This document shows positions 1 through 64,000 of a DNA stretch of 64,000 nt, piece after piece; position 1 is the stretch's first letter, and each line of letters starts with the position of its first letter. The stretch comes from Niabella soli DSM 19437. GTDB lineage: Bacteria > Bacteroidota > Bacteroidia > Chitinophagales > Chitinophagaceae. The notes beneath the pieces were generated by a model that worked only from the letters and a program-made list of their open reading frames with translations, did not search any database and had not been told where the DNA came from. The position numbers and the translations under genes were made by a program. Location: assembly GCF_000243115.2 (NCBI RefSeq), contig NZ_CP007035.1, positions 2,852,001-2,916,000 on the forward strand, given 5' to 3'.

Positions 1-463
1 TTTTTGAGAACCAGCGGTTCATATAAAAGAGGCCGGTGAATAGTAACATAATTACAAGCAATTGTATCGTAAACACACTTGCAAAGAGATCATCATCTTC
101 AAGCATTGATTTTTGTATCTCCAGCTCATAGTTCCGGCCATGCACATTAATAACGGTGTGCAGGATGCGGTGCTTCACCCGTTCATCATCTTCCGGTATG
201 TACACTTTTTTGCTATAAAAACTGTCGGCTCCGGTTGTCAGTGTTGTTGGTTTTATTATTACACTGTTATTGTAGGAGGTAAAATTGATCGTTGTGTCCC
301 GGTTCATCGTTTGGGCCACCCAGTATTTCTGATAGGTAAGCGACTCATCCAGGTTATTGAACATGATATGCTTTACCAGCAAATAAAATAAGGGCACCGA
401 TAACAAGGTCAATAAAAAAGTAAACAGTGCATACCGGGACGATATATAATAAATCAGCTTCAC
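1..463 (-). CDS. Sensor histidine kinase, N-terminal part (cut by window edge)
   Basis: Reading on the minus strand from a GTG at 463 gives a protein beginning VKLIYYISSRYALF, with one membrane segment at about residues 10-28, an extracytoplasmic stretch of about 100 residues, and a second membrane segment at about 128-147. The frame stays open to base 1, so the HAMP, phospho-acceptor and ATPase domains lie outside the window. The GTG overlaps the TGA of the upstream response regulator by four bases (GTGA), which implies translational coupling. The kinase call rests on this partnership and the two-segment sensor layout; no catalytic motif is visible here. Confidence 0.8.
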   Translation of the reverse strand, partial: MKLIYYISSRYALFTFLLTLLSVPLFYLLVKHIMFNNLDESLTYQKYWVAQTMNRDTTINFTSYNNSVIIKPTTLTTGADSFYSKKVYIPEDDERVKHRILHTVINVHGRNYELEIQKSMLEDDDLFASVFTIQLLVIMLLFTGLFYMNRWFSK

Positions 464-1137
464 AGGATTTCCAGTTTATACCCCATACCATAAACCGATT
501 TAAAATAATTATCACATCCCGCTGCCGCCAGCTTTTTTTTCAGGTTTTTTATATGCGCATAAATGAAATCGAAATTATCAAACAGATCTGCATCAGCGCC
601 CGACAAATGCTCTGCTATAGCCGTTTTGGAAAGTACCCGGTTTTTGTTCACAATAAAATAAACCAGCAGGTCAAATTCCTTTTTCGTAAGCTCTACTGCT
701 TCACTATTAATCGTAACAATGCGGGACGAAGTATCCACCTTTATTTCATTCAACACTAATTCACTACTGCCTTCAAATCTCCTGCGCCGGATCACCGCCG
801 CCACACGGGCGCTTAGCTCAGGCAGGTAAAAGGGCTTGGCCAGGTAATCGTCTGCGCCTAGTTGCAGCCCGGATATTTTATCAGTCATTGAGTCCTTGGC
901 AGAGATCACGATAACGCCGTCCGTACGCTTATCCTGCTTCAGAGCCTTTAAAACATCCAACCCGTTCCCGTCCGGCAGCATAATATCCAGCAGGATGCAA
1001 TCATAATCAAATGTCTCCGTTTTTTCAATAGCCTCTGAGTAGGTAGTAGCAACTTCGCAGGAATAGTTTTCCTGTTTCAGGTAAGTAGCAATACTTTTAC
1101 TGAGCGCGGCTTCATCTTCTACAATAAGGATCTTCAT
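460..1137 (-). CDS. OmpR-family response regulator
   Basis: A 225-aa DNA-binding response regulator. The N-terminal receiver domain starts MKILIVEDE, has the phospho-acceptor Asp in DCILLDIMLPDG, and the conserved Lys in LAKPF. The C-terminal half is a winged-helix output domain ending in VYGMGYKLE, typical of OmpR/PhoB members. The start is placed at ATG 1137; an upstream in-frame TTG at 1146 would add three residues but the family normally begins right at the first beta strand. It precedes and overlaps its presumed histidine kinase by four bases. The target genes are not evident. Confidence 0.93.
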   Translation of the reverse strand: MKILIVEDEAALSKSIATYLKQENYSCEVATTYSEAIEKTETFDYDCILLDIMLPDGNGLDVLKALKQDKRTDGVIVISAKDSMTDKISGLQLGADDYLAKPFYLPELSARVAAVIRRRRFEGSSELVLNEIKVDTSSRIVTINSEAVELTKKEFDLLVYFIVNKNRVLSKTAIAEHLSGADADLFDNFDFIYAHIKNLKKKLAAAGCDNYFKSVYGMGYKLEIL

Positions 1138-1197
1138 CACCGGCAAAGGTGAATAATAAAATTGAATGAAAGCTGAATTTTAGCTGTACCCCGGCCC

Positions 1198-1464
1198 TTA
1201 GAAGTGCACATCAATGATACTGCTTAACGGGATCAGCACCCCCCCTTTAATGGAAAGATACCTTTCCGCTAGTGACCAAACAGTCGTTTCAATAGATTTT
1301 GGTCCTTCCGTAGTATTAAAGGTTATGGTCGTTTTGCTTTTAAACTCATTGCCCAGTCGAACAGCGTATTCCAGCCGTTCTCTCCAGTGAGCGCTGCGGT
1401 CTTCTTCCGAATGGATTATCTGATAATGTTCAATCTCTTCCTTTGGGATCAAATTTTCAAACAT
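1198..1464 (-). CDS. Small conserved protein of unknown function
   Basis: An 88-aa protein with no signal peptide or membrane segment. It has an N-terminal acidic part, then an alternating strand pattern (KTTITFNTTEGPKSIETTVW) ending in LIPLSSIIDVHF, which suggests a small beta-sheet fold. I do not recognise a named family. It is preceded on the minus strand by TAAATTTG (1501-1494), a match to the Bacteroidota -7 box TAnnTTTG, but no clear TTG lies at the -33 position. It is monocistronic, lying 60 bases upstream of the response regulator on the same strand. Confidence 0.7.
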   Translation of the reverse strand: MFENLIPKEEIEHYQIIHSEEDRSAHWRERLEYAVRLGNEFKSKTTITFNTTEGPKSIETTVWSLAERYLSIKGGVLIPLSSIIDVHF

Positions 1465-1616
1465 ACGGTCTTCTTTTTATCAATAATTCAAATCAAATTT
1501 AATAGTATTTATTATACTTGCTTAAAACGATTTTACTTTTTGTGCCTGCAGCGCCGGAGCGCCTGCCGGCAGCGATTCTTTTACCTTTATTTCATGAATG
1601 GATATGTGTAACTTTT

Positions 1617-1648
1617 TTGAAGGGTAGCTTCATATTTAAGTATATTTG
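1617..1648 (+). promoter_or_regulatory. Bacteroidota-type promoter of the HxlR gene
   Basis: TTG (1617-1619), 21 bases, then TATATTTG (1641-1648), matching the TTG / TAnnTTTG primary sigma consensus. Only five bases separate the -7 box from the ATG at 1654, so the transcript would be leaderless or nearly so. Confidence 0.5.
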
Positions 1649-1653
1649 GTATA

Positions 1654-2001
1654 ATGAGCAAGTACAGGTCAAATTGTCCACTCGCCCGCTCGCTTGATAT
1701 TGTGGGAGACAAGTGGACCTTATTGGTGTTACGGGAAATTGTGGCTTTCCGGCGCACTACTTTTAAAGAAATAGCGCAAATGAAAGAGGGCATCGCTTCC
1801 AATATTCTGGCGGACCGGCTGGAAAAACTTACAAAGGAAAAACTGGTAACCCGCAAACAAAGCACCACCAACCGGCTCGTTTACTACTACCAGCCTACAC
1901 AAAAAGCCATAGACCTGTTACCGATGGCGCAAGCCTTAGCAGCCTGGTCTGTAAAATATCTCTTCAGGAAAAACGAAACACCGGCAGCAATGAGTCTTTA
2001 A
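1654..2001 (+). CDS. HxlR-family winged-helix transcriptional regulator
   Basis: A 115-aa protein with the HxlR signature: an N-terminal Cys in RSNCPLARSLDIVGDKW, followed by TLLVLREI, the recognition-helix region FKEIAQMKEGIASNILADRL, and the wing with TTNRLVYYYQPT. Such dimeric regulators respond to thiol stress or small molecules through that Cys. The gene is isolated, with no divergent partner to point to a target. The start is fixed by the family's short N-terminus. A TAnnTTTG box almost touches the ATG, suggesting leaderless transcription. Confidence 0.93.
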   Translation: MSKYRSNCPLARSLDIVGDKWTLLVLREIVAFRRTTFKEIAQMKEGIASNILADRLEKLTKEKLVTRKQSTTNRLVYYYQPTQKAIDLLPMAQALAAWSVKYLFRKNETPAAMSL

Positions 2002-2167
2002 AATATAGTGCCGCACCAGAACTTTTTAACAGATTTTATTAAAAAAGAAACAACCCCTGCCGCATGGAAAACATCATTACAGGAATGGGGCACCGCTGGT
2101 ATCTTCCATCAGAAAAGTTAATCATTACCATAAAATAATCCATTATTTTCGCAAACTTATTTTTAGC

Positions 2168-2644
2168 ATGACCCGATTTTTAACCCTTATAAGTATCCTT
2201 GCTATTTTATTGACGCCCAGCAGGTCAGCAGCGCAGTCGAGAACAGCATTTTATGAGGCATTTGCCGGCAAATCAACTACTGCTATTGATGCCCAGCTCC
2301 GCCAGTTAGGGAATTACGCCGGCGGCGCTGAAAAGCAGGCATTTGCCGGTGCGCTGGAGATGCGTAAGGCCGGGTTGCTGAACGTGCCTGCAAAAAAATT
2401 GGCGCTTTTTAAACAGGGGCATAAAAAACTGGAAGCCGCTGTTGCTGCCAGCCCGCAAAACGGGGAATTCCGGTTGTTGCGTCTTATGATACAGGAAAAC
2501 GCCCCGAAAAACCTGGGCTATTCCAAAAATATCACAGAAGACAGCAAAATGGTAAAGGAACAATATACCTCCCTGCCACCGGCTGCCCGGCAAAGCCTCA
2601 GGAATTATAGTAAAATATCAAAATCACTAGCTGGACTTAATTAA
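2168..2644 (+). CDS. Secreted protein of unknown function, first gene of the dar operon
   Basis: A 158-aa protein with a Sec signal peptide (hydrophobic LTLISILAILLTP, likely cleavage near SAAQ). The mature part is helical and Ala/Leu/Lys rich, with pairs of helices (ALEMRKAGLL, KLALFKQGHKKLEAAVAA, FRLLRLMIQENAP) that recall TPR-like helical arrays, but no repeat consensus is clear. It ends two bases before darA and so is almost certainly co-transcribed with darA-darB. A periplasmic role linked to the dialkylresorcinol/flexirubin pathway is inferred from position only. Confidence 0.75.
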   Translation: MTRFLTLISILAILLTPSRSAAQSRTAFYEAFAGKSTTAIDAQLRQLGNYAGGAEKQAFAGALEMRKAGLLNVPAKKLALFKQGHKKLEAAVAASPQNGEFRLLRLMIQENAPKNLGYSKNITEDSKMVKEQYTSLPPAARQSLRNYSKISKSLAGLN

Positions 2645-2646
2645 AC

Positions 2647-3564
2647 ATGAATAAAAGGATATTAGCGGTTTACTACACACAATCCGGGCAAACAAAGCAA
2701 ATTCTAGACTCTTTTTTGCAGCCAATGATTGCGCAGGATGTGGAGATCGATTACCTTCAGGTGCGCACCCAACACGTGTTTCCGTTTCCCTGGAGCACTC
2801 CTGTTTTTTTTGATACGGTTCCGGAATCGGTGGAAGTAATCCCGACTCCCCTACAGCCCTGGACCACAAAATATGACCGGTACGACCTGATCGTGCTGGC
2901 ATGGCAGCCCTGGAATTTATCGCCCAGTATTCCAATAAACTCCATTTTACAGGACGATCGGTTTAAAGCGATCATAAAAGATACGGCGCTTGTAAGCATC
3001 TGTGGCTGCCGGAATATGTGGATCAACGCCATGGAGAAAAACAAAAAATTGTTTGCAGTTGCGGGAACAAAACACGTGGGCAACATCGCCCTGGCAGACC
3101 GGCACCTGAACCACCTTAGCTATATTACTATTTTTCACTGGCTGGGTACCGGGAAAAAAGACCGGAAATGGGGCATCTTCCCGCTGCCCGGTGTGTCCGA
3201 CAAAGATATTGCCGGCGCAGCCGTTTTTGGCACTACCGTGAACGACTCCCTGGCAGCCGGAAATTGGGAAAATCTGCAGCCCGCATTGCGGAAGCAGCAA
3301 GCCGTGAATGTTAAATATTCCCTGATGTTTATTGAACGAAAAGCAGGGAAAATTTTCCAGAAATGGGTGAATATCATTAACCAACACCCACAGAAAAGGA
3401 AAAACATTCTTGTTGCATATAAATATTATCTTGCGGTGGCACTGTTATTGGCCTCTCCTATAATATTATTAGTAGATTTGATATTGATCCGGCCGTTTAA
3501 CCAAAAAAAGATAAAACAGCAATTAGACTATTATTCAAGTGTAGATTATAACCCGAATATATGA
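2647..3564 (+). CDS. darA: Dialkylresorcinol biosynthesis protein DarA
   Basis: A 305-aa protein matching the family called dialkylresorcinol condensing enzyme DarA, which works with DarB to build the 2,5-dialkylresorcinol half of flexirubin pigments. The N-terminus has a flavodoxin-like start (RILAVYYTQSGQTKQIL). A membrane segment lies near residues 255-278, ending LILIRPF, so the protein is probably anchored at the inner membrane. It starts two bases after the secreted gene and overlaps darB by four bases (ATGA), giving translational coupling. The exact chemical step (condensation or cyclisation) is taken from the family name, not shown here. Confidence 0.88.
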   Translation: MNKRILAVYYTQSGQTKQILDSFLQPMIAQDVEIDYLQVRTQHVFPFPWSTPVFFDTVPESVEVIPTPLQPWTTKYDRYDLIVLAWQPWNLSPSIPINSILQDDRFKAIIKDTALVSICGCRNMWINAMEKNKKLFAVAGTKHVGNIALADRHLNHLSYITIFHWLGTGKKDRKWGIFPLPGVSDKDIAGAAVFGTTVNDSLAAGNWENLQPALRKQQAVNVKYSLMFIERKAGKIFQKWVNIINQHPQKRKNILVAYKYYLAVALLLASPIILLVDLILIRPFNQKKIKQQLDYYSSVDYNPNI

Positions 3565-4703
3565 ACGACGTTTTTATTAACCGTACCTCGCATTATTTCC
3601 CTAACAACCCGGTTTCCAATGATGAAATGGAGGAATACCTGGGCTATATCAATGGAAAACCATCAAAATCAAGAAGAATTGTATTAAGAAATAACGCTAT
3701 AACTAATCGCTATTATGCCCTGGAAAAAGGCGGAAAAATAACGCATACCAATGCGCAACTAACCGCGGAGGCCGTCAAAGAGCTTTTCAAAAATGACCCG
3801 GAAGGCATTAAACATATAGATGTATTGTCCTGCGGCACCTCGTCGCCCGACCAAATGATGCCTTCCCATGGCTGTATGGTACATGGCTGGCTGCCGGAGC
3901 TGGGCTCCATTGAAGTAGTGTCGCCTGCGGGGGTTTGCTGCGCCGGTATGCACGCGTTGAAATATGCATATATGACCATAAAAGGCGGTGACGCCCATAC
4001 GGCGATCGCTACCGGGTCCGAACGTTTTTCAGCCTCATTGGTGGCCAACCAGTTTGAAGACGAAGTGCATAAACTGGAGGCCCTGGAAGAAAACCCTTAC
4101 ATCAGTTTTGATAAAGAGTTTTTACGCTGGATGCTATCCGACGGAGCAGCAGCCTTTTTATTATCCGATAAGAAAAATGAGGAAGGCCTTAGCCTGAAAA
4201 TTGAATGGATGGAAGGCATTTCTTATGCCGACCATATGGAGGCCTGTATGTATATGGGCGCCGAAAAGCAGCAGGATGGCCATCTTAAAAGCTGGCTGGA
4301 ATTTGATCATGAGGAACAGAATGAGCATTCCATCCTCAGCATTAAGCAGGATGTGAAGCTGCTAAGTCCGAATATTGTGCCGCTGGGTGGTAAAATTTTG
4401 CCGGAATTATTTGAGCGCCGCGGTCTGAACCCGGATGATATCACCTGGTACCTGCCCCATATGAGCAGTAATTTCTTTAAAGACAAAATATACGACGAAC
4501 ATATAAAACTGGGGCACCACATTCCCTACGAAAAATGGTTTGTAAACCTCAGCAGCGTGGGCAATGTAGGCGCCGCCTCCGTTTATTTTATGGTGGACGA
4601 GCTGTATAACAGCGGCAAGTTGAAAAAAGGCGATAAAATATTTTTACTGGTGCCGGAAAGCTCCCGTTTCAGCTATATGTATGCGCTGCTGACGGCGGTG
4701 TAG
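3561..4703 (+). CDS. darB: Dialkylresorcinol ketosynthase DarB (KAS III type)
   Basis: A 380-aa ketosynthase of the KAS III/thiolase fold that condenses two beta-keto acyl units to form the dialkylresorcinol ring precursor. Visible features are the nucleophilic Cys region SPAGVCCAGMHALK, the His in WYLPHMSSNF, and the Asn in FVNLSSVGNVGAAS, the usual Cys-His-Asn triad. Length matches DarB. It overlaps darA by four bases and is followed 20 bases later by a strong intrinsic terminator, so the operon is the secreted gene, darA and darB. No acyl carrier protein lies beside it. Confidence 0.9.
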   Translation: MNDVFINRTSHYFPNNPVSNDEMEEYLGYINGKPSKSRRIVLRNNAITNRYYALEKGGKITHTNAQLTAEAVKELFKNDPEGIKHIDVLSCGTSSPDQMMPSHGCMVHGWLPELGSIEVVSPAGVCCAGMHALKYAYMTIKGGDAHTAIATGSERFSASLVANQFEDEVHKLEALEENPYISFDKEFLRWMLSDGAAAFLLSDKKNEEGLSLKIEWMEGISYADHMEACMYMGAEKQQDGHLKSWLEFDHEEQNEHSILSIKQDVKLLSPNIVPLGGKILPELFERRGLNPDDITWYLPHMSSNFFKDKIYDEHIKLGHHIPYEKWFVNLSSVGNVGAASVYFMVDELYNSGKLKKGDKIFLLVPESSRFSYMYALLTAV

Positions 4704-4723
4704 GATGCGAATAGGCAATGATG

Positions 4724-4759
4724 AAAAGTGAAAAGCATAAACAGTTTTTCACTTTTTTT
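4724..4759 (+). terminator. Intrinsic terminator of the dar operon
   Basis: An 11-bp perfect stem (AAAAGTGAAAA at 4724-4734 with TTTTCACTTTT at 4746-4756) followed by a run of T. It lies 20 bases after the darB stop. Confidence 0.85.
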
Positions 4760-4794
4760 GTTCCCGATTATAGCTGTTTGTTTCTGAAACTATT

Positions 4795-4860
4795 TAACCG
4801 CGAAGGCGCCAGGACGCGAGGCTTTTTAAATCTGCGCCATCTGTGAGCCTTACACTCTCT
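4795..4860. repeat. Dispersed repeat, mixed GCAAAGACGC and ATCTGTGAG families
   Basis: Within the 320-base gap between darB and the next gene lies a stretch resembling CCGCGAAGGCGCCAGGACGC followed by AATCTGCGCCATCTGTGAG. Related stretches occur at 43090-43330, 53380-53515 and 60095-60120. The rest of the gap holds the terminator and a TAAATTTG -7-like box at 4895-4902. Confidence 0.55.
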
Positions 4861-5024
4861 ATTTTGACACACTAAATACCTTTTCAAAATTGCTTAAATT
4901 TGTAGGGAATCAGTTTTTGTGACAACAGCATTAAAACGCGAAAAATTGAGTAGGATTGCCGGACGATGCAGGGAGTGACACAACAGGCGCTGATAGTAAT
5001 TCAAAAGCCCGATCAAAAATAAAA

Positions 5025-5426
5025 ATGAAAAAAGAAGAAATTCCGCAGGATGAGGGTGCCTTGGGCAAAATTGCCAAAGAAGTGACCTATATAGTGGACG
5101 AGCAGGGCAACTATGCCACCGCGCAAAGTACCGGCTGGGAGGTGAAAACCGAAGCGCTGAATGTGGCCTGGCATGATGTGGAAGAAAAGATCGAAACAGC
5201 CAAACAAAAAGTATTAAGCGGCGAAGCCAGCCCCCTGCTTTATTTTATGGAGAAAAAGATCATGGATCCCGGCATTTTGGCCTCCTATATGGGCCATTGG
5301 AAATGGACCATAAAAAAACATTTAAAACCATCCGGCTTTCAAAAACTTTCAGAAGAAAATTTAAAAAAATACGCAGCACTTTTTGAAGTGTCCGTTGAAG
5401 AACTGAAAAATCCTTTTAACAAATAG
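5025..5426 (+). CDS. Small protein with HTH-like tail, between darB and the BtrH-type gene
   Basis: A 133-aa basic protein with no signal or membrane segment. The start is set at ATG 5025 (MKKEEIPQDEG); an earlier in-frame TTG at 4956 is unlikely. The middle has a strand-rich YIVDEQGNYATAQSTGWEVK and helix HDVEEKIETAKQKVL. The C-terminus, KLSEENLKKYAALFEVSVEEL, resembles the last helices of an XRE-type HTH. I do not recognise a named family. Its position suggests a link to flexirubin genes, perhaps regulatory. It is separated from darB by a terminator so it has its own promoter. Confidence 0.75.
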   Translation: MKKEEIPQDEGALGKIAKEVTYIVDEQGNYATAQSTGWEVKTEALNVAWHDVEEKIETAKQKVLSGEASPLLYFMEKKIMDPGILASYMGHWKWTIKKHLKPSGFQKLSEENLKKYAALFEVSVEELKNPFNK

Positions 5427-5442
5427 GTCATGACTAATGGCT

Positions 5443-5471
5443 CATAGTTCATGGTGCTGCTATGAACTATG
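5443..5471. repeat. Intergenic hairpin (CATAGTTCAT / ATGAACTATG)
   Basis: Perfect 10-bp inverted repeat, arms 5443-5452 and 5462-5471, loop GGTGCTGCT. A further ACTATGAACTATAAACC follows, so the right arm is repeated. It sits 33 bases upstream of the BtrH-type gene. The make-up (iterated TTCATAGTT units) is like the other A+T-rich hairpins at 6537, 27463 and 52412. Confidence 0.6.
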
Positions 5472-5503
5472 GACTATGAACTATAAACCATAAACGATAT
5501 AAC

Positions 5504-6535
5504 TTGGAATCTCAAACAGCAAATTTCAACCACCTCCAGGCTGCTCATTGTGAAAATGGCGTCACCACTGCTTTATTGGCCCATTATGGCGTGCATAAAT
5601 TAACCGAGCCGCTTGTTTTCGGCATCGGCTCGGGACTGTTTTATATTCAATTGCCCTTTATGAAAGTAAATGGCGGACCCGCGATTTCCTTCCGCACTAT
5701 GCCGGGATTAATTTTTAAACGCACCTGTAAATCCTTAGGCATTCCGGTGACCCGTAAGAAATACCGCTCCCACGAAAAAGCAATGGCAGAACTGGACGAG
5801 CGGTTGCGTGCCGGCAAACCTACCGCCTGCCAGGTAGGGGTTTTTTACCTGACCTACTTCCCCAAAGAATACCGCTTTCATTTTAATGCGCATAACCTGA
5901 TCGTGGTGGACAAACGGGATGACAACTATATCATCAGCGACCCTATTATGGAAGGACTGGTATCATTGAACAGTTATGAACTGGAGCGTGTTCGTTTTGC
6001 TAAAGGCGCTTTTGCCCCACGTGGACAAATGTATTACCCCGGCGACAATCTGAAAGAAGCCACGGATGAGCAACTCCGCCAGGCGATCATTACCGGCATT
6101 AAGCGCAATTGCCGGGACATGCTGCATATTCCGGGGAATTTTGGGGGTGTCAGCGGCATTGCTTATACCGGGAAACAGATAAAAAAATGGAAAGAAAAAC
6201 TGGGGGACCAAAAGGCCCGCAGCTACCTGGCACAATTAGTACGCATGCAGGAAGAAATTGGTACCGGCGGCGGCGGTTTCCGTTTTATCTATGGCGCTTT
6301 TCTGCAGCAGGCAAGGCAGTACCTGCATATGGATGAATTGCTGGATCTGTCGAAACAATTTACCGCTGCCGGTGATAAATGGCGCGATGCGGCCATACAG
6401 GCGTCGGGTATTTATAAAGGCCGGTTAACCACACAGGCTGATTATGACAATATGGGTGATCGCCTGATCGAAATTTCGGCGCTGGAAAAACAGGCCTTTC
6501 AGCAATTGAAAGCACTGATCAAAAAAGCGAAGTGA
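5504..6535 (+). CDS. BtrH N-terminal domain protein (Cys-dependent acyltransferase-like)
   Basis: A 343-aa protein matching the BtrH N-terminal domain family, named for the butirosin acyltransferase that moves an acyl group from a carrier protein to an amine. The N-terminal half has a papain/C39-like layout: Cys in LQAAHCENGVTTALL (near residue 17), then GIGSGLFYIQLPF, and His-Asp in FNAHNLIVVDKRDDNYIISDP. The C-terminal half is helical. The start must be TTG 5504, because a stop lies upstream and the first ATG would remove the Cys motif. Being beside darAB, it is a candidate for a transfer or esterification step in flexirubin assembly; this is inference. Confidence 0.8.
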   Translation: MESQTANFNHLQAAHCENGVTTALLAHYGVHKLTEPLVFGIGSGLFYIQLPFMKVNGGPAISFRTMPGLIFKRTCKSLGIPVTRKKYRSHEKAMAELDERLRAGKPTACQVGVFYLTYFPKEYRFHFNAHNLIVVDKRDDNYIISDPIMEGLVSLNSYELERVRFAKGAFAPRGQMYYPGDNLKEATDEQLRQAIITGIKRNCRDMLHIPGNFGGVSGIAYTGKQIKKWKEKLGDQKARSYLAQLVRMQEEIGTGGGGFRFIYGAFLQQARQYLHMDELLDLSKQFTAAGDKWRDAAIQASGIYKGRLTTQADYDNMGDRLIEISALEKQAFQQLKALIKKAK

Positions 6536-6536
6536 A

Positions 6537-6657
6537 GTTGCAGGTTTCAGGTTACAAGTTAGCGCCGGCATTAAGCATCAAGCATTCCGCGTTAAGCATT
6601 CAAGGCGAAAAGCCCGTTGTCCGAATGGGCCCTACCTGTAACCAGCAACCTGTAACC
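6537..6657. repeat. Intergenic inverted repeat of CAGGTTTCAGGTTAC units
   Basis: Left part near 6537-6559 (GTTGCAGGTTTCAGGTTAC) pairs with the right part near 6633-6657 (CCTGTAACCAGCAACCTG); 14 of 16 core positions match. In between lie AAGCATCAAGCATT and TTAAGCATTC iterations. It is of the same style as the hairpins at 27463 and 52412. Confidence 0.55.
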
Positions 6658-6729
6658 GGGAACAGAATTTAACGCTTTCACATTCCCGCATTAGTCTCTT
6701 TTGGATTAAATTTGCTGCATTCAAATACT

Positions 6730-8106
6730 ATGTCGCAATCATCCTCCATCTTTCAGAAGAAAAGCAAAGAAAAAGCGTTTGACCGGGATCACCGCAAAGT
6801 GATCAATTTTAACATCGCTAAATATAATGCCGCTGTTCCCGGCGGGCAGGAGCAGTTTGCAGACCTTAACCTGGCGCGCGAACGGGCCAAAAATTTAAAA
6901 TGGAAGGCCATTGAAGTGCTGGACCAGACACTGGAAAACTTCGAAGCTAATATTACCAAACGCGGCGCTAAAGTGATCTGGTGCGAAGATGCCAGACAGG
7001 CTAACGAAGCGATCCTGGAGATCTGTAAAGAAAAAAACTGCAAGACCCTGGTAAAAAGCAAAAGCATGGTTACCGAGGAACTACACCTGAACGATCACCT
7101 GGCTAAACATAATATTGAAAGTGTGGAAACCGACCTGGGTGAATATATTCAGCAACTGGACGGCGAACCACCTTACCATATTGTAACTCCGGCCATGCAC
7201 AAAAGCCGGGAACAGATTGCACAGCTTTTTGCTGAAAAACTGGGCACCGACCCCAATGACAGCGCTGAGCAGTTAACGCTTACGGCGCGAGAAAAACTGC
7301 GGCAAAAATATATGGATGCCGAAGTAGGCGTTACCGGTGCTAATTTTTTAATTGCCGATATCGGAGGCATCGCTATCACCGAAAACGAAGGCAATGCCCG
7401 CCTGAGCTGCTCGATGCCCAAAACACATATCGTAGTAGCAGGTATTGAAAAAGTGATCCCTTCCCTAACCGACCTGGCGCTGTTCTGGCCGCTGCTCAGC
7501 AGTTTTGGAACGGGCCAGCGTATTACCTCCTACAGCACCGTTGTTACCGGCCCCCGGCAGGAAGGCGAAACCGATGGCCCTGATGAAATGTATATTATCC
7601 TTTTAGATAATGGCCGCACCAAAATGCTGGCCAATGAAAAAGCGCGCGAGGCCTTGTACTGCATCCGCTGCGGCGCCTGCTTAAATGCCTGCCCCGTGTA
7701 TAAAAATATTGGCGGACATACGTATAACACCACTTACAGCGGCCCTATTGGTTCGGTGATCACCCCGCATTTAAAAGATATGAAGGAGTGGAAACACCTG
7801 AGCCATGCCTCCTCTCTTTGTGGTAATTGCACCGAAGTGTGCGCGGTGAAGATCAACCTGCACGAACTGCTGCTGGAAAACCGGCACGAAGCAGTAGAAG
7901 AAGGCTATGCACCCGTAGTAGAAAAAATATCCTGGAAACTCTGGAAGACCGCCATGCTAAAGCGCGGCATGATGAATATAGCCAATGGCAATATGAAAAC
8001 TTCCTTTATTAACGCCGTTGCCGGCGCCTGGACCAGGAACCACAGCAAGCTGAAATTTCCCAAAGAGTCGTTCAACGAACAATGGAAGGAGAAGAATAAG
8101 AAATGA
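6730..8106 (+). CDS. lutB: LutB/LldF-type iron-sulfur protein of lactate oxidation
   Basis: A 458-aa protein of the LutB/LldF family, which carries electrons in L-lactate oxidation together with LutA and LutC. Two iron-sulfur motifs are clear: CIRCGACLNACPVYKNIGG and CGNCTEVCAVKINLHELL. The N-terminal part carries the LUD domain (GANFLIADIGGIAITENEGN). The start is ATG 6730; the earlier in-frame TTG at 6712 lies inside a TAAATTTG -7 box (6707-6714). Neither lutA nor lutC is adjacent, so the partners must be elsewhere or absent. It ends convergently with nrdA. Confidence 0.9.
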   Translation: MSQSSSIFQKKSKEKAFDRDHRKVINFNIAKYNAAVPGGQEQFADLNLARERAKNLKWKAIEVLDQTLENFEANITKRGAKVIWCEDARQANEAILEICKEKNCKTLVKSKSMVTEELHLNDHLAKHNIESVETDLGEYIQQLDGEPPYHIVTPAMHKSREQIAQLFAEKLGTDPNDSAEQLTLTAREKLRQKYMDAEVGVTGANFLIADIGGIAITENEGNARLSCSMPKTHIVVAGIEKVIPSLTDLALFWPLLSSFGTGQRITSYSTVVTGPRQEGETDGPDEMYIILLDNGRTKMLANEKAREALYCIRCGACLNACPVYKNIGGHTYNTTYSGPIGSVITPHLKDMKEWKHLSHASSLCGNCTEVCAVKINLHELLLENRHEAVEEGYAPVVEKISWKLWKTAMLKRGMMNIANGNMKTSFINAVAGAWTRNHSKLKFPKESFNEQWKEKNKK

Positions 8107-8268
8107 GAAACGTAAAATAAGGAATGTAAAACGTCATCCTGAACGAAGCAAAGCGAAGTGAAGGAACTCTTCCTTACCGTCGCACAGGTCTCCTTGTCCC
8201 ACAAGTTACCTGGGCGGGACACTGGGACAATAGCGACACATAGAAATTTGCCTCCTGCCCTCTGAAAC

Positions 8269-8301
8269 CGTCATTCCGAACGAAGCGAAGAGAGGAATCC
8301 C
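8269..8301. repeat. Dispersed GTCATTCCGAACGAAGCGA repeat
   Basis: CGTCATTCCGAACGAAGCGA followed by AGAGAGGAATCCC. A diverged copy is at 8132-8170 (CGTCATCCTGAACGAAGC) and an inverted one at 31984-32027 (CATCGAAATGACG). Such elements are common between genes of Bacteroidota. Confidence 0.7.
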
Positions 8302-8426
8302 ATTCTTATATCAGCAAAGTAAGTTGCAATACTTTTTTTTTAAGTAGGAGATCTCTCCTCGTCAGGCAAAGTCTTCCTCGTCGAGATGATGCTTCTTTCT
8401 ATTACAGTCCCGCAGCCCGCACAAAA

Positions 8427-8454
8427 AAAGTGCAGAACCCTGATCCTGCACTTT
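8427..8454. terminator. Bidirectional intrinsic terminator between lutB and nrdA
   Basis: Stem AAAGTGCAG (8427-8435) with CTGCACTTT (8446-8454), loop AACCCTGATC. An A run precedes and a T-rich stretch follows, so it can serve nrdA on the minus strand and lutB on the plus strand. Confidence 0.8.
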
Positions 8455-8575
8455 CAATTTTTATATCCAACGGTTACTTAATCGTGAAATGTCAAAAGTG
8501 AAACGTGAGCTTCTGATGTTTATCGTTTCACGATACTATACGCCACTTTACAAGTAACCCATATACGTCTTCTCT

Positions 8576-10222
8576 TTACGATTCACAACTGCTACACACG
8601 GTAAGTGTGTTCACCAGCTCTTTGGAAACCGACTGGCTGCGCTGGTAATACAGGGTTTTTACGCCCAGCTTCCAGGCCTCAATCAGCAGCTTGTTCACTT
8701 CTTTCACCGGCAATCCCGGAGGAATGTTCAGGTTCAGGCTCTGGCCCTGGTCTACAAACTTCTGGCGGATAGAAGCCTGCTGAATGATCTCCAACTGGCT
8801 GATCTCACGGAAGGTCTTGAACACATCTTTTTCATGCTCGGTTAAACCCTCTACGTGCTGCACGCTGCCGTGGTTCAGCATAATACTGCGCCACACATCT
8901 TCTGTATCCAATCCTTTTTCTTCCAGCAACGCTTTCAGGTATTTGTTTTTACGGATGAAGTTTCCTTTTGACAAACCCGCTTTGTAATAATTGCTTACAA
9001 AGGGCTCAATTCCCGGAGAAGATTGTCCCAGAATTGCGGAGGAAGAAGTAGTGGGCGCAATGGCCATAACCGTAGTATTGCGGCGGCCATAACCTTTAAG
9101 CAGGTCCGGTTCCCCATAAATGCGGGCCAGCTCTATGGTTGCTTTTTCTGTTTTTTCCTGCAATTCAGCAAAGATCGAGTGCGTCAATTGCTTCGCCTTC
9201 ATACTTTCAAAGGCGATCATGTTGCGCTGCAAATAAGAGTGCCAGCCCAAAACACCCAGCCCAAGCGCCCGGTGCCGTTTTGCAAAACGGTTGGCATTAG
9301 CCAGATAGTGGTTGCCTTCTGTTTTGGCAATAAATTCCTGCAGTACTGCATCTAAAAAGAACACGGCCAGCTTGATGGCATCGGTATCTTTCCACTCATC
9401 ATACAATTCCAGGTTAAGAGAAGACAAACAACAGATAAACGATTCGTCCTCTGTAGAAGGCAGCATGATCTCCGAGCACAGGTTGCTTCCGTGCACCGTA
9501 AGGTTCTGGTCTTTATATACCTGGGGTTTATTGCGATTCACATTATCCGTATAAAAAATATACGGCAATCCCTTTTGCTGGCGGCTTTCCAATACCCGCG
9601 CCCATATTTCGCGCTTGGCAATATCTCCATCGATCATTTCCTGCATCCAGTAATCCGACACACAAACGCCGGTAAACAGGTTCTGTATGGGATGCCCGAT
9701 ATCTTTAATATTTAAAAACTCAGAAATATCCGGATGGTCAATATCCAGGTAAGCGGCAAATGCCCCGCGGCGCACTCCACCCTGTGAAATCGTATCCATT
9801 GCGGTATCAAACAGGCGCATAAAGCTTACCGCACCGCTGCTTTTACCATTATCGGTAACCGCACTGCCCCGCCCGCGCAGGGAACCAAAATAGGCAGAAG
9901 TGCCCCCACCGATCTTGGTTTGCATGATCACTTCGCCCAGTTTATGTGTAATGCCTTCGATATGATCCGGCATATGCACGTTAAAACAGGAAATGGGCAA
10001 TCCTCTTTCCGTTCCCATATTGGCCCAGATGGGGGAGCTGAAGCTCATCCAGCCATTCTCCACCATTTCTTTAAAGGCGTCCTTCAGTTCCGGCTTATAC
10101 AGGCGCTGCGCCGCCGCGCTGCATACCCGGTCGATCGCTTTCTCTACGGTTTCTCCGTTCAACAGGTAGCCCCTGTTCAGTATCTGCTCACTTTCTTCGT
10201 TTTTCCACCAAAGCCTTTCCAT
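8576..10222 (-). CDS. nrdA: Ribonucleoside-diphosphate reductase, alpha subunit
   Basis: A 548-aa class I large subunit that reduces ribonucleotides to deoxyribonucleotides. Visible are the active-site region SNLCSEIMLPS with catalytic Cys and Glu, the PISCFNVHM Cys, the Tyr pair region KTLYYQRSQS, and the redox-active C-terminal CSSCES. It is short: translation starts at WWKNEESEQILNRGYLL, so the N-terminal ATP-cone that controls overall activity is missing. It lies 138 bases downstream of nrdB on the same strand and ends at a bidirectional terminator. Cytosolic. Confidence 0.96.
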   Translation of the reverse strand: MERLWWKNEESEQILNRGYLLNGETVEKAIDRVCSAAAQRLYKPELKDAFKEMVENGWMSFSSPIWANMGTERGLPISCFNVHMPDHIEGITHKLGEVIMQTKIGGGTSAYFGSLRGRGSAVTDNGKSSGAVSFMRLFDTAMDTISQGGVRRGAFAAYLDIDHPDISEFLNIKDIGHPIQNLFTGVCVSDYWMQEMIDGDIAKREIWARVLESRQQKGLPYIFYTDNVNRNKPQVYKDQNLTVHGSNLCSEIMLPSTEDESFICCLSSLNLELYDEWKDTDAIKLAVFFLDAVLQEFIAKTEGNHYLANANRFAKRHRALGLGVLGWHSYLQRNMIAFESMKAKQLTHSIFAELQEKTEKATIELARIYGEPDLLKGYGRRNTTVMAIAPTTSSSAILGQSSPGIEPFVSNYYKAGLSKGNFIRKNKYLKALLEEKGLDTEDVWRSIMLNHGSVQHVEGLTEHEKDVFKTFREISQLEIIQQASIRQKFVDQGQSLNLNIPPGLPVKEVNKLLIEAWKLGVKTLYYQRSQSVSKELVNTLTVCSSCES

Positions 10223-10306
10223 ATATAAATTTCTTGTTTGAGGTTTATTGTTTCTTGTTGCCCTACACTTTTATTTTTTCCCCAGCTGTAATGCAGAGGG
10301 CATCCC

Positions 10307-10325
10307 GGTTGCGTCGCACTCTTCA
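10307..10325. repeat. 19-bp repeat shared with 25459-25477
   Basis: GGTTGCGTCGCACTCTTCA occurs exactly at 10307-10325 (between nrdB and nrdA) and at 25459-25477 (between the GH20 and PaaK-like genes), in the same orientation. An exact 19-bp match 15 kb apart is not expected by chance. Confidence 0.75.
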
Positions 10326-10360
10326 TCGTTCCGGTCACGGGGCATCAAACCCACTGCATC

Positions 10361-11335
10361 TTAAAAAAGATCGTTGTAGGTAATGCTCTTGTCGTGCTTG
10401 GTGTATTCTACCGGGCGTTTGGCAAAAAAGTCGTCCAGGCTGTTGGCAAACACTTCTTCTTCAAACCACTGCATCGGGCGGTATTGCTCCAACGTCACAT
10501 TGAACTGTTTGGGGAAACCCAGTTTTTCAAAACTTTCATCCACGCGGAACTTCATAAAGTTCAGCAGGTCGGTTTTATTGATGGTATCAATTTCGCCTTC
10601 GCTAAAGATCCAGTCGATAATTTTGCTTTCCACGGCAATAGAATCCCGTACCAGGGCCATAATGCGGTATTGCATGGCTTCATCGATCAGTTCCGGGTAT
10701 TCTTCTTTTATTTTATTGATCAGGTACACACCGGCATTGGCATGTATTTGTTCATCAACAGAGGTCCAGGCAATGATATTGCTCACATTCTTCATCAGCC
10801 CGCGGAAACGGGTAAAGGAAAGGATGATAGCAAACTGGCTGAAAAGGGAAACGTTTTCGATCAGGATCGAGAACAGGATCAGCGACAGGGTATATTCCCG
10901 GGGATCGGAAGATTTGGCATCTTTTAACGCTTCCGAGAGATATTGGATCCGCTCTGCGATCACCGGCTCATGGATCAGTTTTGAGAACTCATCATTATAT
11001 CCCAGCACTTCCAACAGACGGGAATAAGCCTCTGAATGACGAAACTCGCATTCGGCAAACGTACTGCCCAGCCCGTTCAACTCCGGCTTTGGCATGTGGT
11101 TGTACAAATTGCCCCAGAACGATTTTACCGCCACTTCGATCTGCGCAATGGCCAGCAGACTGTTCTTAATGGCATTACGCTGCGCTACGTTCAAATGGCT
11201 GTGAAAATCCTGCACATCGGCTGTAAAATCCACTTCAGAATGTACCCAGAACGATTTGTTGATCGCTTCGGTAAATTTCAAGACCTCCGGATACTCGAAG
11301 GGTTTATAATTAATACGTTTATCAAATAAGCCCAT
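10361..11335 (-). CDS. nrdB: Ribonucleoside-diphosphate reductase, beta subunit
   Basis: A 324-aa ferritin-like radical-generating subunit that partners NrdA. Metal and radical residues fit the class I pattern: Glu97, His100 and Tyr104 in CEFRHSEAYSRLLEVLG (spacing as in E. coli E115-H118-Y122), Glu in ILIENVSLFSQF, and Glu/His in SVDEQIHANAG. The Tyr suggests a tyrosyl-radical enzyme. No N-terminal ATP-cone is present, although some Bacteroidota NrdB carry one. It is first in the nrdB-nrdA unit; a dyad at 11556-11574 lies upstream. Confidence 0.96.
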   Translation of the reverse strand: MGLFDKRINYKPFEYPEVLKFTEAINKSFWVHSEVDFTADVQDFHSHLNVAQRNAIKNSLLAIAQIEVAVKSFWGNLYNHMPKPELNGLGSTFAECEFRHSEAYSRLLEVLGYNDEFSKLIHEPVIAERIQYLSEALKDAKSSDPREYTLSLILFSILIENVSLFSQFAIILSFTRFRGLMKNVSNIIAWTSVDEQIHANAGVYLINKIKEEYPELIDEAMQYRIMALVRDSIAVESKIIDWIFSEGEIDTINKTDLLNFMKFRVDESFEKLGFPKQFNVTLEQYRPMQWFEEEVFANSLDDFFAKRPVEYTKHDKSITYNDLF

Positions 11336-11709
11336 AATATATTGTTCTTTAAAAATCAGTTTTTTAAAGGGTTATAGAGGCAACGATATGCCGCCGGAGA
11401 AACCTCACCCCCCTCCGGGACAACCTACTGCTTTTCACCCTGAAAGCATCACAAACGAGATACTGGAAAGGCTCTTTGGCAGTAAACCAGCGCGCCGGTT
11501 TATCAAAAAAGCCGACTACAAATTAATCATATAAAATCCAGACAATATAAAGTTGTTATACACAGCCTGTGGAAATATTTTACCTTCAGAATTGAAGCAT
11601 TTCCCCGCCCCTTTCCCATAATTTTCCTATTTTATAGTCAGCACATTATAACAAAAAAATACCTGTTAGGTTTATAAAACCTAACAGGTATGGACAGATT
11701 TACTGAACG
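11336..11709. other. 374-base gap upstream of nrdB
   Basis: No gene seen. TTATACACA at 11556-11564 fits the DnaA-box pattern TTATNCACA and is followed by GCCTGTGGAAAT, so that CACAGCCTGTG forms a dyad. This could be an operator for nrdBA, but a single site is weak evidence. The 11660-11690 terminator of the membrane-protein gene closes the gap. Confidence 0.4.
11660..11690 (-). terminator. Intrinsic terminator of the fabF/membrane-protein unit
   Basis: A perfect 14-bp stem (TACCTGTTAGGTTT at 11660-11673 with AAACCTAACAGGTA at 11677-11690) and 3-base loop. On the minus strand it is followed by a seven-base T run. Confidence 0.85.
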
Positions 11710-12294
11710 TTAATACGCTTGTTTATATAGCATTTTTTGTGCAGCCGTTGCCCACAATATAATGGCGTTTGCGATGGCTTCTATTGCCGCCAAAAAATCG
11801 ACTGAAGCTACTTTTAATTGTAGCAGCACCATTGTGATTACAGCACAAACAACCAATGCAGCGGCGCAAAAAAAGTAGGGCCGCACTTTCATAAAGAAGG
11901 CCATTGGCACAAAATGAATGCCCACAATAATAGAAATTGCAGGGATCAGGTAGTCCTCTAAAGAGCCGTTCGTCAGCAACTGAAAAACAATATTCAGCAA
12001 AATAATTTCAATAATGAAATTGAGCCAGAAAAGCAGTCGCACTTTGCGATTGGCCCTGCTTTCCGGGGCAACGGGCGGGGGCATTGTTTTGCTGATCTTA
12101 ATAAGCCCGGTTGCGTATCTTATAATACCAAAACAGATCACCACACTGATAACAGCAAGTAGCGCGCCGGCAGTTTTCGGCAACCGGACTAATCCGTAGC
12201 ACATCCAAAAAAAACCGATGCGCGCGCCAACCAGCGTGCCAACGCCACGCCCCCTTACCACCTGCCCGCGGCTTCTTGTTTCCGTATTATTCAT
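11710..12294 (-). CDS. Multi-pass membrane protein of unknown function
   Basis: A 194-aa protein with about five or six predicted membrane segments (for example GALLAVISVVICFGII, WLNFIIEIILLNIVFQLL, YLIPAISIIVGIHFVPMAFF and FFCAAALVVCAVITMVLLQL) and a basic N-terminus. I do not recognise the family. Its ATG is three bases after the fabF stop codon, so the two are co-transcribed; the perfect 14-bp terminator follows it. A functional link to fatty acid synthesis is not supported beyond this spacing. Confidence 0.75.
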   Translation of the reverse strand: MNNTETRSRGQVVRGRGVGTLVGARIGFFWMCYGLVRLPKTAGALLAVISVVICFGIIRYATGLIKISKTMPPPVAPESRANRKVRLLFWLNFIIEIILLNIVFQLLTNGSLEDYLIPAISIIVGIHFVPMAFFMKVRPYFFCAAALVVCAVITMVLLQLKVASVDFLAAIEAIANAIILWATAAQKMLYKQAY

Positions 12295-12297
12295 GCG

Positions 12298-13542
12298 TTA
12301 GTCCTCATATTTCCGGAAAACAGCCGTTGCAATATGTCCGCCAAAACCGAAGGTATTACTCATGGCATATCGTATTTCCCTGTGTTGCGCATGATGCAGG
12401 GTAAGGTTAAACACATCTTTGTACTCCGGTTCAATATCTACAGCATTGATGGTAGGCGGCACGATGTTAGTCGCCACGGCCTTAATACAGGCGATGGCTT
12501 CCACAGCGCCCGCAGCCCCTAATAAATGCCCCGTCATGGATTTGGTAGCGCTGATGTTGATAGCGCTCTCCCGTCCAAATACCCGTTCTGCTGCTTTCAG
12601 TTCACTTAAATCACCCTGATGCGTGGAGGTGGCATGTGCATTTAAATAATCAATATCTTTTGGGGTAAGGCCCGCGTCATCCAGCGCAGCCAGCATACCC
12701 AGCCGCGCGCCTTCTCCTTCGGGGTGGGTACCGGTAAGATGATAGGCGTCGGCCGCCATGCCGCCGCCGACGATCTCGGCAATGATTGGCGCCCCACGCT
12801 TTTTGGCATGTTCCAGTTCTTCCAGTATTAAGGCTCCGGCTCCCTCACCCATTACAAAACCATCGCGCGATACATCAAAGGGCCGGGAGGCGGTAGCCGC
12901 CTGTTCATTATTGGTAGATAATGCTTTTGCCGCATTAAAACCGCCGATGCCACATTCATTGATCGCCGCTTCGGAACCACCGGAAATGATCATATCTGCC
13001 TTTCCCCAGCGGATATAGTTGAAGGCATCAATAAGCGCGGTATTGGAAGTGGCGCAAGCAGAAACGGTGGTAAAATTGATCCCGCGCAGTCCGTATTTTA
13101 TAGAGATCACTCCGGAGGCGATGTCCACGATCATCTTCGGAATAAAAAACGGGTTGAACCGGGGGGTACCATCTCCATGGGCAAACTCCATCACCTGTTG
13201 CTGAAACGTTTGTATACCGCCATTGCCCGATCCCCAGATCACACCAATGCGGTCCCGGTTCAGTTGCTCAAAGCTAATGCCTGCATTTTTTACGGCCTCG
13301 GCCACGGTAATCAGCGCGTATTGCGTATAAACATCATAGCGCCGGGCCTCTGCCTTTTCAATATGATGGAGCGGGTCAAAATTTTTTACCTCGCAGGCAA
13401 ACCGGGTTTTAAACTTAGAAGCATCAAACCGGGTAATGGGCGCCGCTCCACTGACACCGTTGATCATCGATTGCCAAAGATCAGGAACATTGTTCCCTAT
13501 AGGCGTTAACGCCCCCAATCCGGTAATAACAACTCTTTTCAT
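12298..13542 (-). CDS. fabF: Beta-ketoacyl-ACP synthase II (FabF)
   Basis: A 414-aa condensing enzyme that elongates acyl-ACP with malonyl-ACP. The Cys-His-His triad is visible: TVSACATSNTALIDAF, LNAHATSTHQGD, and KSMTGHLLGAAGAVEA. The C-terminal NTFGFGGHIATAVF glycine loop is intact. Length is normal for FabF. It is not next to acpP or rnc as is common for the housekeeping copy, and so it might be a pathway-dedicated ketosynthase (for example for aryl polyene elongation), but its motifs do not distinguish these. A 31-bp palindrome lies 28 bases upstream of its start. Confidence 0.9.
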   Translation of the reverse strand: MKRVVITGLGALTPIGNNVPDLWQSMINGVSGAAPITRFDASKFKTRFACEVKNFDPLHHIEKAEARRYDVYTQYALITVAEAVKNAGISFEQLNRDRIGVIWGSGNGGIQTFQQQVMEFAHGDGTPRFNPFFIPKMIVDIASGVISIKYGLRGINFTTVSACATSNTALIDAFNYIRWGKADMIISGGSEAAINECGIGGFNAAKALSTNNEQAATASRPFDVSRDGFVMGEGAGALILEELEHAKKRGAPIIAEIVGGGMAADAYHLTGTHPEGEGARLGMLAALDDAGLTPKDIDYLNAHATSTHQGDLSELKAAERVFGRESAINISATKSMTGHLLGAAGAVEAIACIKAVATNIVPPTINAVDIEPEYKDVFNLTLHHAQHREIRYAMSNTFGFGGHIATAVFRKYED

Positions 13543-13569
13543 CTTATAATTTTTAGTTTTGCAGGATGG

Positions 13570-13600
13570 AATTTCGTATAAAAATTTTTAATACGAAATT
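13570..13600. promoter_or_regulatory. 31-bp A+T-rich palindrome upstream of fabF
   Basis: Arms AATTTCGTAT (13570-13579) and ATACGAAATT (13591-13600) flank AAAAATTTTT A. It lies between the recQ stop and the fabF start, 28 bases before the fabF ATG on the minus strand. The lack of a T run on either side argues for an operator rather than a terminator. Confidence 0.5.
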
Positions 13601-13654
13601 TTATCTGTCAGGTGTGCAGTAGGGGCGTTTGAAAAGCCTCCTGCAACGGGATCG

Positions 13655-15571
13655 TTATTTCCTCCAACTGATCTTCCCATCTTCCAGCATTTGTATTTTT
13701 TCTTCACGTGTAAGAAAGTTGATCACCGTCCAAATGTGGTCTTTATCGGTACCCTGTAATTGTGCCATAAGCTGCGGTATCGTGCAAGGTTCTGTAAGTG
13801 TTTCCCTTATCGTAGTTTGGATGGATTCAAAAACCTCACGGGTCAATTGGTTATTTCTTCGTTTTAAACAATTATCGCAGACACCACAATCTTTGATGTC
13901 GGCATCGCCAAAATAATTACCGATTATTTTGCTGCGACATTCTTTTTCGGCAACTGTATAATCGCTCATTTGGATTACGCGTTCCGCAAACAGCCGTTTC
14001 CGGGCGGTATAATTCTTTGTGTTGATCTGTAACTCCGCTATTTTTATGCGCGTGCGGGTCAGCATGAGCTGCGGATCTTCCTTGCGGGGCTGGTAATCAA
14101 TAATCCCATCCGCATGGATCCGGAACAATTGCTCCTTCACCATTGAAGCATCTGTTTTCATGAGGTAGGCAATATAACTTTCAGAAATACCGATCGGGTA
14201 ATCGTAGATCCCTTCATAGGTTCGTAAAAGCGTTTTAATCAGCGGCTCCAGGTCTGCATGCGTAGCTTCATATTCGTAGAGGCTTTCCTTGTAAGCCGTA
14301 AAGCGCACGGTAGCCGGTATAAAAACCTGTTCATTAAAGGTCAGCCAGCCATCCTGCTCCAGGGCTTTTAAACTGTAAATAGCGGAAGTTATGTCCAGTC
14401 CGAATTTTTTTATAAAATCCTTCAGGTCAAAGTCATAAAACTCGCCCGGGGCCTCTCCTTCGGGCAATTGCAGGTAACTAACCACACCACCATACACATT
14501 ACGAATGGTTTCCATTGACGGGAAACGCTGCTCCGGCAGTTGCTGTAAAGCATCCATATCGGCCTCATTGTATAGCAACACGGCGTAGGATTTTTGCCCA
14601 TCCCGCCCGGCCCGGCCCGCTTCCTGGTAATAATTTTCCAGGCAATCCGGCACATCGGCATGGATCACCGTACGCACATCCGGCTTATCGATACCCATTC
14701 CGAAGGCATTGGTACAAACGATCACACGCGTCTTGTTCTGAACCCAGTCCCGTTGTTTTTGGGTTCGTTCTTCAGCCGGCAGGCCCGCATTGTAGTAATC
14801 GGCCGCAATCCCTTCCAGCAACAGCAGGTCTTTGATCTCCTTGGTATGCTTGCGGGTTTTACAATAAATAATCGCTGAACCCGGAACATTTTTCAACACC
14901 TCAATGATCTTATGAATGCGACTGGCGACTTTAAAAACGCTGAAGGAAAGATTAGGCCGCTCAAATGATTGCCTGAAAACAAGAAATTTATTTTCTCCCT
15001 CGGGGGATAATTTCAAACAAATGTCTTCCTGCACTTTTAGCGTAGCCGACGCGGTAAGCGCAATCACCGGTACACCGGGCAGCTCTTCGCGCAGGCGGGC
15101 AATACGCAGATAAGGCGGACGAAAATCATAGCCCCATTGGGAAATGCAGTGTGCTTCATCTACCGCAATGAAATTCACCTGCAATGCAGGAAGGTATTCT
15201 TTAAAAAGATTTGTTTCCAGCCGCTCGGGCGAAACATACAAAAACTTACAGTTGCTGTGCGCGGCTGTTTTGAGTACATTGACCACTTCCTTGCGGGCCA
15301 TGCCGGTATGTATGGCAAAGGCAGTGATATTCTTTTTGCGCAGGTTCTGAACCTGGTCGTTCATCAGGGCGATCAGCGGGGAAATAACGAGGCACAGGCC
15401 CTCTTTAAATAACCCGGGAACCTGATAACAGAGCGATTTGCCACCACCGGTAGGCATCAAAGCCAATACATCTTTCCCCTCCATTGCGGCGCGGATAATA
15501 TCAAGCTGCAATGGACGGAATTGGTCAAAACCAAAATAATTTTTTAACGTTTCCTGCAGCGCCTGTTCCAT
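13655..15571 (-). CDS. recQ: RecQ-family ATP-dependent DNA helicase
   Basis: A 638-aa 3'-5' DNA helicase for recombination and fork repair. Walker A MPTGGGKS (39-46), the DEAH box in VDEAHCISQWGYDFRP, the SAT motif LTASAT, and motif VI YYQEAGRAGRDG are all present. The RecQ zinc-binding part is visible as CRSKIIGNYF then CGVCDNC. The C-terminus has a winged-helix region but is short, without an obvious HRDC domain. The gene stands alone, upstream of fabF on the same strand. Confidence 0.95.
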   Translation of the reverse strand: MEQALQETLKNYFGFDQFRPLQLDIIRAAMEGKDVLALMPTGGGKSLCYQVPGLFKEGLCLVISPLIALMNDQVQNLRKKNITAFAIHTGMARKEVVNVLKTAAHSNCKFLYVSPERLETNLFKEYLPALQVNFIAVDEAHCISQWGYDFRPPYLRIARLREELPGVPVIALTASATLKVQEDICLKLSPEGENKFLVFRQSFERPNLSFSVFKVASRIHKIIEVLKNVPGSAIIYCKTRKHTKEIKDLLLLEGIAADYYNAGLPAEERTQKQRDWVQNKTRVIVCTNAFGMGIDKPDVRTVIHADVPDCLENYYQEAGRAGRDGQKSYAVLLYNEADMDALQQLPEQRFPSMETIRNVYGGVVSYLQLPEGEAPGEFYDFDLKDFIKKFGLDITSAIYSLKALEQDGWLTFNEQVFIPATVRFTAYKESLYEYEATHADLEPLIKTLLRTYEGIYDYPIGISESYIAYLMKTDASMVKEQLFRIHADGIIDYQPRKEDPQLMLTRTRIKIAELQINTKNYTARKRLFAERVIQMSDYTVAEKECRSKIIGNYFGDADIKDCGVCDNCLKRRNNQLTREVFESIQTTIRETLTEPCTIPQLMAQLQGTDKDHIWTVINFLTREEKIQMLEDGKISWRK

Positions 15572-15840
15572 AAAAAACTATACGTTTCGCTTTCGTTTAA
15601 AATGATTGCTGTTGAGATACTTTCCTATGTTTAAACTACTGATCAAGCGTTTGTTATTTATAACTCAAAATTAATGCGGATTTTGTTCCCGGGCAAACCG
15701 GGGACCATATTTTAACGTCCGCTCAATAAAACAGGGGGAGGCAGCACCCTGAGAAACGATGCCCGGCAGATCGCACAGATTAACCCAGAAAAACGCGCTT
15801 CCTGCAATCAGTGAAAAAACCTGTGGAAATCTAAGGGCAA

Positions 15841-17988
15841 TTAAACCACTTTCTTTACCACCAAACGACCGCTGTTCAGCGCTAGCACCACATCGCTGAA
15901 GGCCATAACCAGGGCGCCAAACATTGGGGTTAATAAACCGAAAGCGGCAATAGGGAGGGCCACAATATTATAGGCAAATGCCCAGAAAAGATTCTCTTTA
16001 ATAGTTTTATAAGTGTGTTTTCCCAAACCCATCGCCAGCGGCAGATTTTTTAACCCATGATTGGTGAGCACCACCTGGGCCGTTTGCATGGCTATCTGTG
16101 ACGCGTCGCTCATGCTGATCCCAATGGTGGCTTTCGCCAGCGCCGGCGCATCATTAATACCGTCCCCCACCATGGCCGTAGGAGCCTGTGCATTTTTTTC
16201 AGCAATGATGGTCAGTTTTTCTTCCGGCTTTTTTTCAGCGATCACTTCGTCAATACCCAGCTCATCGGCGATTTGTTGCGCCTTCAACCGCCGGTCGCCA
16301 CTGAGTAAAATCGTTTTAATGTTCTTGCTGTGGAAATAGTTGACAACGCTTCGCGCTTCCGGGCGTAGTTCATCTTTCAGATCAATGGTACCAATAAGCT
16401 GACTATTTTTTGTGATGTAGATATTGTGATCTGCCGGAATGGTTGGATCGCTAACAATAGCATACGAACCCGCTGCATATTCAACCCCTGCTTTATCGGT
16501 GGCAAAAAGGCCTTTCCCTTTTTCTTCCCGGATCGTTTTCCAACGGGTTTCTTTATTCATTTTCCATGTACCGGCCAGACTTTTGGCAATGGGGTGATTC
16601 GAATATTTTTCGAGCGAATACACCAGGGTTTTGAATGTTTCTTCATTGATAGAAGCATCCAGGATCTTGAAACCAGCAATGGTAAAATTCCCTGTGGTTA
16701 AGGTTCCTGTTTTATCAAAAACAATCTGTTTAATGTCTTTAAAATTCTCCAGTGTAGTGGCATTGCGGAACAGGACGCCATTTCGCGCCCCGCGGCCCAA
16801 ACCCACGGCTATGGCAGCAGGTGTGGCCAGCCCCATAGCGCAGGGGCAGGCAATGACCAGTACCGCGATCGCACGCATTAAGGAAGGCGTAAAATCTTTC
16901 AGGATCGCCCAGTTGACCACTAACGCCGCCAGCGCAATCAGCAAAACAAGCGGAACAAAAACAGCGCTGATCTTATCAGCCATTTGCTGTACCGGCGGTT
17001 TTTCTCCCTGGGCTTCATTTACCATATTGATGATACCGGCCAGCACACTGTCTTTACCAACAGCCGTTACCTGAGCCTTCACGGTACCATCCACCATAAT
17101 ACTGCCGCCGATCAGTTTGTCTTTTGATCGTTTGGCCACGGGAACACTTTCACCCGTGATAATGGCTTCGTTCACCTGGGCATCGCCCCATAATATTTTA
17201 CAGTCGGCAGGCACCTGCTCCCCGTTTTTAATTAATATCAGGTCCCCGGTTCTTAAGGCGCTACTTTCCACTGGGAAAATATTTTCATTATGGTCATGAT
17301 CATAGGCGATCATATTGGCCATAATGAGCTGCGTTTGTGCCAGTTTTTTTAATTGTGCCTGTGTAGAGGAAACGGTATGCTCTTCCATATAATTGCCTAG
17401 GAACACCAATGTAATGACGGTAGCAGCGGTTTCATAAAAAATATATTCGTGCTGGTTGGTCAGCGTTCCATACAAACTATATACAAACGCGGCCAATGCA
17501 CCAATGGTTACCAATACGTTCATATTGGGCATGTGGTTGCGGATGCTTTTGAAAGCACTTACACCGAAATAAGATATACCCACCATTAGTACCGGCAGGG
17601 TTAAGGCAAATTGTATCCAGGGCTGCATCAGCCATGAATGCTGCAGGGCAGGCAGCATATGCAGCATCAGCACCAGAGTGAACGGGAGACAGAACCAGAA
17701 ACGCTGCATATTGGTTTTTAACCAGCCGCCTTGTTTACCGTGATCGTGGGCATGGTCATGCATATGGGCCTCCTGATCTTCAACGATACTATACCCCAAA
17801 CCAGACAAGCCTTTGGATAAAGCCGTTTCATTCTTCTGGCCTTTCAGATCAAAGCTGACATCGCCCGTGGCGAAGTTCACTTTAACATTTTCCATGCCTT
17901 CCTTTTCCAAATATTTATTGATGGTAAGTGCACAGGTAGGACAGTCCATTCCTGCTACTTTCCATTTTACTTTTTCTTCAATTTCCAT
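15841..17988 (-). CDS. copA: Cu+-type P1B ATPase (CopA-like)
   Basis: A 715-aa heavy-metal exporter. An N-terminal HMA domain has GMDCPTCALTI; a His-rich linker (HMHDHAHDH, 75-83) follows. The membrane CPC motif is at 381-383 (IACPCAMGLATP), the phosphorylated Asp in FDKTGTLT near 425, SHPIAKSL gives the P1B His-Pro, and GDGINDAPALAKA the hinge. CPC together with the single CxxC HMA points to Cu+ export, though Ag+ is also usual for the family. No copper regulator or chaperone is adjacent. Confidence 0.92.
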   Translation of the reverse strand: MEIEEKVKWKVAGMDCPTCALTINKYLEKEGMENVKVNFATGDVSFDLKGQKNETALSKGLSGLGYSIVEDQEAHMHDHAHDHGKQGGWLKTNMQRFWFCLPFTLVLMLHMLPALQHSWLMQPWIQFALTLPVLMVGISYFGVSAFKSIRNHMPNMNVLVTIGALAAFVYSLYGTLTNQHEYIFYETAATVITLVFLGNYMEEHTVSSTQAQLKKLAQTQLIMANMIAYDHDHNENIFPVESSALRTGDLILIKNGEQVPADCKILWGDAQVNEAIITGESVPVAKRSKDKLIGGSIMVDGTVKAQVTAVGKDSVLAGIINMVNEAQGEKPPVQQMADKISAVFVPLVLLIALAALVVNWAILKDFTPSLMRAIAVLVIACPCAMGLATPAAIAVGLGRGARNGVLFRNATTLENFKDIKQIVFDKTGTLTTGNFTIAGFKILDASINEETFKTLVYSLEKYSNHPIAKSLAGTWKMNKETRWKTIREEKGKGLFATDKAGVEYAAGSYAIVSDPTIPADHNIYITKNSQLIGTIDLKDELRPEARSVVNYFHSKNIKTILLSGDRRLKAQQIADELGIDEVIAEKKPEEKLTIIAEKNAQAPTAMVGDGINDAPALAKATIGISMSDASQIAMQTAQVVLTNHGLKNLPLAMGLGKHTYKTIKENLFWAFAYNIVALPIAAFGLLTPMFGALVMAFSDVVLALNSGRLVVKKVV

Positions 17989-18565
17989 AACACAAAATTA
18001 TAACAACCCTGAAAGGGAATGGCCTGTAACCCTTTGTATTATTAAAACCATGTTGCAGAACCCCGATCTTTTATTGTAACGCGGTTTCAAAAATTATCCC
18101 TGTCACTTTCATTATTTCAAAATGCAACTATTGTTATGCCAAACGTCAACAGCCAAACGATAAGCATGGGAAGCTCATATTTATCACCCGCCTGACCTCA
18201 TTCGGGCAGGTTTCATCGCTGTCGATACTATACACCCTTTTACTATCAACAAAACATCCGCATCATCCCTCTATTTGGCGATTGACTTTGCCTTTGCAGG
18301 GAATTAGCTTTGTATCAGCAACGATTTAAAAGAGCAGTATATATTGAATGGACTTTGTTTCTCTGAACTACCGGAATGATGGCCGGCGCCTCTCTTTAAA
18401 ACCGTCAGGAAAAGACGCGAACGGGATGAATATGTCTCTGTTTGTTAGCTGAACTGGTATGATTGCATGATATACGCCGGATGACCGGAACAAGAGCGGC
18501 CGGCATTTTCTTCTGCAACAACGATTGTTTTTCCAAATTATTTTAAAATACTAAAACATACCATT
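17989..18565. other. 577-base gap between copA and the DUF1360 operon
   Basis: No gene seen. Divergent promoters for copA and the downstream operon must lie here. The best candidate is TTG (18282-18284), 20 bases, TAGCTTTG (18305-18312), a good match to the Bacteroidota consensus, which would leave a leader of about 250 bases. A short hairpin CCTGACC/GGGCAGG is at about 18191-18211. Confidence 0.5.
18282..18312 (+). promoter_or_regulatory. Candidate promoter of the DUF1360 operon
   Basis: TTG, a 20-base spacer and TAGCTTTG fit the TTG/TAnnTTTG pattern. It is 254 bases before the ATG, so a long leader is implied. Confidence 0.35.
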
Positions 18566-20875
18566 ATGATTATTTCCATGCAAGGCAACTGGACCGTGGC
18601 CGTAAAAGAAAAGTTTGCATCCTTCCCGCAGCGTTTTATTATAACGGGAGCCATTTCAGGAAATGGCGTTTATACGGGAGACCCGTCGACCCCTGCAGTT
18701 TATGTAACCGGGGCCCTTTGGTCCATAGCCATTCAAAATGACCCGGGAAGCGGTTTTCAGCTCTCGGATACCCGGATAAAATTTCCGACGATGGCCGGGA
18801 CCAATTATTCTTTTGATATTGAATCCAATGATGCCGGTGGCGATGGTGACTTCAACGACCTGGTGCTTACCTGCACCACACCCGCTGCCACTGATGATTT
18901 TATTATTTATGGCAATGTTTCGCTCTATAGCGGCTTGTGCCGGTTCAATCCCTGCCGGCCGCGCTACCTCGTCATCGATACGTATTCCCAATTATTAAAA
19001 GCATTGGAAAACGACCGGCTGCGGGCTATCCTGACCAAATACTACCCGGAAAGAATACCGCACATCAAATTACCCAATCCACCTGATCCACCTCCCTATT
19101 TTACGCCGATGGTTATTAATGTGCTCGGAGAAGAACAGATCCCTGAAAAAGCTGCAAATCTTTTCCGGCAAACCACCAACCTGAAAGAAAACTCCCGCGC
19201 CAGGGCTGCGGTTACTGAAACGGCACTTGCCGATACCAGTTTTGTAAAACGGGTTACTTATTCAAAAAGCCCGGCAGGTAGTGCCGCTATTACCAGCCAG
19301 GAAAGAGCGGCGCTCTCCAAAATTATAGATGGCATCCGGCCTACCTGTCATATTGAAGCGGCGCAGCATTTCACGCTCAGTTTTGCAGAATACGATCGCA
19401 CCCCGTCAGAACTGGCAGGGGGAAGTTATACCGGCAACGGACCGCACACTAATTTGGGCAGCGCCATCACCGACATAAATGGAAATTATATTTTCCGGTT
19501 TAAGCAAACCCTGAGTGAGCTGGTCAATGAAATATTACACGATGTGGCCCCCGGCGAAAACTACCTCGTTCAGGCCTTACCCGATGTTATTGTAAAAATA
19601 ACCGACAGCCTGCACCCATCCGATACTGTTTTTGAAAGCGCTCCTTATTTTAATATCCAGCACCTCAAACAAATTGACATTTGCCTGCCCAAAGAAAAAG
19701 TACCGCCCACTTCACTTTGCTTCAACGGCAATCTTATTGGCAGCCTGGGCAATGTATTTATTGGCGGTGCACAAAACAGCAATGCCAGTTTTGCGCAGCT
19801 CGAGCGGCTGGGCTACAACAATCATCTCCGTCCCGATGGGAAAATAACCGTGCATAATAACCAGGCCGGCTTTGGTGTGGATTGCGCGGCATGGGCAGGA
19901 CTGGTGGATGTAAAAGGATGTATGTACAATCTGAAAAGATCAAATTCCGATCCTTTAATTGAACGCTATACGATCCGCTACTCTAGCGACGGCGTTAACT
20001 GGCAGTTTGTGCAGCAGGATTATTCCCATCCAAGGTTTTCCAAACGATTCCTCCCGAACTACAGCGGTGATCCGGTAGGGCCTTTCTTCCATACCGTGAA
20101 TGTGCCTAATGTAGGCGGCGCGGGTAGCAGTGCGCAGAATGTGCCTACTTATATTAATATTCAAAAGCAGGTATATTTTGATGGCATCGACTGGGAGTTC
20201 AGCAACCTGGATCGTTATATGCAACTGAATACGGGGCTTTATGATGGCAGCAATAATACGCCGGGCACGGTTTATTTTTTAGTGGAGGGATATGATGCCG
20301 CCGATAATGTGGTTTCGGGCGCAAGGGATCTCATCGCCTTATACATCCATAACCGGGCTATGGATTATGGAATCAACAGCGTCCAGTTTACCGCTCCTAT
20401 AGAAAATCTTCCCTGCGGGTTATATAAAATGACCGACGCAGAAATGAATACTCCGCTCAATATTCAATTCATTGCAAAAGACGATTGGGGCTTTGTAAAT
20501 GCATACGGGTTATCCATAGGCAAATGTCCATCCCCTATAGAAGTGGATATTACCGCACCATCGATCCTTGCAGGAACCGTAACAAACGGTGTGCTGAAGG
20601 ATGGAACAAATGCTTCCAATATTGATGACATGACGATCAACGATACCGCCGGATGCCCGGGTTACACCGGCACTTCCGATGATTTCGGAACCAGCGGGCT
20701 GGTAACCGTAACCTTGCAACCCGCGGCAACAATGGGCGGCTGGCTGCGGGCTACGGAACAGTTTGGAGTGATCTCCGTCGGACTGTCGGCATCCATCCGG
20801 AAAACCAACGGGTATAATTCCGGGGTAGATAACCCTTCGCCTGTGAGCGCATCTTTTTATATTGAAAGAAAATAA
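18566..20875 (+). CDS. 769-aa beta-rich protein of unknown function
   Basis: A large protein lacking any signal peptide or membrane segment. Near residues 88-101 it has DAGGDGDFNDLVLTC, an acidic D-x-D-x-DFND motif like that of DUF4114-type, Ca-binding-like domains. Residues about 170-190 are Pro rich (LPNPPDPPPYF). The middle and C-terminal parts are strand rich, with a carbohydrate-binding-like stretch (YTIRYSSDGVNWQFVQQD). Nothing resembles an enzyme motif or a T9SS C-terminal signal. Its stop codon abuts the next ATG, so it heads a three-gene operon. The function is unknown; how it would be exported, if at all, is also unclear. Confidence 0.8.
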   Translation: MIISMQGNWTVAVKEKFASFPQRFIITGAISGNGVYTGDPSTPAVYVTGALWSIAIQNDPGSGFQLSDTRIKFPTMAGTNYSFDIESNDAGGDGDFNDLVLTCTTPAATDDFIIYGNVSLYSGLCRFNPCRPRYLVIDTYSQLLKALENDRLRAILTKYYPERIPHIKLPNPPDPPPYFTPMVINVLGEEQIPEKAANLFRQTTNLKENSRARAAVTETALADTSFVKRVTYSKSPAGSAAITSQERAALSKIIDGIRPTCHIEAAQHFTLSFAEYDRTPSELAGGSYTGNGPHTNLGSAITDINGNYIFRFKQTLSELVNEILHDVAPGENYLVQALPDVIVKITDSLHPSDTVFESAPYFNIQHLKQIDICLPKEKVPPTSLCFNGNLIGSLGNVFIGGAQNSNASFAQLERLGYNNHLRPDGKITVHNNQAGFGVDCAAWAGLVDVKGCMYNLKRSNSDPLIERYTIRYSSDGVNWQFVQQDYSHPRFSKRFLPNYSGDPVGPFFHTVNVPNVGGAGSSAQNVPTYINIQKQVYFDGIDWEFSNLDRYMQLNTGLYDGSNNTPGTVYFLVEGYDAADNVVSGARDLIALYIHNRAMDYGINSVQFTAPIENLPCGLYKMTDAEMNTPLNIQFIAKDDWGFVNAYGLSIGKCPSPIEVDITAPSILAGTVTNGVLKDGTNASNIDDMTINDTAGCPGYTGTSDDFGTSGLVTVTLQPAATMGGWLRATEQFGVISVGLSASIRKTNGYNSGVDNPSPVSASFYIERK

Positions 20876-21184
20876 ATGGTTTTTATTTTATTATGCCTGG
20901 CGGTATGGCGGTTGACGCATTTGATTTCAAAAGAAGACGGACCTTTTGATATCATTTATCGCATCAGAAAAGCAGCAGGAGCAGGTTTTTTCGGAAGCCT
21001 GCTCGACTGCTTTTACTGTGTGAGTATTTGGGTGGCGGCGCCCTTCGGCCTTTACGCCGGCAATGGCTGGTTTGAAAAGATCCTGTATTGGTTAAGCTTA
21101 TCAGGAGCGGCCTGCCTGTTGGAACAGGCAACAACGCATTCAAATAATACACCTCCGGAACTACCGGACTATAAAGAAGATTAA
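20876..21184 (+). CDS. DUF1360 family membrane protein
   Basis: A 102-aa protein with two or three membrane segments and the DUF1360 pattern: WRLTHLISKEDGPFDIIYRIR, then SLLDCFYCVSIWVAAPFGL with its Cys pair and small-residue motif. The family has no assigned function. It begins directly after the TAA of the 769-aa gene with no spacing and ends two bases before the 92-aa gene. The arrangement indicates that the three products are made together. Confidence 0.85.
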   Translation: MVFILLCLAVWRLTHLISKEDGPFDIIYRIRKAAGAGFFGSLLDCFYCVSIWVAAPFGLYAGNGWFEKILYWLSLSGAACLLEQATTHSNNTPPELPDYKED

Positions 21185-21186
21185 CT

Positions 21187-21465
21187 ATGTGCAATTGCGG
21201 AAATAGACGGCAGCAATTTCAACAACAGGTGGTGGCGCGGCATTACGACCAGCCTGCAGAAAATGCTGTAGAAAAAAAAGTACAGGATGTCACCTTTGAA
21301 TACATCGGTAAAACAGCGCTTACCGTTACCGGCAGCATTACCCGGAAACGTTATTATTTCAGTCATCCTGATCAGGTATTGAAGGTCGATTACAGGGATG
21401 CGCCGGGCATGATGGCCGTACCGTTGTTAAAAAAGGTAAATCTGACTAAAGAGCGCCTTCAGTAA
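21187..21465 (+). CDS. Small Cys-N-terminal protein of the DUF1360 operon
   Basis: A 92-aa protein starting MCNCGNRRQQFQQQ, with a CxC near the N-terminus. The second half has a strand pattern FEYIGKTALTVTGSITRKRY then VDYRDAPGMMAVPLLKKV. That VDxRDaxxxxxVPxLKKV pattern recalls short phage-associated structural proteins, but I cannot name a family. It lies two bases after the DUF1360 gene. No terminator is clear downstream. Confidence 0.75.
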   Translation: MCNCGNRRQQFQQQVVARHYDQPAENAVEKKVQDVTFEYIGKTALTVTGSITRKRYYFSHPDQVLKVDYRDAPGMMAVPLLKKVNLTKERLQ

Positions 21466-21645
21466 CAGTTATAATGTCTGTATTTTGATCAATGATGGGC
21501 TGAGGCTGGCTATAAAAGCAAAGTGGCGGATGCAAAACCATTAAGGGTTAAGATGCTCATTAAGCCGTTTTCTTAATAAACGTAGTAGCTTAATGTTAAA
21601 AAAACTTTCATTGTGCGGCTCCTGGTTAGTTTCTACCCTGCTGTG

Positions 21646-21690
21646 CGAGGCTTGCAGCCTCGAGCAACTTTTCTATCGCCTTTGGCGATA
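21646..21690. repeat. Two tandem small hairpins downstream of fabG
   Basis: CGAGGCT TGC AGCCTCG (21646-21662) and TATCGCC TTT GGCGATA (21674-21690) are perfect stems side by side. A related TTCGCC AAA GGCGAA stem is at about 25508-25522. They look like a REP-type intergenic element. Confidence 0.6.
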
Positions 21691-21700
21691 CATTGCGTCA

Positions 21701-22429
21701 TTATGTGTATAGCCCTCCATTAATAGAAAGCACCTGTCCCGTAATATAGGCGGCTTCTTTAGTTGCAAAAAAACCAACGGCATGCGCCACTTCTTCCGGT
21801 GTTCCAAAGCGGTTGGCCGGGATCAGTTGCTTCATCTGGTTTTCATCGATATCACCGGTCATATCTGTTTTTATAAACCCCGGAGCTACTGCGTTTACCG
21901 TAATACTTCTTTTGCCCACTTCCTGCGCCAATGCCTTAGTGGCCGCAATAACGCCGCCTTTAGCAGCAGAATAATTCGTTTGACCCGCCAGGCCTTTCAG
22001 CCCCGAAAGCGATACCACGTTAATAATACGGCCGTAGCGCTGGCGCAGCATGCTGTTAACCACAAGCCGCGTAACATTAAAAAAGCCACCCAGGCTGGTG
22101 TTCAGCACATCATCCCATTGTTCATCTTTCATCCACATCAGTAATACATCATCCTTGATGCCGGCGTTGTTCACCAGTACTTCAATCGTCTTGTCCGTAT
22201 TGGCTTCCATCCAGCCGCCCAGTATTTTTTGAACCGCGCCGCGATCCGCAACATCAAAAGCCAGCAGCTCGCTTGCAACCCCTGCTTTTTTTACTTCGGC
22301 CAGGGTCTCTTCCGCTTTTTCTTTATTGCCTTTATAATTGATAAGAATATTGAATCCCTGCCGGGCCAGATGTATACAAACAGCCCTGCCAATGCCACGG
22401 GATCCTCCGGTAACTAATGCCCAGTTCAT
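21701..22429 (-). CDS. fabG: 3-oxoacyl-ACP reductase (FabG-type SDR)
   Basis: A 242-aa short-chain dehydrogenase. NADPH-binding TGGSRGIG is at the N-terminus, NNAGI follows, and the Ser-Tyr-Lys catalytic set appears as SLSGLKGLAGQTNYSAAKGG. It lies 66 bases downstream of the tyrosine ammonia-lyase on the same strand. This pairing matches flexirubin and aryl-polyene clusters, where a dedicated ketoreductase works on the growing polyene; that pathway role is inferred from the neighbour. Confidence 0.9.
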   Translation of the reverse strand: MNWALVTGGSRGIGRAVCIHLARQGFNILINYKGNKEKAEETLAEVKKAGVASELLAFDVADRGAVQKILGGWMEANTDKTIEVLVNNAGIKDDVLLMWMKDEQWDDVLNTSLGGFFNVTRLVVNSMLRQRYGRIINVVSLSGLKGLAGQTNYSAAKGGVIAATKALAQEVGKRSITVNAVAPGFIKTDMTGDIDENQMKQLIPANRFGTPEEVAHAVGFFATKEAAYITGQVLSINGGLYT

Positions 22430-22495
22430 AATTTTTAATTTATCGTTCCTGGTTTATGGTTTAAACAATAAACGAAAAACCAGAAACTAACAATT

Positions 22496-24031
22496 TTAAA
22501 ACGGCTGCTGCGTTTTCATAAAATCACGCACATTTGCCAGGTCTTTATAAAGCGGCCGGTCCGATACATACTCGGGGAAGATCGTGCGCAGTGTTTCATA
22601 CACCTTTTTTGTTTTTGCTGCCATCAGCTCCTTTTTGTCAAGGAAGTCAATCGCCTGCAGCACGGTCATGGCCTGTATTGCCAACACTTCGTACCCGTTG
22701 CTAATAACTTTTTTAGCCAGTTCTGCACTGTTGTATCCCATGCTTACAATATCCTGGTTGTCGTTATTATTGGGAATACTATGCACATACATGGGAAACG
22801 ACAGGGTCTGATTTTCCGCTGTTGTGGAAGTTGCCGTAAACTGGATACCCTGCATACCAAAATTAAGCCCCAGTACTCCAAGGTTCACAAACGGCGGAAA
22901 TTTCTGATTCAGCCGTGCATTCAATAAATAATTCAACTGCCGCTCGCTCAGCATGGTTAATTTAGTAATGGCGATCTTTAATTTATCCATCTCGAAGGAG
23001 ACATAATCGCCGTGAAAATTACCACCATGGAAAATATTATGACTGGCCACATCCACCACGGGGTTATCATTAACAGAATTGAGCTCATTTACCACCGTTT
23101 CTTCTGTATGCGCCAGTGTATCATACACCGGCCCCAAGACCTGTGTAATACAGCGCAGCGAATAATACTCCTGTACTTTGTCTTCAAATACATCGTGCTG
23201 AATATTATCAGGGTTGTATAAATGTTCGGAGCGGCTGCGGATCAGTTTGCTATCGCTAAGCAGGGCACGCATCATCCGTGCAATATGCTGCTGCCCCGTA
23301 TGATGTTTTACACTATTCAGTTCGTGCGAGTAGTGGTCGTCATATACTTCCATGAGCTCGTTGGTCATGGCGGAGAGCATCACCGCCCAGTTCAGCAATT
23401 GCTGCGCCTGCAACAAATTAAGCAGGCCAACACCGGTCATGGCCGACGTGCCGTTGATCAGCGCCAGACCTTCGCGCACCTGTACTTTTAACGGTTCCAG
23501 CCCTGCTTTTTGAAACGCCGCCGCCGCCGGTTGTATCGTTTCTTCAAACCAAACCTCTCCCTCACCGATAATACCCAACGCCAGATGGGCCAGTTGCACC
23601 AGATCGCCGCTGGCGCCCACGCCCCCATGCTCAAAGATGCAGGGGATCAGGTTGCTGTTGATCATGGCCGCTATCAGTTGCGGCAATTTGGGATCAATGC
23701 CGGAATAGCCCTGCATTAAATTGTTTAACCTGGCCAATAGTACCGCTTTGCCCAACAGGGGTTTCAAAACATTTCCACCGCCGCTGCTATGACTGCGGAT
23801 CAGGTTATATTGCAGTTCCAGAATGTTTTCCTCGCTGATCTTATACTGCGCCATAGGTCCAAAACCAGTATTGATGCCGTAGATCAATTTGTTGCTGGAA
23901 AATTGTTTTAAAAATTCAAAACTGGTGTTTACGCGTTGTAAGGCTTCCGTATCCAATGTAATAGGCTGGCCTTCTATAATAACAGCATTAAAATCCTGCA
24001 ATGAAAGCCGTTCTCCTCCTACTTTGATCAT
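22496..24031 (-). CDS. Tyrosine ammonia-lyase, flexirubin type
   Basis: A 511-aa member of the HAL/PAL/TAL family. The self-forming MIO cofactor comes from Ala140-Ser141-Gly142 in EHGGVGASGDLVQLAHLAL. Catalytic Tyr51 lies in LIYGINTGFGPMAQY. The substrate-selecting pair is Ser80-His81 in NLIRSHSSGGG. This pair resembles histidase, but the overall sequence closely follows the tyrosine-specific lyase of Flavobacterium johnsoniae as I recall it (same LIRSHSSG and FHGGNFHGDY stretches). It would make 4-coumarate, the starter of the aryl-polyene half of flexirubin. Upstream of fabG. Confidence 0.85.
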   Translation of the reverse strand: MIKVGGERLSLQDFNAVIIEGQPITLDTEALQRVNTSFEFLKQFSSNKLIYGINTGFGPMAQYKISEENILELQYNLIRSHSSGGGNVLKPLLGKAVLLARLNNLMQGYSGIDPKLPQLIAAMINSNLIPCIFEHGGVGASGDLVQLAHLALGIIGEGEVWFEETIQPAAAAFQKAGLEPLKVQVREGLALINGTSAMTGVGLLNLLQAQQLLNWAVMLSAMTNELMEVYDDHYSHELNSVKHHTGQQHIARMMRALLSDSKLIRSRSEHLYNPDNIQHDVFEDKVQEYYSLRCITQVLGPVYDTLAHTEETVVNELNSVNDNPVVDVASHNIFHGGNFHGDYVSFEMDKLKIAITKLTMLSERQLNYLLNARLNQKFPPFVNLGVLGLNFGMQGIQFTATSTTAENQTLSFPMYVHSIPNNNDNQDIVSMGYNSAELAKKVISNGYEVLAIQAMTVLQAIDFLDKKELMAAKTKKVYETLRTIFPEYVSDRPLYKDLANVRDFMKTQQPF

Positions 24032-24169
24032 TTTCTATTTAAAAATTGGTTAAACAAGCGGCAAAAAAACGAAATATCTCGCGGGTATCAAAATAATTGT
24101 TCAGGCCGGGGCACAGTTGTTTATGCTCCATTGCTCCCTTCCTAACATCCAGAAAAGCATTTTCAAAAA

Positions 24170-25297
24170 TCATTTTACCCGCTCCCCAAGGTTTTGAATT
24201 CCATCATACAGTTTTGTAAAACAGGCCCATTGGGTCTTATTCTGGCCGGAAGCATCCGGCGTTTTATTGTAGAACTCCTTCAAAAAATCGGCGTTGTGCG
24301 ACCAGATCGTTTGCATCATGCCATAAAAAAGGGGTTTTAGCTGTTGAGTGGCCGTATTCCTGAAATTGACCATATCGTTCAGTTGCTGCACGGCAACATC
24401 CGGATTGCGCCAGGGGCAGGTAACGACCTTAAACCCTTTCATGGCAAAATACACGGGCGTCTTATCTGCACGATCATAATGCCAGTCGCAAACGACAATA
24501 TCCTTAGGTACCAGATCTATCGCCGCCTGTGTATGATTCTGGCTGGCCTCCCAGATTCCCAAACCGGTGGTAGTGGCATCCAGCATCCGGTCGCCCCATA
24601 TCCAGAGCGTTCTTTTTGACAGCGCCAGATGGTCCCTGACCCGCCTTACCTCATCAGCAAATAGAACCGCTTTATCCTTTTTGCGGCAACGCCGGCACCC
24701 TGATTCACCAATGTAAAACACTTCATCCATTCCCGCATGAAAGGCATCGGTTTCAAAAGCATCGCATATTTCATCGACCAGTGCAAATACTATTTTATGC
24801 ACCCGTGGATGCCGCGAGCAGTAGCTTTTGCAATACAGGCCATCGGCATTCGGCCAGGCATATTTTTCAGGCATTTTCACCCAGGGCGTTTCATCAAATT
24901 CAGGATACTGTTTCAGCAGGTTATACGTTTTGTTAGCCCAGGACTGGTGCCCCAGGAGATTGATCTGCGGTATTATTTTAATATGATTATTGCTACAGGC
25001 CGCTACCATTTTTTTTACATCCTGCAGCGATAAAGCGATAGTGTCCCGCAGCTCGGGATGGCTCTTAAACTGGTAGTTGAAATCGATCCGTAAAACCAAT
25101 GTATTTACTTTTCTCGGCGCCAGCTCATTATTTATAAACGTAACAAACGAGTCTACTCCTGAGGGGCGTGGCGCTTCAATACAGAACCCGCGGACAGGCA
25201 ACAGGCTATCCGGATTGTTTTGGGCGCCGGATCTGGCAAAAAATAAACAGAGGAAACAGCATACAAGCAAAAAATATCGGAAGGCAATTGTTCTCAT
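24170..25297 (-). CDS. Secreted GH20-type glycoside hydrolase
   Basis: A 375-aa exported protein with a Sec signal (YFLLVCCFLCLFFARSGAQ). The TIM-barrel carries the GH20 catalytic pair Asp191-Glu192 in FHAGMDEVFYIGESG, so beta-N-acetylhexosaminidase-like action is likely. A Cys cluster CRRCRKK follows, and CKSYCSRH lies before it. The accessory N-terminal domain of classic hexosaminidases is missing. It sits between the ammonia-lyase and the PaaK-like gene but no obvious role in pigment synthesis follows from its fold. Confidence 0.82.
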   Translation of the reverse strand: MRTIAFRYFLLVCCFLCLFFARSGAQNNPDSLLPVRGFCIEAPRPSGVDSFVTFINNELAPRKVNTLVLRIDFNYQFKSHPELRDTIALSLQDVKKMVAACSNNHIKIIPQINLLGHQSWANKTYNLLKQYPEFDETPWVKMPEKYAWPNADGLYCKSYCSRHPRVHKIVFALVDEICDAFETDAFHAGMDEVFYIGESGCRRCRKKDKAVLFADEVRRVRDHLALSKRTLWIWGDRMLDATTTGLGIWEASQNHTQAAIDLVPKDIVVCDWHYDRADKTPVYFAMKGFKVVTCPWRNPDVAVQQLNDMVNFRNTATQQLKPLFYGMMQTIWSHNADFLKEFYNKTPDASGQNKTQWACFTKLYDGIQNLGERVK

Positions 25298-25765
25298 ACA
25301 CTAATCTACGCAAAATTTTGCTTATTAGATAAATGGTCGAAGGCACACCGGCGACGGCGCCCCTTTTTATTTTTCCTTACCGGGAAAACAGGCATTGCCG
25401 CTTGAAATTGCGCTGTAGCAATTATTACGCGCCCGGCTGCAGTGCTGCTATGAAATTTGGTTGCGTCGCACTCTTCAACTGTTGCACTACTGGCACCACG
25501 CCGCTTACCAACGCTTCGCCAAAGGCGAAAAGCTGCGAACGCTACGAGAGAATTCATACTGCTGCGCAGAAAAAAGCACAATATGACTATCAATATAAAA
25601 TATGCAACGACTGTGTATCTTCAGATGCTTTCTTCCCCAACTAAAAAACATCAAAAAAAATCGAACACTGCATGACACTAAATAATGTCCTCCTGCATTC
25701 CTTATTCAATATTTCTTATGCTACATTCTCCGGAGTCCGCCGCTTAAAAAACGACATTGGTATGG
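25298..25765. other. 468-base gap with repeats
   Basis: No convincing gene. It carries the 19-bp repeat copy at 25459-25477, GTTGCACTACTGGCACC, and a TTCGCCAAAGGCGAA hairpin near 25508-25522. Short open frames here are poor in coding character and lack starts with context. Confidence 0.6.
25459..25477. repeat. 19-bp repeat shared with 10307-10325
   Basis: Second exact copy of GGTTGCGTCGCACTCTTCA; sequences on both sides differ from the first copy. Confidence 0.75.
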
Positions 25766-27061
25766 TTATACCCTCTTGTCAATAAACCGTACCGGCTTTC
25801 GGGCGCCGTCCGGAAATTGCAGTTGCTGCATTTCCTCTCTGGTAAGGTATTTTATATGCGGCATCACCCGCAGGCGCGCCTGTAAATAGGATTTGATGCG
25901 GTTGGAGGTGTCCTCGGAAGTGTTGACCGGTACAAGGTATAACAACACTTCATCGGTACCAATCTCATTGCTGTACACTTCGGCCACATATTCTTTAATG
26001 GCGTCTATTTTATGAATGATCTCAAAAAGAGCCGGCGCAAAAAGCGTGGTGCCTTTAAATTTGATCATTTGTTTTTTACGTCCGATAACCGGCGACAGGC
26101 GGGTAGTATGGCGGCCACAACTACAAGGCTCATAATAAGCGCGGCAAAGATCACCGGTTTTATAACGCAGCAGGGGCATACCTTCCACGCCCAGCGTGGT
26201 GACCGTTACTTCGCCAATTTCGCCCGGAGGCACAGGCTGGCCTTCATCATCGATTAATTCCAGGATAACCAGCTCAGGGTTCAGATGCCCTCCCCTGCCG
26301 GCGCTGCACTCCGTAAAAGCTGTTTGCATTTCTGTAGAGGCATAGGTTGAATAAAGCCGGATCTTCCAGTCCTCCGTAATTTTCGTCCCTAGTATATTTA
26401 ATGACAGGTCTTCGTGACGGAGATTTTCACCAATGCAGATCGCTTTTTTTACGGAAGACTTATTGGGGTCAATACCGTTCTCTTTTGCATATTGGATCAG
26501 TTTTACAATAAAGGAGGGCACAGCAACTATGGAAGTGGGTTTCAGGCGTTCAATTACTTCCCATTGCAAAGAAGGAACGCCAGGCCCCACGCGCACCAGC
26601 CCCGCCCCTAATTTCCGGATGCCTAAATAATAGGCAATGCCCGCCATAAATTGCCGGTCAAGGGTCAGCATCAACTGATAAATATCCGAAGCACTGCCAT
26701 CCGCACATACAAAAGAGCTGTACTCATTGTAGGCAAGGCGTTGCAGGTCATTTTCAGTAAGCGCTATCGTAACCGGGCTGCCCACCGTACCGGAAGTGGC
26801 CATGTATTCCACCACCTGGTACCGGGGTACGCATAAAAAATCGCTGTTGTACTGTTGCAGATGTTCTTTTTCGGTAGGCGGGATCTTTACAAGGTCTTCG
26901 ATATGACGGATCGCGCCCGGCTCTATTCTATTTTCCTTAAATAGCCGTTTGTAAAACGGCGAATTTAAATTAAGGTAAGCCAGCAGGTTTGCCAGTTTAT
27001 TTTCCTGGTAGGTTTTGATCTGCTGCGCAGATTGAAAGGATAAAGAAGGTAACTCGTTCAT
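25766..27061 (-). CDS. PaaK-like adenylate-forming ligase
   Basis: A 431-aa enzyme of the phenylacetate-CoA ligase group. The ATP-binding loop is MATSGTVGSPVTIALT, the A5-like stretch is LYSTYASTEMQTAFTEC, and the hinge shows YKTGDLCR followed by GRKKQMIKFKG. A Cys set CSCGRH is present. It would activate an aromatic or fatty acid as an adenylate. Its place next to acpS and 1.7 kb from tyrosine ammonia-lyase on the same strand makes loading of 4-coumarate onto a carrier protein a good guess, but not a proof. Confidence 0.82.
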   Translation of the reverse strand: MNELPSLSFQSAQQIKTYQENKLANLLAYLNLNSPFYKRLFKENRIEPGAIRHIEDLVKIPPTEKEHLQQYNSDFLCVPRYQVVEYMATSGTVGSPVTIALTENDLQRLAYNEYSSFVCADGSASDIYQLMLTLDRQFMAGIAYYLGIRKLGAGLVRVGPGVPSLQWEVIERLKPTSIVAVPSFIVKLIQYAKENGIDPNKSSVKKAICIGENLRHEDLSLNILGTKITEDWKIRLYSTYASTEMQTAFTECSAGRGGHLNPELVILELIDDEGQPVPPGEIGEVTVTTLGVEGMPLLRYKTGDLCRAYYEPCSCGRHTTRLSPVIGRKKQMIKFKGTTLFAPALFEIIHKIDAIKEYVAEVYSNEIGTDEVLLYLVPVNTSEDTSNRIKSYLQARLRVMPHIKYLTREEMQQLQFPDGARKPVRFIDKRV

Positions 27062-27081
27062 TGAATCAAAAGTAGGATTTA

Positions 27082-27456
27082 TTAATCCTCTATAACCACC
27101 ACTGCCGCCGCAATATTTTTTAAATGACTTAGAGAGATTTTCACTTTATCCAGTGAAAGATATTGCAAGGTTGCCGCCGTTTGTCCGGTGAGTTTCAGTT
27201 CCGGTTTACCATTTTCATCCCCAAGGACGATTATTTCATTAAATGCCGTGCCAGTGGTCCAGCCGGTGCCCAGCGCTTTAAAGAAGGCCTCTTTTGCAGC
27301 AAAGCGGGCCGCATAATGCTCGTATTTATGGGTCTTGGGCTCACAGTAATCAACTTCTTCCGGAGCAAAGATCAACTCCCGAAATCCCTGCTCCTTTTGA
27401 ATTTTTTCCGCAATGCGTTCTGTTTCTATTACGTCTAATCCGATACCAGTGATCAT
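27082..27456 (-). CDS. acpS: Holo-ACP synthase (phosphopantetheinyl transferase)
   Basis: A 124-aa AcpS that moves 4'-phosphopantetheine from CoA to the Ser of acyl carrier proteins. The motifs ITGIGLDVIETERI and ARFAAKEAFFKALGTG are diagnostic; the Asp and Glu are Mg ligands. The start is ATG 27456; an upstream in-frame ATG-like codon would add nine residues that belong to a dispersed repeat. It lies 20 bases upstream of the PaaK-like gene, which suggests one transcript. Confidence 0.93.
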   Translation of the reverse strand: MITGIGLDVIETERIAEKIQKEQGFRELIFAPEEVDYCEPKTHKYEHYAARFAAKEAFFKALGTGWTTGTAFNEIIVLGDENGKPELKLTGQTAATLQYLSLDKVKISLSHLKNIAAAVVVIED

Positions 27457-27462
27457 ATTTTT

Positions 27463-27530
27463 TGTTTCAGGTTTCAGGTTCAAAGTTCCAGGTTTCTTTC
27501 AAACGTTAAACATGAAACCTTGAACCGGCC
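27463..27530. repeat. Intergenic inverted repeat of GTTTCAGGTTTCAGG units
   Basis: Iterated GTTTCAGGTTTCAGGTTC on the left faces ATGAAACCTTGAACC on the right. It fills the gap between acpS and yidD and belongs with the hairpins at 6537 and 52412. Confidence 0.6.
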
Positions 27531-27538
27531 CTACGGGC

Positions 27539-27769
27539 CTAGGGCACCGGATCGTATCCGCTTCCACCCCAGGGATGGCAACGGGAAATCCTTTTTATCG
27601 ATAACCACAACCCCTTAAACGGCCCGTATTTTTTAAAAGCTTCCAGCGCATAATGACTGCAGGTAGGCGTATAACGGCATTTGGGACCCATCCAGGGAGA
27701 GATCACCAATTGATAAAAACGGATCAGCAGCACAAATGGCAGACTTAATATTTTAAGAAATCCTTTCAC
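27539..27769 (-). CDS. yidD: Membrane protein insertion efficiency factor YidD
   Basis: A 76-aa small protein with the YidD signature: [20 protein letters not shown] then [13 protein letters not shown] and ending in [13 protein letters not shown]. It helps YidC-dependent membrane insertion at the inner face of the membrane. It starts at GTG 27769, overlapping the 3' end of rnpA by 17 bases, so the two are coupled. This is the usual rnpA-yidD order. Confidence 0.93.
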
Positions 27770-28148
27770 TGGTGGTGGTAATTATTTTTTGTAACCCTTT
27801 CCCAACTTGTTTATATATTTCGTCAAAAACCGGCAATTCTTTCCCTGTAAACAATAAAAACAGACAAAGGTTTGATTGCCGCTGCAGCACTGCAGCTTTC
27901 AATTCATGCTGCTGCAGGCGGTAGGCCTCCCGTAACAGGCGCTTGATACGATTGCGATCCACGGCCTTTTTAAAATAACGGCTATTGGCGCCCACACCGC
28001 ATTGCACTGTTCCCTGTTCATTTGGTTCCTCAGTAAAAAGAAACTTTATCGGACCCGAGTAAACCCGTTTCCCGGTTTTAAAAACCGCCTGTAGCTTTTT
28101 CCGGCTCTTTAACCGGTCTTGCCGGGGAAATGTATTTTTTGTGTTAAT
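27753..28148 (-). CDS. rnpA: Ribonuclease P protein component, apparent ATT start
   Basis: A 131-aa basic protein subunit of RNase P that helps mature tRNA 5' ends. The family pattern is clear: [18 protein letters not shown], then [26 protein letters not shown]. The N-terminus needed by the family ([17 protein letters not shown]) has no ATG, GTG or TTG in frame; the best start is ATT 28148. A TATTTTTG -7-like box at 28175-28168 lies just upstream, so transcripts should begin after the longer open frame's upstream codons. The following yidD overlaps by 17 bases. Confidence 0.85.
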
Positions 28149-28211
28149 AGTGCTGCTGTTTAAATTGCAAAAATAAAAATTTGACCGCGCATTTTCGCAG
28201 GCACTAAAGTT

Positions 28212-30572
28212 ATGATTAAAACGATTGCAATTATCCTGTTCTGGTTTACAGCATTTACCTGCACCACCGTGGCAACCGCCCAGGTAAACCTTTTTGTTGC
28301 ACCCAATGGGCAGGATACCAATGACGGCACACTTTCCAAACCCTTCAAAACACCGGAGCGGGCGCTGCACCAGGCGGAACAATTTCCCCGAAAGCAGGTA
28401 ACGATATTCCTTCGTAAAGGAAAGTATTATTTAGCGCATCCGCTCAGTATAAATAACAGGCTCAAAACGCGGTCCCTTACCCTTGCTGCATTCCATGATG
28501 AAAACGTCGTCATCAGTGCAGGGCGCCCGCTGCGCCTGAGCTGGGAACCTTACCGACAGGGGATTTACAAGGCCAAAGTTCCCGCGGGGGTGAATTTTGA
28601 GCGCTTATACGTAAACGGATCCCTGCAGGTACTGGCCCGCTACCCCAATTACGACAGCACCGCAAAAGTATTTAACGGTACCAGCGCCGATGCCATCAGC
28701 CCGCAACGGGTAAAAAGATGGAAAGACCCGGTTGGAGGCTATGTGCATGCCTTGCATGCGGGAGAATGGGGCGGGTTCCACTATCGCATTACCAATGTGG
28801 ACGGGGCCGGCAACCTGCAACTGGAGGGCGGTTGGCAAAATAATCGCCCCGCAGCAATGCACAAACAATATCGCTTTGTTGAAAATATATTCGAAGAATT
28901 AGATGCACCCAGCGAATGGTTCCTCGACAAAAAAACCGCGACCCTCTACTATCTGCCCAATAAGGGCGTTGATCTTCGTTCGGCAACAATAGAAGTATCC
29001 CGGTTCAGGAACAGTATTGAACTAACCGGCACCTCTGCAAATCCACTTAAAAATATTGTGATCAGCGGCATTACCTTCTTACATAATGAACGCAGTTTTA
29101 TGGAAACAAAGGAGCCTTTGCTTCGTAGCGACTGGACCATTTACCGCGGCGGTGCGCTGCTGCTGGAAAACACGGAAAACTGTAAAATAACCGACTGCCG
29201 CTTTTTTGACATCGGAGGTAACGCCATCTTGCTAAGTGGGTATAATAAACAGGATACGATCAGCAATAATCATATCAGTAATGCCGGCGCTTCCGCAATT
29301 GCCTTCGTGGGTAAACCGGACGCCGTGCGTTCGCCCCTTTTCCGGTATGCTGATTTTATTTCTTATGACAAGATCGATAAAACGCCGGGGCCAAAATCGA
29401 ACAACTATCCGCAGGATTGTATCGCCGTTAATAATCTTGTACATGATATCGGGCGCATTGAAAAACAGGCTACGGGTGTTGAGATCGAAATGGCGGCCCG
29501 CGTCACTGTAAAAAACAACAGCATTTACAACACACCGCGCGCAGGTATTAATATTGGTGACGGCTGTTTCGGAGGGCATCTTATCGAATATAATGATGTG
29601 TTCAACACGGTATTGGAAACGGGCGATCACGGCGCTTTTAATTCCTGGGGGCGCGACCGGTACTGGAATGCTAACCGGAAATATATGGATAGCCTGGTGG
29701 CCCTGCACCCGGAACTGATCTTATTGGATGCGCAACAAACCTCTACCATCCGGAACAATCGCTTCCGTTGTGATCATGGCTGGGATATTGACCTGGATGA
29801 TGGCTCCTCCCACTACCATATTTATAACAATCTTTGTTTAAATGGCGGGCTAAAACTGCGCGAAGGTTTTTACCGCACTGTTGAGAATAATATAATGGTG
29901 AATAATACGTTTCACCCTCATGTATGGTTTCAAAGCAGCGGGGATATTTTCCGTCATAATATTATTATGACCCCTTACGCTCCTATCGGGATGAAACATT
30001 GGGGCAGGGAAATTGATTCCAACTTTTTTAATTCCAAAGCTGATCTGGAAAGAGCGCAAGCCCGTCAAACGGATGTGCACAGTCTTTTTGGCGACGCGCT
30101 TTTTGTTAATCCCTCCCTGGGAGATTATAACGTAACCCCACAGTCTGCGGCATTGAAAACGGGATTTGAAAACTTCCCGATGGATTCCTTTGGCGTTCAG
30201 GATCCGGCTTTAAAAAAACTGTCGGCAACCCCGGTATTACCCGTGTTGATGCGCAGTGCTGTTATTGGGGAAAATGCAGCGCCCCTCCGCTTGCTGGGGG
30301 CGGTTTTAAAATCGGTTCAGGGACCGGGAGATCGTTCGGCGTATGGATTACCCGATGAACGGGGAGTAATTATTGTAACATTAAGCAGCAACAGTCCATT
30401 GAAGACGGCGGGCCTGCAGGAAAATGATGTGATCCGGAAAATGGATGGCGCCGATATCCTTAATACCGATGACCTGGAAAAACGCTGCCAGACCAGCCGG
30501 TGGAAAGGATCCGTAAAAATGGAGGCGATCCGGAATCAGCAGCTAGTGCAGGTAACACTGGCGTTAAAATAA
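28212..30572 (+). CDS. Secreted right-handed beta-helix protein with C-terminal PDZ
   Basis: A 786-aa exported protein with a signal peptide ending near VATAQ. The N-terminus FVAPNGQDTNDGTLSKPF is typical of parallel beta-helix carbohydrate-active or surface proteins; LYVNGSLQVLARYPNYDS and repeated NNxI...NNxIYN turns (residues about 340-600) support this. The last 90 residues form a PDZ-like domain (GVIIVTLSSNSPLKTAGLQENDVIRKMDG). The layout resembles GH141-like enzymes of Bacteroidota but I cannot assign substrate. It is divergent from rnpA and lies between rnpA and rpmH, which are usually adjacent. Confidence 0.8.
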   Translation: MIKTIAIILFWFTAFTCTTVATAQVNLFVAPNGQDTNDGTLSKPFKTPERALHQAEQFPRKQVTIFLRKGKYYLAHPLSINNRLKTRSLTLAAFHDENVVISAGRPLRLSWEPYRQGIYKAKVPAGVNFERLYVNGSLQVLARYPNYDSTAKVFNGTSADAISPQRVKRWKDPVGGYVHALHAGEWGGFHYRITNVDGAGNLQLEGGWQNNRPAAMHKQYRFVENIFEELDAPSEWFLDKKTATLYYLPNKGVDLRSATIEVSRFRNSIELTGTSANPLKNIVISGITFLHNERSFMETKEPLLRSDWTIYRGGALLLENTENCKITDCRFFDIGGNAILLSGYNKQDTISNNHISNAGASAIAFVGKPDAVRSPLFRYADFISYDKIDKTPGPKSNNYPQDCIAVNNLVHDIGRIEKQATGVEIEMAARVTVKNNSIYNTPRAGINIGDGCFGGHLIEYNDVFNTVLETGDHGAFNSWGRDRYWNANRKYMDSLVALHPELILLDAQQTSTIRNNRFRCDHGWDIDLDDGSSHYHIYNNLCLNGGLKLREGFYRTVENNIMVNNTFHPHVWFQSSGDIFRHNIIMTPYAPIGMKHWGREIDSNFFNSKADLERAQARQTDVHSLFGDALFVNPSLGDYNVTPQSAALKTGFENFPMDSFGVQDPALKKLSATPVLPVLMRSAVIGENAAPLRLLGAVLKSVQGPGDRSAYGLPDERGVIIVTLSSNSPLKTAGLQENDVIRKMDGADILNTDDLEKRCQTSRWKGSVKMEAIRNQQLVQVTLALK

Positions 30573-30650
30573 AGGGGCTTTATCAAAAGTAGTTTTAAAC
30601 CGCTGTGTCCACTGTGGTTATGTTTCTGAACTTTTGAGATAATCTCTAAA

Positions 30651-30675
30651 ATAAAACAGCCCCAAAAAGGGGCTG
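30651..30675 (-). terminator. Intrinsic terminator of rpmH
   Basis: Stem CAGCCCC (30657-30663) with GGGGCTG (30669-30675), loop of five A; on the minus strand it is followed by TTTTATTTT. It lies 27 bases after the rpmH stop, so rpmH is transcribed alone. Confidence 0.85.
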
Positions 30676-30701
30676 CTAATTCTTTTAATAAGCTGAGTTG
30701 C

Positions 30702-30857
30702 TTATTTCAATTTCCTTTCGTCAGAAACCGTTAATTTTTTACGGCCTTTTGCACGGCGCGAAGCTAATACTTTGCGACCGTTGGCAGTTTGCATACGCTT
30801 ACGAAAGCCGTGAACTGTTTTACGGCGGCGACGATGGGGTTGAAATGTACGTTTCAT
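30702..30857 (-). CDS. rpmH: 50S ribosomal protein L34
   Basis: A 51-aa very basic protein. It begins [18 protein letters not shown] and continues [20 protein letters not shown], the invariant L34 sequence, ending DERKLK. It is a structural protein of the large ribosomal subunit. In most bacteria rnpA follows directly; here a terminator follows and rnpA is 2.5 kb away beyond an opposite-strand gene. No dnaA is next to it. Confidence 0.98.
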
Positions 30858-31048
30858 ACTATTTTAAAATTTTCACTTTTTTTTGAATGCGCATGGGAGA
30901 ACATGCTGATTTTCAATACTTTTCAACCAGGCACCACCCCGGTTGGTTTGTGAAAGGACCGCGAAGATAGGAAAAATATCTGGTTTGAGCAGCTAAAATC
31001 AGGAGCAGCCACATAATTTTAAGCCACTGCTGTGAGATAAAAACAGCG

Positions 31049-31912
31049 CTAGATGAATGATTGCTTCGCCAGGTAATCATGACTGAACTTGATGCTTTCA
31101 AACATATCGCCCTTGCTGGTATCCTGCTCTACGAACCATTTTTTCAACCCGGCCTTTTTTCTTGCAGCAAAAATCCGGGCAAAATCAATAGTCCCATGTC
31201 CCACCTCCGTAATATCCTTTGATCCGGCGGCCATGTCTTTCACATGCCATAAAGGGAAACGCCCGGGATATTTATTAAAATACGCCACCGGATCATGACC
31301 GGCTTTGGATATCCAGTACAAATCCATCTCCATATTTACCAATGAAGCCGGCGTGTTTTTGATCAGATAATCATACACCAATGTATCGTTATACTTTTCA
31401 AATTCAAAGTCGTGGTTGTGGTAGGCAAACCCCATTCCTGCAGGAGCTGCTTTTTCTGCCGACTTCGTTAGTAAACCGGGTAATTTAGCATACACTTCTT
31501 TAGTACGTTCATTAGGGAACAGAAACGCGCACACCATGTACCGAGCTCCGATGGCATGAACATCCTCTACCGCTTTTTCCCAACCATCTGTTAGGGTTCC
31601 TTTTGATTTTACCATCAACCCGGTGGTATGGTGGGAGCTGGTCACCTTCATGCCGGTATTTTTCAAAATAGTTTTAAACTCGCCCGGCGTTTTCCCAAAA
31701 AAACTGCCATTGTAGCCATAAATCTCCAGTTCATTATAACCGATTGACACCAGTTTTTCCAAGGTACCTTCCAAATCTTTTGCAACGGCATCCCGTACCG
31801 AATACAGTTGCAGGGCCATGTACTTTTTCTTAGCGTTTGCTGCAAATACATTCGTTGTATATAAACCTGCTGCTCCCAGGCCCAGGGTTTTTAAAAAATC
31901 GGCTCTTTTCAT
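31049..31912 (-). CDS. Exported sugar phosphate isomerase/epimerase-like TIM-barrel protein
   Basis: A 287-aa protein of the xylose isomerase-like TIM-barrel family. The N-terminus KRADFLKTLGLGAAGLYTTNVFA is an export signal of the type seen in many Bacteroidota oxidoreductase or isomerase proteins. Barrel motifs include LQLYSVRD, YNELEIYGYNG, FAYHNHDFEFEKYN, and MEMDLYWISKAGHDP, with His and Glu/Asp metal ligands. The start is ATG 31912, since the longer frame begins inside a dispersed repeat. The substrate is unknown. Confidence 0.88.
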   Translation of the reverse strand: MKRADFLKTLGLGAAGLYTTNVFAANAKKKYMALQLYSVRDAVAKDLEGTLEKLVSIGYNELEIYGYNGSFFGKTPGEFKTILKNTGMKVTSSHHTTGLMVKSKGTLTDGWEKAVEDVHAIGARYMVCAFLFPNERTKEVYAKLPGLLTKSAEKAAPAGMGFAYHNHDFEFEKYNDTLVYDYLIKNTPASLVNMEMDLYWISKAGHDPVAYFNKYPGRFPLWHVKDMAAGSKDITEVGHGTIDFARIFAARKKAGLKKWFVEQDTSKGDMFESIKFSHDYLAKQSFI

Positions 31913-31983
31913 TGACTTTCCGTTTTTGTAAATAAAAAAATTGCTCCCTGAAGTTAGCAGATATTGATCAAAATGCAAACAAC

Positions 31984-32027
31984 GAGATTTCTCTTCATCC
32001 CGCGAAGCGGGACTCATCGAAATGACG
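31984..32027. repeat. Dispersed repeat copy with internal CCCGCGAAGCGGG hairpin
   Basis: GAGATTTCTCTTCATCCCGC then GAAGCGGGACTCATCGAAATGACG is an inverted copy of the family at 8132 and 8269. The inner CCCGC GAA GCGGG stem is perfect. It lies between murI and the isomerase-like gene. Confidence 0.65.
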
Positions 32028-32059
32028 TGTTAAGATATGGTCAGTGCTTCGGGTGAAAG

Positions 32060-32908
32060 TTATAAAGTAATTTGTTTGCTGCTGACCGGCGCACCAAAAA
32101 AAGCGGAACCGTGATTATCAAAATCTTCCGCGGAATCCGTTGTAAAAAACAGGCGCCCGCCGTTTTTGCTGCATTGCTGTTCTATTTCCGGATGGCGTTG
32201 CAGGTAATCCGCCAGGCTTTTGGCAACCAGTTCTCCCTGTGAAACTAATTTCACATCAATGGGCAGGTCTTCCTGTATTTTATTTTTTAACAACGGATAA
32301 TGGGTACAAGCCAATAGCACCACATCAATATGCGGGCCTTTATGAAATAAGGAATGCAGGTTCTTTTTAATAAAGAAATCAGCTCCATGCGTATCGATTT
32401 CATCATTCTCAACAATAGGCACCCACATGGGGCAGGCTTCCTGGTATACTTTTATATCCGGAAAAAATTTATGGATCTCGATGGGATACGATTCGGAGTT
32501 TACCGTGCCCTTTGTTGCCAGGATGCCGATCTCGCCCATTTCTGAATAATTGCCAATTACTTCCGTGGTAGGGCGAATAACCCCCAGCACCCTTTTTTCA
32601 GGAGCGATCCTTGACAGATCATTTTGCTGAATGGTGCGTAATGCTTTTGCTGATGCTGTATTGCAGGCAAGGATCACCAGCGAACAGCCCTGGCTGAAAA
32701 ACCATTCCACACATTGCAGCGTGTATTCATAAACCGTTTCAAAGGAGCGGTTTCCGTAAGGTGCCCGGGCATTATCACCTAAATAGAGATAATCATATTG
32801 CGGCAATATATTAACCAACTCCTTCAGCACGGTTAATCCGCCGTAGCCGGAATCAAAAACGCCGATGGGCGCTCCGCTATTTCTGATTTCTGATTTCTGA
32901 TTACTCAT
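32060..32908 (-). CDS. murI: Glutamate racemase
   Basis: A 282-aa enzyme that makes D-glutamate for peptidoglycan. The N-terminal loop GVFDSGYGGLTVL, first catalytic Cys in ILACNTASAKALR, and the second in VLLACTHYPLLKNKI are all present. The ATG overlaps the murA stop by four bases (ATGA). The first residues (SNQKSEIRNS) before the conserved core are encoded by three copies of a TTCTGATT-type repeat that spans the murA/murI boundary and are probably not needed for catalysis. Confidence 0.95.
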   Translation of the reverse strand: MSNQKSEIRNSGAPIGVFDSGYGGLTVLKELVNILPQYDYLYLGDNARAPYGNRSFETVYEYTLQCVEWFFSQGCSLVILACNTASAKALRTIQQNDLSRIAPEKRVLGVIRPTTEVIGNYSEMGEIGILATKGTVNSESYPIEIHKFFPDIKVYQEACPMWVPIVENDEIDTHGADFFIKKNLHSLFHKGPHIDVVLLACTHYPLLKNKIQEDLPIDVKLVSQGELVAKSLADYLQRHPEIEQQCSKNGGRLFFTTDSAEDFDNHGSAFFGAPVSSKQITL

Positions 32909-32920
32909 TTCTGACTTCTC
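32881..32920. repeat. TTCTGATTTCTGATT repeat spanning the murA/murI junction
   Basis: Iterated TTCTGATTTCTGATTTCTGA then TTACTCATTTCTGACTTCT. On the minus strand it encodes the last residues of MurA (RSQK) and the first ones of MurI (SNQKSEIRNS). Related AATCAGAA units appear near 57401 and 57544. Confidence 0.7.
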
Positions 32921-34215
32921 TTAATATCTGCTCCCAGTGCCTGTAGCCGGGTGTCGATCTGCTGGTAGCCCCGGTCTATTTGTTCGATATTCTGAATAAT
33001 ACTTTTTCCTTCGGCGCTTAAGGCCGCGATCAGCAAGGCCACCCCCGCACGGATATCCGGACTGCTCATGGTAATACCCCGCAGCCGCTGTTCCCGTTCT
33101 AACCCTATCACTACGGCCCGGTGCGGATCGCATAAGATGATCTGCGCGCCCATTTCTATCAGTTTATCTACAAAGAACAACCGGCTTTCGAACATTTTCT
33201 GATGGATCAATACGCTTCCATGCGCCTGTATGGCCGTCACCAGCACAATGCTCAGCAGATCCGGCGTAAAGCCCGGCCAGGGGTGGTCGTAGATGGTTAA
33301 TACACCGCCGTCAAAATAACGTTGTATGGTATAACTTTCCTGCTCCGGGATAAAAATATCATCCCCTTTAAATTCCATTTGAATGCCCAGTTGTCTGAAC
33401 TTATCCGGAATAATGCCCAGATCGTTAATACCGGCATTTTTTATGGTGATCTCGCTTTGCGTCATGGCAGCAAGGCCAATAAAGGAGCCCACTTCTATCA
33501 TATCGGGCAACATCGTATGAGTGGTGCCTCCCAGGTAATCCACCCCCTCAACGGTTAACAGGTTACTACCAATGCCGCTGATCTTCGCCCCCATCCGGTT
33601 CAGCATTTTGCAAAGCTGCTGCAGGTAAGGCTCGCAAGCCGCATTATAAATGGTGGTGGTACCGCTGGCCATGGAAGCCGCCATAACAATATTTGCGGTT
33701 CCGGTTACCGATGGTTCGTCCAACAACATATATGTGCCTTGCAATTTATCTGCTGTCAGATGAAAAAAACCGTCCTCCTGATTATAATCGAACCGGGTGC
33801 CTAATTTTTCAAATCCAATCACATGGGTATCCAGTCTTCTGCGGCCTATTTTATCGCCGCCGGGCTTGGGAATAAACGCTTTTTTAAACCGCGCCAGCAT
33901 AGCGCCCGCCAGCATTACAGAGCCGCGCAAGCGCCCGCTTTTCTTTTTAAAATCGGCGCTGTGCAGGTAATCCACATTCACATCGTCGGCCTGGAAGGTA
34001 CAGGTATGACGATCGGTCCGCCGCACTTTTACATTCATTTCCCCCAGCAATTCTATCAGGAGGTTTACATCCAGGATATCCGGGATATTATGGATGGTGA
34101 CGGTTTCAGGCGTCAGCAGCACGGCGCTGATGATCTGTAATGCTTCATTCTTGGCCCCTTGCGGCTGAATTTCGCCTTTCAGGCGATTACCGCCCCGCAC
34201 TTCAAATACGTTCAT
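32905..34215 (-). CDS. murA: UDP-GlcNAc 1-carboxyvinyltransferase with Asp at the fosfomycin-target position
   Basis: A 436-aa enol-transferase doing the first committed step of peptidoglycan synthesis. Lys22-Asn23 of the active site are in QGAKNEALQII. The active-site loop reads KPGGDKIGRRRLDTH, so residue 121 is Asp (codon GAT) where most MurA have the Cys alkylated by fosfomycin. Asp occurs naturally there in mycobacterial and chlamydial enzymes and gives fosfomycin insensitivity. The rest looks intact, for example SEITIKNAGINDLG and RAGVALLIAALSAEG. Overlaps murI by four bases. Confidence 0.95.
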   Translation of the reverse strand: MNVFEVRGGNRLKGEIQPQGAKNEALQIISAVLLTPETVTIHNIPDILDVNLLIELLGEMNVKVRRTDRHTCTFQADDVNVDYLHSADFKKKSGRLRGSVMLAGAMLARFKKAFIPKPGGDKIGRRRLDTHVIGFEKLGTRFDYNQEDGFFHLTADKLQGTYMLLDEPSVTGTANIVMAASMASGTTTIYNAACEPYLQQLCKMLNRMGAKISGIGSNLLTVEGVDYLGGTTHTMLPDMIEVGSFIGLAAMTQSEITIKNAGINDLGIIPDKFRQLGIQMEFKGDDIFIPEQESYTIQRYFDGGVLTIYDHPWPGFTPDLLSIVLVTAIQAHGSVLIHQKMFESRLFFVDKLIEMGAQIILCDPHRAVVIGLEREQRLRGITMSSPDIRAGVALLIAALSAEGKSIIQNIEQIDRGYQQIDTRLQALGADIKRSQK

Positions 34216-34371
34216 ATTATTGATAGCTGTTTATGCAGCGAAGATAATTTTTTTGGCTCTTAAAAATTTAAGCTGATGGATTTAAAAAACGAGTAAACTT
34301 ACACGTAATCCGCTTTCGTAGAGATACCAGCATCAACATACGATAATATTCGTATATTTAAATCCAATTTG

Positions 34372-35589
34372 ATGCCTATGCCTATCCAATTTATCTCTGC
34401 AAAAACCATTGTCCGTCAATTAAAGCAAATAGGTTTACTGATACCTTTTATTCTATATTGCACTTTTGCGGTGGGGCAGCAACAGGATACTACCGTTTTC
34501 CGCGTCAGCGGCCGGATTAAAAACTTTGGAACAGGAATTTTGATCGGAACTATAAGGGCGTTCGGAAACGATTCCATAAGACTGGATACTATTGAAGTAA
34601 AACATGACTCTCTAAATCATACCACCTGTGTGGAAGCGCCACAGGTGATAAAATATGAACCAATAGACGACCGGTTTGCCCGATACCGCAAAGTGATAAA
34701 GAATGGAGACAGTGTGGCTGTGGATTTTGCTGATGGGCAGCTTAAATGTATGGAAGTAGTGGCAGCCCCTGGATTGAATATTACAATTAACGGAACAGCA
34801 GGGAGATCCTTAACCGCCTACCCGTCTGGTTCCGCTGAAAATGAGCAACTGGCTGCGCTCCGGAAAAAATTTTATCCATTGATCGACCAGCTCAGTGATC
34901 TGGATTATAGCGACAGAAAAATACGCGATTCTGTTTTAAAAGCTGAAGATCGGCTTACTACAGCAGCTACAGCTATCCAATCTGATTTTGTGAAAAACAA
35001 CCCCTCTTCTATTGTTTCTTCTTTTTTGATCTGGAAGCAATTTGAACTGCTCAATAAAAAAAACCCTGATAAGGCTGACAGCCTGTTTCAACTGATCCAC
35101 CCTATCGATAAGGACATTTACAAACAACTAATGCTATTGGCACAACAGAATCGCAATAAAACGATAACGGAGTTGTCAGTCGGTCAGTTGTTCCCCGATT
35201 TTAAAACAAAATTCGTTTATAAAAATTCGAGCTTTAATTTGAAGCAAACACTTGGGAAATACACCTTAATTGACTTCTGGGGCACCTGGTGTATTCCATG
35301 CGTAAAAGAGCTACCTAAGCTAAAATCCTATTGTGATAAATTCAGCCACAAATTAAACCTGGTAAGTATCGCAAGCGACGATTATGTGCGCTGGAAGGCT
35401 TTTCTTGATAAAAAGAACTATAACTGGGTCCAGATTTTGGATCAGGACATTCCAAAATTATCTGAACGCTTTGTTGTTCAGGTTTATCCCACTAAATATT
35501 TACTTGATCCCGAAGGTAAAATTTTAATGATCTTCAAAGATGTGACAGAGGAGGTTTGGGAGCAACTGGATCATTTATTGATGCCATAA
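34372..35589 (+). CDS. TlpA-like thioredoxin-fold protein with DUF4369-like N-terminus
   Basis: A 405-aa exported protein. The signal peptide holds IGLLIPFILYCTFAVGQ. The N-terminal half resembles the DUF4369 domain common in Bacteroidota; a helical linker follows; the C-terminal domain is a TlpA/ResA-type thioredoxin with WGTWCIPCVKELPKLK and the cis-Pro region VQVYPTKYLL. It likely acts on disulfides in the periplasm. The start is the ATG at 34372; a second ATG is six bases on. It ends 16 bases before the convergent mobile mystery protein A gene. Confidence 0.88.
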   Translation: MPMPIQFISAKTIVRQLKQIGLLIPFILYCTFAVGQQQDTTVFRVSGRIKNFGTGILIGTIRAFGNDSIRLDTIEVKHDSLNHTTCVEAPQVIKYEPIDDRFARYRKVIKNGDSVAVDFADGQLKCMEVVAAPGLNITINGTAGRSLTAYPSGSAENEQLAALRKKFYPLIDQLSDLDYSDRKIRDSVLKAEDRLTTAATAIQSDFVKNNPSSIVSSFLIWKQFELLNKKNPDKADSLFQLIHPIDKDIYKQLMLLAQQNRNKTITELSVGQLFPDFKTKFVYKNSSFNLKQTLGKYTLIDFWGTWCIPCVKELPKLKSYCDKFSHKLNLVSIASDDYVRWKAFLDKKNYNWVQILDQDIPKLSERFVVQVYPTKYLLDPEGKILMIFKDVTEEVWEQLDHLLMP

Positions 35590-35605
35590 AAACTTAAGAT
35601 TGCAC

Positions 35606-36070
35606 TTAGTCCCATAATGCCTTTGGCATTTCTCTTTTGAGCGCCTCCGCCATTTCTGCAATCGCTTCTTTAATACGCCGATTCGAGTTCCCTTGCTTCT
35701 CCAGTTGCATAGTAACGGAAGTTCGCATAACAATCTCATTTGCCATTTCTGTGGCCCGCTTTTCAATTATTTTTTCCAGTGAACCTCCTTTGGGTAAAAA
35801 GCCATACACCAACTGCAACCCCAATGCGTCGGCGGTTTCCCTTAATGAGTTGATCGTGGCGCTCCCTTCTGCTTCGCTTTTTTCTATTTTCATTACGCCC
35901 TGCGGTGTGATGGAAAGTCGATTACCTAATTGCCTCAAAGACATCCTGAGCGTTTTGCGAATAAGATTCAGCCATCCTTTTGAAGGTGGCTTAACATCTA
36001 TGAATGGCTGCAGCACCTGCAATTTTTTGTCAAGTTGCCGGATAATCAGTCTGGTGTCGGGATTTTTCAT
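35606..36070 (-). CDS. Mobile mystery protein A (XRE-type regulator), without partner B
   Basis: A 154-aa protein of the mobile mystery protein A family, a helix-turn-helix protein normally encoded beside mobile mystery protein B, a Fic-domain protein. The HTH covers about residues 36-85 (IRKTLRMSLRQLGNRLSITP, then GVMKIEKSEAEGSATINSLR). The rest is helical and basic (LEKIIEKRATEMANEIVMRT). The expected Fic gene does not follow: the next gene is convergent and encodes a thioredoxin-fold protein. Two palindromes sharing TTTAAAC half-sites lie upstream and probably bind this protein. Confidence 0.85.
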   Translation of the reverse strand: MKNPDTRLIIRQLDKKLQVLQPFIDVKPPSKGWLNLIRKTLRMSLRQLGNRLSITPQGVMKIEKSEAEGSATINSLRETADALGLQLVYGFLPKGGSLEKIIEKRATEMANEIVMRTSVTMQLEKQGNSNRRIKEAIAEMAEALKREMPKALWD

Positions 36071-36081
36071 TTTTTCGGCAA

Positions 36082-36103
36082 ATTTAAACTAATTGGTTTA
36101 AAT
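36082..36103 (-). promoter_or_regulatory. Palindromic operator 1 of the mobile mystery protein A gene
   Basis: ATTTAAAC TAATTG GTTTAAAT, 8-bp arms with a 6-bp spacer, starts 12 bases upstream of the ATG. It overlaps a TAAATTTG -7 box (36086-36079). Its centre is 33 bp from that of operator 2, about three helical turns. Confidence 0.7.
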
Positions 36104-36111
36104 ATTTATCC

Positions 36112-36139
36112 ATAATTTAAACTTATAAGTTTAAATTAT
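36112..36139 (-). promoter_or_regulatory. Palindromic operator 2 of the mobile mystery protein A gene
   Basis: A 28-bp perfect palindrome, arms ATAATTTAAACTTA and TAAGTTTAAATTAT. It shares the TTTAAAC half-site with operator 1 and covers the region upstream of the -7 box. Confidence 0.7.
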
Positions 36140-36211
36140 TTTATAAAACTTAACCAGTAAAACTAATAATTATCTGTTAATGAATAAGTTGCAAACAGAA
36201 AACTGTACTGC

Positions 36212-36751
36212 TTAATAATACGGGCTAATTAACACATAAATAATCGGCCCGGTAACCGCCACATAAAACCAGATCGGCCAGGTGAGCTTTGCTATTTTAC
36301 GGTGCCGGGGGTATTCCCCGATCAAACCGCGGTAGGCGGTAAATAAAATAAAGGGGAGAATGATGCCCGCCAGCGGGATATGCGTGGCCAGGATAAAGAA
36401 ATAGATATACCGGATGGCGCCCTGGCCACCGAATTTAGTGTCCCCTGCCAGTAAATGATGGGCGATATAACTCAGCAGGAACAGGATGGAAAGCACCATA
36501 GCCGTCAGCATCAGTCGCTTGTGCCGCTCGTATTTCCCGTTTTTTGCGGCAAACAATGCTACCAGCAACAACACGGCCACTATTGAATTAATGACTGCAT
36601 TGATCCGTGCAAAAATATGCACATCAAAGCCGATGTCGGTTTTCAGTTGTACCCGGCCCAGGGCCACTACTACAGCAAATACGATAATGGAAAAAGTGTA
36701 GATAAGGATTTTCGCCTTTTTATCATTCTTGGTCCAGGACGGAGTTAACAT
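36212..36751 (-). CDS. DUF420 membrane protein
   Basis: A 179-aa protein with five membrane segments and the DUF420 pattern, including conserved His and Tyr residues: RINAVINSIVAVLLLVALF, KYERHKRLMLTAMVLSILF, LSYIAHHLLAG, and FILATHIPLAGIILPF. Members sit with haem-copper oxidase assembly genes and are thought to help them. It overlaps the upstream SCO gene by 29 bases, so the pair is coupled. Other oxidase genes are not adjacent, though heme A synthase is 21 kb away. Confidence 0.9.
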   Translation of the reverse strand: MLTPSWTKNDKKAKILIYTFSIIVFAVVVALGRVQLKTDIGFDVHIFARINAVINSIVAVLLLVALFAAKNGKYERHKRLMLTAMVLSILFLLSYIAHHLLAGDTKFGGQGAIRYIYFFILATHIPLAGIILPFILFTAYRGLIGEYPRHRKIAKLTWPIWFYVAVTGPIIYVLISPYY

Positions 36752-37547
36752 TTTGCTTCTTTTTAAATACGATAAGGAACAGCCCGATCAGCAACGCTGC
36801 AAACAAAAAAACAGCCGCCAGGAAATTCATTTGCCCCGATAAAGGTCCTTTTTCATTGGGCTTCTTTTCCAGGGTTAGCAGGATAAGGTCTTGCGATAAT
36901 TTGGCCAGCGACGCACTATCCAATCCGTGATAAAACCCTCTGATCACCCTGCTGCTGTCGATCAGCACAAAATGATCGGTATGTATAAAGCTGGTATCAA
37001 TGCCCTTGCCATCCACCAGCCCGATCTTCATATCATTCAACGCCAGGTCATAAATTGTTTTTTTATCACCGGTTAACAGGTCCCATTGATCGGGATCTAC
37101 CTGGAACCGGTCGGCCCAGGCCTTTAGTTGTGGTACCGAGTCCCGCTCAGGATCGATGCTGAAAGAAAGAAACTGTACGTCTTTATTCATCCGGTCGCCC
37201 ACCCGTTGCAGGTTCGTGACCGATTGTTGTAGCCGCCGCATATTCATCGTTAACCGGGGACAAATGGTAGGACAATGCGTAAAGAAAAAATCGGCTATAA
37301 TCGTTTTACCCCGGTACTTGTCAAGGGTCACGGTGTCACCCATCTGGTTCGTCAGTTTAAAATTACTAAGCTGATGCCAGATGGTGTCGCTTACTTTTTT
37401 GCCATCCTTTAACCGGGAGTTTATCGAATCAGGAAAGAACCGCGGAGGTAATATTACCGCCGTCTTGCTATAATGATCAACAATAAAATAACAGGCTACC
37501 GGTAAAATAATAGCCAGTAATATGCCGTAGATTGCTGTTTTGTTCAA
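36723..37547 (-). CDS. SCO family protein (cytochrome oxidase copper delivery)
   Basis: A 274-aa membrane-anchored SCO1/SenC protein. An N-terminal anchor (AIYGILLAIILPVACYFIV) is followed by a thioredoxin fold with the copper-binding FFFTHCPTICPRLT and the distal His in FIHTDHFVLID. A second membrane segment is near the C-terminus (FLAAVFLFAALLIGLFLIVF). No ATG is in frame: TTG 37547 gives a family-like start MNKTAIYGILL, and TTG 37571 is an alternative. It is coupled to the DUF420 gene. Role: loading the Cu-A centre of cytochrome oxidase. Confidence 0.9.
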   Translation of the reverse strand: MNKTAIYGILLAIILPVACYFIVDHYSKTAVILPPRFFPDSINSRLKDGKKVSDTIWHQLSNFKLTNQMGDTVTLDKYRGKTIIADFFFTHCPTICPRLTMNMRRLQQSVTNLQRVGDRMNKDVQFLSFSIDPERDSVPQLKAWADRFQVDPDQWDLLTGDKKTIYDLALNDMKIGLVDGKGIDTSFIHTDHFVLIDSSRVIRGFYHGLDSASLAKLSQDLILLTLEKKPNEKGPLSGQMNFLAAVFLFAALLIGLFLIVFKKKQNVNSVLDQE

Positions 37548-37686
37548 ATCAAAAGTATTATGAAGGTGCAAAATTCGTGAAAAGCTTTTAAAGCGCCGGA
37601 ATATATTTTTTATTCCCCCGGCAGCGGGTAATGCGGCTATTCGTTAAAGTATTTGTGTTATTTTTAAAGCTTCTAAACAATAAACA

Positions 37687-38928
37687 ATGAATACAAAAAG
37701 CCTTCTGACTGGTGTAGCAATAGCAACAATGCTGATTACAGCCTGCAACACAAATAAAAACGGGACTCCGGATGTTTCCACCAAAGATACGTTATCCAAG
37801 CCGGTAGAAACCAAGGCCCCCAATAGCAATTATAAACCTGCTTTTGAGGGACAAACACGCATTAAAGGGATACATACCCAAACGCCGTTGGACGTTAAAG
37901 TAATTGCAGACGGTCTCCGCTATCCCTGGGGTATTACAACGCTTCCGGATGGCCGTTTCCTGATCACCGAACGGGAGGGAACGATGCGCATTGTTACCCC
38001 TGCCGGCCAGGTGAGCGCCCCCATTACCGGCCTGCCAAAAGTTGATGCTGCCGGCCAGGGAGGCCTGCTGGATGTGGCAGTAGACCCGGACTTTTCAAAA
38101 AACAGGATGATCTACTTCACCTTCTCACAGGATGTGCCGCCGGGTACCCTTACTGCGGTAGGCAAGGGCAAACTCTCTGCAGATGAGAAAATGATAGAAG
38201 GGGCCTCCGTTATTTATCAGGCCCTGCCTGCGTTTCCCAGCAAGTTGCACTATGGCGGGCGATTGATTTGGGATAAAGAAGGTAATTTATTTGTAAGTAC
38301 AGGCGAGCGTTCAGATACCGTTTCCCGCCCGCAGGCCCAGCATTTAAATTCCGCATTGGGTAAGGTCCTGCACATTACAAAAGAGGGAAAACCTGTTGCA
38401 GGCAACCCATTTATTAACACGCCTGACGCAAGACCGGAAATATATTCTTACGGACACCGGAATGTACAGGGACTGGCGATCAACCCCGTAACCGGTGAGT
38501 TGTGGGAAGATGAATTCGGGCCCCGGGGCGGCGATGAGGTAAACCGCATCTTACCTGGAAAAAATTATGGCTGGCCCACCATTACTTATGGGCTTGAGTA
38601 TAGCGGTAAAAAAGTAGGCGATAGTCTTACCCAGAAACCAGGATTAGAGCAACCGGTTTATTATTGGGACCCGGTGGTGTCCCCCAGCGGCAGTATCTTC
38701 TATACAGGCGACCTGATCCCTGAATGGAAAAACAACCTGTTTATTGGTGCATTAAGCGGTATGCATATTGTACGTCTGGCTATTGAAAATAATAAGGTAG
38801 TGGGTGAAGAACGGTTGCTGGCAGATCAGCAGCATCGTTTCCGTGATGTGGTGCAGGGTAGCGACGGCGCATTGTATGCGATTACCGACGGAGAGAAAGG
38901 CCGCTTGTATCGTATTGGAAAAAAATAA
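37687..38928 (+). CDS. Lipoprotein PQQ-dependent sugar dehydrogenase
   Basis: A 413-aa member of the soluble glucose/sorbosone dehydrogenase beta-propeller family. A lipobox (MLITACN) marks it as a lipoprotein. Family features are LRYPWGITTLPDGRFLITER, GGLLDVAVDPDF, GGRLIWDKEGNLFVSTGER, SYGHRNVQGLAINP and EDEFGPRGGDEVNRI. It would oxidise an aldose in the periplasm or at the outer membrane. No PQQ synthesis gene lies here. A 64-base gap separates it from the M28 peptidase gene. Confidence 0.9.
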   Translation: MNTKSLLTGVAIATMLITACNTNKNGTPDVSTKDTLSKPVETKAPNSNYKPAFEGQTRIKGIHTQTPLDVKVIADGLRYPWGITTLPDGRFLITEREGTMRIVTPAGQVSAPITGLPKVDAAGQGGLLDVAVDPDFSKNRMIYFTFSQDVPPGTLTAVGKGKLSADEKMIEGASVIYQALPAFPSKLHYGGRLIWDKEGNLFVSTGERSDTVSRPQAQHLNSALGKVLHITKEGKPVAGNPFINTPDARPEIYSYGHRNVQGLAINPVTGELWEDEFGPRGGDEVNRILPGKNYGWPTITYGLEYSGKKVGDSLTQKPGLEQPVYYWDPVVSPSGSIFYTGDLIPEWKNNLFIGALSGMHIVRLAIENNKVVGEERLLADQQHRFRDVVQGSDGALYAITDGEKGRLYRIGKK

Positions 38929-38992
38929 AAAAATGCCGGAAAATTATACCGGTTCTGTTAACTACCATCTTATTAATTTAAAACCCCAAAGC

Positions 38993-40648
38993 GTGTATAC
39001 TAAACTATTTACTGCAATAACAGCGGTACTTATGCTGGCATCCTGTACCCCCCATGAAAAAACAGGAGCTGATGATGAAGGCTTGTCCGTTTTCAATGCA
39101 GATAGCCTGGTAAAGCATATTAAAGTACTGGCTTCAGACTCGTTCCAGGGACGCAAGCCGTTTACAGAAGGAGAGGTAAGAACGATCGCCTACCTGCAGG
39201 ACCAGTTTAAAGCTGCCGGTCTGGAGCCAGGTAATGGCAACAGCTACCTGCAGGATGTGCCGATGATCGATATCCTGTCCCAGCCGGACCCTGTAATGCA
39301 GGTACAGTCTCCAAAAGGGACGCTGCAACTAAAGGGCTTTGACGAGTATGTGCTTTCCACTCCAAAAACAGATCCCGTTATCAGTCTGGATAAAGTTCCC
39401 GTTGTTTTTGCCGGCTACGGCGTGGTAGCCCCTGAATATAACTGGAATGATTATGCGGGGCTGGATGTAAAAGGCAAAATCGTAATGGTGTTGGTTAATG
39501 ACCCGGGCTTTAATAATGGCGATACTACGTTGTTTAAGGGCAAAACGATGACCTATTATGGCCGCTGGACCTATAAATTTGAAGAAGCCGCGCGTCAGGG
39601 GGCCCGCGGCTGCCTGGTGATCCACAGTACGGCAGCGGCAAGCTACCCGTTCAGCGTGTTGCAGAACGGCTGGAATACTTCCGCCCTGCGGCTGGATAAT
39701 AAAAATGAATCCTTGCTGGATGCGGAAGGCTGGATCACTATGGACGCCGCAAAGAAACTTCTTGTTGCCGGCGGTCAGGACACCAGCATTATTGCTAAAG
39801 CAGATATCCGGGGCTTTAAACCGGCGCCGCTGAATGCAACGGTTTCCACCCATATTCGAACAAAAGTTACTTATAATAAATCACACAACGTTATAGGTAA
39901 AATAACCGGCACTAAATATCCCAATGAATATATTCTTTACACCGCGCACTGGGACCATTTAGGCATCGGCAAGCCAGATGCAACCGGCGACTCTATTTAT
40001 AACGGCGCCCTGGATAACGCCAGCGGTACTGCCGGGTTGCTTGAATTTGCCCGTGCCTGGAAAAGTTTAAAAACACCCCCGGAGCGCACGATTGTTTTTC
40101 TGGCCGTTACCGGCGAAGAACAGGGGCTGCTGGGCTCTGCTTATTATGCGCAACACCCGGTTTACCCGGTTGCGACAACGGTTACGGTTCTTAACGTGGA
40201 TGAGGTAAATAATTATGGTAAAACAAAGGATGTAATGCTGATCGGCAACGGACAATCGGATATGGACGACATTTTAAAGGAAGAAGCCGAAAAACGCGGG
40301 CGCTATATTTCCTATGATGCAAGTCCGGAAGCCGGCCACTATTTCCGGTCGGATCATTTTAGTTTTGCCAAAGCCGGTATCCCCGCATCAGGCCAGGGGC
40401 TTGGCATTGACGTTATAGGCAAAGGAAAAGACTATGGCCGGAAGATGCAGGAAGCATTCAATGCCCAGCATTACCACGCCCCCTCAGATCAATACAATGC
40501 CTCCTGGGATTTAAGCGGTGCTATTGATGACCTGCAACTGATGTTTCTTATCGGCAAACGACTGGCCTATTCGCATACCTGGCCCGGCTGGAAGCAGGGA
40601 TCGGAGTTTAAGGCAGAACGGGACAAGACGGCTGCTGAACGGAAATAA
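38993..40648 (+). CDS. M28-family metallopeptidase lipoprotein
   Basis: A 551-aa exported peptidase. The start taken is GTG 38993, which gives a tight lipoprotein signal VYTKLFTAITAVLMLASC; an upstream ATG at 38933 would add 20 residues of no signal character. After a PA-like insert (about residues 110-260), the M28 zinc ligands follow: TAHWDHLGIG, GALDNASGTAG, TGEEQGLLGSAYY, VLNVDEV, and FRSDHFSFAKAGIP. It is probably an aminopeptidase acting on peptides outside the inner membrane. Confidence 0.88.
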   Translation: MYTKLFTAITAVLMLASCTPHEKTGADDEGLSVFNADSLVKHIKVLASDSFQGRKPFTEGEVRTIAYLQDQFKAAGLEPGNGNSYLQDVPMIDILSQPDPVMQVQSPKGTLQLKGFDEYVLSTPKTDPVISLDKVPVVFAGYGVVAPEYNWNDYAGLDVKGKIVMVLVNDPGFNNGDTTLFKGKTMTYYGRWTYKFEEAARQGARGCLVIHSTAAASYPFSVLQNGWNTSALRLDNKNESLLDAEGWITMDAAKKLLVAGGQDTSIIAKADIRGFKPAPLNATVSTHIRTKVTYNKSHNVIGKITGTKYPNEYILYTAHWDHLGIGKPDATGDSIYNGALDNASGTAGLLEFARAWKSLKTPPERTIVFLAVTGEEQGLLGSAYYAQHPVYPVATTVTVLNVDEVNNYGKTKDVMLIGNGQSDMDDILKEEAEKRGRYISYDASPEAGHYFRSDHFSFAKAGIPASGQGLGIDVIGKGKDYGRKMQEAFNAQHYHAPSDQYNASWDLSGAIDDLQLMFLIGKRLAYSHTWPGWKQGSEFKAERDKTAAERK

Positions 40649-40703
40649 TAGTGAATCGTGAATAGTCAATGGAGAACCCGATTAATAATGCTGCTGCTTG
40701 GTT

Positions 40704-43073
40704 ATGATAAATAAAGACTTTCTTAAAACACTTATAGTACCCGCTATGGCCGTGGCTTTCAACGTAACGGCCCAAAATGCCCCCGGCGTTTTAACGGTGC
40801 AAAAGATCATGCGCGATCCCAAATGGATCGGGAGCTCGCCATCGGATATTGAATGGGGCAACGATCGGAAAACGATTTATTTTTCCTGGAACCCGGATAA
40901 TGCGACAGATGATTCTCTTTATAAAATAACCGCAACCAATAAAACACCGCAAAAGGTTTCGCTGGAAGAGCGGAAACAATTTATTCCGGAGGACCAGCTA
41001 AAATATAATAAGAGCCGCACTGCCGCCACCTGGGCTAAAGACGGCGATATTTTTTATCAGCATTTTCCGGGAAAATTAATCCGCATTACTCAAACCCGGG
41101 ATGCCGAATACAATCCGGTGTTCAGTTTTAATGAAACCAGCATCGTTTACACACGATCGCAAAACCTTTACGCCTGGGATATAACCAACGGCGCCACCCG
41201 CCAACTGACCAATTTTACAGCCGACCCGCCCCCTGCTGGCAAAAAAGCCAGTCAACAGGAAGAATGGTTGCAGCATGATCAATTGGCACTTATGCAGGTG
41301 TTAAAAGAACGGAAGGAAAAAAGGGTCGCAAACGAAGACTATGAAAAACGGCTCGAAGAAAAACCATTGCGACCGATTCACCTTAACGGGGGCCAGTTGT
41401 CCGGTATCTCTATTAGTCCGGATGGGCGTTTTATCACCTATCGTATCTACACGTCGGGCAATGGCAAAAGAACCATCGTTCCCAATTATATTACGGAGAG
41501 TGGTTTTACTACTGATATTAACGGGCGAACCAAGGTGGGTAGCCAGCAGGGATCCGCTGCTTTTTATATGTATGACCATACAAAAGACACTGCCTACAAA
41601 ATAAAAACCGAACCCATTCCGGGCATCCGGGATATCCCGGCTTATATAAATGATTATCCGGAGGAACTGGCAAAAATGCAAAAGGATACAGCATTGCGCG
41701 ATATAAACTTTTACGGGGAGGAATGGTCGCCGCGCGGTGCTTATGCGTTACTGGATGTGTATGCGGACGACAATAAGGACCGCTGGTTATTGCTGCTTGA
41801 CACTGCAACGCGCCGCTTAAAATTGGTAGACCGGCAGCACGACGATGCCTGGATCGGTGGCCCCGGCATTGGCCCGCGCTCCATAGGCTGGATCGATGAC
41901 CAGACCATCTGGTTCCAAAGCGAAGCAACGGGTTATTCGCACCTGTATACGTATGCATTGGCCACCCAAACAAAAACAGCCCTTACCAGCGGCAAATACG
42001 AGGTACAGGAAGCAAGCTTATCCAACGACAAAAAGTCCTTCTACATCACCACAAACGAAGTACACCCGGGGGAAAAGCAATTTTATAAACTGGACTTACA
42101 ATCGAAAACAGCCCGGCGCATAACTACCCTGGAAGGGGCCAACGAAGTGAGCATTTCACCAGATGAAAAATACATCGCGATAAGAAATTCTTATAGCAAC
42201 AAACCCTGGGAGCTGTACCTCCAGGAAAACAGGGCCGGCGCAAAACCCATTCAGATAACGGATAAAGCGCAGAGCGATTCGTTTAAACAATACCATTGGC
42301 GCACACCAGAGGTGATCACCTTTCCTGCCAGGGATGGAGCGGCCGTTTACGCAAGAGTATACAAACCTGAAAATCCAAAGCCCGGTATGCCGGCCGTCCT
42401 GTTTGTGCACGGGGCCGGCTATCTGCAAAACGCGCACAAATGGTGGAGCTTGTATTTCCGGGAATATATGTTTAATAATTTATTAGCCGACAACGGCTAT
42501 TATGTAATGGACATCGATTACCGCGGAAGCGCCGGCTATGGCCGTGACTGGCGTACGGGCATTTACCGGCATATGGGCGGCAAGGATCTGACCGACCAGG
42601 TAGATGCGGTAAAATACCTGGCGGCTACTTATAAGATCGATACCGCCAACCTGGGGATGTACGGCGGATCCTACGGTGGCTTTATGACCCTGATGGCCCT
42701 TTTTACCACACCCGATGTTTTTAAGAGCGGGGCCGCCTTACGGCCGGTGACGGACTGGGCAAATTATAATCATGGTTATACGGCTAATATTTTGAATGAG
42801 CCGTTTACCGATAGCATAGCCTACCGCAGAAGTTCACCAATCTATTTTGCAAACGGACTTAAAGGCAACCTGTTGATCTGTCATGGTATGGTAGATGTGA
42901 ATGTGCATTTCCAGGATGCTGTAAAACTCACACAGCGATTGATCGAACTGGGAAAAGACAACTGGCAACTGGCCCCCTACCCCATGGAGGACCACGGTTT
43001 TGTAGAGCCCAGCAGTTGGACGGACGAATACAAACGCATTTTTAAATTATTTGAGCGCACACTGAAGAAATAA
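40704..43073 (+). CDS. S9-family prolyl oligopeptidase-like peptidase
   Basis: A 789-aa exported enzyme with a signal ending near FNVTAQ. The N-terminal beta-propeller is followed by an alpha/beta hydrolase domain: HGAGYLQNAHKWWS, DYRGSAGYGRDW, nucleophile Ser in MYGGSYGGFMTLMALF, acid Asp in GMVDVNVHFQDA, and His in MEDHGFVEPSSW. It matches dipeptidyl peptidase IV-type enzymes of Bacteroidota. The start is ATG 40704, as an earlier TTG adds two residues only. It lies downstream of the M28 peptidase, 55 bases apart. Confidence 0.92.
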   Translation: MINKDFLKTLIVPAMAVAFNVTAQNAPGVLTVQKIMRDPKWIGSSPSDIEWGNDRKTIYFSWNPDNATDDSLYKITATNKTPQKVSLEERKQFIPEDQLKYNKSRTAATWAKDGDIFYQHFPGKLIRITQTRDAEYNPVFSFNETSIVYTRSQNLYAWDITNGATRQLTNFTADPPPAGKKASQQEEWLQHDQLALMQVLKERKEKRVANEDYEKRLEEKPLRPIHLNGGQLSGISISPDGRFITYRIYTSGNGKRTIVPNYITESGFTTDINGRTKVGSQQGSAAFYMYDHTKDTAYKIKTEPIPGIRDIPAYINDYPEELAKMQKDTALRDINFYGEEWSPRGAYALLDVYADDNKDRWLLLLDTATRRLKLVDRQHDDAWIGGPGIGPRSIGWIDDQTIWFQSEATGYSHLYTYALATQTKTALTSGKYEVQEASLSNDKKSFYITTNEVHPGEKQFYKLDLQSKTARRITTLEGANEVSISPDEKYIAIRNSYSNKPWELYLQENRAGAKPIQITDKAQSDSFKQYHWRTPEVITFPARDGAAVYARVYKPENPKPGMPAVLFVHGAGYLQNAHKWWSLYFREYMFNNLLADNGYYVMDIDYRGSAGYGRDWRTGIYRHMGGKDLTDQVDAVKYLAATYKIDTANLGMYGGSYGGFMTLMALFTTPDVFKSGAALRPVTDWANYNHGYTANILNEPFTDSIAYRRSSPIYFANGLKGNLLICHGMVDVNVHFQDAVKLTQRLIELGKDNWQLAPYPMEDHGFVEPSSWTDEYKRIFKLFERTLKK

Positions 43074-43372
43074 AGCGTCACAGTGTTGTTTCACCCAAGG
43101 ACGCAGCGGATTGGTTTCAAATCTGTGTAAATCCGGGGAATCTGTGAGCACTAGATTTCCCGCAGTGATACAGTGGAGCAAGAGCGCAGCGGTTGGGGTT
43201 TCTCGCAAAGACGCAAAAGGAGCAAGGGCGCAAAGGGTTACGTTAAGACACGGTGTTTTCAGATACCCTCCGATGGCAAGGCACGGATGGCGCTTTTTCT
43301 TCTGCGTAAGTCTGCGAAGTCAGCGGGAAACTATCCTTTATTTTTCCTAACTTTATTGCAAGCCCAGCGCCT
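43074..43372. repeat. Gap dense in dispersed ACGCAAAG and ATCTGTG repeats
   Basis: The 299 bases between the S9 peptidase and comEC hold CCCAAGGACGCAGCGG, AAATCTGTGTAAATCC, AATCTGTGAGC, TCTCGCAAAGACGCAAAAGG, GCAAGGGCGCAAAGGG and TCTGCGTAAGTCTGCGAAG. No gene is seen. Similar stretches appear at 4795, 49235-49450, 53375-53515 and 60095-60120. Confidence 0.65.
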
Positions 43373-45457
43373 ATGCACACACCTGCTTCCATATTTTTGG
43401 GAAAAGCGCCTTTTCTGAAATTACTCCCACCTTTAATAGCAGGGGTTATCTTACAATGGTATTGCCCCCTGTCTTTACATTTCAGTATAACAGGATTGGG
43501 TATTGCATTAATTGCTTCTTTTTTATTTCGCTTTTTACCGGCATACCTGCGTTTCCGGCTGAAAGGGCTGCAAGCCCTGCTGATTGCTCTGGGTCTTTTT
43601 TTTATTGGAATGACCCTGACAACGGTAAATGACGTTCGTTTTAAACCAGACCGGGTCGGACGTGCGTATAAGCAGGGGATGTATGTGGAAGTAACTTTAT
43701 TGGAAAACCCAGTGGAAAAAAATCGCTCTTATAAAGCTGCTGCTGCAACAGATCATCTTATTTCTGATAACATTGCCACCAGCACCAGCGGTCAGTTGAT
43801 CTTATATTTTAAAAAAGACTCCGCTATTAAACAATTGCACGCAGGAGACCGATTGTTATTCAATAAAGCACCGCAGGAGATCAGCAACAGCGGGAACCCC
43901 GGCAGTTTCGACTATAAACGCTATGCCCTGTTCAACGGAATAACCCACCAGGTATATCTTACCGGTAATGATTTCGTTCAATTACCACCTGACCAAAAAT
44001 TTAGTCTGGCCCTTTGGCTATACAACACCCGAAATACAATCCTCAGCATTCTTAAAAAATATATCCACGGCCCCAGGGAACTGGGACTTGCCGAAGCCTT
44101 GCTGATCGGCTACCGGGATGATCTTGACAAACAGTTGTTGCAATCTTACAGTGATACCGGTGTGGTGCATGTAATTGCGGTTTCCGGCATGCACCTGGGC
44201 TTGGTGTACTGGTTGTTGACCCTCGCTGCAGGCCCCTTATTAAAATACCGCAAAACAAAAGGTTTGTACACGATTGTTATTCTGGGAGTCTTATGGCTTT
44301 TTACCTTATTGACCGGAGGGGCAGCTTCCATTGTAAGAGCCGCGGTTATGTTCACCTGTATGTTGCTGGGCAAGCAGATCAGCAGAAATGCATCCATTTA
44401 CAATACCCTGGCAGCATCAGCTTTTATATTGCTTTGCTACAACCCTTACTGGCTTTGGGACATAGGATTTCAATTGTCTTATACTGCCGTATTAGGCATT
44501 GTTATTTTCTACAAACCCATTTACCATCTTGTTTTCATCCGCAATAAACTATTAAATGCCGTTTGGCAGCTTTGCGCGGTAAGCATCGCAGCACAGGTAT
44601 TAACCACACCCATCGCTGCTTACCAGTTTCACCAGTTTCCCGTTTATTTTTTAATTACCAATATTTTGGTGGTTCCCCTTTCAAGCCTGGTACTGATCGG
44701 AGCGCTCCTATTAGTGATCGTAGCTCCTGTTTCGAAAGTTGCCGCTTTCATAGGCATTATTTTAGATAAAGGGATCTGGTGGATGAATTCGATTATTGAA
44801 AACCTCAGCCAGTGTCCTTTTGCGCTATGGGAAGGCATCCGGATCAGCACCTTTCAAGTAGTACTGTTGTACGTTATTATAACAGGAATTGCCACCTGGC
44901 TGCTATTGCAAAAACGATATGCTCTGTGGGTGGGAATGATAAGTTTATGCATGATAATGACGGCCAGGGTCCTTTCCTTCAATCATGCGGAAAAACAGAA
45001 GCAATTAATTATTTATAATATCCCCGGGGGCCGCGCGGTTGATTTTATTGAGGGAAGGGAGCACTATTTGCTTAGTGATTCTTTGACGGTAACAGATCCG
45101 GTTATACAAAAAAACATCTTTCAGCCCGCCGCCGTCTTATACCGCCTGCGCCAGGTGCGCCGCATCCCGAGCGCCGACAAAAACAATCGTTTGTTTATAT
45201 TTCAGCGGCAACCCGTTTTGTTGGTCGACGGACCCGTGGAAACAATTGATGCACGCGGAAAGATAGCACTGGCCATACTTTCGGGCAATTCGCGGCTCTA
45301 CGTTGCAGACCTGATCCAGCGGGTACAGCCCACACAAATTGTGATTGACGGGTCGGTGCCGGCCTGGAAAGCCCGCTACTGGCAAAAAGATTGCGATAGC
45401 CTGCTCATACCCTGCCATAATGTAGCACTTAAAGGAGCTTTTGTAATGAATCTTTGA
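43373..45457 (+). CDS. comEC: ComEC/Rec2-type DNA uptake channel protein
   Basis: A 694-aa multi-pass membrane protein. The N-terminal membrane pair and an OB-like loop (residues about 90-180) precede the competence domain with VIAVSGMHLGLVYWLL and TGGAASIVRAAVMF, then many membrane segments to about residue 530. The C-terminal part lacks the metallo-hydrolase HxHxDH motif of longer ComEC proteins. It would form the inner-membrane DNA channel. It ends 31 bases before purH. Confidence 0.9.
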   Translation: MHTPASIFLGKAPFLKLLPPLIAGVILQWYCPLSLHFSITGLGIALIASFLFRFLPAYLRFRLKGLQALLIALGLFFIGMTLTTVNDVRFKPDRVGRAYKQGMYVEVTLLENPVEKNRSYKAAAATDHLISDNIATSTSGQLILYFKKDSAIKQLHAGDRLLFNKAPQEISNSGNPGSFDYKRYALFNGITHQVYLTGNDFVQLPPDQKFSLALWLYNTRNTILSILKKYIHGPRELGLAEALLIGYRDDLDKQLLQSYSDTGVVHVIAVSGMHLGLVYWLLTLAAGPLLKYRKTKGLYTIVILGVLWLFTLLTGGAASIVRAAVMFTCMLLGKQISRNASIYNTLAASAFILLCYNPYWLWDIGFQLSYTAVLGIVIFYKPIYHLVFIRNKLLNAVWQLCAVSIAAQVLTTPIAAYQFHQFPVYFLITNILVVPLSSLVLIGALLLVIVAPVSKVAAFIGIILDKGIWWMNSIIENLSQCPFALWEGIRISTFQVVLLYVIITGIATWLLLQKRYALWVGMISLCMIMTARVLSFNHAEKQKQLIIYNIPGGRAVDFIEGREHYLLSDSLTVTDPVIQKNIFQPAAVLYRLRQVRRIPSADKNNRLFIFQRQPVLLVDGPVETIDARGKIALAILSGNSRLYVADLIQRVQPTQIVIDGSVPAWKARYWQKDCDSLLIPCHNVALKGAFVMNL

Positions 45458-45470
45458 AGGCTTACCTTTG
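45441..45470 (+). promoter_or_regulatory. Promoter of purH
   Basis: TTG (45441-45443), 19 bases, TACCTTTG (45463-45470): a full match to the Bacteroidota consensus, 18 bases before the ATG and overlapping the end of comEC. Confidence 0.6.
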
Positions 45471-45488
45471 CGGCTCCAATTCAATTTT

Positions 45489-47012
45489 ATGAACAAAAAG
45501 ATACAATCTGCACTGATCTCCGTTTTTTACAAGGACGGACTGGAACCCATTGTAAAAGAACTATCCCGGTTGGGCATTATCATTTATTCTACCGGCGGTA
45601 CCCAAAAATTTATTGAAGACCTGGGCATCAATGTTGTTCCGGTGGAACAATTAACCACCTACCCTTCCATATTGGGCGGGCGCGTAAAAACGCTGCATCC
45701 ATCCGTGTTCGGAGGTATTTTGGGAAGAAGGGAGCTGGAATCGGATGTACAGGAGATGGCAGAATACAAAATACCTGAGATCGACCTGGTAATTGTAGAC
45801 CTGTACCCTTTTGAAGAAACCCTGGCCAATACGACGGAAGAAAAACTGATCATCGAAAAGATCGATATCGGCGGCCCTTCTATGATCCGCGCTGCCGCTA
45901 AGAATTTTAAAGATGTAGTAGTGGTGGCAGCAAAAAAAGACTACACTGCCCTGGAAGAATTATTAAAAACGCAGGAAGGCACCACCAGCATTGAGCAGCG
46001 CAAATCCTTTGCTGCAAAGGCTTTTGAGATTGTGGCGCATTACGACGTGGTGATATCCAATTATTTTAACGGCAACAATGGTTCTTATTTTCTACAATCC
46101 GTAAATATTCCCAAAGCCATGCGGTACGGAGAAAACCCGCACCAGGCAGGTACTTTTTACGGCGACCTGGATCAACTGTTCAACCAGTTGAATGGAAAAG
46201 AGCTCTCCTATAATAACCTGGTGGATGTGGATGCCGCCGTGCAACTGATCCGTGAATTCCAGGGAAGCGCAGACACCGTGTTTGCTATTATCAAACATAC
46301 CAATGTATGTGGTGTAGCGGCCCGTGCAATTGTAAGTGAAGCCTGGAAAGATGCGCTGGCCGGTGATCCGGAGAGTGCCTTTGGCGGTGTATTGGTGACC
46401 AACGGTACCGTAGACGAAGCTACAGCAAATGCCATCAATGAAATTTTCTTTGAAGTGCTGATCGCACCTGCGTATGATGAAGCGGCGTTGAATATTTTAA
46501 AGTCGAAGAAGAACCGGATCTTACTGCAATTAAAGGCTGAAGGCTTAACGCAGAACGCTCAAAACAAATCGGTTCTCAATGGTGTGTTGACACAGCAACA
46601 GGATAACGGTAATTATGCAGAATGGAAGGAAGCAGGTGGCCGCGAAGCGACCGCTGCTGAAAAAGCGGACCTCGAATTTGCCAATATTATCTGCAAGCAT
46701 TTAAAATCAAATGCGATTGCGCTGGTAAAAAACAAACAGCTCGTGGGCAAAGGCGCCGGGCAAACCAGCCGGGTGGATGCGGTACGCCACGCATTGGAAA
46801 AAGCAAAACAATTCGGCTTTGATCTGAATGGCGCCGTACTGGCCAGCGACGCCTTTTTCCCTTTTAATGATAGTGTGCAGATTGCGCACAGTGCGGGCAT
46901 TACGGCCTTTATACAGCCGGGCGGCTCTATTCGCGATAAGGATTCTGTTGAATATACCCAGCAAAATAACCTGGCAATGGTAATGACCGGCATGCGGCAT
47001 TTTAAGCATTAA
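45489..47012 (+). CDS. purH: Bifunctional AICAR formyltransferase / IMP cyclohydrolase
   Basis: A 507-aa enzyme for the last two steps of IMP synthesis. The N-terminal IMP cyclohydrolase domain has IYSTGGTQKFIEDLG and GGRVKTLHPSVFGGIL. The C-terminal transformylase has MRYGENPHQAGTFYG, the Lys-His pair in IIKHTNVCGVA, and SDAFFPFNDSVQIAHSAGIT. The start is ATG 45489, 18 bases after a TACCTTTG box. It is convergent with ispG, with a strong hairpin between them. Confidence 0.96.
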   Translation: MNKKIQSALISVFYKDGLEPIVKELSRLGIIIYSTGGTQKFIEDLGINVVPVEQLTTYPSILGGRVKTLHPSVFGGILGRRELESDVQEMAEYKIPEIDLVIVDLYPFEETLANTTEEKLIIEKIDIGGPSMIRAAAKNFKDVVVVAAKKDYTALEELLKTQEGTTSIEQRKSFAAKAFEIVAHYDVVISNYFNGNNGSYFLQSVNIPKAMRYGENPHQAGTFYGDLDQLFNQLNGKELSYNNLVDVDAAVQLIREFQGSADTVFAIIKHTNVCGVAARAIVSEAWKDALAGDPESAFGGVLVTNGTVDEATANAINEIFFEVLIAPAYDEAALNILKSKKNRILLQLKAEGLTQNAQNKSVLNGVLTQQQDNGNYAEWKEAGGREATAAEKADLEFANIICKHLKSNAIALVKNKQLVGKGAGQTSRVDAVRHALEKAKQFGFDLNGAVLASDAFFPFNDSVQIAHSAGITAFIQPGGSIRDKDSVEYTQQNNLAMVMTGMRHFKH

Positions 47013-47034
47013 ACAGTACAAATAAAGGGAGTTG

Positions 47035-47090
47035 GCCGGTAAAACGGTAAGGCGGTAAAGCAGAGAACATTAGCTTCCCGTTTTACCGGC
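47035..47090. terminator. Hairpin between convergent purH and ispG
   Basis: A perfect 13-bp pairing of GCCGGTAAAACGG (47035-47047) with CCGTTTTACCGGC (47078-47090), loop of 30 bases. No T run follows, so termination is by structure only or the element is a repeat. Confidence 0.55.
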
Positions 47091-47139
47091 TATTCATTCG
47101 TCCAGGGCTTTTGATACCGCCACTTTTTTATTGTTCTGA

Positions 47140-49164
47140 TTAAGGTTCTATCCAGGCTTCGTTTTCCTTTAGCAGGTTAATGAGCTCTTCTACTGCAATA
47201 TCGCTGTTCACATTCCGCTTTACTACTTCCTTGCCTTTGTACAAGGTGATCTTGCCCGGACCGCTGCCCACGTATCCAAAATCTGCATCCGCCATTTCCC
47301 CCGGGCCGTTTACGATACAACCCATAATGGCGATCTTTACTCCCTTGAGGTGATTGGTAACGGAACGGATCTTTGTAGTGGTTTCCTGCAGATCAAACAA
47401 AGTACGTCCGCAGGAGGGACAGGAAATATATTCTGTTTTTGAGATACGGGTGCGCGTTGCCTGTAAAATACTGAAGGCGGTATTATTCAAAAACTGGTGC
47501 ACGCTGTTATTGTTGAGGTAATTCCTTCCTGAAGAATTAACTATCGACACAGCAGCATCTGCTTTTTGTCCCATCCCCAAACAAATACCATCGCCAAAGC
47601 CATCTAAAAACAAGGCGCCGGTTTCGGTTGCAAGATGAATAAGGTGCTCATCGGCAGTTTCCCAGTTGCTGTTTGTTTCCAGGATAATAGGATGGGTGCA
47701 ATTTTTTTCCTGCAAAAGCATACAAAAACGACGCACGCTTTGCATCGCATTTTTATTATCGCTGCTGAGGAACAATACGGTATTTTTTGCCTGAACCAGG
47801 TTATCTAAAGCGGCATCACTCAACTCCCCGCCGTCAGTGCAATTGACCGATACAAAATTGATGTGGCTATCTCCTTCTGTGTAAGCTTCCGCAGTATAAA
47901 AAGGGAAGCATTTGGTTTTATCTTCCACCAGCAGCCATTGGCTGTGGGGGGTAATTATTTTTAGGGTGCCCGGCAAAGCAAAGCCGATAGCCGGATCATC
48001 CAGGTAAATATAATCCGCCGCCGCATCTGCTATATGCCATTTATCGGTAACCTGATCGTAGGTATAGCCAATGCTTTCGAGGTCCTGTGGCATAACTGTT
48101 TGCCGGTTACTAAAATTTGCAACAACTACAGGAACCTGCCCTCCGCCGATATTGCTTACGGGGGCCGAGATGCGCCGCTTGTATTGGAAAGGGCTGTATT
48201 TTAAGGTTGACAAGTTTAGGGGTTGATAAGTTGATAAGAAATCAGATACTTCTCTGTTAACTTTTAAACTTTTAAACTTGTTAACCTCATAACGCTTCAC
48301 GATATCCCGGCAAACAGGAATTTCCAACTCCGGATCTTCCGTTAGCGACACACGAATCGTATCCCCAATGCCGTCTTCCATCAATGTGCCAATACCTATC
48401 GCCGATTTAATGCGACCATCTTCTCCGTCGCCGGCCTCGGTTACGCCCAGGTGCAACGGATAAATTTCCCCGAACTCTTCATCCATCGTTTTAATAAGTA
48501 AGCGGTAGGCCTGCACCATAACCTGGGGATTGCTGGCCTTCATGCTCAGGATGATCTGATGATAATCTTCACTCCGGGCGATACGCAGGAACTCCATAGC
48601 GCTTTCCACCATTCCCATCGGGGTGTCGCCATAGCGGCTCATGATGCGGTCACTCAGGCTGCCGTGGTTGGTACCGATGCGCATGGCCGTACCATATTCC
48701 CTGCATATTTTTACCAGCGGAGTAAACCGCTCGCGGATGCGGTCGATTTCTTCGGCATATTCCGCATCGGTATATTCGATCTGTTCAAACTTCTTTTTAT
48801 CTACATAATTGCCCGGGTTCACCCGCACTTTTTCCACGATGCGGGCGGCAATTTCCGCGGCATTGGGCGTAAAATGAATATCGGCCACCAGAGGGGTATT
48901 ATAACCTCTTTTATGCAATTCATTTTTAATATTCAGAAGATTCTCCGCTTCTTTTTTGGAGGGGGCGGTAATCCGTACCAGCTCCGCCCCTGCTTCAATA
49001 CAGCGGATCGACTGCTCCACGGTTGCCAGGGTATCCATAGTATCGGTGGTGGTCATGGTTTGCACCCGGATGGGATGATTATTGCCTAATAACAAATCTC
49101 CTATCCTTACTTCTTTGGTTAACAGTCTTTTATATGAAGTGAGTGACGCCGCGTATAATTCCAT
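47140..49164 (-). CDS. ispG: 4-hydroxy-3-methylbut-2-enyl-diphosphate synthase with repeat-derived insert
   Basis: A 674-aa iron-sulfur enzyme of the MEP isoprenoid pathway, of the long, plant-like type. The N-terminal barrel begins VRIGDLLLGNNHPIRVQTMT and includes VADIHFTPNAAEIAA. The C-terminal domain binds the cluster with CPSCGRTLFDLQ and IMGCIVNGPGEMADADFG. Residues 293-320 (around EVNKFKSLKVNREVSDFL) are encoded by an 82-bp palindromic repeat in the linker before SPFQYKRR. The start is ATG 49164; a TATCTTTG box lies only four bases upstream. Confidence 0.95.
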   Translation of the reverse strand: MELYAASLTSYKRLLTKEVRIGDLLLGNNHPIRVQTMTTTDTMDTLATVEQSIRCIEAGAELVRITAPSKKEAENLLNIKNELHKRGYNTPLVADIHFTPNAAEIAARIVEKVRVNPGNYVDKKKFEQIEYTDAEYAEEIDRIRERFTPLVKICREYGTAMRIGTNHGSLSDRIMSRYGDTPMGMVESAMEFLRIARSEDYHQIILSMKASNPQVMVQAYRLLIKTMDEEFGEIYPLHLGVTEAGDGEDGRIKSAIGIGTLMEDGIGDTIRVSLTEDPELEIPVCRDIVKRYEVNKFKSLKVNREVSDFLSTYQPLNLSTLKYSPFQYKRRISAPVSNIGGGQVPVVVANFSNRQTVMPQDLESIGYTYDQVTDKWHIADAAADYIYLDDPAIGFALPGTLKIITPHSQWLLVEDKTKCFPFYTAEAYTEGDSHINFVSVNCTDGGELSDAALDNLVQAKNTVLFLSSDNKNAMQSVRRFCMLLQEKNCTHPIILETNSNWETADEHLIHLATETGALFLDGFGDGICLGMGQKADAAVSIVNSSGRNYLNNNSVHQFLNNTAFSILQATRTRISKTEYISCPSCGRTLFDLQETTTKIRSVTNHLKGVKIAIMGCIVNGPGEMADADFGYVGSGPGKITLYKGKEVVKRNVNSDIAVEELINLLKENEAWIEP
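48205..48286. repeat. 82-bp palindromic repeat inside ispG
   Basis: Left arm begins GGTTGACAAGTTTAGGGG and the right arm ends TTTAAACTTGTTAACC; 24 of 33 arm positions pair. Its GTTAACAAGTTTAAAAG style of iterated units is like that of intergenic hairpins in this window, yet it is translated in frame as part of IspG. Confidence 0.75.
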
Positions 49165-49504
49165 GCTGCAAAGATAGTTATTGTTCATTTGCCGGAAGAT
49201 TCCGATGCAGAAACAGGTACATAACACTTTTCTCAGATATTGCAGGGATTAGCACAGATCATTGTTAGATCGACGCTTTTCTGTAGAGTTCAGTATACTT
49301 CCGCAAACAGCATTTTACAAAGCCCGCTGGCGACTTAACTGAAATTCAAAAAATTTTGTGTGAATCTGAGAAATCTGTGAGAAAAACTAAAGCAACGAAT
49401 AAAAGTAACATTTAATATATTGCTCACAGATTCCACAGATTTTCACAGAAGCTCATCAAACATTTCCTCATTTATTATCTCTCATTCCTTATTTTTAATT
49501 CCCA
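49165..49504. other. 340-base gap with an inverted AATCTGTGAG repeat
   Basis: No gene seen. Arms at 49358-49381 and 49423-49446 (GTGTGAATCTGAG... and ...CCACAGATTTTCAC) pair at 20 of 24 positions around an A+T-rich centre. A further CACAGATC unit lies near 49254. A TATCTTTG box (49176-49169, minus) sits just before ispG. Confidence 0.6.
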
Positions 49505-50191
49505 ATGAAAGCTTCACACTGGAAAACGGTCTTTATTTGCGTAACTGCCGCGTATTTTACAGGAATGACCTTGCATAACCCTGTTATTGAATCTATTTTT
49601 AAGCCTTTGCTGGTAGCAGCATTACTGGCCTATTTTATTGCAGCAACAAAGGGGATTCGTTCCTCCCTTAAAAAATGGGGCATTGCCGCATTGGGGTTTT
49701 CTATTGTGGGCGACAGTTTGCTGTTATTCGCCAATAGTAATGAAATGTATTTTATTTTAGGATTGGTTGCTTTTTTAATCGCGCATATTTTCTATATCCT
49801 GTGCTTCCACGCTATACGCACACAGGCTTCCCTCCCCGGCAGATGGTATAGCGCCGTAATTGTTGGGGTGTATTATTTTTTTATAACGAGCTTTTTAATA
49901 CCACACCTGGGGGCACTTAAAATACCCGTACTCGTGTATGGGTTAGTGATCAGCTTTATGTTACTGCTGGCCATGAACCTTTATGAATTGCCCGATAACA
50001 AAACCGCCCGGTTCATTTTAACCGGGGCCATTTTCTTTATTATTTCCGATTCGGTTCTGGCCATTAATAAATTCTACCATCCCGAGGTATGGGGCGGCTG
50101 GGCGATCATGCTCACCTATGTATTGGCGCAATGGTTATTGACAAAAGGGCTTATAAGGCATCTTTTGCTGGCTCGTCCGCAAAAACGGTAA
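49505..50191 (+). CDS. YhhN-family membrane protein (lysoplasmalogenase-like)
   Basis: A 228-aa protein with about eight membrane segments. The YhhN/TMEM86 signature is visible: GFSIVGDSLLLF, GLVAFLIAHIFYILCF, and FFIISDSVLAINKFYHP. Members include lysoplasmalogenases that cleave the vinyl-ether bond of lysoplasmalogens; whether this one does is not known. It stands alone, convergent with a small unknown gene on the other strand. Confidence 0.9.
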   Translation: MKASHWKTVFICVTAAYFTGMTLHNPVIESIFKPLLVAALLAYFIAATKGIRSSLKKWGIAALGFSIVGDSLLLFANSNEMYFILGLVAFLIAHIFYILCFHAIRTQASLPGRWYSAVIVGVYYFFITSFLIPHLGALKIPVLVYGLVISFMLLLAMNLYELPDNKTARFILTGAIFFIISDSVLAINKFYHPEVWGGWAIMLTYVLAQWLLTKGLIRHLLLARPQKR

Positions 50192-50196
50192 CAGGT

Positions 50197-50526
50197 TTAT
50201 GCAAGAAACATTCCTGTTTTCGAAGTACCTTCGGTTACCAATGACGCTCTTTCCACGCAATTGGCATTGATCTCTGCATTCAGGTATACGGCATCGGCCC
50301 CGCTCAGTACATCAATAAGCAGTAACAGTTCCGAATAACGACAGCACAAGGCCGGCACCCCGCCCTCGTCCCAGCAGGGCTGGCTAAGTTTCGTTGAATC
50401 GGGTTTCAGATACACAATGCCTGCAACATTCGCGCATTTTTCATCAAATAGCAAGATCGAATCGGCTCCCGTATTTAACGGGTCGTTCCGATAATAGAAA
50501 CCCTTAATGATTTTTGAATAACGCAT
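50197..50526 (-). CDS. Small protein of unknown function
   Basis: A 109-aa protein starting at ATG 50526 (MRYSKIIKGFYYRNDPLNTG); a longer frame from 50571 adds 15 residues. It has no signal peptide. Three Cys (CANVAG, PCWDEGG, LCCRYSELL) and a hydrophobic SELLLLIDVL are seen. I do not recognise the family. It ends five bases from the convergent YhhN gene. Base composition is like that of its neighbours, so it is likely a real gene. Confidence 0.6.
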   Translation of the reverse strand: MRYSKIIKGFYYRNDPLNTGADSILLFDEKCANVAGIVYLKPDSTKLSQPCWDEGGVPALCCRYSELLLLIDVLSGADAVYLNAEINANCVERASLVTEGTSKTGMFLA

Positions 50527-50774
50527 AACAATTGATTTAAAGGTTGTATTTTTCAAGTGCATTAATGTCACTAAAATACTTATTTTCTTATACCAACAAA
50601 ATTAAAGCCAGCATTTTCTTTCCACAATGGTATAAATACGGTATTTATGAAGGCATTACACGATTAATCAATCGTCTTTCCATAGACGCTCCTGCTATCG
50701 AATAATGCGCGCAGGTTCATAATCATTTAAATAAATACCGATAAATTTGTCACTTATACATCTTAATAAAAAAT

Positions 50775-52391
50775 ATGCAACAGGTAGATTTTTTAGTGAT
50801 TGGTACCGGAATTGCCGGCCTTACCTATGCCTATAAAATGGCAAAAAAATTCCCCGAAAAAAAAATATTGGTGCTTACCAAGGCGGCAGCTGATGAAACC
50901 AATACCAAATATGCCCAGGGAGGCGTAGCGGTGGTGAATGACCTGGAGCATGATAGTTTTGAAAAACATATTGAAGATACGTTGATAGCGGGCGATGGTC
51001 TGTGCAACGAAAAAATAGTAGAAATAGTGGTGAAGGAAGGACCGGAGCGTATTGATGAAATGATTGACCTGGGCACGCATTTCGATAAGGGGGCCGACGG
51101 AGATTATAAGCGCGGCAAGGAAGGCGGCCACAGTGAATTCCGCATTCTGCATCATAAGGACGTTACCGGCTGGGAGATGGAGCGGGCGCTTTTAGAAGCC
51201 GTGGAGGGCTGCCCCAATATTGAGCTCCTCAAGCATTGCCTGGTCATTGATATTATTACGCAACACCACCTGGGCTACCTGGTTACCAAAGCAACGCCGG
51301 ATATTGAATGTTATGGAGTGTACGTGCTCAACTTAAACACCAATGAAATTGAGACCATCCTGGCAAAAACAACCTACCTGGCAACAGGAGGCAACGGGCA
51401 GGTATACCGCACCACCACCAATCCCGGCATTGCCACGGGCGATGGGGTGGCCATGGTGTACCGGGCCAAAGGACGGATCGAAAACATGGAGTTCATCCAG
51501 TTTCACCCAACGGCCTTATTTGAAGCCGGGTTGGTAGGGCAGGCCTTTTTAATAACAGAAGCTGTGCGGGGCGACGGGGGTATTTTACGTAATAAAGAAG
51601 GCGAAGCTTTTATGGAACGCTACGATGAACGCAGGGACCTGGCACCCCGCGATATTGTTGCCCGCGCTATCGACAGCGAAATGAAGCGCACCGGTACCGA
51701 ACATGTGTGGCTGGATTGCCGCCATTTTGAACTGGAAAAATTCCTGGAGCATTTTCCCAATATATATGAAAAATGCAAAAGCATCGGCATCGATATTACC
51801 AAAGATATGATCCCCGTATCGCCGGCAGCGCATTATAGCTGTGGCGGTATAAAGGTGGATGAATGGGGGCAGACCTCCATCCGCAATCTGTATGCCGTAG
51901 GAGAATGCAGCAGCACCGGGCTGCATGGCGCCAACCGCCTGGCAAGTAATTCCCTGCTGGAAGCCATGGTATTTGCGCACCGCTGCTTTGAACATGTAGC
52001 GGAAAAAGCACAAACAGGCACGCTGAATGAGCACAATTATGATGGACAGATCCCCGAATGGAATGCCAAAGGCACCATGCAGCCGAAGGAGATGATTCTG
52101 ATCACCCAGAGTCTGAAGGAGCTGCGCCAGGTAATGACCGATTATGTAGGCATTGTGCGGAACAATATAAGATTGCAGCGCGCATCCCGCCGGCTGGACC
52201 TGCTTTGGGAAGAGACCGAACAACTGTACAAATCCAGCAAGGTTTCGCCACAGTTGCTGGAGCTGCGCAACCTGATCACAGTTGGATATCTGGTCGTAAA
52301 AGGCGCCATGTTCCGCAAGGAAAGCAGGGGACTGAATTATAACACGGATTATCCTGAAAAAAGCGCATTGGTGCAGAATGTTGTTTTGTAA
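50775..52391 (+). CDS. nadB: L-aspartate oxidase
   Basis: A 538-aa flavoprotein that oxidises L-aspartate to iminoaspartate for NAD synthesis. The FAD-binding VIGTGIAGLTYAYKMA opens the protein; also present are NTKYAQGGVAVVN, ATGGNGQVYRTTTNPGIATG, QFHPTALF, and the catalytic region PVSPAAHYSCGGIKVDEWG with ANRLASNSLLEAMVF. A TAAATTTG -7-like box is at 50742-50749. nadA and nadC are not adjacent. Confidence 0.96.
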   Translation: MQQVDFLVIGTGIAGLTYAYKMAKKFPEKKILVLTKAAADETNTKYAQGGVAVVNDLEHDSFEKHIEDTLIAGDGLCNEKIVEIVVKEGPERIDEMIDLGTHFDKGADGDYKRGKEGGHSEFRILHHKDVTGWEMERALLEAVEGCPNIELLKHCLVIDIITQHHLGYLVTKATPDIECYGVYVLNLNTNEIETILAKTTYLATGGNGQVYRTTTNPGIATGDGVAMVYRAKGRIENMEFIQFHPTALFEAGLVGQAFLITEAVRGDGGILRNKEGEAFMERYDERRDLAPRDIVARAIDSEMKRTGTEHVWLDCRHFELEKFLEHFPNIYEKCKSIGIDITKDMIPVSPAAHYSCGGIKVDEWGQTSIRNLYAVGECSSTGLHGANRLASNSLLEAMVFAHRCFEHVAEKAQTGTLNEHNYDGQIPEWNAKGTMQPKEMILITQSLKELRQVMTDYVGIVRNNIRLQRASRRLDLLWEETEQLYKSSKVSPQLLELRNLITVGYLVVKGAMFRKESRGLNYNTDYPEKSALVQNVVL

Positions 52392-52411
52392 TTTTACAAC
52401 CGGCAACCGGG

Positions 52412-52469
52412 AGGTTCAAAGTTCAACGTTCAATGTTAAACTTTGAACTTTCAACTTTGAACTTTCAAC
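52412..52469. repeat. Intergenic hairpin of GTTCAAAGTTCAACG units
   Basis: GTTCAAAGTTCAACGTTCAA then TGTTAAA faces CTTTGAACTTTCAACTTTGA then ACTTTCAAC. The two halves pair almost end to end, right upstream of the LpxL-like gene. Confidence 0.7.
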
Positions 52470-52479
52470 AAATTATTAA

Positions 52480-53358
52480 GTGTATTATATCGTTTACGGA
52501 TTTTTGTATCTATGTTCCCTGTTACCCCTTCGGGCATTATACCTGCTTGCTGATTTTTTTTACGCCGTCATCTATTATGTTATAGGCTACCGTAAAAAAG
52601 TGGTGTTGGACAACCTGGCCATTGCTTTCCCCGAAAAAACCATTGAAGAGCGCACCCGCATTGCAAAAGATTTTTACCACAAGTTTATTGACTCCCTGGT
52701 GGAAACGGTAAAAGTGCTTTCGGCATCCGATGCATTTTTTGAAAAACGTTTTACCGGCAACTGGGACCTCATCAATCAATATTACGACCAGCAGCGCAGC
52801 GTACAATTGCATTTAGGGCATACGTTTAACTGGGAATGGGGCAATGTGCAGGTGGTGCGCAAGATCAGACACCGGTTCCTTGGCGTGTACATCCCTATCA
52901 GCAACCCCTCCCTTAACAGGGTTTTTAAAAAACTGCGCTCCCGCAGCGGGGCCGTTTTACTGGATGCCGCGCGCATGACACGGGAATTTATGCCCTACCG
53001 CCGCAGTATGTATTGCCTGGGGCTCATCGCCGACCAAAGTCCCGGCCGCGTAGACAAGGCCAAATGGTTCTATTTTTTTGATCGCAAAACGGCATTTACC
53101 ATTGGCCCCGCCAAAAGTGCTATCACCAACAACGCGGTGGTTTTGTTTGCCGCCATTGAACGGGTAAAGCGCGGTTATTATAACGTAACCTTTACGCTGG
53201 CCGAAGAAGATCCGAAAACCAACAGCACAGAAGAGGCGCTTACCAGGCAATTTGTACGCTTTCTGGAGGCCACCATCCGCAACAATCCTGACATGTGGCT
53301 ATGGAGCCACCGCCGGTGGAAACATGAATGGAAGGATGGGGATGAAATGGGAGAATAG
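52480..53358 (+). CDS. LpxL/HtrB-like acyltransferase
   Basis: A 292-aa membrane-associated acyltransferase of the lipid A late-acylation type. The active-site His-x4-Glu is in LHLGHTFNWEW, with an N-terminal hydrophobic segment (YIVYGFLYLCSLLPLRALYLL). GLIADQSPGRVDKAKWFYFF is the second family block, and the C-terminus has MWLWSHRRWKHEW. It starts at GTG 52480, just ten bases after a strong hairpin. It may acylate lipid A or, as in some flexirubin clusters, another lipid. Confidence 0.9.
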   Translation: MYYIVYGFLYLCSLLPLRALYLLADFFYAVIYYVIGYRKKVVLDNLAIAFPEKTIEERTRIAKDFYHKFIDSLVETVKVLSASDAFFEKRFTGNWDLINQYYDQQRSVQLHLGHTFNWEWGNVQVVRKIRHRFLGVYIPISNPSLNRVFKKLRSRSGAVLLDAARMTREFMPYRRSMYCLGLIADQSPGRVDKAKWFYFFDRKTAFTIGPAKSAITNNAVVLFAAIERVKRGYYNVTFTLAEEDPKTNSTEEALTRQFVRFLEATIRNNPDMWLWSHRRWKHEWKDGDEMGE

Positions 53359-53374
53359 CCCCTGTTTAACCGCA

Positions 53375-53515
53375 ATATGCAATGTATTTCACGCGGAGAC
53401 GCAGAGGAGCAACGACGCGGCGTATTTCACGCAAGGACACAGAAAAAGCAACTCCTTCGCGTCCTGGCGTCTTTGCGGTTGGGCTTGTTTTCAAAAAAAT
53501 ACCGACCTTCCTAAA
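53375..53515. repeat. Dispersed TTTCACGCGGAGACGCAG repeat array
   Basis: GTATTTCACGCGGAGACGC, GTATTTCACGCAAGGACAC and CTTCGCGTCCTGGCGTC then TTTGCGGTTGGGCTT form two direct copies and an opposite arm. It lies between the LpxL-like and sigma factor genes. Confidence 0.65.
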
Positions 53516-53547
53516 GTAATTTTCCATTTGGCCCGTCATCCCTATTG

Positions 53548-54123
53548 ATGCAGGAGCAAAAAGCGTACATATTGGCGGAAGAACAGCATCAAAATATCAT
53601 CCAGACGGTTAAGGAGTATGGTAGCAGGCTCTTTGGCTTTATTCGCAAAAACGTGAATACGGACGCCGATGCCGAAGATATTTTGCAGGATGTGTGGTAC
53701 CAATATGCCAACGCCAGCGCCACGCAGACCATTGAACAGGTAAGCGGCTGGTTATTTAAAGTGGCCCGTAACAAGATCACCGATAAATACCGGAAAAAGA
53801 AAAATACCCTGATCGATGATTATGCTTTCGAAAATGAAGCGGGGGAAACCTCCTTCCGGGAGTTGCTGTTTACCCTGGATAATGACCCTGAATTGGCGGA
53901 TATTAAAAAACTTTTTTGGGAAGAACTGTTTGCGGCCCTTGACGAATTACCAGAGAACCAGCGGGAAGTTTTTATGCTGAACGAGCTGGAAGAAGTGACG
54001 CTGCAGGAAATTGCAGACCGGAATAAAGAGAATATCAAAACAATCATCAGCCGGAAACGCTATGCCGTCCAGCATTTGCGCAACCGCCTGCAATATTTGT
54101 ATGATGAACTGATTAATTATTAA
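53548..54123 (+). CDS. ECF-type RNA polymerase sigma factor
   Basis: A 191-aa sigma-70 family member of the extracytoplasmic function type. Region 2 spans about 28-95 (LFGFIRKNVNTDADAEDILQ, then DVWYQYAN). Region 4 spans about 130-185 (LDELPENQREVFMLNELEEV, then TLQEIADRNKENIKTIISRK). The start is ATG 53548, one codon after a TTG. Eleven bases separate it from the small membrane protein gene, so the two are one operon. No FecR-type anti-sigma factor is present. Confidence 0.93.
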   Translation: MQEQKAYILAEEQHQNIIQTVKEYGSRLFGFIRKNVNTDADAEDILQDVWYQYANASATQTIEQVSGWLFKVARNKITDKYRKKKNTLIDDYAFENEAGETSFRELLFTLDNDPELADIKKLFWEELFAALDELPENQREVFMLNELEEVTLQEIADRNKENIKTIISRKRYAVQHLRNRLQYLYDELINY

Positions 54124-54134
54124 ATTACATTATT

Positions 54135-54503
54135 ATGAATTATAAAAGAAGAAGGCCGCCAAAATTTGTATTTGTCTTTTTTGCATTGTTTGCATTACTG
54201 GCTTTTGGCGGGCTGGTAATGTTGCTGTGGAATGCGATCCTTCCGGAACTGCTGAATACAAAAAGAATATCCTACTGGCAGGCCGTAGGGCTATTAGTGC
54301 TTTCGAAGATCCTTTTTAGCTCTTTTCGTCCGGGCGGAGGCCCCGGAAAACATTTTGGTCCCGGGGCGCGGTTACAGGAAAAATTTAAAAATATGACCCC
54401 GGAGGAGCGGCAAAAATTCCGGCAGGAATGGAAAGAACGCTTCAGAGATGACTGGCGCCGGCATTGCAGGCCACCGGAAGAAGATCGACCTGGTGAACCC
54501 TGA
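54135..54503 (+). CDS. Small two-segment membrane protein, partner of the ECF sigma factor
   Basis: A 122-aa protein. A basic N-terminus (MNYKRRRPPK) is followed by two hydrophobic segments (FVFVFFALFALLAFGGLVML, then YWQAVGLLVLSKILFSSF). The tail is polar, rich in Gly, Arg and Glu, and has MTPEERQKFRQEWKERFRDD. This resembles the LTxxQ-like helices of CpxP/Spy periplasmic stress proteins. It could act as a sensor or anti-sigma, but that is inferred only from linkage to the sigma gene. A structured G+C-rich stretch follows it. Confidence 0.75.
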   Translation: MNYKRRRPPKFVFVFFALFALLAFGGLVMLLWNAILPELLNTKRISYWQAVGLLVLSKILFSSFRPGGGPGKHFGPGARLQEKFKNMTPEERQKFRQEWKERFRDDWRRHCRPPEEDRPGEP

Positions 54504-54524
54504 CGAAACCCGCGTGAGGAATGC

Positions 54525-54612
54525 AAAAGGCGCCTGAAAGGCGGTGTGCAGCGCAGCGGAGCACGGAACCCTGGCGCAGCCCGGCCCCGGGCAGGAGTGA
54601 TGCCTTTTTATT
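54525..54612 (+). terminator. Structured G+C-rich stretch ending in T run
   Basis: AAAAGGC (54525-54531) can pair with GCCTTTT (54602-54608), followed by TTATT, and an inner hairpin GCCCG/CGGGC is at 54579-54592. The stretch is richer in G+C than its surroundings and may be a terminator, a REP element or a small RNA. Confidence 0.45.
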
Positions 54613-54699
54613 AACCGCACCATGTGCCTGGTACAGTAGCCAGCAAGGAATAAGGAATATGGCCCGGGGACACGCCCAATAATTATAAAATCTATTTTT

Positions 54700-55062
54700 A
54701 TGAACAACAACGATCGGCTGAAACATACCATACCGGTGAACATTGAAGACCGGGACGACTGTTACCGTTTGACCGCTTATGCCGCGGGATTCCCGGAGGA
54801 AAGCATTACTGTTTCAATCCTCAACGATACCCTTATTATTAAGGGTCATGCGGATACGGATGCGGACGCACAGGTATCTTTTATCAAACAGGAATACCCC
54901 ATTAACGGGTTTGAGCGGCGATTGCTCCTGGACAACCGGATAGAAACGGATTGCATTTCCACCCGTTTTGAGCAGGGCGTGCTGACTGTTTTTCTTCCTA
55001 AAAAAAGCGAGATATCGCTGTTGGATTTACAAAAACAGATGGATCTTGCTATTCCGGGTTAA
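54700..55062 (+). CDS. Hsp20/alpha-crystallin family small heat shock protein
   Basis: A 120-aa protein of the small heat shock type. The alpha-crystallin domain is visible: strands in YRLTAYAAGFPEESITVSI, LIIKGHAD, a GFERRLLLD-like stretch, and the exit ISTRFEQGVLTVFLPKK (A-x-x-x-n-G-v-L pattern). It is shorter than usual at the C-terminus and has no IxI tail. It stands 197 bases downstream of the ECF/membrane operon on the same strand; a functional link to envelope stress is inferred. Confidence 0.88.
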   Translation: MNNNDRLKHTIPVNIEDRDDCYRLTAYAAGFPEESITVSILNDTLIIKGHADTDADAQVSFIKQEYPINGFERRLLLDNRIETDCISTRFEQGVLTVFLPKKSEISLLDLQKQMDLAIPG

Positions 55063-55127
55063 AAGTTTCCTGCGGATCTTATGCAGATGACCTGGAATGA
55101 TCAGCGGGGAAATAACCGCAGCGAAAA

Positions 55128-55715
55128 TCAGTTTCCGTTTTTTGTGCGGGTGGTTCTTCTCCGTATACGGCTGAGGCTCTCGGGTTCAATGCCCAGTATC
55201 GATGCAATATACTTCAGCGGCACCCTGTTAATAATAGCAGGATCATTTTGCACCAGTTCCAGGTACCGCGTTTCCGCTGATTTGGTGCGACGCTCCGTGG
55301 CCATTTCAACTTCCCGGATAAATAAAGCTTCTGCTATTTTCCGTCCAAAACGTTCGAATACTTTTGCCCGCTCATAACCCTCCTGCATTCGGTCAAAATG
55401 CATCTGGAGCAGGGTGGTGTCTTCCAGTGCTTCAATACAGATCATAGAAGGTTTCCTGGTAAGAAAGGAGGCATATTCCGAAACCCACATATTTTCCCGG
55501 AACAGCCGCAGGGTTTGATCTTTGCCGCCATGCTCGCTGTAATAGCGAATCAGGCCTTTATCTATATAAAAAACATAGTTCACAGGGTCGCCGATGCGAA
55601 TGATCTTTTCGTGTTTTTTACAATGCCGCGGTTCCATCAGCGATAAAAAAAAATCCAGATCGTCCTCAGGAAAAGGCATGAAGTGCTTCAGGTTATTAAT
55701 CAGGTTATCGTACAT
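55128..55715 (-). CDS. Crp/Fnr-family transcriptional regulator
   Basis: A 195-aa regulator with an N-terminal cyclic-nucleotide-binding-like domain (KIIRIGDPVNYVFYIDKGLI, then SEHGGKDQTLRLFRENMW). The C-terminal winged helix has VPLKYIASILGIEPESLSRI. No Cys cluster is present, so it is not of the iron-sulfur Fnr type. It lies divergent to the upstream genes. The target is unknown. Confidence 0.9.
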   Translation of the reverse strand: MYDNLINNLKHFMPFPEDDLDFFLSLMEPRHCKKHEKIIRIGDPVNYVFYIDKGLIRYYSEHGGKDQTLRLFRENMWVSEYASFLTRKPSMICIEALEDTTLLQMHFDRMQEGYERAKVFERFGRKIAEALFIREVEMATERRTKSAETRYLELVQNDPAIINRVPLKYIASILGIEPESLSRIRRRTTRTKNGN

Positions 55716-55837
55716 GTTTTACAAGGATTACTGAGACTGACGAAAAGTGTTTTTTCCAGTAAGGCGGCGAGAGGTAAGATCGTCCCGCCTTTTCGGTTTT
55801 CCGGTTAACCACCGGCTCGCGGCTTTTTGGCCCGCCC

Positions 55838-56560
55838 TCACTTTTTTTTGCGCGCTCCCATCGCGTAGCGAATACCCCCAAGCAGGTGTTGCAGAAACAT
55901 GGGATCCGAATAAGATTCATCTGTATGTCCCAGGCCGGTATAAAAAACACGTCCGCCTTCAAACTCATGATACCAGGCAATGGGATGAAAAGCGCCGTTC
56001 TTACCCCCTTCATAGCTTTTTTCATCCAGTGTGATCAATATATGCAGCCCCTTATTGATGTCCTTATAATTATACCATTCATCCTTCCGGGTCCATTTTG
56101 CCGGCAAGTGGCGGGTACTGCCGTTATTGCGGTCTACCACATCTAATGTAGCGGTTTGCTGTTTGGGATGGCTCAAAAACCAGGCGCCTATCATTTTATT
56201 ATACCAGGGCCATTCATATTCCGCATCGGCAGCCGCATGAATGCCCATAATACCACCGTGATCATGCACGTACTGCTGCAGCGCCTTTTGCTGGTCTGTA
56301 TTAAACAAGGTTCCGGTTGTGCTCAAAAAAATAATAGCTGCGTATTGCTTCAGGTTGTCATTAGTAAATGCGGCTGCATCCGTGGTGCTATCCACCAGGA
56401 AACCGTTTGCTGCACCCAGTTGATAAATGGCGTCCAGTCCTTTTGCAATGGAAGCGTGGTGAAATCCGGCCGTTTTATAAAACACCAGTACTTTGGGTTT
56501 CGCTGCAAAGACGCCCGTCGCCAGCAACAACACACACAAAAGAATGCTTAATTTTTTCAT
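55838..56560 (-). CDS. Secreted ThuA-domain protein
   Basis: A 240-aa exported protein of the ThuA family, a class I glutamine amidotransferase-like fold linked to trehalose use. A signal peptide (LSILLCVLLLATGVFAA) is followed by VLVFYKTAGFHHASI, HGGIMGIHAAADAEYEWPWYN, and RVFYTGLGHTDESY. The function is uncertain; ThuA proteins are often near carbohydrate or exported oxidoreductase genes. It is divergent to the CBM48 fusion gene. Confidence 0.9.
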   Translation of the reverse strand: MKKLSILLCVLLLATGVFAAKPKVLVFYKTAGFHHASIAKGLDAIYQLGAANGFLVDSTTDAAAFTNDNLKQYAAIIFLSTTGTLFNTDQQKALQQYVHDHGGIMGIHAAADAEYEWPWYNKMIGAWFLSHPKQQTATLDVVDRNNGSTRHLPAKWTRKDEWYNYKDINKGLHILITLDEKSYEGGKNGAFHPIAWYHEFEGGRVFYTGLGHTDESYSDPMFLQHLLGGIRYAMGARKKK

Positions 56561-56691
56561 AATATACTATTAACTCATTATCCGAATGAATGCTAAAGAT
56601 ACTGATGGTTCATTTAAAAATAACAGGGCTTTCTTCAAAATATGCCGTTCTTTACCGGAGCACAGTAAAAAAGAAATCAATTTATTCTTGT

Positions 56692-56699
56692 TACCTTTG
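56692..56699 (+). promoter_or_regulatory. -7 box of the CBM48-HhH gene
   Basis: TACCTTTG, 33 bases before the ATG at 56733, fits TAnnTTTG; no good TTG lies at -33. It supports ATG 56733 over the upstream start of the open frame. Confidence 0.45.
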
Positions 56700-56732
56700 C
56701 GTTTTGAAAACCTTATACAAATTATTCATAAT

Positions 56733-57386
56733 ATGAAAGAGATTATATTCTCACTCCCCCAGGAAGCCCTTGGAACCGCAAGTTCAGTTGTTTTATTAGG
56801 TGATTTTAATGATTGGGATTTAGACAAAGCGATACTTTTAAAGAAAGGCAAAGATGGCATTTGGAAAGCAGCCGTAAAGCTGAAGCCCGGACATACCTAC
56901 GAATACCGTTTTTTACTGGATGACGGGCGTTGGGTAAACGACTGGGCAGCGACGGCCTATGTGCACAAGCATCATTTTGGCATCGACAACTCTGTTATTA
57001 CCATTGGGGAAGATACTGTTGTAGCGAAAGAACCTGCAAAAGCGGCGTCCGCCAGGGCAAAAGCCCCCGCAAAAAAAGCAGCAAAAGCTCCGGCGAAGCC
57101 TGCCCGTTCGACAGGCGGGAAAATTGCCGAAATCATTAAAAATGATCTAACAAAAATTGAAGGGGTCGGTCCGGCGATTGCCAAATTGCTGGAAAAAGAA
57201 AATATTCACTCTTTCAAAGACCTGTCGAAGGCCACTGCAAAAAAATTAAAAGAAATCCTTGACGCCGCCGGCAGCAAGTTTGCAATGCACAATCCCAAAA
57301 GCTGGCCCAAACAGGCTAAACTGGCAGCCGCAGAAAAATGGGAAGAGCTGAAAGCGTTGCAGGATGAGCTCATCGGAGGAAAATAA
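56733..57386 (+). CDS. CBM48 glycogen-binding domain fused to a helix-hairpin-helix domain
   Basis: A 217-aa protein with an unusual set of domains. Residues 1-90 resemble the AMPK/isoamylase CBM48 (VVLLGDFNDWDLDKAILLKK, then YEYRFLLDDGRWVNDW). A Lys-Ala-Pro linker follows (KAASARAKAPAKKAAKAPAK), like histone H1 tails. Residues about 130-217 form a helix-hairpin-helix domain (LTKIEGVGPAIAKLLEKENI, then SFKDLSKATAKKLKEIL and NPKSWPKQAKLAAAEKW). No export signal is present. It may bind glycogen and nucleic acid or a partner; the function is unknown. Confidence 0.82.
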   Translation: MKEIIFSLPQEALGTASSVVLLGDFNDWDLDKAILLKKGKDGIWKAAVKLKPGHTYEYRFLLDDGRWVNDWAATAYVHKHHFGIDNSVITIGEDTVVAKEPAKAASARAKAPAKKAAKAPAKPARSTGGKIAEIIKNDLTKIEGVGPAIAKLLEKENIHSFKDLSKATAKKLKEILDAAGSKFAMHNPKSWPKQAKLAAAEKWEELKALQDELIGGK

Positions 57387-57400
57387 GAAATAAGAAATTA

Positions 57401-57459
57401 CAAATCAGCAATAAGTAAGGGGCCGGTTGGAACGATACTTTCCGGTTCCTTATTTATTG
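57401..57459. repeat. Intergenic element, copy A
   Basis: CAAATCAGCAATAAGTAAGG, then GTTGGAACGATACTTTCCGG and TTCCTTATTTATT. The AATAAG.../CTTATT ends make it a hairpin. A second copy is at 57544-57603. Confidence 0.65.
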
Positions 57460-57543
57460 AACACTGCGTTTTTGGCCGGCAAGACGCTTACGGCGGTAAG
57501 CTGTATGCGATTACCAGCCTGAGAAATAAAGAATAAGAATTTT

Positions 57544-57603
57544 CAAATCAGAAGTAAGAAAGGACTTCAATTGGAACGATCCTTTCTCGGTTCCTCATTT
57601 ATT
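57544..57603. repeat. Intergenic element, copy B
   Basis: CAAATCAGAAGTAAGAAAGG, then TTGGAACGATCCTTTCTCGG and TTCCTCATTTATT. It matches copy A at most positions and lies 5 bases from the end of ctaA. Confidence 0.65.
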
Positions 57604-57608
57604 ATTTT

Positions 57609-58658
57609 TTATTTCTCATTTATGCCGTTCTTTCTGCCCAAAAACAGGCAAACAACCATACATACCAGGAACAGCATACCCACCAGTTGGTGAAAAATAC
57701 TGAGGATAAATTTGCTGTTGTTGAGGTAATTCATCAAGGCCAGAACGCCCAGCGTAACCTGAACAAGGACAATACCCAAAGGCAGAAAGCGCATTTTAGA
57801 CAAAGCTGTTGTTTTCGGCAACCGGGTTAAGCGAAGGGTATAAAAGATCATCAGAACAGTGATCAAATATGCCAGGCTCCTGTGTGTAAACTGGATGGTG
57901 ATTAAGTTATGCGTAATATCATCCAGGAAACTGCCTTCTGTAAACAGTTGTCCCTGCGGGTACCAGCTCCCGTTAATGGTGGGCCAGGTAATGGCGGCTT
58001 TTGCGGCATGGGTCCCGGCCATAAAAGCGCCGTAGGTAAGCTGTAGAGTAATGACTACCAGCAGGGCAATGGTAAGATTTCTTAAAGGCGTATTATAAGC
58101 AAGCCTGTTTTCAGGAACGGTCAATTTTAGCGCAAACCACACCACATAACACAGCAGCAGCAAGGCCGACAGGAAATGAATAGCCAGGCGGACGGGACTT
58201 ACATACACCAGATCCGTACCGATACCGCTTTTCACCATGATCCAGCCGATGGCGCCTTGCAACCCGCCCAGCAGGAATAAGATGATCATGGGCCAGAGCA
58301 TACTGCGGTCGATCTTCTTTTTTATAATAAAATAAACAAAAGGGATAATAAACACAACGCCCATCAGCCGCGCCCAGTCGCGGTGAAACCACTCCCAGAA
58401 ATAAATGGACTTAAAATCTTGCAGGGTGAAATAATTGTGTATGTATTTAAACTGCGCAATCTCCTTGTATTTATTGAATGCTTCCACCCAGGCCTGTTCG
58501 TTCATCGGCGGCAGTGCGCCCAGGATGGGTTGCCATTCGGTAATGGAAAGTCCCGACCCGGTTAGCCGGGTAATGCCCCCTAATAAAACCTGTATAATGA
58601 TCATTCCGGCGCCGACAAATAACCAGGTGGCCACCGGTTTATTCTTTTGTAACTGCAT
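57609..58658 (-). CDS. ctaA: Heme A synthase (COX15/CtaA family)
   Basis: A 349-aa membrane protein with eight segments that oxidises heme O to heme A for aa3/caa3 oxidase. GGITRLTGSGLSITEWQPILG is the family signature; conserved His residues are in FWEWFHRDWARLMG, LAIHFLSALLLLC, QFTHRSLAYLITVL and IFHQLVGMLFLVC. The start is ATG 58658 (MQLQKNKPVATW); the frame opens three codons earlier at a TTG. Not beside the SCO/DUF420 pair. Confidence 0.95.
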   Translation of the reverse strand: MQLQKNKPVATWLFVGAGMIIIQVLLGGITRLTGSGLSITEWQPILGALPPMNEQAWVEAFNKYKEIAQFKYIHNYFTLQDFKSIYFWEWFHRDWARLMGVVFIIPFVYFIIKKKIDRSMLWPMIILFLLGGLQGAIGWIMVKSGIGTDLVYVSPVRLAIHFLSALLLLCYVVWFALKLTVPENRLAYNTPLRNLTIALLVVITLQLTYGAFMAGTHAAKAAITWPTINGSWYPQGQLFTEGSFLDDITHNLITIQFTHRSLAYLITVLMIFYTLRLTRLPKTTALSKMRFLPLGIVLVQVTLGVLALMNYLNNSKFILSIFHQLVGMLFLVCMVVCLFLGRKNGINEK

Positions 58659-58808
58659 AACGCGCAAAAGTATTAATTATTTGTCGTTTGCAGTTTTTTG
58701 TTTGATGTTAGAATCCAGAATCAGTCATGGAGCCTTTTGCGTTCCGCATTGAGCGTTCCGCCTTCAGCATCCCGTCACAAACGGCTATCTTTGCAAAAAT
58801 TTTTTGAG

Positions 58809-60083
58809 ATGCTGCAATTACAATTGTTACGGCAGGATACGGAAGCCGTAAAAAAAAGACTGGCCATAAAGAACTTTAAAGACCTGGCCCTGGTTGATGA
58901 GATCATTGCACTCGATGATCAACGCAAGAAGGCCCAGTTGGAATTTGATACCACCCAGTCCGTTGTAAACAGCGCTTCCAAAGAAATAGGCCAACTGATG
59001 GCGAAGGGCGACAAAGCAGCAGCGGAAGAAAAAAAGGCCGTTGTTGCGGACGCAAAGAAGAAATTACAACCCATCAGCGAACAGTTGGCCCAGGCAGAAA
59101 AGCTGGTGCAGGAAAAGCTGGTGCTGCTGCCCAACCTCCCGGCAGCATTGGTACCCGTGGGAAATGGTGCAGAAGATAATGAAGTGGTACGGGAAAGCGA
59201 CGCCAAGCCCATATTGCCGCCAAACGCGGTTCCTCATTGGGATTTAATAAAAGCCTACGACCTGGTTGATTTTGAGACCGGTGCAAAAATTACCGGCAGC
59301 GGTTTTCCTTTATACAAGGGCCAGGGCGCTAAGCTGCAACGCGCACTGGTACAGTATTTCCTGGATTTTAACCTGGAAGCCGGCTATACAGAATACCTGC
59401 CTCCTTTTATGGTAAATGAAGCCTCCGCCTTTGGAACCGGGCAATTGCCGGATAAGGAAGGCCAGATGTACTATATGCCGGCCGATAATTATTATATGAT
59501 CCCGACGGCTGAAGTGCCGGTGACGAATATTTACCGTGATACCATTTTAAAACAGGAACAATTGCCCGTTAAAATGACCGCCTACTCGCCCTGTTTCCGC
59601 AGGGAAGCCGGCAGTTTTGGCAAGGACGTGCGCGGCCTCAACCGGGTGCACCAGTTTGAAAAGGTAGAGATCGTGCAACTCACCCATCCAGAAAAAAGTT
59701 ATGAGGCGTTGGATGCTATGGTAGCACACGTGGAAAAATTATTACAAAGCCTGGAACTGCCTTACCGCATTTTAAGACTCTGCGGCGGCGATATGGGCTT
59801 TACTTCTGCCCTTACCTACGACTTTGAAGTATATAGTGCCGCCCAGGAGCGTTGGCTGGAAGTGAGCTCTACGTCTAACTTTGAAAATTATCAGACCAAC
59901 CGGATGAAGATCCGCTTTAAGGATGAAAATGGTAAAACGCAGTTGGCACATTCGCTCAACGGCAGTTCCCTGGCCTTACCCCGCATCTTTGCCTGTATTT
60001 TGGAAAACAACCAGCAGGAAGACGGCATTAGATTGCCAAAGGTGCTGGTGCCTTATTTTGGGAAAGAGGTGATTTCGAAATAG
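58809..60083 (+). CDS. serS: Seryl-tRNA synthetase
   Basis: A 424-aa class II synthetase that charges tRNA-Ser. The N-terminal coiled-coil arm (residues about 30-105) contains KEIGQLMAKGDKAAAEEKKA. Motif 2 is PCFRREAGSFGKDVRGLNRV, and the substrate region ALTYDFEVYSAAQERWLEVS and motif 3 HSLNGSSLALPRIFACIL follow. The start is ATG 58809, 15 bases after TATCTTTG (58786-58793). A longer frame to 58698 enters the promoter and is rejected. Confidence 0.97.
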   Translation: MLQLQLLRQDTEAVKKRLAIKNFKDLALVDEIIALDDQRKKAQLEFDTTQSVVNSASKEIGQLMAKGDKAAAEEKKAVVADAKKKLQPISEQLAQAEKLVQEKLVLLPNLPAALVPVGNGAEDNEVVRESDAKPILPPNAVPHWDLIKAYDLVDFETGAKITGSGFPLYKGQGAKLQRALVQYFLDFNLEAGYTEYLPPFMVNEASAFGTGQLPDKEGQMYYMPADNYYMIPTAEVPVTNIYRDTILKQEQLPVKMTAYSPCFRREAGSFGKDVRGLNRVHQFEKVEIVQLTHPEKSYEALDAMVAHVEKLLQSLELPYRILRLCGGDMGFTSALTYDFEVYSAAQERWLEVSSTSNFENYQTNRMKIRFKDENGKTQLAHSLNGSSLALPRIFACILENNQQEDGIRLPKVLVPYFGKEVISK

Positions 60084-60130
60084 CGGCTGTTCAGGGTTTC
60101 CCGCAGATAGCGCAGACCTTCGCAGAAATA

Positions 60131-61522
60131 TTATTGTTTTATAGCTTTTGATGTTTGATTCGCACTTTGCAAAATAAATGATAAGGCATTTTCATTCTTA
60201 TCTAAGTCAAACTCAATTGTTGTATCATCGAACTGTTTAATAAAAAAGGAACGGGAACTCATGGGCGTTAGCAAAAATTTATCTTGCCCTGCCTGTTGAT
60301 AATAGAGCAGTCCATTTTCTAAAAAAACAGTGATGCTATCTTTATCCCGAAGGTATCTGCCTTCGAATTTCTTTAGCTGTTTCGCAGGATAAAAAACTTC
60401 TTTATAAATTTTTAGAGGCGGCAGCGGCTTTTTGTAAAGCGCATCCTGGATGAACGGGATGTAATTAAGTCTGTTGGAATGATTCGTAAGAATAATGATT
60501 GTCTTATCTGTGTTAATATCCCGTTCAATATAAGAAACGTATCCCGGCCAGCTCCCGAAATGAGATACCCTGATCCCACGTCCGCCGGTGCTGTCAATCG
60601 ACCAGCCAAATCCATAAGCCGTTCTCGCCCCATCTTTCAGCATAGCCGGTGTAAACATTGCCGCCCGGTCTTTATCTGAAATTAATTTGTCTGTATAGAG
60701 TGCCCGGTCCCATTTCAACAGGTCAATAACAGTAGAATTTACCGTACCATCGCCATACACACCATCCAGCCATTTTACAAACTGGTAGTTTTTTATGCTG
60801 TCTGGTAACAGATATTTTTTTCGTTTTTCATCATACACATACCCCAACGCATAATTTTTTATTGTATGCGGTGCAAATCGCCTTCGGTAAACCATAGTTC
60901 TGGACATTCCCAAGGGATCAAAAATATTGGCCCTCAAAAAATCGGGATAAGATTTTCCCGAACAACGCTCTATGATGCTCGCTAAAAATACATAGCCGGT
61001 ATTGCTGTAATCAAAACGGGTGTCTGGTTCAAATAATAATTTAGGGTGTGTATTTGCAAAGAAATTAATAACGTCTTTATTCGAGACAATTTTATTTTTA
61101 TTCCAGGAGCTATCCATCAGCCTGAGATAGTCTGGAAGCCCACCGGTGTGATTCAGCAAATTACGCACCGTTACGTTTGAATAGAAAGAGAGTTCGGGAA
61201 TATAACTGCCAATGCTTGCCTCCAGGTTTAGCTTCCCATGCTCCTTTAAGATCAGTACCGCCATTGCAGTAAACTGCTTTGTTAAAGAAGCTAATTCAAA
61301 TACTGATTGGTCATTTAAATGCGCCTTTGTCTTCTTATTAGCCACGCCAAAACTTTTCTTATAAACGACCCTGCCCTTTTCGGCAATAAGTACATTGCCA
61401 TTTAGTTTATCAGCCTCGTATAGTTTGTTAAGTACACTGTCTATTGTGCTAATTCTATTTTGTCCTGAAGTTGTTTGTATAAATAAGGAGGAAAGGGCGA
61501 TTATAAACAGATAATATTTCAT
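60131..61522 (-). CDS. Exported serine hydrolase, beta-lactamase (class C) family
   Basis: A 463-aa protein with a signal peptide (YLFIIALSSLFIQTTSGQ). The penicillin-binding fold is shown by the SxxK motif ELASLTKQFTAMAVLIL, YxN in FDYSNTGYVFLASI, and the third motif region SHFGSWPGYVSYIERD. Such proteins act as esterases, peptidases or rarely as lactamases. The last 100 residues form a domain typical of these Bacteroidota proteins. It is convergent with serS across a short repeat-bearing gap. Confidence 0.9.
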   Translation of the reverse strand: MKYYLFIIALSSLFIQTTSGQNRISTIDSVLNKLYEADKLNGNVLIAEKGRVVYKKSFGVANKKTKAHLNDQSVFELASLTKQFTAMAVLILKEHGKLNLEASIGSYIPELSFYSNVTVRNLLNHTGGLPDYLRLMDSSWNKNKIVSNKDVINFFANTHPKLLFEPDTRFDYSNTGYVFLASIIERCSGKSYPDFLRANIFDPLGMSRTMVYRRRFAPHTIKNYALGYVYDEKRKKYLLPDSIKNYQFVKWLDGVYGDGTVNSTVIDLLKWDRALYTDKLISDKDRAAMFTPAMLKDGARTAYGFGWSIDSTGGRGIRVSHFGSWPGYVSYIERDINTDKTIIILTNHSNRLNYIPFIQDALYKKPLPPLKIYKEVFYPAKQLKKFEGRYLRDKDSITVFLENGLLYYQQAGQDKFLLTPMSSRSFFIKQFDDTTIEFDLDKNENALSFILQSANQTSKAIKQ

Positions 61523-61700
61523 AAGTGGTATGGTAGCCAGAATGAAGACTTCACAATGCTTGAAAGTTAAGAAAAAAATCTAATTTTCGCCATATACCTG
61601 TTCATCTCAGCTACCATGCATCCACCATTGCCGCCGGTTTTATAATTTCCTAAAAATTCATTTTAAAAATTTATACATTAGAACACTCAAACCCCTTCCG

Positions 61701-63656
61701 ATGTATAAATTTTTTACACTCTTACTTTGTATTTGCTATTCTATTTACAGTACTGCGCAAAACTATGATCCCAACAAAGTTTTCGCCCCGGGCTTTTATA
61801 CGTTTAACGGCAACGCCTTCCGCGCCGCAGATGGCACACCCGGACGAGCTTATTGGCAAAACCGCGCCAATTATGCTATTGAAGCGGCGTTTGATACCAC
61901 CACCAATATCCTGAGCGGAACTGAAGTCATCGAATACATCAATAACAGTCCGAATACCCTGGATTATCTCTGGCTGGAGCTGGATCAGAATGTAGACAAA
62001 GAAAATTCGCGCGCCCAATCATTGACCGCTCCGGGCCTGGAACCAGCACCGGACAAGGGGTTCAAACTTGCGACCGTTGAACTCAACAACGGTGGCGCCT
62101 GGCAGCAGGCAGCTTATCAGGTACAGGACACACGTATGCAATTACGCTTAAAAAAAGCGCTGGATTCCGGAAAATCACTGAAACTTAAGATCCGTTTTTC
62201 TTTCAAACTACTAAAATCTTCCGCCGCCGACCGGGCCGGGATCCTGCAAACAAAAAACGGGAAAATCTTTGAGTTTGGCTACTGGTTTCCCCGCCTGTGC
62301 GTGTATGACGATCTCAACGGCTGGAATACGTTGCCTTATATTGGCGGAGGTGAATTTTATTTTGAGTATGGCAATATCGATTATAAAATAACGGTTCCTG
62401 CAGGGATGCTGGCTGTTGGCTCCGGGCAGTTGCTGAATGGAAAGGAATTATTGAGCGATAAAGTATTGACCCATCTTTCAAAAGCCCACGCTTCGGATAA
62501 AACAGTGGTCATTTATTCGCAGGAGGATATAAAAAAGCAATCTCCCACAAAAAAAATATCCGGAACCGTGACCTGGCATTTTGCCATGAACAACACGCGC
62601 GACGTGGCTTTCGCACTTTCAAAAGCCTTTATCTGGGATGGGGCAAAAATAGATCTCCCTTCAGGAAAAACAGCTTTCGCGCAATCCGTTTACCCGGAAG
62701 AAAGCGTTCAGGGTAAGAGCGAATGGAATCATGCCACTGAATATGTAAAAGCTTCGGTGGAGGACTTCTCAAAGAAATGGTTTGAATATCCCTATCCGGA
62801 AGCGACGAATGTTGCGGGGCCTATTGGCGGCATGGAATTTCCTGCACTGGCCTTTGATTATTACCGGGAAGGTGGCAAAGGCCTGTGGGCGCTGGTCTCC
62901 CACGAGATCGGGCACACCTGGTACCCGATGATCGTAGGTTCAGACGAGCGGCGTTACCCATTTATGGACGAAGGATTTAATACTTTTATTGATATTTATG
63001 CCCAGGAAGATTTTAATAAAGGCCAGTTTGCGCCCAAGCGCGATGGGGAATATGCGCCCAAAGGAGGCAACCCTGCTGATGAAATTATCCCGGTGATCAA
63101 AGCAACAAAGAACGGACCCACCCTGCTATCGCCGCCCGATGGCATGGATTATAAATATGTGCACCCGCTGGCCTATTTTAAAACGGCCTTTGGTTTGGTA
63201 TTGCTGCGCGATATCATCCTCGGGAAAGACCGGTTTGATTATGCTTTTCGCAGCTACACCAAAAACTGGGCTTTCAAGCATCCTTCGCCCGTTGATTTTT
63301 TCAGAACGATGGACAATGCCGCGGGGGAAGATCTGAGCTGGTTCTGGCGGGAATGGTTTTACAATAACTGGGAACTGGACCAGGCCATTACCGATGTAAA
63401 ATATGTAGACGGCGATCCTGCAAAAGGCGCGCTGATCACTATTGAGAACAAAGAACAAATGGTTATGCCGGTACCCCTTGCTGTTGCAGAGCGTAACGGG
63501 CATACGCAGCATATCCGGGTGCCGGTGGAAGTATGGCAATTGGGCGCTAAGCATACCATCAAAGTCAATACTACATCGCGCCTGGCTTCCGTAGTAATCG
63601 ATCCAAAAAATCAATTGCCGGATAGTAACCGGGAAAACAATAAATGGAAACCCTGA
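61701..63656 (+). CDS. Exported M1-family aminopeptidase
   Basis: A 651-aa zinc metallopeptidase with a signal ending near IYSTAQ. The gluzincin motif HEIGHTWYPMIVG is followed 18 residues later by Glu in PFMDEGFNTF. The substrate-binding loop IGGMEFPALAF replaces the usual GAMEN. The N-terminal beta domain (TTNILSGTEVIEYINNSPNT) is typical. It would trim peptides in the periplasm or at the surface. It ends four bases from the convergent methyltransferase-like gene. Confidence 0.93.
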   Translation: MYKFFTLLLCICYSIYSTAQNYDPNKVFAPGFYTFNGNAFRAADGTPGRAYWQNRANYAIEAAFDTTTNILSGTEVIEYINNSPNTLDYLWLELDQNVDKENSRAQSLTAPGLEPAPDKGFKLATVELNNGGAWQQAAYQVQDTRMQLRLKKALDSGKSLKLKIRFSFKLLKSSAADRAGILQTKNGKIFEFGYWFPRLCVYDDLNGWNTLPYIGGGEFYFEYGNIDYKITVPAGMLAVGSGQLLNGKELLSDKVLTHLSKAHASDKTVVIYSQEDIKKQSPTKKISGTVTWHFAMNNTRDVAFALSKAFIWDGAKIDLPSGKTAFAQSVYPEESVQGKSEWNHATEYVKASVEDFSKKWFEYPYPEATNVAGPIGGMEFPALAFDYYREGGKGLWALVSHEIGHTWYPMIVGSDERRYPFMDEGFNTFIDIYAQEDFNKGQFAPKRDGEYAPKGGNPADEIIPVIKATKNGPTLLSPPDGMDYKYVHPLAYFKTAFGLVLLRDIILGKDRFDYAFRSYTKNWAFKHPSPVDFFRTMDNAAGEDLSWFWREWFYNNWELDQAITDVKYVDGDPAKGALITIENKEQMVMPVPLAVAERNGHTQHIRVPVEVWQLGAKHTIKVNTTSRLASVVIDPKNQLPDSNRENNKWKP

Positions 63657-63660
63657 TCAT

Positions 63661-64000
63661 TTAAAAAATGAAAGGGATCAGGCGCCAGGTATGTTTCCCG
63701 TAATCAATATACTGTTGTCCAAAATGTTTCACCAGCAGCCGTTCTTCAATCCGGATGCGGTTATAAAAAGCCAGCCTCACGGCAATCAATACTACAAGCA
63801 ACGCGATCTGGTTATTGAGGGAAATGCCAAATCCTGCAAAAGACAATAAGGAAGCTGCGTAGGCGGGATGACGGATATATTTATAACAGCCGTCAGTTTT
63901 TAGTACATGCTCCTGCCTTATCGTAACATTCGTTGTGAAAAATTTCCCCAGGGAAGCTATGATAAAAAAGCGCAATAAAATCCCGAGGATCAACAGCCCC
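63661..64000 (-). CDS. Isoprenylcysteine carboxyl methyltransferase-like protein, C-terminal part
   Basis: About 113 residues of a membrane methyltransferase of the ICMT/phospholipid methyltransferase type, open to the right window edge, so the N-terminus is missing. The signature is TDGCYKYIRHPAYAASLLSF, followed by RIRIEERLLVKHFGQQYIDY. The first TTG at 63993 is not a likely start as the reading frame and hydrophobic character continue past it. It uses S-adenosylmethionine; the substrate is unknown. Confidence 0.85.
   Translation of the reverse strand, partial: GLLILGILLRFFIIASLGKFFTTNVTIRQEHVLKTDGCYKYIRHPAYAASLLSFAGFGISLNNQIALLVVLIAVRLAFYNRIRIEERLLVKHFGQQYIDYGKHTWRLIPFIF

Follow-up and report, generated by a model that had tools for sequence, protein, structure and literature searches.

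Palindromic repeats that code for part of a protein are best known from Rickettsia. Excerpts of two papers describe the Rickettsia palindromic elements as dispersed and as lying also in frame within the genes of proteins that are still active (PMC3733652, PMC6649704). Intragenic REPs of the GTAG and CGTC families are found in several species within genes such as uvrA and uvrB; over half of them are dimers or groups that encode 20–30 residues and are perhaps neutral in linkers, and CGTC repeats are known from five phyla, including Bacteroidetes (PMC3733652, in excerpt). In nematomorph mitochondria, inverted repeats occur inside protein-coding genes, where they are perhaps kept by template switching (PMC6649704, in excerpt). 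Among the open-licence papers listed, we found no report of coding palindromes in Chitinophagaceae or of the ispG linker.

Here we describe a palindrome within the ispG gene of Niabella soli (G000, 4.70 Mb, the own genome in what follows), located in a stretch of 64,000 nucleotides that was analysed as a whole (the window). The 82 bp pointed out in the initial annotation very probably belong to a palindromic repeat, dispersed and mostly intergenic, that entered the ispG linker in an ancestor and now acts as a flexible spacer, as one case of a family-wide habit. Like the Rickettsia elements, the ispG element lies in frame in the gene of a conserved protein and has homologous copies elsewhere in the genome. 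However, its host belongs to another phylum, and the likeness described here is one of behaviour. Several unrelated word families are also involved here, with different ones in one linker depending on the species.

The GTAG/CGTC REPs differ in two respects: neither a tag nor its complement (GTAG, CTAC, CGTC, or GACG) is present in 48190–48300, and the ispG arms are rows of an 8-bp word instead of one short stem. A partnership with a tyrosine transposase, as in the GTAG class, is possible but not clear. The nematomorph palindromes are also inverted repeats within protein-coding genes, but they are perfect and up to 284 bp long (PMC6649704, in excerpt), whereas repeats of the ispG type are imperfect and lose pairing outside ispG. 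Of the features of MITEs (terminal inverted repeats, target duplication, and a parent transposon), inverted arms are present. Novelty seems to lie in the group of hosts, in how many unrelated repeats are involved, and in one linker having been used repeatedly. Coding palindromes are now found in Bacteroidota, from several unrelated repeats and in the same IspG linker across species, and coding repeats are also found in MutS, Mfd, IcmF, and DabA. At one site, the ispG linker brings together inserts that differ in kind and age, from which insert birth, frame choice, decay, and the tolerance of an interdomain linker could be measured.

The palindrome and its reading frame in ispG

The ispG (gcpE) gene occupies 47140..49164 on the minus strand, stop codon included, and encodes a protein of the three-domain type with 674 amino acids. 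The product scores 456 bits with NCBIfam TIGR00612 (cut-off 280) and 5.9e-123 with Pfam GcpE. The open frame extends over 47140–49227 (695 aa, minus strand), and the start was taken at 49164, with which residues 293–320 correspond to 48205–48288. The palindrome sits between the end of the barrel (...DIVKRY) and the SPFQYKRR block. With both arms, the element spans 48199..48292 (minus strand), as judged from the inverted repeat (I1), its folding, and its kin in the genome. The 34-nt arms, 48199–48232 and 48259–48292, are 76% complementary. The 26 nt between them (48233..48258, minus strand) have a core, GAAGTATC(T/C)GAT, in common with the sister species G016. As single-stranded DNA, the element folds at -11.3 kcal/mol, compared with -6.1 (sd 2.0) for 200 dinucleotide shuffles (z -2.6), 2 of which fold equally well. 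The palindrome, originally described as pairing at 24 of 33 positions, is therefore real.

Both arms are rows of the 8-bp word TTNANAAG. Since 8 is not divisible by 3, three words yield eight residues, V-N-K-F-K-S-L-K. In the first arm in coding order (48259..48292, minus strand), the word row GTTAACAAG TTTAAAAG TTTAAAAG TTAACAG starts at 48285, extends to approximately 48254, and translates as V-N-K-F-K-S-L-K-V-N. The second arm (48199..48232, minus strand) contains the words CTTATCAA CCCCTAAA CTTGTCAA, which are read within L-S-T-Y-Q-P-L-N-L-S-T. Among the six frames of the palindrome, the translated one is the sole stop-free frame and lies inside the IspG frame, confirming that residues 293–320 are encoded on the minus strand, as the initial annotation had proposed. 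The element in G016 likewise has exactly one open frame of six. Of the seven copies compared from outside ispG, three are open in one frame and the other four in no frame.

Nearby non-coding hairpins had been regarded as being of the same style. Like the ispG element, they have inverted arms made of short repeated words, but the word differs: clusters of TTNANAAG occur in the 64-kb window at the ispG element only. A hairpin of the 7-bp word GTTCAAA at 52414–52469, in the gap between the ORFs 50775–52391 and 52480–53358, is similar in design to the ispG element but of another family. Upstream of ispG, a 31-nt inverted repeat with CACAGAT words is found at 49354–49450. On the other side of the gene, an inverted repeat at 47035–47090 with 17-nt arms (94% complementary) lies between the convergent ends of ORF 45468–47012 and ispG and looks like their shared terminator.

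Copies elsewhere in the own genome

When the 94-bp element was compared with the own genome, 33 matches were obtained, itself included. The next-best were 3.9e-7 (over 72 bp), 2.0e-4, and 3.7e-4. The longer kin are palindromes of the same words as the ispG element, many of them between genes; many of the weaker matches are short, and some may be due to chance. Twenty-nine other loci were fetched, of which 5 duplicate the place of another. A simple ORF layout of the remaining 24 places put 16 between ORFs, 5 across an ORF end, and 3 within an ORF. The related copies supposed in the initial annotation thus exist, mostly between ORFs. The dispersal of the element, which had been called mobile, is observed, and its mobility is what this dispersal suggests.

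The two-word pattern GTTDAHAAGTTDAHAAGTT gave 12 matches at 10 places of the own genome, ispG included, against 1 for a reversed control. It matched in 13 of the 17 genomes of the genus. In G005, G010, G014, and G015, its count was not or hardly above the reversed control, so the TTNANAAG family is not abundant there. Further palindromes of similar design, made of different words, were seen in a 320-kb sample.

Two of the three own-genome matches within ORFs are only 15–17 bp long. Judged by eye, the third, L032, is an upstream extension; it was rejected as a coding copy, as it lies upstream of the likely gene start. The match at 15223 of L175 was likewise rejected as a second coding copy of the own genome, since by eye it precedes the likely gene start. 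Another copy, L044, reaches the beginning of a 197-codon frame and is a possible coding copy. At L034, L042, and L033, word palindromes lie between genes, and their place is retained in G016; we take these settings to be core operons (atpE-atpF, murE-mraY, and L21-L27).

Structure and variability of the linker

In an AlphaFold2 model of IspG (mean pLDDT 81, 45-row alignment A1), codons 295–317 (48214..48282, minus strand) form a predicted loop with pLDDT below 50, although such a value is expected for a disordered loop and equally for a segment without aligned relatives. The model places these residues between helix 278–290 and the middle domain. Compared with G016, the linker has 70% amino acid identity (pN 0.142, pS 0.615), and the rest of IspG has 94% (pN 0.029, pS 0.438). 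The linker of other relatives is mostly 15–21 residues long and unrelated in sequence, such as TSRADHTPIPAIEQVP, indicating that the element overran an old linker.

The description of the segment as a linker in the initial annotation agrees with this variability and with the low predicted pLDDT. Alignment of IspG revealed no conservation of the segment at the protein level in distant homologs, and copies in the genome were found. Residues 293–320 had also been expected to be absent from relatives. Their sequence is absent, but a clean addition of 28 residues is not seen, since other residues occupy the place.

Age and change within the genus

IspG of the sister species G016 is 93% identical to that of G000, and its gene contains the same element as a far better palindrome (linker L002, z -6.5; 0 of 200 shuffles equal). 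By eye, 12 of the 17 genus genomes have the TTNANAAG array or a decayed form of it in the ispG linker (G006 and G009 are doubtful), G001, G002, and G010 have other repeats, and G007 and G008 have neither. All members with the element or its decayed form have it in the same register. In a tree of the flanking IspG sequence (22 rows; 6 of 19 inner branches well supported), the array is present in all main branches of the genus, and no close relative within the genus was found to have its ispG site empty. The array is best read as one old insertion and not as a fresh jump. The invasion of ispG proposed initially is thus compatible with the dispersed kin but was not recent. In the G002 assembly (L173), the frame is broken downstream of the linker, which seems to hold two repeat types in succession.

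Ten other element sites were sought in G016. Nine were found, each with an element of the same type, meaning that the repeat family was quiet at those places between the two species. At these nine sites outside ispG, words were gained, lost, or changed, and most of one arm was lost at the site L032/L226. Pairing was unchanged at 137 of the 174 pairs compared. Among the changed ones, 10 were altered on one side and still pair, 25 were broken by a one-sided change, 1 was compensated, and 1 was broken on both sides; 24 more pairs were gapped. At L225, G016 bears an extra word array, absent from G000, beside the element that matches L042. This is possibly a growth step.

The position of the element between the barrel and the middle domain would also suit a hairpin that is kept for an mRNA function, for example, slowing ribosomes at the border of two folding domains. 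Between G000 and G016, 8 base pairs of the ispG element have changed and 3 of these are compensated, against 1 of 37 in the other copies, although this count is small, post hoc, and alignment-dependent. Compensatory change as a sign of function of the element in general was rejected, as pairing outside ispG is eroding, and the ispG count serves at most as a lead. We consider an mRNA function very unlikely, because other members of the genus kept the linker and lost the pairing, and the same place in G029 is filled by a non-palindromic tandem array (fold z +0.6).

Other repeats in the same linker

Several types of repeat occupy the ispG linker in other species. By eye, a GGAAGTC-type repeat is found in G001 and, in another genus, in G112 and G217, the linker of G029 is filled by a CGTGAAA tandem array, and a GC-rich hairpin is present in G010. 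The linkers of G187 and G130 contain GTCAATGG arrays, that of G208 a GTTACCAG palindrome, that of G118 a CCGGAACTCTGTTCCGG repeat, and that of G225 a CTCCCCAACCCCTCCGCAGGAGGGGCTT repeat with a near copy in G181; CCCGATAGCTATCGGGA is seen at L132 and CCCCTTTAGGGGTTAGGGG at L091 (all by eye). The repeat-like linkers are the longer ones, plus some short ones. Different linker repeats inside one genus were also recognized by eye in g67, g87, g102, and g106. The simplest cause of this repeated use is tolerance of that linker, not targeting.

Linker DNA has kin in its own genome in at least 12 of 26 genomes, which were hand-picked, so that this is not a family-wide rate. They consist of G000, 7 genomes searched at E<=0.01 (at least 4 with kin), and 18 searched at E<=0.001 (at least 7 with kin). 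The counts are lower bounds, from at most 40 candidates per genome in the former set and at most 18 in the latter. The 7 genomes were mostly picked for repetitive- or long-looking linkers. Among them, the G029 linker has at least 62 further matches in its own genome (best 1.7e-33), that of G016 at least 15 at 13 places, that of G001 at least 13, and that of G010 at least 1 (E 0.008); those of G020, G023, and G026 have none at E<=0.01 among the matches listed. The 18 genomes go back to a search for IspG in at least 194 genomes, at least 190 of which had a match among those listed. Twenty longer matches (2034–2103 nt) were chosen by eye among the matches listed, and G154 and G102 were dropped because the linker could not be delimited; the equally long G208, G210, G198, and G086, as well as split matches without listed coordinates, were left out. 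Kin at E<=0.001 were found for G222, G118, G187, G097, G083, G217, and G112 at least, and the other 11 linkers had none at this threshold among the matches listed.

These data bear on a simpler explanation, in which the linker merely evolves fast and its low-complexity codon usage resembles intergenic repeats by chance. Linkers are hypervariable in the relatives, and own-genome kin are lacking for 14 of the 26 at the thresholds used, among the matches listed. The short flanks give no clear excess of linker matches over controls either, although they comprise little sequence: in 20-kb flanks of the named loci, linkers matched in 6 of 62 loci (2 at E<=0.001, best E 2.5e-6), and 618 control segments gave 39 matches (7 at E<=0.001, best E 1.9e-4). 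However, control ispG DNA of equal length, taken 400 bases upstream and not composition-matched to the linkers, matched ispG only in all 25 genomes, among the matches listed. Moreover, codon use does not account for the inverted word order, nor does this explanation sit well with the many G029 matches or the strong folding of the G016 linker. We regard it as quite unlikely.

Several results weigh against the preferred reading, entry of dispersed repeats into a tolerant linker. Linkers also match other genomes, as the TTNANAAG linker of G016 does in G001, G020, G023, and G010; kin are therefore family-wide and do not prove a local donor. In tracts of five further genomes, linker matches were found for G225, G181, and G208, and none for G122 and G168; controls matched in G225 (best 1.3e-5) and G168. 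Few of 102 linkers fold better than their shuffles; they came from 114 loci, 12 of which were excluded because no linker was obtained. The loci L121, L165, and L168 are on contigs labelled Beijerinckiaceae, Williamsia, and Ignavibacteriales, and their IspG is 60–69% identical to that of G000. The first two labels are probably wrong.

In-frame copies in other conserved genes

Eighteen kin loci outside G000 comprise 10 between ORFs and 8 inside an ORF. Two of these 8 are frames made of the G029 repeat itself, and the other 6 lie in frame inside conserved genes. In-frame copies are present in genes for MutS and a NadR-like ATPase (named by likeness only) in G001, Mfd in G083, a class-III aminotransferase in G118, a phosphopantetheinyl transferase in G097, and TraG in G010. 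The five-genome tracts added one copy in DabA of G225 and two in IcmF of G181. Mfd and IcmF score under the NCBIfam cut-off because their frames are cut by the locus ends.

For two of these genes, relatives lack the insert or have a shorter one. The NadR-like gene was read in all 17 genomes of the genus: G001, G002, and G003 have longer inserts, of the GGAAGTC type as judged from the peptides, and the other 14 have shorter loops. In eight relatives, the match to MutS stops at query position 488–494 and resumes at 520–522 with 0–21 nt between; in nearer relatives, it is continuous with a shorter linker. The G000 aminotransferase is without the G118 insert, by eye.

Possible routes of entry

The element, as inverted arrays of TTNANAAG, would have entered the ispG interdomain linker in an ancestor of the genus, in the single stop-free orientation and frame, and overrun a former linker of some 16 residues. 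Once translated, it would form a flexible connection from the barrel to the inserted middle domain, in which the sequence may hardly matter, so that the copy could persist and decay as protein-coding DNA. In other species, several unrelated short repeats, either palindromes or tandem arrays, would have entered the same linker, and unrelated repeats would have entered linkers or loops of other conserved proteins. We infer from the comparisons above that the change went towards insertion, that it was neutral, and that copying took place.

Alternatively, the repeats may arise in place by slippage and template switching instead of being copied from elsewhere. The number and order of words vary at the same site between sister species, and no TTNANAAG pair was found in 20 fetched Y1-transposase loci, which include only 4 of the 10 own-genome matches; Y1_Tnp matches are present in 6 of 6 genomes. 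Against this, identical words reappear at unrelated positions within one genome and inside other genes, for which local events alone are insufficient. In G000, the frame of a weak Y1 match (L048, 27 bits) has a word palindrome at a distance of approximately 0.3 kb, and in G029, a CGTGAA array lies approximately 0.4 kb from a Y1 gene (L249), so that a Y1 transposase is a possible carrier. An origin in place thus appears unlikely. These two Y1 matches also lower the odds of a broader proposal, in which unrelated intergenic repeats are copied family-wide, without a dedicated transposase, into interdomain linkers of core proteins and rewrite them, with paired changes additionally maintaining the ispG hairpin as a device for folding or pausing at a domain border; we give this combination very little credence. 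In a separate locus (L188:8103-9258), a 385-codon frame contains two near-identical palindromes (ATTGGTCAGACAC-GTCTGACCAATT) in direct repeat.
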